DNA of 20,998 bases from a virus: the IMG/VR virus record IMGVR_UViG_3300031841_004135, positions 1-20,998 of that record. One strand, written 5' to 3'. Below, in pieces: positions 1-20,998 of this stretch. The notes beneath the pieces were generated by a model. That model was not told the DNA's origin and searched no databases. It was given only the letters and a program-made list of their open reading frames with translations. The translations under genes and the position numbers were made by a program. Position 1 is the first letter of the stretch. Each line of letters starts with the position of its first letter.

Positions 1-351
1 ATTATTTTAATTTTAAGTACGGTTGTTGTAAAATTTATTTTTATAGATAATCCTAAGTACATGGAAGACTATAATACAAAAATCGATGCTTTAAATTTAA
101 AAATAGATTCTTTACATTCTGAAAATGATAAATTAATAACCAGTTTAGACTCATTAAACAATGAAATTTCAGAATTGGATGCTATATTAATTAGTTCAAA
201 AAACACTATAAATAGAATTAAAAATGAAACCGATAAAGCACTTGATGCTGCTTATAATTTTACTAAGTCAGAGCTTGACAAGTTTTTCACAGACAGATAT
301 AGATACCTCTTCAGTGATTCTACAAGAAGTGGTGGCGAGGGAAGTAATTAA
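1..351 (+). CDS. Membrane-anchored coiled-coil protein, possible inner-membrane spanin (5' partial)
   Basis: The reading frame is open from base 1, so the start lies upstream of the window; the first Met inside the window (base 61) is internal. The first codons give a hydrophobic stretch (IILILSTVVVKFIFI) typical of an N-terminal transmembrane anchor. About 60 residues of hydrophilic coiled coil follow, with Leu/Ile spaced in heptads (KIDSLHSENDKLITSLDSL and onward), and then a short polar tail ending SGGEGSN. An N-terminal anchor plus a periplasmic coiled coil is the layout of Rz-type inner-membrane spanins, which join inner and outer membranes in the last step of lysis. The last 128 bases overlap the next gene in another frame, like Rz/Rz1. 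I recognise no family by sequence; the spanin call rests on topology and overlap only. Confidence 0.55.
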   Translation: MILILSTVVVKFIFIDNPKYMEDYNTKIDALNLKIDSLHSENDKLITSLDSLNNEISELDAILISSKNTINRIKNETDKALDAAYNFTKSELDKFFTDRYRYLFSDSTRSGGEGSN

Positions 352-652
352 AGATTTAATTAAAGGAGATGCTGCTAACGATCAGTTAGACGTGTTTGAA
401 AAACAGGTAGAAACATTAGAATTAAAGGTAACTTTAAAGGATAGTGTTATAGCTAATTTACAACAGCAAATAACAAATTTAAATCAAATTGAGGAAGATA
501 AAAATAAACAATTAGATATATCAAAAGAATTGTCTGAACAATTAAATAAAGATCTTAAAAAACAAAAAGCAAAGAATTTTTTACTTAAATTAACTAACAC
601 AGGTGTAGTTATTATAGCTGTTATTTTTACCTTACTATCTAATGGCAAATGA
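224..652 (+). CDS. Exported coiled-coil protein with C-terminal membrane segment, possible spanin partner
   Basis: 142 aa. Residues 1-23 form a clear signal peptide: basic start (MKPIKH), hydrophobic core (LMLLIILL) and a small-residue SFSQ end, a form common in Bacteroidota secreted proteins. There is no Cys, so no lipobox. Residues about 55-115 are a charged coiled coil. Residues about 126-138 (GVVIIAVIFTLLS) are a second hydrophobic segment, preceded by a Lys-rich stretch (KKQKAK). The gene starts inside the upstream spanin-like gene and overlaps the terminase start by 11 bases. N-terminal export signal, coiled coil and C-terminal membrane segment resemble unimolecular spanins, but those are normally lipoproteins. 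The Lys-rich stretch just before the membrane segment would favour that side staying in the cytoplasm, so the topology is unresolved. A holin-related role cannot be excluded. Confidence 0.6.
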   Translation: MKPIKHLMLLIILLSQSLTSFSQTDIDTSSVILQEVVAREVIKDLIKGDAANDQLDVFEKQVETLELKVTLKDSVIANLQQQITNLNQIEEDKNKQLDISKELSEQLNKDLKKQKAKNFLLKLTNTGVVIIAVIFTLLSNGK

Positions 653-2225
653 TATTAAAAAAATTATTAGACAAGAGTATTTAAAATGTGCGAAAGATCC
701 TGTACATTTTATGAAGAAATACTGTTATATACAACACCCACAAAGAGGTAGAATACAATTTAATCTTTACCCATTTCAGGAAAAAGTACTAAAACTTGTT
801 CAAGATAATCCATATTCTATTATTTTAAAATCTAGACAATTAGGTATTTCCACTTTAACAGCTGGTTTTTCATTATGGATGATGTTATTTGGTAAAGATA
901 AAAATATACTTTGTATAGCAACTAAGCAGGAAACTGCTAAAAATATGGTTACAAAGGTAAAATTTATGTATGATAATTTACCTTCATGGTTAAAAGTTAA
1001 TGCTTTAGAAAATAATAAATTAACCTTAAGATTTGTCAATGGATCTCAAATCAAAGCAGTTTCAGCTGCTAGTGATGCAGGTAGATCAGAAGCAGTATCC
1101 TTGCTATTAATTGATGAGGCTGCCTTTATTGATCAAATAGGTGAGATTTGGGCTTCAGCTCAACAAACATTAGCCACTGGTGGTGGTTGTATTGCTTTAA
1201 GTACTCCATATGGTACTGGTAATTGGTTTCATTCAACATGGGTTAAGGCTGAATCTGGGGAAAATGATTTTTTACCTATTAGATTACCTTGGGATGTTCA
1301 TCCAGAAAGGGATCAAAATTGGAGAGATAGACAAGATGAATTATTAGGTGATCCAAGAATGGCAGCTCAGGAATGTGATTGTGATTTTAGCACCTCTGGA
1401 GATATAGTATTTTACTCGGAATATCTTGAATATTACGAAAAATCTTTTATTAAAAAACCTTTAGAAAGAAGAGGAATGGATGGTAATCTTTGGGTTTGGG
1501 AGTCACCTGATTACACTAGAGATTATGTTGTAGTAGCTGATGTAGCTAGAGGTGATGGTAAAGATTATTCCGCTTTTCATGTTATTGACATTGCTAATAA
1601 TGTTCAAGTAGCAGAATATAAAGGGCAAATAGGTACCCAAGAATATGGTCATTTATTAGTAGGAATTGCTTCTGAATTCAATGAAGCATTACTTGTTATT
1701 GAAAATGCTAATATAGGTTGGTCAACTATTCAAGTTGCTATAGATAGAAATTACCCTAATCTTTATTATTCTCCTAAATCAGATGTTTCTCATAGTGAAA
1801 CTTATTTTGACAAATATATGGATCATTCCAAAATGGTTCCTGGTTTTACTATGTCTACAAGAACTAGACCTATGGTGATAGGTAAATTTCAAGAATACCT
1901 TTCAGATAAAGGAGTAACCATTCAGTCACAAAGATTAATAGAAGAAATGAAGGTTTTTGTTTGGCGTAATGGTAAACCAGAAGCTCAACCAGGTTATAAT
2001 GATGATTTAGTTATGGCTTTTGGTATTGCAATGTTTGTAAGAGACACAACTTTAAAATTTAGACAAAAAGGAGTAGATGCTAGTAGGGCTGCGTTAGATA
2101 ACATAGCTAGTAATAGAGTTACTCATTTTGGGGGATATTCAAATCCATTTGGAGCTTCAAAAGATAATCCTTATCTTGTAGATGATGGACATGGTAACAA
2201 AGAGGATGTAAGTTGGATACTCTAA
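642..2225 (+). CDS. terL: Terminase large subunit (T4 gp17-like)
   Basis: 527 aa packaging motor: an ATPase that pumps DNA through the portal, fused to a nuclease that cuts the concatemer. Walker A is SRQLGIST (residues 64-71), matching T4 SRQLGKTT. Walker B is LLLIDEA (154-160, with D158 and catalytic E159), and an STPYG motif follows at about 187-191. The RNase H-like nuclease has VVVADVARGDGKDYSAF (D300), LVIENAN (E354) and YNDDLVMAFG (D454/D455), the expected acidic triad. T4 gp17 is 610 aa with Walker A near residue 161, so this protein lacks roughly the first 95 residues of the T4 form. The start codon overlaps the preceding gene by 11 bases and has no Shine-Dalgarno. No small-terminase gene is visible next to it. 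Confidence 0.95.
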   Translation: MANDIKKIIRQEYLKCAKDPVHFMKKYCYIQHPQRGRIQFNLYPFQEKVLKLVQDNPYSIILKSRQLGISTLTAGFSLWMMLFGKDKNILCIATKQETAKNMVTKVKFMYDNLPSWLKVNALENNKLTLRFVNGSQIKAVSAASDAGRSEAVSLLLIDEAAFIDQIGEIWASAQQTLATGGGCIALSTPYGTGNWFHSTWVKAESGENDFLPIRLPWDVHPERDQNWRDRQDELLGDPRMAAQECDCDFSTSGDIVFYSEYLEYYEKSFIKKPLERRGMDGNLWVWESPDYTRDYVVVADVARGDGKDYSAFHVIDIANNVQVAEYKGQIGTQEYGHLLVGIASEFNEALLVIENANIGWSTIQVAIDRNYPNLYYSPKSDVSHSETYFDKYMDHSKMVPGFTMSTRTRPMVIGKFQEYLSDKGVTIQSQRLIEEMKVFVWRNGKPEAQPGYNDDLVMAFGIAMFVRDTTLKFRQKGVDASRAALDNIASNRVTHFGGYSNPFGASKDNPYLVDDGHGNKEDVSWIL

Positions 2226-2238
2226 ATATATTTATAAT
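2226..2238 (+). promoter_or_regulatory. ATATATTTATAAT junction motif before the portal gene
   Basis: This 13-base AT motif lies in the 27-base gap before the portal gene and ends 14 bases before its ATG. The same 13 bases occur at 11785-11797, and an 11-base core recurs at 5908-5918 and, with one change, at 4177-4187. A late promoter is the simplest guess but is unproven. The complementary strand reads TATAAATA, the T4 late-promoter consensus. Confidence 0.4.
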
Positions 2239-2252
2239 AGAATAATTAAATA

Positions 2253-4166
2253 ATGGCAGATACTAGTATTTTTTCTCGTTTAAGGAGACTTTTTTCAACA
2301 GATGTAGTGATTAGAAATGTAGGTGGAAATGACCTTAAGGTTATTGATACTAACAAAATCCAATCAGCTGGAGAAATTGAAACAAATTCATTGGTAGATA
2401 GATTTAGTAGATTATATACTACCAATCCTTCTTCACTTTATGCTGCTCAGTATAATATTAATTACCAAACTTTAAGACCTACTTTATATTCTGAGTATGA
2501 TGTAATGGATCAAGATGCTATTTGTGCTTCTGCACTTGATGTGGTTGCTGATGAATGTACACTTAAAAATGATATGGATGAAGTTTTATCCATAAAATCA
2601 GCAGACGAAGATATTCAAAAAATATTATATAATTTATTTTATGATGTTTTAAATATAGAATTTAACCTTTGGTCTTGGACTAGACAAATGTGTAAGTATG
2701 GTGATTTTTTCCTTAAATTGGAAATCGCTGAAAAATTTGGTGTTTATAATGTTGTACCCTACACTGCATTTAATATGACAAGACAGGAAGCTTATGATCC
2801 AGATAATCCAGCTTCAGTTAGATTTATATTCAATCCAGAAGGATTAACTGGTCAAGCTTATGGTGGTTTTCCTATACCTAATCAAAGTTATCAACCACCT
2901 GAAAATGCTATTGTTTTTGATAATTATGAAATGGCCCACTTTAGATTGATATCTGACGTAGCTTATTTACCATATGGTAGATCATATCTTGAACCAGGTA
3001 GAAAATTATTTAAGCAATACGTGTTAATGGAAGACGCAATGTTAATTCATAGAATTGCACGTGCACCAGAAAAAAGAATATTCTATATTAATGTAGGTTC
3101 TATACCACCAAATGAAATAGATGCATTTATGCAAAAAACTATTTCTAAAATGAAAAGAACTCCTTACATGGATGAAACAACTGGTGAGTACAATTTAAAG
3201 TACAACATGCAGAATCTACTAGAAGATTTTTACATACCAGTTAGAGGTAATGATCAGGCTACTAAAATTGATACCACTAAAGGTTTAGATTATGATGGTA
3301 TACAAGACGTAGAGTATCTAAGAGATAAATTATTTGCTGCACTTAAAGTACCTAAAGCTTATTTAGGATATGATGAAAACTTAGAAGGTAAAGCTACTTT
3401 AGCTGCTGAAGATATTAGATTCGCTCGTACTATAGATAGAATACAAAGAATACTACTATCAGAATTAAATAAAATCGCATTAGTCCATTTATATACCCAA
3501 GGATATCAAGGTGAACAATTAACTAATTTTGAATTAAAATTAACTTCTCCTTCAATTATATTTGAGCAGGAAAAAATTGAATTAATGAAATCTAAAGTTG
3601 ATTTAGCTAGAGAATTACAAGATACAGGTTTAATGCCTACGGATTGGATTTATGATAATGTTTTCCACTTATCAGAGGATCAATATGATGAATATAGAGA
3701 TTTAATTATCCAAGATAAAAAACGTCAATTTAGAAGAGCTCAAATTGAAGCTGAAGGTAATGATCCTTTAGAAACAGGTAAATCATATGGAACACCTCAT
3801 GACTTAGCTTCTCTTTATGGTAAAGGTAGAGGTAATGATTCTAATCCTTTTGATGTACCTTCTGGCTACAATGATGATTTAAAACCAGGTAGACCTAAAG
3901 AAAGGAATACTAATGTTGGAAAACAAGAAAACAATTTTGGTAAAGATCCATTAGGAACCAAAAGAATGAAAGATACTGATAAAAATGACTCTAGTGATAG
4001 TAGAACAGATACTAATAAATCTGGTTTAGCTATGGAATCTGCTAAAACTGCATATTTTAAAAATAAAGATATGTTTAAAAACATTCCTGTTAATAATAAA
4101 CAATTAGTTTTTGAAGATGATAAAAGAGCAGAATCACTACTAGATGAAAAACAGTTAAAGGAATAA
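2253..4166 (+). CDS. 20: Portal vertex protein (T4 gp20-like)
   Basis: 637 aa. The portal forms the dodecameric ring at one capsid vertex: it nucleates the prohead, docks the terminase and later binds the neck. Diagnostic stretches are the YDVMDQDAICASALDVVADE region (about 78-97), PYGRSYLEPGRKLFKQYVLM (about 245-264), FYIPVRG (about 327-333), and YLRDKLFAALKVPKAYLG followed by LAAEDIRFARTIDRIQRIL (about 354-401), the region best conserved in gp20 proteins. T4 gp20 is 524 aa; the extra length is a polar, apparently disordered tail from about residue 509 to the end, rich in Asn, Asp, Lys, Gly and Ser. The start has an AT-only leader and no Shine-Dalgarno. Coming directly after the terminase, it skips the T4 sheath and tube genes. 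Confidence 0.93.
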   Translation: MADTSIFSRLRRLFSTDVVIRNVGGNDLKVIDTNKIQSAGEIETNSLVDRFSRLYTTNPSSLYAAQYNINYQTLRPTLYSEYDVMDQDAICASALDVVADECTLKNDMDEVLSIKSADEDIQKILYNLFYDVLNIEFNLWSWTRQMCKYGDFFLKLEIAEKFGVYNVVPYTAFNMTRQEAYDPDNPASVRFIFNPEGLTGQAYGGFPIPNQSYQPPENAIVFDNYEMAHFRLISDVAYLPYGRSYLEPGRKLFKQYVLMEDAMLIHRIARAPEKRIFYINVGSIPPNEIDAFMQKTISKMKRTPYMDETTGEYNLKYNMQNLLEDFYIPVRGNDQATKIDTTKGLDYDGIQDVEYLRDKLFAALKVPKAYLGYDENLEGKATLAAEDIRFARTIDRIQRILLSELNKIALVHLYTQGYQGEQLTNFELKLTSPSIIFEQEKIELMKSKVDLARELQDTGLMPTDWIYDNVFHLSEDQYDEYRDLIIQDKKRQFRRAQIEAEGNDPLETGKSYGTPHDLASLYGKGRGNDSNPFDVPSGYNDDLKPGRPKERNTNVGKQENNFGKDPLGTKRMKDTDKNDSSDSRTDTNKSGLAMESAKTAYFKNKDMFKNIPVNNKQLVFEDDKRAESLLDEKQLKE

Positions 4167-4176
4167 TAATTTTTAC

Positions 4177-4187
4177 ATATTTATAAA
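4177..4187 (+). promoter_or_regulatory. ATATTTATAAA junction motif
   Basis: This lies in the 37-base gap after the portal gene, 16 bases before the next ATG. It differs from the motif copy at 5908-5918 only in the last base. It may be a promoter; function unproven. Confidence 0.35.
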
Positions 4188-4203
4188 AAAATATACTTAT
4201 TTA

Positions 4204-5070
4204 ATGTTAGTAAAACATTCAAAATTTAAAAATACTGGTATCTTATTTGAACTACTAGTTAGACAAATAACTTCTGATACACTAAAAGGAAAAGAATCTA
4301 AAGCAATTGGGATGTTAAAAAAACATTTCCTAAATACGTCATTAGGTAAAGAATATAAGTTATATGAAACTTTAGTTAGTCAAAAACAACCTTTAACTGA
4401 GTCTAAAGCTAATATACTTTTAAGTACTATTCTTGAAAACTACCAAAAAATATCTAGATCTGCTACTAGAAAAGCAAAATACTCTTTAATTAAGGAAATT
4501 AAAGAAAATTATAATACTAATCATTTCTTTAAAACTAGAGTTAGAAATTATAAAACATTAGCATCAATTTTTACTTTATTTGAAGCTTATAGTAGCAAAA
4601 CACCAACTGATCCTAACCAAATAGTAGATAATAAAGTTACCTTACTAGAAGGTCTTACTAAACAACCAATTAATGAACAGGATGTTAAAGATGATGTTTT
4701 AAAAGAATTAGAAAATAGTGATAAAGATGTTAGATTATTAACTTACAGAGTATTATTAGAAAAATTTAATACAAAATATGATGATTTATCTTCCAATCAG
4801 AAAAAAGTATTACAAGAATTTATTACTTCAGTAGATTCAACATCTAAATTAAAAGATTTCTACAACGTTAAGATAAATGAAATAAAGTCTATATTAGATA
4901 TTGAAAATAAAAAAGTAAAGAGTAAACCTACTCAAATCAAAATCGATGAAGTTGCTAAACTATTAAATGAGTTAGATAAAAATGATAAGGTAAGTGATGA
5001 CAATTTAGTTGACTTACTACAATATTATCAATTAACAGAGGAAATAGTTAAAGCAAATGTCAAAGTTTAA
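4204..5070 (+). CDS. Conserved phage protein of unknown function, probable prohead-core component
   Basis: 288 aa, mostly helical, rich in Lys and Leu, with no signal peptide or membrane segment. The N-terminal half (HSKFKNTGILFELLVRQI, then HFFKTRVRNYKTLASIFTLF at about 101-120) reads like a conserved globular domain that I associate with T4-like marine phages, where it sits beside the portal gene; I cannot name a function. The C-terminal half has helical, coiled-coil-like stretches. It begins the block between portal and protease, where T4 has the small prohead-core genes 67 and 68, so a role in the prohead core is inferred from position. It contains LLEG and LTES, which fit the LxE cleavage preference known for T4 gp21. 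Its 3' end overlaps the next gene by 14 bases. Confidence 0.7.
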   Translation: MLVKHSKFKNTGILFELLVRQITSDTLKGKESKAIGMLKKHFLNTSLGKEYKLYETLVSQKQPLTESKANILLSTILENYQKISRSATRKAKYSLIKEIKENYNTNHFFKTRVRNYKTLASIFTLFEAYSSKTPTDPNQIVDNKVTLLEGLTKQPINEQDVKDDVLKELENSDKDVRLLTYRVLLEKFNTKYDDLSSNQKKVLQEFITSVDSTSKLKDFYNVKINEIKSILDIENKKVKSKPTQIKIDEVAKLLNELDKNDKVSDDNLVDLLQYYQLTEEIVKANVKV

Positions 5071-5908
5071 ATACCAACTTACAGAACAAAAAACGGATAA
5101 ACGTTTTGAAAAAGGAGAAGTAGACGTAGAAGGCGGTGCTAAAACCACCGTTTCAGATGTTGACCCTCAAACTGGTACTGTAACTTTTGATGTAGAGTAT
5201 CTACCTGATTTTGAAAAATTATTTGATGATTTTGCTGCTGTTTTAAAATCTTCAAGAGATATAGCTAAAGAAACTAAAGAGGATCCTAAATTTGAAGAAT
5301 TTTTTGTTGAGATAAGAAAATTAAGAAATGAAGTTAGGACACATCTTAGAAATGAATACCCTAAAGAATACAGACAAATAAAAGATAAAGCTGGTTTAGC
5401 TGAAGTAGCTGTAACTAAGAAAGTAAAAGATTTAAGTGATGATGCTTTAAAATCATTAATAGCTAAAGTTTCTTCTGATAAATCAATTTCTGATGTGGGA
5501 AAATATTTAAAAGATAAATTAGATATAGACATTTCTGATAGTAAAGTAAAATCAGTATTAGATAAATCCTTACCTAAATTTGAGTCTTCTATGACTGGTG
5601 GTGGTGTTGCAGGTGCTTCATTTACACCTGGTGTTGGTGGTCAATATGCTACACCTTATGCCTTTAATAAAAATAAAAATGCAGATGGGACTGACAGAGA
5701 TATATTAACTAAAAAATATGGCTTTAAAATAGCTAAAAACCAAGTTACTGAAAATGATAATCCAGGTGCTACATTAGGTCCAGGTCCAAAAGCGGGAAAA
5801 GAAGGAGTAGAGGATAACTATTATGTAAAAGCCTTTGGGTTTAAACGAGTACCTAAAAAAATTAAAGGTTCAGGTTTAGAAGTTAAGCAACTCTGGAAAA
5901 AAAATTAA
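5057..5908 (+). CDS. Probable prohead-core protein carrying a capsid-protein-like maturation motif
   Basis: 283 aa. Residues about 50-172 are helical and highly charged, as expected of a core or scaffold protein. Residues 176-198 (ESSMTGGGVAG, then FTPGVGGQYA) match major capsid protein residues 60-82 (ESSLTGGGVAG, then FTAGVGGQWA) at 18 of 23 positions by eye. In the capsid protein this motif starts where T4 gp23 is cut by the prohead protease. A Gly/Asn/Lys-rich C-terminal part follows. The N-terminus MSKFKYQLTEQ resembles MAFKYKLKEQ of the next gene and contains LTE, a possible protease site. It overlaps the previous gene by 14 bases. The prohead-core role is inferred from position and the shared motif; no family name is offered. 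Confidence 0.7.
   Translation: MSKFKYQLTEQKTDKRFEKGEVDVEGGAKTTVSDVDPQTGTVTFDVEYLPDFEKLFDDFAAVLKSSRDIAKETKEDPKFEEFFVEIRKLRNEVRTHLRNEYPKEYRQIKDKAGLAEVAVTKKVKDLSDDALKSLIAKVSSDKSISDVGKYLKDKLDIDISDSKVKSVLDKSLPKFESSMTGGGVAGASFTPGVGGQYATPYAFNKNKNADGTDRDILTKKYGFKIAKNQVTENDNPGATLGPGPKAGKEGVEDNYYVKAFGFKRVPKKIKGSGLEVKQLWKKN
5582..5650 (+). other. Copy of the major-capsid-protein cleavage-region motif
   Basis: Codons 176-198 of the core-like gene give ESSMTGGGVAG...FTPGVGGQYA. The matching stretch in the capsid gene is 10257-10325. Nucleotides differ at many third positions while the amino acids are kept, so the likeness is held at protein level and does not look like a recent DNA copy. Confidence 0.8.
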
Positions 5909-5918
5909 TATTTATAAT
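5908..5918 (+). promoter_or_regulatory. ATATTTATAAT junction motif
   Basis: It starts on the last base of the preceding stop codon and ends only 2 bases before the ATG at 5921. If this were a promoter -10 element on this strand, transcription would begin inside the gene. This copy therefore argues against a simple sense-promoter reading and leaves a translation, RNA-processing or opposite-strand role open. Confidence 0.35.
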
Positions 5919-5920
5919 AA

Positions 5921-6169
5921 ATGGCATTCAAGTATAAGCTTAAAGAACAAGACAAAAACGAGAAAGTCAAAGAATTTCATAATAAAAGAATTAAATCTTT
6001 TGATGAAATTGAAGCTCAATTAAAAGGTTTAGAACCTTTACTTAAAAGAGCAAAAATAGATACTATTAAACACTATAGAGAGAATCCTGATTCTTTTGGT
6101 GTTGTTTATGGTACTGATATTATAAATGATTATATAAAAGATATTAAAACATTACTAACGCAGGAATAA
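5921..6169 (+). CDS. Small charged helical protein, possible prohead-core component
   Basis: 82 aa, no recognised family. It is predicted to be helical and strongly charged (Lys, Glu, Asp), with no membrane segment. The N-terminus MAFKYKLKEQ resembles MSKFKYQLTEQ of the preceding gene and has LKE at residues 7-9, fitting the LxE rule of T4-type prohead proteases. T4 has two small internal core proteins (gp67 and gp68) in this gene interval, so this could be a functional counterpart; that is inference from position and composition. Its stop codon shares one base with the next start (TAATG), suggesting translational coupling. Confidence 0.65.
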   Translation: MAFKYKLKEQDKNEKVKEFHNKRIKSFDEIEAQLKGLEPLLKRAKIDTIKHYRENPDSFGVVYGTDIINDYIKDIKTLLTQE

Positions 6170-7509
6170 TGAAAACATTACAAAACCAATATAAACTTTT
6201 AAAAGAAGGAAAGGGTCAAAAAGACGTATTCTTAAAGGAGGCAAAAAGATTGTATCCTAACTTAATTACAAACCAAGCTGATTTCAATGAAACTGAAACT
6301 ATTCTTAAACAAAAAGGATTACTTAATGAACATCTTATTGGTTCAGTAGTGGGAACTCCTGCAATTAACACTTTTGAACCTAAAAAAGAAGCATCTTACG
6401 AAACCGCTTTTAAAAACTTTTTACAAGAAGAAGCAAAAGCTGAAGAGAAAAAAGTAACTAAAGAAGTAGAACAATTAGAAACTAAAGGATTTGATTATAA
6501 AAATAAAAAAAACATTGACAACCTAAATGGTCAGGAATTTATGGTTGGTGTTTATTATGAAGCAAGTAACAACCCAAAACTTTCTTTAGATGAAATTAAA
6601 GATAAAGTAGCTAAAAATTTATCTAAAGACGAATTATATTATGTTAAAGAAGGTCAATTTGGGGTTAATGTTGGATACCAAACAGATGTACCTGGTTTAG
6701 GTGAAACTAAAGAGGTAAAAGGTAAATATGCTTCAAGTGGTATGGAAGTTGTTAAAGAAGGAAGAATTTTAGAAAAAGGAAAAGTTAGAGAAAAAGTTAG
6801 ATCTATTATAAAAGAACACATGTTAGGTATTGTTTCTACCCCTTCTATCACTCCAGTACCTTCATTTAAAGATATGTTAGGTTTTCCTGTTAATGAAGAA
6901 GCAATAAATGATGCTGTTTACAATGAAGGAAAACATGATGATGATAAGGAAAAAAGAGAATTACCTGATTCAATTAGAAGAGCTGAAGAAGATCAAATAA
7001 GAAAAGATGCTAGAAAAGCTAGAGGTGATATTAAAGAAGAAGATTTAGATGAAGCAAAAGGTAAAGATTTAGATGGAGACGGAGACGTTGATTCAGATGA
7101 TTACATGGCAGCTAAAGATGCAGCTATAAAAAAGGCTAAATCTGAGAAAAAACCTAAAAATGAAAATATTTCATTAGAGAAAAAATTAAAGGAAATTGAA
7201 AAAGCTTCTACTATTATTGCTATGGAAGCTAAAATTGCTGCTTTAGAAGAAGAAATTTCATCTAGAACTGGAAAGATAGATGAAGTTGAAGCTAATGAGG
7301 CAATTTCAGAATTTGTAAACCCAGCTAAAATCAAATCTATGCAAAAAGAGATTAGATTGCTTGAAAAACAAATTAATAAATTTAAAAAGGTTTATGAAAG
7401 ACAAGCTGGTAAAGAATATGTTTCAGAAATGGATGCTGTGTCTTGGAAATTAAAAAACGGTATGAGCGTTGATTATGATCCTAAGAAAGTAGGCCAAAAT
7501 AACTTTTAA
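6169..7509 (+). CDS. Probable prohead-core/scaffold protein with an EF-hand loop
   Basis: 446 aa, very charged and largely helical. Visible parts: an N-terminal segment with LKE sites (QYKLLKEGKG, residues 8-17, and FLKEAKRL); NEHLIGSVVGTPAI (53-66), echoed by KEHMLGIVSTPSI (215-227); a moderately ordered middle (GQEFMVGVYYEASNNPKLSL, about 121-140); a canonical EF-hand calcium loop DLDGDGDVDSDD at 300-311 with acidic residues at loop positions 1, 3, 5 and 12 and Gly at 6; and a C-terminal coiled coil at about 335-425. It lies directly before the protease gene (2 bases apart) and is coupled to the upstream small gene by a TAATG overlap. The position fits T4 core proteins 67/68 but it is far longer. 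I do not recognise a named family; an internal scaffold role is inferred. Confidence 0.7.
   Translation: MKTLQNQYKLLKEGKGQKDVFLKEAKRLYPNLITNQADFNETETILKQKGLLNEHLIGSVVGTPAINTFEPKKEASYETAFKNFLQEEAKAEEKKVTKEVEQLETKGFDYKNKKNIDNLNGQEFMVGVYYEASNNPKLSLDEIKDKVAKNLSKDELYYVKEGQFGVNVGYQTDVPGLGETKEVKGKYASSGMEVVKEGRILEKGKVREKVRSIIKEHMLGIVSTPSITPVPSFKDMLGFPVNEEAINDAVYNEGKHDDDKEKRELPDSIRRAEEDQIRKDARKARGDIKEEDLDEAKGKDLDGDGDVDSDDYMAAKDAAIKKAKSEKKPKNENISLEKKLKEIEKASTIIAMEAKIAALEEEISSRTGKIDEVEANEAISEFVNPAKIKSMQKEIRLLEKQINKFKKVYERQAGKEYVSEMDAVSWKLKNGMSVDYDPKKVGQNNF
7066..7101 (+). other. EF-hand calcium-binding loop coding segment
   Basis: It encodes DLDGDGDVDSDD followed by YMAAKDAAI. The 12-residue loop follows the EF-hand pattern (acidic at 1, 3, 5, 12; Gly at 6; Val at 8). 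Only one loop is visible, so it is closer to the single loops seen in dockerin-like and extracellular calcium proteins than to paired calmodulin hands. Confidence 0.7.
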
Positions 7510-7511
7510 TA

Positions 7512-8126
7512 ATGTCAAAATTACTGATTGAAACCCAAATATTTGAAGGAGGTTTCAAAAAACCTCTTAATGAAGGATTTAAACCGTCTTCCAATGGTAA
7601 TCCATTAGTTGAAGGTATAATGGCAACTGTTGAGGTTAAAAACGGTAATGGTAGATATTATAAAAGAGACATTTGGGAAAGAGAGATGGGTAAATACCAG
7701 GAATCAATTGACCAAAATAGAGCTTTAGGGGAATTAGATCATCCTGAATCAACAGTAATAAATTTAAAAAATGCCTCTCATAATGTAAAAAGATTATATT
7801 GGGATGGTGATCATATAATGGGTGAAGTGGAAATTTTACCTACACCTTCAGGAAATATCCTAAAAACATTACTTGAAAATGGTATTACTATGGGAGTTTC
7901 TTCACGTGGGATGGGTTCATTGCAACCTATGGGAGAGGGAATGATGGAGGTTCAAGATGATTTCGAGTTATTATGTTGGGATTTTGTTTCAACCCCTTCT
8001 AATCCTGGTTCTTACATGGCTCCCATAATGGAAGGACTAAGTAAAAATCAATACGATAATTATCAAAAAGTAAATAACGTTCTATACGAAATTCTTTGTT
8101 CAAAAGGCACTTGCCCAATAATATAA
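7512..8126 (+). CDS. 21: Prohead maturation protease (T4 gp21-like)
   Basis: 204 aa (T4 gp21 is 212). This serine protease is built into the prohead core and, once the shell is complete, cuts scaffold, core and capsid precursors after LxE-type sites. The catalytic signature is clear: GELDHPE with His77, then VINLKNASH, then NGITMGVSSRGMGSL with the nucleophile Ser at 130 or 131, and CWDFVSTPS with Asp157 as a possible third member. The N-terminus has several possible self-cleavage sites (LLIE, LNEG, LVEG). It starts 2 bases after the upstream core gene and is followed 2 bases later by a small beta-rich gene, so the block is probably one operon. Confidence 0.93.
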   Translation: MSKLLIETQIFEGGFKKPLNEGFKPSSNGNPLVEGIMATVEVKNGNGRYYKRDIWEREMGKYQESIDQNRALGELDHPESTVINLKNASHNVKRLYWDGDHIMGEVEILPTPSGNILKTLLENGITMGVSSRGMGSLQPMGEGMMEVQDDFELLCWDFVSTPSNPGSYMAPIMEGLSKNQYDNYQKVNNVLYEILCSKGTCPII

Positions 8127-8128
8127 TT

Positions 8129-8485
8129 ATGGCAAGTTACACAGCAGCACAGTTAAGAGGAGCAGGAACACCAATAGAAGCATTAACAGGTGGAGTTTCA
8201 TATGTTATAACACTAAGTAGACCTGTTTGTTCTGGTTCAGCTTATTTCACAATGGAAACTAAAAAAAATGCTTCATATAATTATGAAGGTCAACCTACTA
8301 ATGCATTAGGTTCTTATGCTTCATTTTCAGATATTGACGCAGGCACATTAGTTACATCATCATACATTGCTTCAGTTGTTATACCTACTGGTGGAGGTAT
8401 ATTTCAATTTACCCCAAATGCTACAGTGGCTGTTAGCTCTTCCTTTTTAAGAACAACTGGTGGAGTTTCTGCATCTATAGCTTAA
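8129..8485 (+). CDS. Small beta-rich protein of unknown function, possible capsid decoration or minor structural protein
   Basis: 118 aa from the ATG at 8129 (MASYTAAQLRGAGTPIEAL). The frame could be extended to a TTG at 8096, but that overlaps the protease end and the ATG two bases after the protease stop is better. The sequence is rich in Ser, Thr, Gly, Ala and Val with alternating hydrophobic residues, suggesting a compact beta sandwich. There is no signal peptide or membrane segment. No family is recognised. Its place between protease and scaffold genes suggests a virion protein. The style (LVTSSYIASVVIPTGGG, then ATVAVSSSFL) resembles the 141-aa protein at 11805, which also flanks the scaffold-capsid pair. 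Confidence 0.65.
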   Translation: MASYTAAQLRGAGTPIEALTGGVSYVITLSRPVCSGSAYFTMETKKNASYNYEGQPTNALGSYASFSDIDAGTLVTSSYIASVVIPTGGGIFQFTPNATVAVSSSFLRTTGGVSASIA

Positions 8486-8522
8486 TGTCTTTATAACTAC
8501 CCATATACGTATAACCATCAAT

Positions 8523-8554
8523 ATGCTATACTAGTTTACTAGTTTATATAGCAT
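8523..8554 (+). repeat. Inverted repeat (hairpin) ATGCTATA / TATAGCAT
   Basis: The outer arms ATGCTATA and TATAGCAT pair perfectly, and the inner arms CTAGT and ACTAG pair across a TT loop. An extra TTTA bulges on the 3' side. The 3' arm and flank (TATAGCATCAAATT) reappear with one mismatch at 11741-11754, just after the capsid gene. Confidence 0.6.
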
Positions 8555-8576
8555 CAAATTATGTATAATTCCAAAT

Positions 8577-8596
8577 TACGATTCTTAATAATCGTA
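8577..8596 (+). repeat. Inverted repeat (hairpin) TACGATT / AATCGTA
   Basis: Perfect 7-base arms surround a 6-base CTTAAT loop. It ends 23 bases before the scaffold start, so it would sit in that gene's 5' untranslated leader if transcription starts near the TATAAT at 8564-8569. Confidence 0.55.
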
Positions 8597-8619
8597 CTTC
8601 CAAAAAACAATTTAGGATA

Positions 8620-10053
8620 ATGAATAGAGAACTTCTAAAAGAAGCAATCGCAGACGCAAAGGCTGTCAAGGAAACTGCTATAGCGAATGCAAAAGCTGCT
8701 CTTGAAGAATCTTTCACTCCACATCTTAAATCTATGATCGCTGCTAAACTTTCTGAAATGGACAAAGAAGAAATGGAAGAAGGTAAGCACGAAAAAGATG
8801 AAATGGATGAGGGTTACGGAAAAAACTATGGCGAGGACAAAATGGACGAAGCTAAAGAAAAAGACGAAATGAAAGAAGATCAAGAAGTAGCAGAAGCAAA
8901 GGAAGAAGAAGTTAAGGAAGAGAAAGAAGCTGCTGATATAGACAGAGAAGTTGACGCTATCAGAGATGACGCAGATCAGATTTCTAAACTAGCAAAAGAT
9001 GCTGGTGAAGATGCTGGTGACATCAAAGATAAAGTCAAAGACGATAGAGCTATTGACGCAGTTAGAGACGACTTGGATCAAATTTCTAAACTTGCTAAAG
9101 ATGTTGGGCAGGATGCTAAAACAAACAAAGTAAGTGAAGAAAAAGAAGAAGTTGACGAAGAACTCGACCTTGATGAAATTCTTGCTGAGTTGGAGGAAGA
9201 AAAAGATTCTGACAAAGATAAGATGGAAGAAAAAATGTCAAACCCAATCATGAGAAAGGGACTAAAAGGCGATAATAAAGCTGAATTAGAAACTGAAAAA
9301 ATGAGAAAAATGAAAGAGGGTGAAGATATCGAAGAAGACGAATCACGTGCCGAAAGAGCTGACGTAGACAAATATGAATACGAAAAAGGTAAAGAAGCAG
9401 GTGAGGATGATGACGATATGGATATAGACATTGATCTAGACAACTTAACTGAGGATGATCTTAAAGCCTTCATAGAGGACGTTATCGAAGATATGGTTAA
9501 CACTGGTGAAATTGAAGCTGGTGAGAACTTCGAAGATGACGTTGACGTCGAAGTAGAAGAAGAGGATACAGAGGAGATTGAAATCGACGAAGCAAAAGAT
9601 GAGGACGTATTAAAAGCTATTACTTCTGAAGAAAAGAAAGAAGAAATGGACGAAGCTAAAAAAGAGGAAATGGATGAAGCTAAGCACGATAAAGAAGATA
9701 TGAAAGAAGATCTTGATGAAGCTTATTCAACTATTAAAACTTTAAAAGGTGAGTTAAATGAAATCAATTTATTGAATTCAAAACTTTTATATACTAACAA
9801 AATCTTTAAAGCTAAAAATTTAACTGAAGCTCAAAAGGTAAAAGTACTAGGTGCTTTTGACAAAGCTTCAAGCGTTAAAGAAGCAAAATTAATCTACGAA
9901 ACATTACAGGCTGGTGTTGCTAATAAAAAAGCATCAGTAAATGCAGTTAGAGGAAGGGCTTCTAAAGCGATACAACCAGTTGAACAGAAACAACCAATTG
10001 TTGAATCTGATCAAATGGTAGCAAGATTTAAGAAACTTGCTGGTTTAATTTAA
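8620..10053 (+). CDS. 22: Prohead core scaffold protein (T4 gp22-like)
   Basis: 477 aa. This is the main internal scaffold, which shapes the prohead and is degraded by the protease before packaging. The long middle (about residues 45-370) is low-complexity and extremely acidic, with repeated MDEAK and KEEMDE blocks and long Glu/Asp runs. The C-terminal 100 residues are the conserved part: LNEINLLNSKLLYTNKIF (from about 378), LTEAQKVKVLGAFDKA, VKEAKLIYETL, ending DQMVARFKKLAGLI. T4 gp22 is only 269 aa, so the acidic middle is greatly expanded. It contains a 34-residue tandem duplication. IVES near the C-terminus and many other LxE/IxE sites fit destruction by the protease. It lies 26 bases before the capsid gene, as gene 22 precedes 23 in T4. 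Confidence 0.9.
   Translation: MNRELLKEAIADAKAVKETAIANAKAALEESFTPHLKSMIAAKLSEMDKEEMEEGKHEKDEMDEGYGKNYGEDKMDEAKEKDEMKEDQEVAEAKEEEVKEEKEAADIDREVDAIRDDADQISKLAKDAGEDAGDIKDKVKDDRAIDAVRDDLDQISKLAKDVGQDAKTNKVSEEKEEVDEELDLDEILAELEEEKDSDKDKMEEKMSNPIMRKGLKGDNKAELETEKMRKMKEGEDIEEDESRAERADVDKYEYEKGKEAGEDDDDMDIDIDLDNLTEDDLKAFIEDVIEDMVNTGEIEAGENFEDDVDVEVEEEDTEEIEIDEAKDEDVLKAITSEEKKEEMDEAKKEEMDEAKHDKEDMKEDLDEAYSTIKTLKGELNEINLLNSKLLYTNKIFKAKNLTEAQKVKVLGAFDKASSVKEAKLIYETLQAGVANKKASVNAVRGRASKAIQPVEQKQPIVESDQMVARFKKLAGLI
8953..9120 (+). repeat. Tandem coding duplication (102-base unit) in the scaffold gene
   Basis: The units start at 8953 and 9055. They encode DAIRDDADQISKLAKDAGED and DAVRDDLDQISKLAKDVGQD, 102 bases (34 residues) apart; the second copy is partial. 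The nucleotide sequences have drifted at third positions, so the duplication is not recent. Confidence 0.75.
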
Positions 10054-10079
10054 TTTTAACTATATAATTTTTTAATAAA

Positions 10080-11732
10080 ATGTCAAACATTGATCAACTA
10101 TTAGAATCAGCTAATCCTTGGCAGTCACAGCAATCTGATGCTGCAAGATTAGCGAGAAAATGGGATAAGACAGGATTATTAGAAGGAATAGAAAATGAAA
10201 CTGATAAAAACAACATGTCTGTTATCTTGGAAAACCAAGCTAAGCAGCTAGTTGTTGAATCTTCACTAACTGGTGGAGGTGTAGCTGGTGGTACTTTTAC
10301 TGCTGGTGTTGGTGGACAGTGGGCAGGTGTTGCTCTACCGTTGGTAAGAAAAATCTTTGGACAAATTGCTTCAAAAGATTTCGTTTCTGTACAACCAATG
10401 AACTTACCATCAGGTCTAGTTTTCTACTTAGAGTTCCAATACGGAACTAACAAAGTTCCTTTTGATCAAGGTCAATCCCTTTATGGTAACTCTGGATCAG
10501 CTTATAACCCATTTGGTAATAACGCTGCAGGAGGACTATATGGTGCTGGAAGATACCAGTACTCAATCAATCAAACTTCATCTAACGCTGCAACTGTAAC
10601 TTCATCAGCTACATGGTCAGATTTAGATTTTGATTCTACTTATTCAGCTTCAGCTGTTGCTAATGAGTGGATAAAAGTTGATATCTCAGGTTCACAACTG
10701 GCGTACAAAGACACTAAAGGTGTTAGAGCGTTCAGAATCTCAGGTTCAGCTTTATTAGGTGGAGATGCTCTTTCTACTGGAGAGAACTTCCCACAATGGA
10801 CTAAGTACAATGAGGCAGCAGATGTTGTAACTTTCATCATCTCAGCTTCTGATGCAGGAACTATTGGTTCAGCTGCTGGTGCTGATGTTTACTATCAGTT
10901 ACAACCAACTGATAACAGAAGAGGTGATTTCGAGGATGGTAACACAACTCTTAACGGAGGTAACAACCCAATCTCAATCCCTGAAATTAATGTACAAATG
11001 AGAAGTTCAGCTATCGTAGCTAAAACTAGAAAATTAAAAGCAGTATGGACTCCTGAGTTCGCTCAAGATCTTAATGCTTACCATTCTCTAGATGCTGAAG
11101 CTGAGTTAACTTCTATCATGAGTGAATACGTTTCTCTAGAAATCGACTTAGAGATATTAGATATGATTATGCAAGTTGCTCCATTAAGCGACGTATGGTC
11201 AGCTAATAATAACGAGGCTTTCACTTCTACTACTGGAGACGGTACTACAACTGACCTTGGGTTCTATAATTCACAAGGACAGTGGTTCCAAACTTTGGGA
11301 ACTAAGTTACAAAAATTAAGTAACCAAATTCACCAAAGAACTCTTAGAGGAGGTGCTAACTTCTTAGTATGTTCACCTACAGTAGCTACTATCATTGAAT
11401 CAATCCCAGGATTTGCTTCAAACTCTGATGGTGACGCTGCTAAAATGCAATATGCATTTGGTGTACAGAAAGCAGGTCAATTGAATAGCAGATACAACGT
11501 ATACAAAAACCCTTACATGTTGGAAAACAGAATTCTCTTAGGATTTAGAGGATCTCAATTCCTAGAAAGTGGTGCTGTATTCGCTCCGTATATTCCATTG
11601 ATAATGACTCCTCTAGTATATGATCCAAGTACTTTCACTCCAAGAAAAGGATTGTTAACTAGATATGCTAAAAAAGTCGTAAGACCTGAATTCTATGCAA
11701 CATTAGATATTTCTGGTTTAAACACTTTATAA
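10080..11732 (+). CDS. 23: Major capsid protein (T4 gp23-like)
   Basis: 550 aa (T4 gp23 is 521). It forms the hexamers of the shell in the HK97 fold. The N-terminal part (ARKWDKTGLLEGI, VILENQAKQLVVE) is the propeptide. By alignment with T4, cleavage is expected after Glu60, before SSLTGGGVAGG. The mature part begins with the motif shared with the core-like gene at 5057 and continues with ALPLVRKIFGQIASKDFVSV and QPMNLPSGLVFYLEFQYGT (from about 102), all typical of this family. SRKLKA-like AKTRKLKAVWTPEFAQDL, LDAEAELTSIMSEYVSLEID and the C-terminal GLLTRYAKKVVRPEFYA also match. Codon use is richer in C-ending codons (AAC, TTC, TAC, GAC) than in most neighbours, as expected of a very highly expressed gene. 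A strong terminator follows. Confidence 0.96.
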   Translation: MSNIDQLLESANPWQSQQSDAARLARKWDKTGLLEGIENETDKNNMSVILENQAKQLVVESSLTGGGVAGGTFTAGVGGQWAGVALPLVRKIFGQIASKDFVSVQPMNLPSGLVFYLEFQYGTNKVPFDQGQSLYGNSGSAYNPFGNNAAGGLYGAGRYQYSINQTSSNAATVTSSATWSDLDFDSTYSASAVANEWIKVDISGSQLAYKDTKGVRAFRISGSALLGGDALSTGENFPQWTKYNEAADVVTFIISASDAGTIGSAAGADVYYQLQPTDNRRGDFEDGNTTLNGGNNPISIPEINVQMRSSAIVAKTRKLKAVWTPEFAQDLNAYHSLDAEAELTSIMSEYVSLEIDLEILDMIMQVAPLSDVWSANNNEAFTSTTGDGTTTDLGFYNSQGQWFQTLGTKLQKLSNQIHQRTLRGGANFLVCSPTVATIIESIPGFASNSDGDAAKMQYAFGVQKAGQLNSRYNVYKNPYMLENRILLGFRGSQFLESGAVFAPYIPLIMTPLVYDPSTFTPRKGLLTRYAKKVVRPEFYATLDISGLNTL

Positions 11733-11754
11733 TCTAGAATTATAGCATAAAATT

Positions 11755-11784
11755 AAAAGGCGGATTTATTCCGCCTTTTTTTTT
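11755..11784 (+). terminator. Rho-independent terminator after the major capsid gene
   Basis: The GC-rich stem GGCGGA/TCCGCC (11759-11764 with 11770-11775) is extended by AAAA/TTTT pairing, has a 5-base loop and is followed by a run of nine T. It lies 22 bases after the capsid stop codon. A weaker AT-only hairpin (TATAAT/ATTATA, 11728-11744) overlaps the stop codon. It ends the scaffold-capsid transcript. Confidence 0.93.
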
Positions 11785-11797
11785 ATATATTTATAAT
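11785..11797 (+). promoter_or_regulatory. ATATATTTATAAT junction motif directly after the terminator
   Basis: It is identical over 13 bases to 2226-2238. It begins on the base after the terminator's T-run and ends 7 bases before the ATG at 11805. A new promoter is needed here for downstream genes, which makes this the best of the four copies for a promoter reading; a very short leader would result. Confidence 0.45.
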
Positions 11798-11804
11798 CAA
11801 AAAC

Positions 11805-12230
11805 ATGGCTCAACTTTTAGTAGATATAAACGAATCTTTAGTCCTATCAGGTTCAGAAAAAGGTGGTCTTACTAGACAAAGAATAAATGGAATAAATAAT
11901 TTTGACAGAAGAAGAATGCAATTAACTTCTGGTTCAATTAAAAGTATCTGGGATTTTGATGCAAGACCTGCTGCTGGAACCTTTGTAACTAGTAGTTTTA
12001 AATATGGTAGAATAACTAACATATCTAATAACCCAATTAATCTAATTGTTTCTGGAGCTGCTGAAAATATGGTATTTGAAGTTTCCGCAGGTTCAACCTT
12101 TATTATGTCTACTTCCAATGTAACTTCTAGTTTAGAGGTAAATTCGTTTACATATAACAGTGTTCAAAGTATAAAAGCTGAACCATATTTAACAAGTTCT
12201 GAAATTACTTATTTTGTAGCTAGTACCTAA
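11805..12230 (+). CDS. Small beta-rich virion protein of unknown function
   Basis: 141 aa, first gene after the capsid terminator. The N-terminus MAQLLVDINESLVLSG is followed by basic and polar residues (LTRQRINGINNFDRRRM). The rest alternates polar and hydrophobic residues with many Ser/Thr/Asn, including GRITNISNNPINLIVSG and FEVSAGSTFIMST, a style common in small beta-sandwich phage proteins. No signal peptide, membrane segment or catalytic motif is seen. Its position between the capsid and neck genes suggests a structural part, such as a decoration or connector-associated protein, but the sequence does not show which. It may be related in fold to the 118-aa protein at 8129; that is a style resemblance only. 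Confidence 0.65.
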   Translation: MAQLLVDINESLVLSGSEKGGLTRQRINGINNFDRRRMQLTSGSIKSIWDFDARPAAGTFVTSSFKYGRITNISNNPINLIVSGAAENMVFEVSAGSTFIMSTSNVTSSLEVNSFTYNSVQSIKAEPYLTSSEITYFVAST

Positions 12231-12241
12231 AATTTTAAAAT

Positions 12242-13429
12242 ATGAATGTACCTATTTGGCCAGGAAGTTCCTCTTTTACAGGTTCTACTAATCCAACACC
12301 TTTTGGATTTTATGATAATGATCCTGAATTTGAAAAAGATGCTGATAAAGTAGCGAAATTTTGTGCTCAAAGGTTAGGATATCCTTTAGTAGATGTTGAA
12401 TTACAATCAGGTTCCTTCTACACTGCGTTTGAAGAGGCAGTAACAACCTATGGTAACGAATTATACGCATTTAAAGTTAGAGATAATATTTTAGATTTAG
12501 CTGGTCTAGATTTAGAAAATAGAGAAGTAATAAACGATGCCCTTATTATTCCAAATATGGGTTTTGTAGTTGAATTATCACAACAATATGCAGAAGAAGC
12601 AGGTGTTGGAGGTAATGTTACCTATTATAGTGGTTCAATAAATTTAACCTCTTCAAGACAAAATTACGATTTAAAAACTTGGGCTAGCCAATCTGGTATT
12701 TCAACTGATGGTGTTAATGGTCCTAAAGGAATTGAAATTAAAAGAGTATTTTATGAAGCTCCTCCTGCAATTGTAAGATATTTTGATCCTTATGGTGGTA
12801 CTGGTACAGGTATGATGGGATTAATGGATTCATTTGGTTGGGGTGGTTTTTCACCTGGTGTTAATTTCTTGATGATGCCATTAAATTTTGATTTACAAAA
12901 ACTTCAAGCAATAGAAATGAATGACATGATTAGAAGATCTAATTATTCATTTGAAATACAAAATAATAATTTAAAAATATTCCCTATACCTTATGCTGAT
13001 AGCGGTTCAGCAGGTAAAGTTTGGATTCAATACATTAAAAAACAAGACAGAACAGGTGGTTCAGTTATAACTTCTTCAACTGACATTGTTACAAATGTAT
13101 CAAATGTCCCTTATGCTAATCCAGACTACAGTAAAATAAATTCAATTGGTAGACAATGGATTTTTGAATATACTTTAGCCCTTTCAAAAGAAATGTTAGG
13201 GTATGTAAGAGGCAAGTATTCCACTGTGCCAATACCTAATGCCTCAGTAACTTTAAACCAAAGTGATTTATTAGGTGCTGCTACAGCTGAAAAAACTGCT
13301 TTATTAGAAAGATTAAGAACTTATTTTGATGAAACTTCTAGAAGAGCCTTATTAGAAAGAAAAGCTCAAGAAAGTGATTTTATTCAAGATGAATTTAGTA
13401 AAGTACCTTACACAATTTATATAGGATAA
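12242..13429 (+). CDS. 13: Neck protein, candidate gp13-like head-tail connector
   Basis: 395 aa (T4 gp13 is 309). The conserved-looking N-terminal region (DADKVAKFCAQRLGYPLVDV, ELQSGSFYTAFEEAVTTYGN, then FKVRDNILDLAGLD) resembles head-completion/connector proteins of T4-like marine phages. The middle has a Gly-rich loop (YGGTGTGMMGLMDSFGWGGF, about 182-201) and MIRRSNYSFEIQNNNLKIFP; the C-terminus is helical (LLERLRTYFDETSRRALLER). In T4, gp13 and gp14 complete the DNA-filled head by binding the portal. The main support is gene order: it is directly followed by gp14-like and gp15-like genes with 1-base gap and overlap respectively. A T4-gp13 name is therefore likely by context but not shown by a signature motif. 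Confidence 0.65.
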   Translation: MNVPIWPGSSSFTGSTNPTPFGFYDNDPEFEKDADKVAKFCAQRLGYPLVDVELQSGSFYTAFEEAVTTYGNELYAFKVRDNILDLAGLDLENREVINDALIIPNMGFVVELSQQYAEEAGVGGNVTYYSGSINLTSSRQNYDLKTWASQSGISTDGVNGPKGIEIKRVFYEAPPAIVRYFDPYGGTGTGMMGLMDSFGWGGFSPGVNFLMMPLNFDLQKLQAIEMNDMIRRSNYSFEIQNNNLKIFPIPYADSGSAGKVWIQYIKKQDRTGGSVITSSTDIVTNVSNVPYANPDYSKINSIGRQWIFEYTLALSKEMLGYVRGKYSTVPIPNASVTLNQSDLLGAATAEKTALLERLRTYFDETSRRALLERKAQESDFIQDEFSKVPYTIYIG

Positions 13430-13430
13430 T

Positions 13431-13958
13431 ATGGCAATGTTTGGAGGGGCACGAGATGTGTCCTTAATGAGACACGTAAATAGAGAACTAGAACATAACA
13501 TAGTCTCTCAGCAAGCTATCTTCTACAAATACAGATTAGAGGAGACTGTAACCAACATGTATGGTGAAGCTTCCACTGAAAAATATTTTGAAGATCCTGT
13601 TATTTTATTCTGTTTAATTGATAGAAATGATCAAGCTTATAATTACACAGGTGAAGGAGCAAATTTAAACCAACAAATTTCCTTTTACTTTTTAAGGGAT
13701 GATTTAGTTGATGCTAATGTTGTTCCTGAAATTGGTGATATAGTTTTATACCAAGAAGGCTATCACGAAGTAGATACAGTTGTAGGTAACCAATATTGGA
13801 CAGGTAAAAATCCTAATTATCCTAATTATGATAGTGATGGAAATAATCCAACCAATCCAGGATTAGAAAACTTTGGTTATAATGTTTCAATTCTTTGTAG
13901 AACACATTATGTTCCACAAGATAAATTATCTTTAACTCCTTATCAACCTAGATTCTAA
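13431..13958 (+). CDS. 14: Neck protein, candidate gp14-like head completion protein
   Basis: 175 aa (T4 gp14 is 256). Visible parts: a helical N-terminus (MRHVNRELEHNIVSQQAIFY), then a beta-rich domain with FYFLRDDLVDANVVPEIGDI, VLYQEGYHEVDTVVGNQYW and NFGYNVSILCRTHYVP. The order Arg-Asp, Pro-x-hydrophobic-GD-hydrophobic, HEV, QYW, FGY and an end-strand with Cys resembles the layout of T4-type gp14 neck proteins. It starts 1 base after the gp13-like gene, and its stop shares one base with the next start (TAATG), so translation of the three neck/tail-end genes is probably coupled. It could instead be a general head-closure protein of the same shape. Confidence 0.65.
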   Translation: MAMFGGARDVSLMRHVNRELEHNIVSQQAIFYKYRLEETVTNMYGEASTEKYFEDPVILFCLIDRNDQAYNYTGEGANLNQQISFYFLRDDLVDANVVPEIGDIVLYQEGYHEVDTVVGNQYWTGKNPNYPNYDSDGNNPTNPGLENFGYNVSILCRTHYVPQDKLSLTPYQPRF

Positions 13959-14992
13959 TGCCAAGTAAAATAATACCTAATAGACCTAAGAATCAAAGAG
14001 AAATATCTAGAGAAGGATTAATTCCTTCTGATATAAGATATGAGTCTAATATTCCTTTAGGTGAAAACCCCAATCAGGAACAAACAGGTATTGAGTTTAA
14101 TAGAAGTACTAAAATGTCTTGGCGATTTGATAATCAAAAAGATAGAGCAAAACCATTCTCAATTGGCATACAGGATATTGATGAAGCTATTTTTTATTAT
14201 TTTAAAAATGTAATTAAACCTTTTGTTTACCAAAATGGAGAAAAAAGAGAGGTACCTGTCATTTATGCATCACCTGAAAGATGGAAATCAATAAGAAAAG
14301 ATGGTTATTATAGAGATGCTAAAGGTGCAATTATGCTTCCTATAATTTATTTTAAAAGAAATAACATAACAAAAAATAGAGCACTAGCCAACAAATTAGA
14401 CGCAAATAAACCTAATTTGTACACAACTTGGAAAAGTGAATTTAATCCTCATAATTTTTATAGTAATTTTATGGCATTAACTAACATGATACCTTCTAAA
14501 AAGTATTATGTTACAGTGGTTCCTGATTATGTAAATATAACTTATACTTGTACAATTCAAACTTATTACATAGAACAGATAAATAAAATTATTGAAGCAA
14601 TTGAATATGCTTCAGATGCCTATTGGGGTGATCCAGAAAGATTTAAATTTAAGGCATTAATTGATTCATTTGAAACCGTAAATGATGTACCAGAAAACGC
14701 AGAAAGATTAATACAATCTAACTTTACCTTAAATCTATCTGGTTATTTAGTACCTGATACAATCCAGAAAAACAACACAGCTTTAAGTAAAGTTTACTCT
14801 AAGTCCAAAGTATTGTTTCAAATGGAAACTACTAGTGATCCTAGCGTATTTATGACAAACGATACTGTTGCTCTTGAAAATAAGTTTGGTAACGAAACGC
14901 TAAAGGCAAGAACAAGAGATTATGATGAATATTCTGTAAGGGGCGAAACTAGCGTCGCTTCAGAAGATAACGAAGAAGAAATTAACGATTAA
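13958..14992 (+). CDS. 15: Tail completion / sheath terminator protein (T4 gp15-like)
   Basis: 344 aa (T4 gp15 is 272). In T4, a gp15 hexamer caps the tail tube and sheath and joins tail to neck. Matching features in order: VPVIYASPERWKSI (T4 has VPITYASKEHF), MLPIIYFKRNNI (T4 LPRINLHLVDF), the aromatic-rich NPHNFYSNFMALTNMIPSKK, and YVTVVPDYVNITYTCTIQTY, corresponding to the T4 segment on strands before YELSIFTRYEDD. After these come EQINKIIEAIEYASDAYWG, FTLNLSGYLVPD (T4 FEVNGWMYP) and a polar acidic tail. The N-terminal 60 residues are extra relative to T4. It is coupled to the gp14-like gene by a one-base overlap. This is the clearest of the three neck/tail-end assignments. Confidence 0.78.
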   Translation: MPSKIIPNRPKNQREISREGLIPSDIRYESNIPLGENPNQEQTGIEFNRSTKMSWRFDNQKDRAKPFSIGIQDIDEAIFYYFKNVIKPFVYQNGEKREVPVIYASPERWKSIRKDGYYRDAKGAIMLPIIYFKRNNITKNRALANKLDANKPNLYTTWKSEFNPHNFYSNFMALTNMIPSKKYYVTVVPDYVNITYTCTIQTYYIEQINKIIEAIEYASDAYWGDPERFKFKALIDSFETVNDVPENAERLIQSNFTLNLSGYLVPDTIQKNNTALSKVYSKSKVLFQMETTSDPSVFMTNDTVALENKFGNETLKARTRDYDEYSVRGETSVASEDNEEEIND

Positions 14993-14993
14993 T

Positions 14994-17900
14994 ATGGCCA
15001 ACGTACGATTTATAGATTCTATTAAAGTTGGAGGTTATTCAGTAACTGGAGACGGAACAGGACCTCAAGGACCTGCTGGTCCTGCAGGTTCATCAGGAAC
15101 CTCAGGTTCATCAGGTACATCAGGCTCAAGTTCCACTGCTGGTTCAGCTGGAACTTCAGGTGGAGCTGGTCCACAGGGTAATGTAGGTCCAATTGGACCT
15201 CAAGGTCCTAGTGGTACTTCAGGTACCTCAGGTAAAACAGGTACTTCAGCCCAAGGAGGTACTTCAGGACAATCAGCCACTTCAGCAACTGATGGGACTT
15301 CAGGAACTTCTGGTCAAAGTGGTTCCACTGGTACTTCTGGTTCAAGTGGTGGAGGTTTAGGAACTTCAGGTACAGGTGGTACAGCTGGTAGTAGTGGTGG
15401 TGGTGGTTCAAAAGGTACTTCTGGTTCTTCAGATACTTCTGGTTCAACTGGAACCTCTGGAACTTCAGCTGACTCAGGTTCTGCAGGTACTGCTGGTTCT
15501 TCTGGTACAACTGGTACAGGTGGTACTTCAGGAGGTAGTCCTATAGGAACAGCTGGTTCTTCAGGTACGTCAGGAACCTCTGGTGTTTCTGGTGAAGCTG
15601 GTTCATCCGGAACTTCAGGATCTAGTGGCCAATCAGGTTCTTCAGGAACTCAAGCAACTTCAGGAATTTCAGGCTCCACTGGTAGTTCAGGTATAAGTAG
15701 AACTGGTGGTACCTCAGCTACTTCTGGTTCAAGTGGCTCTTCAGGTACAAATGGTTCATCTGGTGGTAATGGAACTTCAGGAACAACTGGTAGTTCAGCT
15801 TCAGCTGGTTCATCAGGAACTACAGGTACTTCAGCTTCTTCCGGAACTAGTGGAACTTCAGGAAATGCAGGTTCAACTGGTGTTTCAGGTTCAAGTGGTA
15901 TTTCAGCTACAACTGGAACAAGTGGTACCTCAGGTGATAGTGGAGAAACAGGTGCTGATGGTACTTCAGGTGAGGCAGGAACTTCAGGAACTACTGGTAC
16001 TGCAGGTACTTCAGGTGGTGGTGCAGCTGGTTCTTCTGGAACTTCAGGAACAGGTGGAACTTCAGGAACTTCAGGAAATATAGGTAGTAGTGGTGATGCA
16101 GGATCAGGTGGTACTTCAGGTACATCTGGTATTTCAGGGTCTGCTGGTACAGCAGGTTCAAGTGCTGCTTCAGCTTCTTCAGGTGAAGCAGGTACTAGTG
16201 GCTCAAGTGGTTCAAGTGGTTCACAAGGTTCATCAGGTACCAATGCTGTTTCAAATAACAGTGCATCTTCAGGAACTTCAGGTTCTGCAGGATCTTCAGG
16301 ATCAAATGGTACAGCAGGTCAAAGTGGTAATGCAGCTACCTCGGGAGAGAGTGGTGGAGCTACCGCAGGTACTTCAGGTACTGGTGGAACAGCTGGTATA
16401 AGTACTGATGCAGCTACTTCAGGAACTTCTTCAACGGCTGGAACTTCTGGTACAGAAGGTACAAGTGGTATAGGTCAAGGTTCTGGTTTATCTTCTACTG
16501 GTGGAACTTCAGGAACAACTGGAACTGGTGGTTCATCTGGTGCAGGTGGTTCAACAGGAACTTCAGGAACTTCAGGTCAAAGTGGATCTTCTTCCACAAG
16601 TGGTACATCAGCTACTGCAGGTTCAAAGGGAGTTAGTGCTGAAGCTGGTACTAGTGGTACAGCTTCAACTGCTGGTTCAACAGGTACAGTTGGAACTTCA
16701 GGACAAAGTGCAGCTACAGGTTCTTCAGGTTCAAGTGCCACAGCAGGATCTTCAGGTTCTTCTGGTACAACTGGTACTTCAGGTTTAGCAAGACAATCAG
16801 GTGCTTCAGGTTCATCAGGTTCTTCAGCAACTACAGGAACTGCGGGTACAACAGGAAATTCAGGAACTTCAGGTGGTGGTGCTGCAGAAGGTTCTTCAGG
16901 AACTGCAGGTACAGGTGGTACTTCAGGTACTTCAGGTGGTGCTGGTACTTCTGGTACTGGTGGAACAAGTGGTGCTGCAGGTTCTTCAGGTATTAATAGT
17001 GAAGCAGGAACTAGTGGTTCATCAGGTTCTGATGGAACTTCAGGAGAAGCTGGTACAGAGGGAACTTCAGGTGTAAGTATTGAAAGTGGTTCATCAGGTA
17101 CTTCAGGTTCAAGTGGAACTAATGGAACATCTGGTGTTAACTCTACTTCAGGATTAAATGGTAGCTCTGGTACTTCGGCTACTTCAGGTACAAATGCAAC
17201 TTCAGGTAATGCAGGTTCTTCAGGTTCTTCTGGAACTAGTGCTACAGCGGGTACTTCAGGAAATTCAAGTTCTAGTGGTTCAGCTGGTTCTTCAGGTACA
17301 TCAGGTACTTCTGGTGATATAGGATCTTCAGGTGCTAGTGGATCAACAGGTACTAGTGCAACTTCAGGAAATAATGGTTCTTCAGGAGCTAATGGTAGTT
17401 CAGGTTCTTCAGCAACTTCTGGAACTAATGGTAGTTCAGGTTTAGTTGCTACTTCTGGTGGTGCAGGTTCAAGTGCTACTTCAGGTTCTACTGGTACTTC
17501 TGGTACAGCAGGAAATAATGGAGAATCTAACAATTCAGGTTCAAGTGGTTCTTCAGGATCAAGTGGTACCAATGCAACCTCAGGTAATGCTGGTAGTTCA
17601 GGTGGAAGTAACTCAGCCGGTAGTTCTGGTACAACTGGTACAGCAGGAACTTCAGGTGGAGGAGATGGTGCTAGTTCAGCGGGTTCTTCAGGAACAGGTG
17701 GTACAGCAGGAACTTCAGGAGGAGCAGGTTCTTCAGGAGCAAGTGCTTTATCAGGTTCTAGTGGTTCTACAGGAACGTCAGGTACTTCAGGAGCAGGCGG
17801 TGATAACGGTGCTTCAGGAACTTCAGCTGTTTCAGGTTCATCGGGTACAGATGGTTCATCAGGAACTTCAGCCGCTAATGGAAGTGCTGGAACTTCAGCT

Positions 17901-19349
17901 GCTTCAAATTCTTCAGGTACTTCTGGTACATCAGGATCTTCAGCTTCAACTGGAACTTCAGGAACTGCTGGTAACAACGCCTTATCCAGACAAAGTAAAA
18001 CTTCAGGAACCTCTGGTTCATCAGGAACTTCAGGTACTGCAGGAGCAAATGGTTCAAGTGCAGGTGCAGGTTCTAGTGGAACTTCAGCTACTACAGGAAC
18101 TTCTGGAACGGCAGGAGCTAGTGGTCAAAGTAACTTAGCAGGTTCATCAGGAACTTCAGCTACTGCTGGAACAACAGGTACCAATGGAACTAAAGGTCAA
18201 TCTGCAAATGCAGGTACCTCAGCAACCTCTGGAACAGCAGGTTCATCAGGTCAAAGTAATGGAAGTGGTTCCTCAGGAACTTCTGGAACAAATGGTACCA
18301 CTGGAGCAACAGGAAATAATGCTCAAAGTGGTGGTTCAGGTTCATCAGGTTCTACTGGTACAACAGGAACTACTGGAGCTGCCGGAAATAATGGTCAAAG
18401 TAACAATTCAGGTTCAAGTGGTTCAGCAGGAACTGGTGGAACAAATGGTACAAGTGGTGGCCATGCAACTTCTGGTTCAAGTTTTGCAGCTGGTTCAGAT
18501 GGTACATCAGGTACTGGTGGTACAGATGGTACTTCAGGTGGTCACGCAACTTCAGGAGCTGCTGCTTCAAGTGGTTCTTCTGGAAGTGCAGGAACTGGTG
18601 GAACAACAGGTGCTGGTGGTGCTTCAGGTTTATCAAGAACAAGTGGAACAGCAGGGTCTACTGGTACAACTGGAACTACTGGACAAGGTGGTGGTGGAGG
18701 CGGTAGCGGTGAATCAGGAACCAATGGTACCTCAGGAACTGCAGGTATAAGTGGAAATGTTGGAACTAATGGAACTTATGTAAATATAACCGCTGGGACA
18801 GGTTTAGATGGTGGTGGTCAATTAAACACAGATAGAACCATAACATTGGATTTAACAGAAGTAATTACCAGTGATGCAGCTAATAGAATATTAACCTCAG
18901 ATGGTGATGGAACTTTAACAGCAGAATCAATAGGTATTAACTCAGGTGCTTTATTATTTAATAATAACGCCAATGAAGCAGCTAACATGCAATATGTTTT
19001 CTCCGCTGCTTTAGTGGGATCTGGAACATTTACAGTAGATACCTGGACATTTGCTGATTATAATGGTGTATTTTACATTTATTCACTTTATGTGGCAGCA
19101 GATCCTTCAACAACAACAAGAACAGGAACCATAAAAATTGCATACGGTGATGATGGTGGTTCAGCAGATTTTACAATCTCAGATGTTTCAACTGCAACAG
19201 CTGGTTCATCAACTAGAGCAGGAGATCCAGTATTTAGTGTGGATACTAGTGGAACAGATGGTAGATTAAGGGCTACTAAAACCGTTCCTGGAAACCAGGT
19301 ATTTAACGCCTTAAGAATTTTAATCCCAGATGCTACGGCAATAACTTAA
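14994..19349 (+). CDS. Giant Ser/Thr-rich Gly-X-Y repeat (collagen-like) fibre protein
   Basis: 1451 aa in three parts. Residues 1-22 (MANVRFIDSIKVGGYSVTGD) are a short non-repeat head. Residues 23 to about 1260 are Gly-X-Y triplets, roughly 412 of them. The first few are Pro-rich (GPQGPAGPAG, GPIGPQGPSG), and the rest are overwhelmingly GTS, GSS, GTA, GNA and the like, with almost no Pro. Residues about 1260-1451 form a non-repeat beta-rich domain starting YVNITAGTGLDGGGQLNTDR, a turn-rich motif often seen in phage tail fibres, and probably act as trimer-forming or receptor-binding tip. Four phase slips and several Gly replacements occur in the repeats. It lies 1 base after the gp15-like gene. 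A tail or neck fibre used for host binding is inferred; no enzymatic motif is seen. Confidence 0.8.
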   Translation: MANVRFIDSIKVGGYSVTGDGTGPQGPAGPAGSSGTSGSSGTSGSSSTAGSAGTSGGAGPQGNVGPIGPQGPSGTSGTSGKTGTSAQGGTSGQSATSATDGTSGTSGQSGSTGTSGSSGGGLGTSGTGGTAGSSGGGGSKGTSGSSDTSGSTGTSGTSADSGSAGTAGSSGTTGTGGTSGGSPIGTAGSSGTSGTSGVSGEAGSSGTSGSSGQSGSSGTQATSGISGSTGSSGISRTGGTSATSGSSGSSGTNGSSGGNGTSGTTGSSASAGSSGTTGTSASSGTSGTSGNAGSTGVSGSSGISATTGTSGTSGDSGETGADGTSGEAGTSGTTGTAGTSGGGAAGSSGTSGTGGTSGTSGNIGSSGDAGSGGTSGTSGISGSAGTAGSSAASASSGEAGTSGSSGSSGSQGSSGTNAVSNNSASSGTSGSAGSSGSNGTAGQSGNAATSGESGGATAGTSGTGGTAGISTDAATSGTSSTAGTSGTEGTSGIGQGSGLSSTGGTSGTTGTGGSSGAGGSTGTSGTSGQSGSSSTSGTSATAGSKGVSAEAGTSGTASTAGSTGTVGTSGQSAATGSSGSSATAGSSGSSGTTGTSGLARQSGASGSSGSSATTGTAGTTGNSGTSGGGAAEGSSGTAGTGGTSGTSGGAGTSGTGGTSGAAGSSGINSEAGTSGSSGSDGTSGEAGTEGTSGVSIESGSSGTSGSSGTNGTSGVNSTSGLNGSSGTSATSGTNATSGNAGSSGSSGTSATAGTSGNSSSSGSAGSSGTSGTSGDIGSSGASGSTGTSATSGNNGSSGANGSSGSSATSGTNGSSGLVATSGGAGSSATSGSTGTSGTAGNNGESNNSGSSGSSGSSGTNATSGNAGSSGGSNSAGSSGTTGTAGTSGGGDGASSAGSSGTGGTAGTSGGAGSSGASALSGSSGSTGTSGTSGAGGDNGASGTSAVSGSSGTDGSSGTSAANGSAGTSAASNSSGTSGTSGSSASTGTSGTAGNNALSRQSKTSGTSGSSGTSGTAGANGSSAGAGSSGTSATTGTSGTAGASGQSNLAGSSGTSATAGTTGTNGTKGQSANAGTSATSGTAGSSGQSNGSGSSGTSGTNGTTGATGNNAQSGGSGSSGSTGTTGTTGAAGNNGQSNNSGSSGSAGTGGTNGTSGGHATSGSSFAAGSDGTSGTGGTDGTSGGHATSGAAASSGSSGSAGTGGTTGAGGASGLSRTSGTAGSTGTTGTTGQGGGGGGSGESGTNGTSGTAGISGNVGTNGTYVNITAGTGLDGGGQLNTDRTITLDLTEVITSDAANRILTSDGDGTLTAESIGINSGALLFNNNANEAANMQYVFSAALVGSGTFTVDTWTFADYNGVFYIYSLYVAADPSTTTRTGTIKIAYGDDGGSADFTISDVSTATAGSSTRAGDPVFSVDTSGTDGRLRATKTVPGNQVFNALRILIPDATAIT
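15060..18770 (+). repeat. Ser/Thr-dominated Gly-X-Y triplet repeat region
   Basis: About 3.7 kb of 9-base-periodic coding repeats. Codons for Ser (TCA, TCT, AGT), Thr, Gly and Ala vary freely, so the repeat is kept at protein level and is not fresh DNA expansion. A larger module beginning GTSGGG with AA, AAE or DGA next recurs at about 16008, 16866 and 17649 (858 and 783 bases apart). Confidence 0.9.
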
Positions 19350-19364
19350 TAATGGAGAGATGTT

Positions 19365-20998
19365 ATGGCCAGTAATAGAACAATATTAAATTTTCAACAA
19401 GTTTCGGGATCAGCCGAACCTAGAAACTTTAATGAATTAATAATTAGTGGTAGTCTGATCTTTGAATCTGGTTCCTTACCTACCCAGGACGGTGGTACTT
19501 TTTATCCTATATTTATCTCTTCTTCCAAAGAATTATTTTTTTCTTATGATAATAGATTTCAACCAGGTATCGGAGGTCCAACAGGACCTGGTGGTCCAAC
19601 AGGATTTATAGGACCTACTGGCCCTACAGGTACAACAGGGGCATCAGGCACTTCAGGTGCTTCAGCAGGTGATGGTCCACAAGGAGACACTGGTAATCAA
19701 GGCCCTACTGGACCAAAAGGATCAAGCAAAACTTCAGGTGTTCAGGGAAATCAAGGATCACAAGGTCCTCAAGGTTCAACAGGTACAACAGGACCAACTG
19801 GTAGTTCTGGTACAGACGGTTCAGTGGGACCTACAGGTCCAGGTGGACCAGTAGGATTCACAGGTCCAATAGGTCCAACTGGTGCCAAAGGAGCAAATAA
19901 AACTTCAGGAAATACGGGTCCTACAGGACCAATAGGACATCAAGGTAATGTTGGACCAGGTTCCACTTCAGGTACTTCAGCTACTTCTGGAAATACAGGC
20001 CCTACTGGTTTTCAAGGTTTTAGAGGACCACAAGGTGCCCAGGGTGCAGGTGGAACTTCAAGTGTGGTGGGAAATCAAGGATCACAAGGTCCAATTGGTG
20101 AACAAGGAAATTTAGGTCCAACAGGATCGAAAGGATCAAGCAAAACTTCAGGTGGTGCCGGACCTACTGGTCCTCAAGGAGCAACTGGTAATCCAGGATT
20201 CATAGGAAATACAGGTGGTGCTGGACCTCAAGGTCCACAAGGTGCCACTGGTGGACAAGGACCACAAGGTTCCACTGGATTTCAAGGTAATCAAGGACCT
20301 AGAGGTCCTCAGGGAACCAGAGGTCCTCAGGGAAATCAAGGTGGTACTGGTAATCAAGGTCCTGCTTCAACCACACAAGGTCCTACAGGACCAAAAGGTC
20401 CACAAGGGTTAGAACCACAAGGACCTACAGGTTTTCCAGGAAATCAAGGTGCTGCAGGTCCTATAGGTCACCAGGGACTAGGAGGTCCAGGTGGGTTTAC
20501 TGGTAATACAGGACCTATTGGAGAGCAAGGTAACCAACCTACAGGACCTAGAGGTTTTCAAGGTGTCACTGGACCTCAAGGTTTTATTGGACCACAGGGT
20601 GCAACTGGTAACCAAGGTCCAACTGGACCAGCAGGTTCACAAGGTGCACAAGGACCCACAGGTTTTACAGGTGCACAAGGACCAAGAGGTAATCAAGGTG
20701 CTCAAGGTACAGCTGGACCAGCAGGACCAGTAGGGGAACAAGGAAATCAAGGACCAGTAGGTCAAGTAGGACCTATAGGAGATCAAGGACCTCAAGGGGC
20801 ACAACCTCAAGGACCTAGAGGTGTGCAAGGAGGTGCAGGTCCAGCAGGGGAACAAGGAAATCAAGGACCACAAGGAAATCAAGGGGCAAGAGGTCCTCAA
20901 GGAAATACAACAGGTGTAACTTCTCCTACTGGCCCTCAAGGCCCTGTAGGACCTACCAATAATGCAGTTGGACCTACTGGATCTCCTGGAGCTCAAGG
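19365..20998 (+). CDS. Collagen-like Gly-X-Y fibre protein (3' partial)
   Basis: At least 544 codons, open to the right edge. The start at 19365 is chosen because the two upstream ATGs (19352 and 19360) hit stops within ten codons; a GGAG lies 9-12 bases upstream, one of the few Shine-Dalgarno-like sequences here. Residues 1 to about 67 are a non-repeat head ([20 protein letters not shown], then [14 protein letters not shown], then [17 protein letters not shown]), probably the attachment domain. From about residue 68 it is Pro/Gln/Asn-rich Gly-X-Y (GPTG, GPQG, GNQG), the classic bacterial/phage collagen type, with occasional GTSGAS stretches like those of the neighbour. Interruptions include GSSKTSG (twice), GANKTSG, GLEPQ, GNQPT and GAQPQ. 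A second virion fibre is inferred; its tip domain is outside the window. Confidence 0.85.
19566..20998 (+). repeat. Pro/Gln-rich Gly-X-Y triplet repeat region (continues beyond window)
   Basis: This is continuous 9-base-periodic coding sequence dominated by GGTCCT/GGACCA (Gly-Pro), CAAGGT (Gln-Gly) and AATCAAGG (Asn-Gln-Gly). Third positions vary, and triplet phase is broken by 5- and 7-residue inserts from about 20350 onward. Confidence 0.88.

Follow-up and report, generated by a model that had tools for sequence, protein, structure and literature searches.

A core-slot protein of T4-like phages carries a motif resembling the predicted N-fist of the same phage's capsid protein

In phage T4, cleavage of the major capsid protein gp23 after residue 65 leaves residues 66–91 as the N-fist (PMC7136217), which interacts with subunits of its own and of the adjacent capsomer (PMC7136217; PMC9958956). 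N-fists that face the portal are disordered (PMC7136217). The cleaved protein, gp23*, has a disordered N-terminal region while inside the prohead, and this region becomes ordered only upon expansion (PMC9958956). The proteases of T4 and related phages cleave after Glu, with a reported motif of xxE before the cut (PMC5694885); the site of T4 itself reads FLTE/AEIGG in the sequence record, where the slash, here and below, marks the cut. The T4 proteins gp67 and gp68 are degraded to small peptides, and neither the structure of the T4 scaffolding core nor the way in which its proteins touch the shell is described as resolved (PMC9958956).

The DNA analyzed here, referred to in the following as the window, has 20,998 bases and covers the whole of an IMG/VR virus fragment. 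It contains the head region of a T4-like myophage, with genes in the order large terminase, gp20-like portal, a 288-aa product (p288), the core-slot ORF, an 82-aa product (p82), a 446-aa product (p446), a gp21-like protease, a small ORF, a gp22-like acidic scaffold and the gp23 capsid protein. The ORF at 5057–5908 is called core-type by virtue of its gene position only; like the genes for T4 gp67 and gp68, it lies between the portal gene and the protease gene. The gp22-like label of the scaffold is provisional and reflects its position, its acidity and its homology to scaffolds of the clade. Judged by capsid protein identity, the closest named phages are Immutovirus of Flavobacterium (55%) and, at 51%, one whose record bears the label Microcystis phage Mel-JY01. 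The following features of the window are used below:

5057–5908, + strand: core-slot protein, 283 aa, from the ORF list, between the portal-side p288 and p82
5057–5584, + strand: core segment before the putative cut, residues 1–176, characterized from AlphaFold2 and the short homologues
5582–5650, + strand: core Glu176 plus the N-fist-like motif ESSMTGGGVAGASFTPGVGGQYA, from translation and alignment
5645–5665, + strand: YATPYAF, core-specific end of the motif, residues 197–203, missing from the capsid protein
5585–5905, + strand: predicted mature C-terminal core fragment, 107 aa, net charge +9, deduced from the putative cut site
6169–7509, + strand: p446, encoded in the head region, with unrelated sequence after a conserved [IL]xE site
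7512–8126, + strand: gp21-like prohead protease (Peptidase_S77, E 7e-28; PHROG head maturation protease, 9e-56)
10080–10259, + strand: putative capsid propeptide, residues 1–60, ending LVVE, its Glu60 unchanged across 40 aligned capsid proteins
10257–10325, + strand: capsid Glu60 plus the putative N-fist ESSLTGGGVAGGTFTAGVGGQWA, from profile alignment to T4 gp23
10080–11732, + strand: major capsid protein, gp23 family, 550 aa (Pfam Gp23 PF07068, E 7e-75; PHROG 138)

Outside the head genes, positions 14994–19349 encode a 1451-aa protein in which TSG/SSGTSG repeats make up most of the chain and the C-terminal end is non-repetitive; it is probably a fibre of the tail or neck. Two ORFs at 61–351 and 224–652 overlap in different frames, one predicting a coiled coil and the other a hydrophobic N-terminus, and are spanin-like; the pair is also kept in relatives (for example, L006, 2179–2562 and 2435–2848). 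In p446, the [IL]xE site lies near residue 54 (LLNE/HLIGSVVGTP) and is accompanied by a second similar stretch, KEHMLGIVSTP; p446 may therefore also be a substrate of the protease, one in which motifs are repeated.

Translation confirmed a match that the initial annotation had reported between the core and capsid proteins: core residues 176–198 (bases 5582–5650) and capsid residues 60–82 (bases 10257–10325) are identical at 18 of 23 positions, whereas the best ungapped 23-mer reached at most 10 of 23 in 150 whole-protein shuffles and 150 shuffles that kept local composition in 25-residue blocks. Low-complexity chance was ruled out by the block shuffles. At the nucleotide level the two stretches agree at 52 of 69 positions. 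The same codon is used at 9 of the 18 identical residues, and codon usage predicts 8.9, so there is no trace of recent DNA copying; recent gene conversion was ruled out by these counts. The likeness is, judged from the codons, one at the protein level, as the initial annotation had argued from codon differences. When own-phage pairs from 23 long-form phages (see below) were pooled, 178 of 341 identical residues used the same codon, with 163.6 expected. After the shared stretch the two proteins part, the core continuing from QYA into TPYAF and the capsid protein from QWA into GVALP.

When a profile of 40 capsid proteins was aligned with the solved T4 gp23, Trp81 of the capsid protein fell on Ile91, the last residue of the N-fist; the aligned domain was weak (i-Evalue 0.009), but ran without gaps into the clearly similar VRR...VQPMN block. 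Because the T4 N-fist spans residues 66–91, the shared motif most likely consists of the cut Glu and the N-fist, with the similarity starting at the putative cut site and stopping at the end of the T4 N-fist. AlphaFold modelled the capsid protein too poorly (pLDDT 57) for the N-fist to be placed. As in T4 gp23*, the capsid copy sits at the homologous place directly after the cut Glu and has a similar length; unlike in T4 and seven distant phages, where no clear second version was seen, another protein in this clade carries one. These were T4, P-RSM6, XacN1, Molly_1, pf16, phiN3, Milchi and RM378, and no clear second copy was found in their ORFs near the capsid gene (the best T4 neighbour ORF scored 40, against a shuffle maximum of 39). 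A motif pair as a general feature of T4-like phages was ruled out by these eight.

Within the clade, a search of 12 contigs, including ones of 163 and 166 kb, detected the core copy in each and the capsid copy in nine, with no further copies; in the other three, an insert in the capsid copy kept the model from detecting it. A scan of loci likewise gave no extra copies in the neighbourhood of the capsid gene. Capsid N-fists with an additional SQTAVN-type insert (L031, L035, L040, L043, L062 and others) mostly pair with short-form cores, L048 being the exception. Each of five long contigs has a single gene of the gp23/gp24 family, and no gp24-like vertex paralogue was found in these contigs, which may be incomplete.

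In nearly all relatives, the residues before both Glu follow the [VIL]xE pattern of cleavage sites. The P3 residue was Val, Leu or Ile at 160 of 160 unique capsid sites, and Val, Ile, Leu or Met at 104 of 106 unique core sites, counting a few xxEE sites one residue earlier, against a background of 26% for other Glu of the core proteins. The core site of the window, LPKFE, is one of the two exceptions. Cleavage after both core Glu176 and capsid Glu60 is, on this sequence pattern, quite probable. The initial annotation had proposed that the core protein is cut or docked by the machinery that handles the shell protein, or mimics the capsid N-arm to time maturation. This proposal is partly supported: it gains from the [VIL]xE sites in nearly all relatives, from the alignment to the T4 N-fist and from the within-phage matching described below, and loses from the K-F-E of the window's own core, which breaks the [VIL]xE rule.

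The first capsid-protein searches of viral contigs gave 80 loci, later extended to 262 in total, including named phages; the group is a large one of T4-like viruses that count known Flavobacterium phages among their relatives. A slot ORF with E...YxTPxAF or a recognizable variant was present in all 186 loci that had both p288 and the protease, 158 by the strict pattern and 28 by inspection; its motif is of a long or a short form or is left as a degenerate remnant. The expectation that the motif would be conserved beside gp21-like genes was thus borne out in the syntenic slot next to the protease gene. The ORF itself ranges from 73 to 605 residues, with an N-terminal domain that has been gained and lost, and only Met1, Glu176, Tyr197, Thr199, Ala202 and Phe203 are invariant in an alignment of 36 core sequences. 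The YxTPxAF end is retained in a large majority of homologues, including ones that lack the capsid-like middle.

Among 118 unique loci, the long form, with the full capsid-like segment (e.g., EMSTTGGGAGSASFTPGTGMQYATPYAF), was found in 63 and the short form (EMSTSGGAGAYNTPYAF), in which only ExSx[ST]G(G/A) plus one aromatic residue is left, in 55. Homologues lacking the motif had been named as evidence against the proposal, and the outcome was divided: many are short-form (ESTSGGAGAYxTPYAF), and a few retain just E...YxTPxAF. The capsid-like part is lost in several members (L087, L089, L241, L247 and L263), the cores of L087 and L089 retaining just E...YNTPYAF, and in the short-form L011, L062 and L040 direct similarity to the own capsid protein was not significant. 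On the capsid tree the two forms switch about 8–9 times, at least four of them forced, with L085 counted as short in one switch count because the pattern matched YFTP. The cores of Immutovirus, Mel-JY01 and the 484-kb phage LR756508 are all short-form, and the short form may therefore be ancestral.

The isolate homologue in Flavobacterium phage vB_FspM_immuto_3-5A, immuto35A_198, is a 73-residue hypothetical protein that occupies the same slot and reads VLEE/MSTTGAVGGYLTKNAF; unlike the window core, it is of the short form and resembles the N-fist of its own capsid protein, ANVTGVNAIGAAGGGSEQWA, to a limited extent. LR756508, a huge uncultured phage, has a 170-aa protein downstream of its p288 homologue with ALNE/ISQTGNVAGYQTPFAF; it differs in being short-form and in that the slot is distant from the capsid gene. 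Loci L003 and L271 (LR756508.1, at 147–156 kb and near the capsid gene at 172 kb) have many small ORFs with an amphipathic N-terminus (e.g., MKISEQRVRNIIRKELKSL and MKIQEQKLRGIIKEEIKKIVNE), which resemble a capsid-targeting peptide family. In three further loci, the p82 equivalent is fused to the core protein (L064, 5650–6147; L076, 4617–5123; L077, 5157–5678).

AlphaFold2 predicted a folded N-terminal domain (pLDDT mostly 80–94 at residues 21–110) and helices before the putative cut of the window core, followed by a disordered linker at residues 176–211 (pLDDT < 50) between the folded domain and the tail. The core protein had no credible match in Pfam, PHROGs, PDB sequence or PDB fold searches, and a BFVD search returned unnamed viral proteins only. 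Neither a tblastn search of phage records with the bare motif or the window core nor a literature search with the motif string found anything. Unlike its gene position, its sequence showed no link to T4 gp67 or gp68 in the Pfam and PHROG family searches, and a discrete C-terminal fragment is predicted here, unlike the small peptides of the T4 proteins. In many homologues, the segment before the putative cut has shrunk to a helix of 10–20 residues ending xxE directly before the motif (e.g., MDKLKEIIRKRLKE), similar to T4 IPI–III, whose capsid-targeting sequences are of about this length (PMC9958956). The window core has a 176-residue segment instead of this short xxE-ending peptide. In a further difference from IPI–III, the predicted mature core chain would start with an N-fist mimic, a start not reported for the IPs in the T4 head literature cited here.

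The core copy tracks the capsid copy of its own phage in the long-form half of the family. In 144 unique loci, the score of the capsid N-fist was 42.4 with the slot of the same phage and 32.7 with the slots of other phages, the highest of 20,000 permutations being 35.4; the scoring scanned the whole slot, with no preselection of the core motif. After thinning to less than 70% capsid identity, which left 8 genomes of the first set (with L085 again counted as short), the effect persisted at 1 in 20,000. Tree-independent long-form pairs (n = 26) gave p = 0.0008 in a sign-flip test and 0.013 in a sign test. For pairs of all forms (n = 58) the sign-flip p was 0.0015, and a plain sign test, with 26 up and 21 down, was not significant (p = 0.28). 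Common descent reduces how many of these lineages are independent.

The strongest cases are phages in which both copies have been replaced jointly: TNTIASNSSFTSGGQGENW in the capsid protein and ISSIASNSFFTSGGEGENH in the core of L200, TNTIATNSSFTSGTEGENWA and INSISSNSSFNSGTEGENYA, respectively, in L202, and QSSTQTGGDAFAGGVGAQWA and QSSTATGGDAFAGGEGAQYA in L264. The two copies match even where the motif has been replaced completely, with IASNSxFTSGGxGEN in both proteins. The residue preceding the Trp or Tyr is Gln or Asn in step, with 26 QQ, 15 NN and 14 mixed pairs (Fisher p = 0.0006, uncorrected for kinship). This within-phage matching favours mimicry rather than coincidence and suggests, from sequence, that both copies fit one socket in the virus shell.

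Several other explanations could be considered. The motif might simply be a long stretch that the prohead protease recognizes, so that the core and capsid copies shift together with the taste of the enzyme; in its favour, the likeness sets in at the putative cut Glu, and [VIL]xE describes both sites. However, almost all of the likeness, about 22 residues, lies after the cut, whereas the reported motifs are xxE before it (PMC5694885). We used p446, itself a predicted substrate only, as a control for protease specificity: its conserved [IL]xE is followed by unrelated sequence (LLNE/HLIGSVV), and in the IASNS...GEN replacement clade its site mostly remains ILSE/GxGG. Because the likeness is post-cut and p446 mostly does not follow the replacement clade, we consider a recognition site unlikely. 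Alternatively, the uncut loop might act in the prohead before cleavage, as a scaffold contact or timer that attaches the core to the propeptide or N-arm region of the capsid protein, to the portal or to the protease. The motif lies in the predicted disordered linker and assembly needs core–shell contacts (PMC9958956), but the match begins at the cut site, and an N-fist mimic would make most sense after the cut, since the N-terminal region of gp23* orders only upon expansion (PMC9958956). An action of the uncut loop thus also seems rather improbable.

The repeated switching between long and short forms, and the fact that the own copies are the best matches, would fit a capsid-gene fragment copied into the core gene by recombination, perhaps repeatedly, with no role in binding. 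The shared residues nevertheless have independent codons, also in the pooled pairs, and the motif is held at one place within an otherwise fast-changing protein, which leaves such copying only a slim chance. Chance or convergence of a Gly/Ser/Thr-rich sequence is hardly credible: the segment is rich in Gly, but shuffles of the same local composition fell far short of the match, the residues follow an ordered pattern (ExSxTGGG..F.xGxGxQ[YW]A), and the copies are coupled within each phage.

The explanation that we prefer is that the 5057–5908 product would be a prohead-core protein that is cut by the capsid's protease and whose freed N-terminus mimics the N-fist and docks; taken as a whole, we hold this with middling confidence. 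The gp21-like protease would probably cleave the core after Glu176, as it would the capsid protein after Glu60, and the new N-terminus, SSMTGGG...GGQYA, would imitate the freed N-terminus of the capsid protein. This mimic could settle into N-fist sites of the capsid lattice during or after head expansion, for which the chances, going by the sequences, appear about even, and would thereby tether the basic C-terminal core fragment to the shell. The most plausible sites would be unfilled ones beside the portal or the five-fold vertices, a guess made because the portal-facing N-fists of T4 have no partners, and the vertex location itself is doubtful.

For T4-like phages of this clade, the finding would mean, as a tentative and not especially likely proposal, that a second protein released by the protease plugs the N-fist sockets that the lattice cannot fill, at the portal or five-fold vertices, coevolving with the capsid protein of its own phage; such sockets are proposed here for phages in which no gp24 vertex paralogue was found. 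Docking by the core mimic would account for the persistence of one short motif in an unannotated, fast-evolving gene family, and a core copy of the post-cleavage N-terminus that is matched to the capsid names a short peptide contact that would be directly testable.
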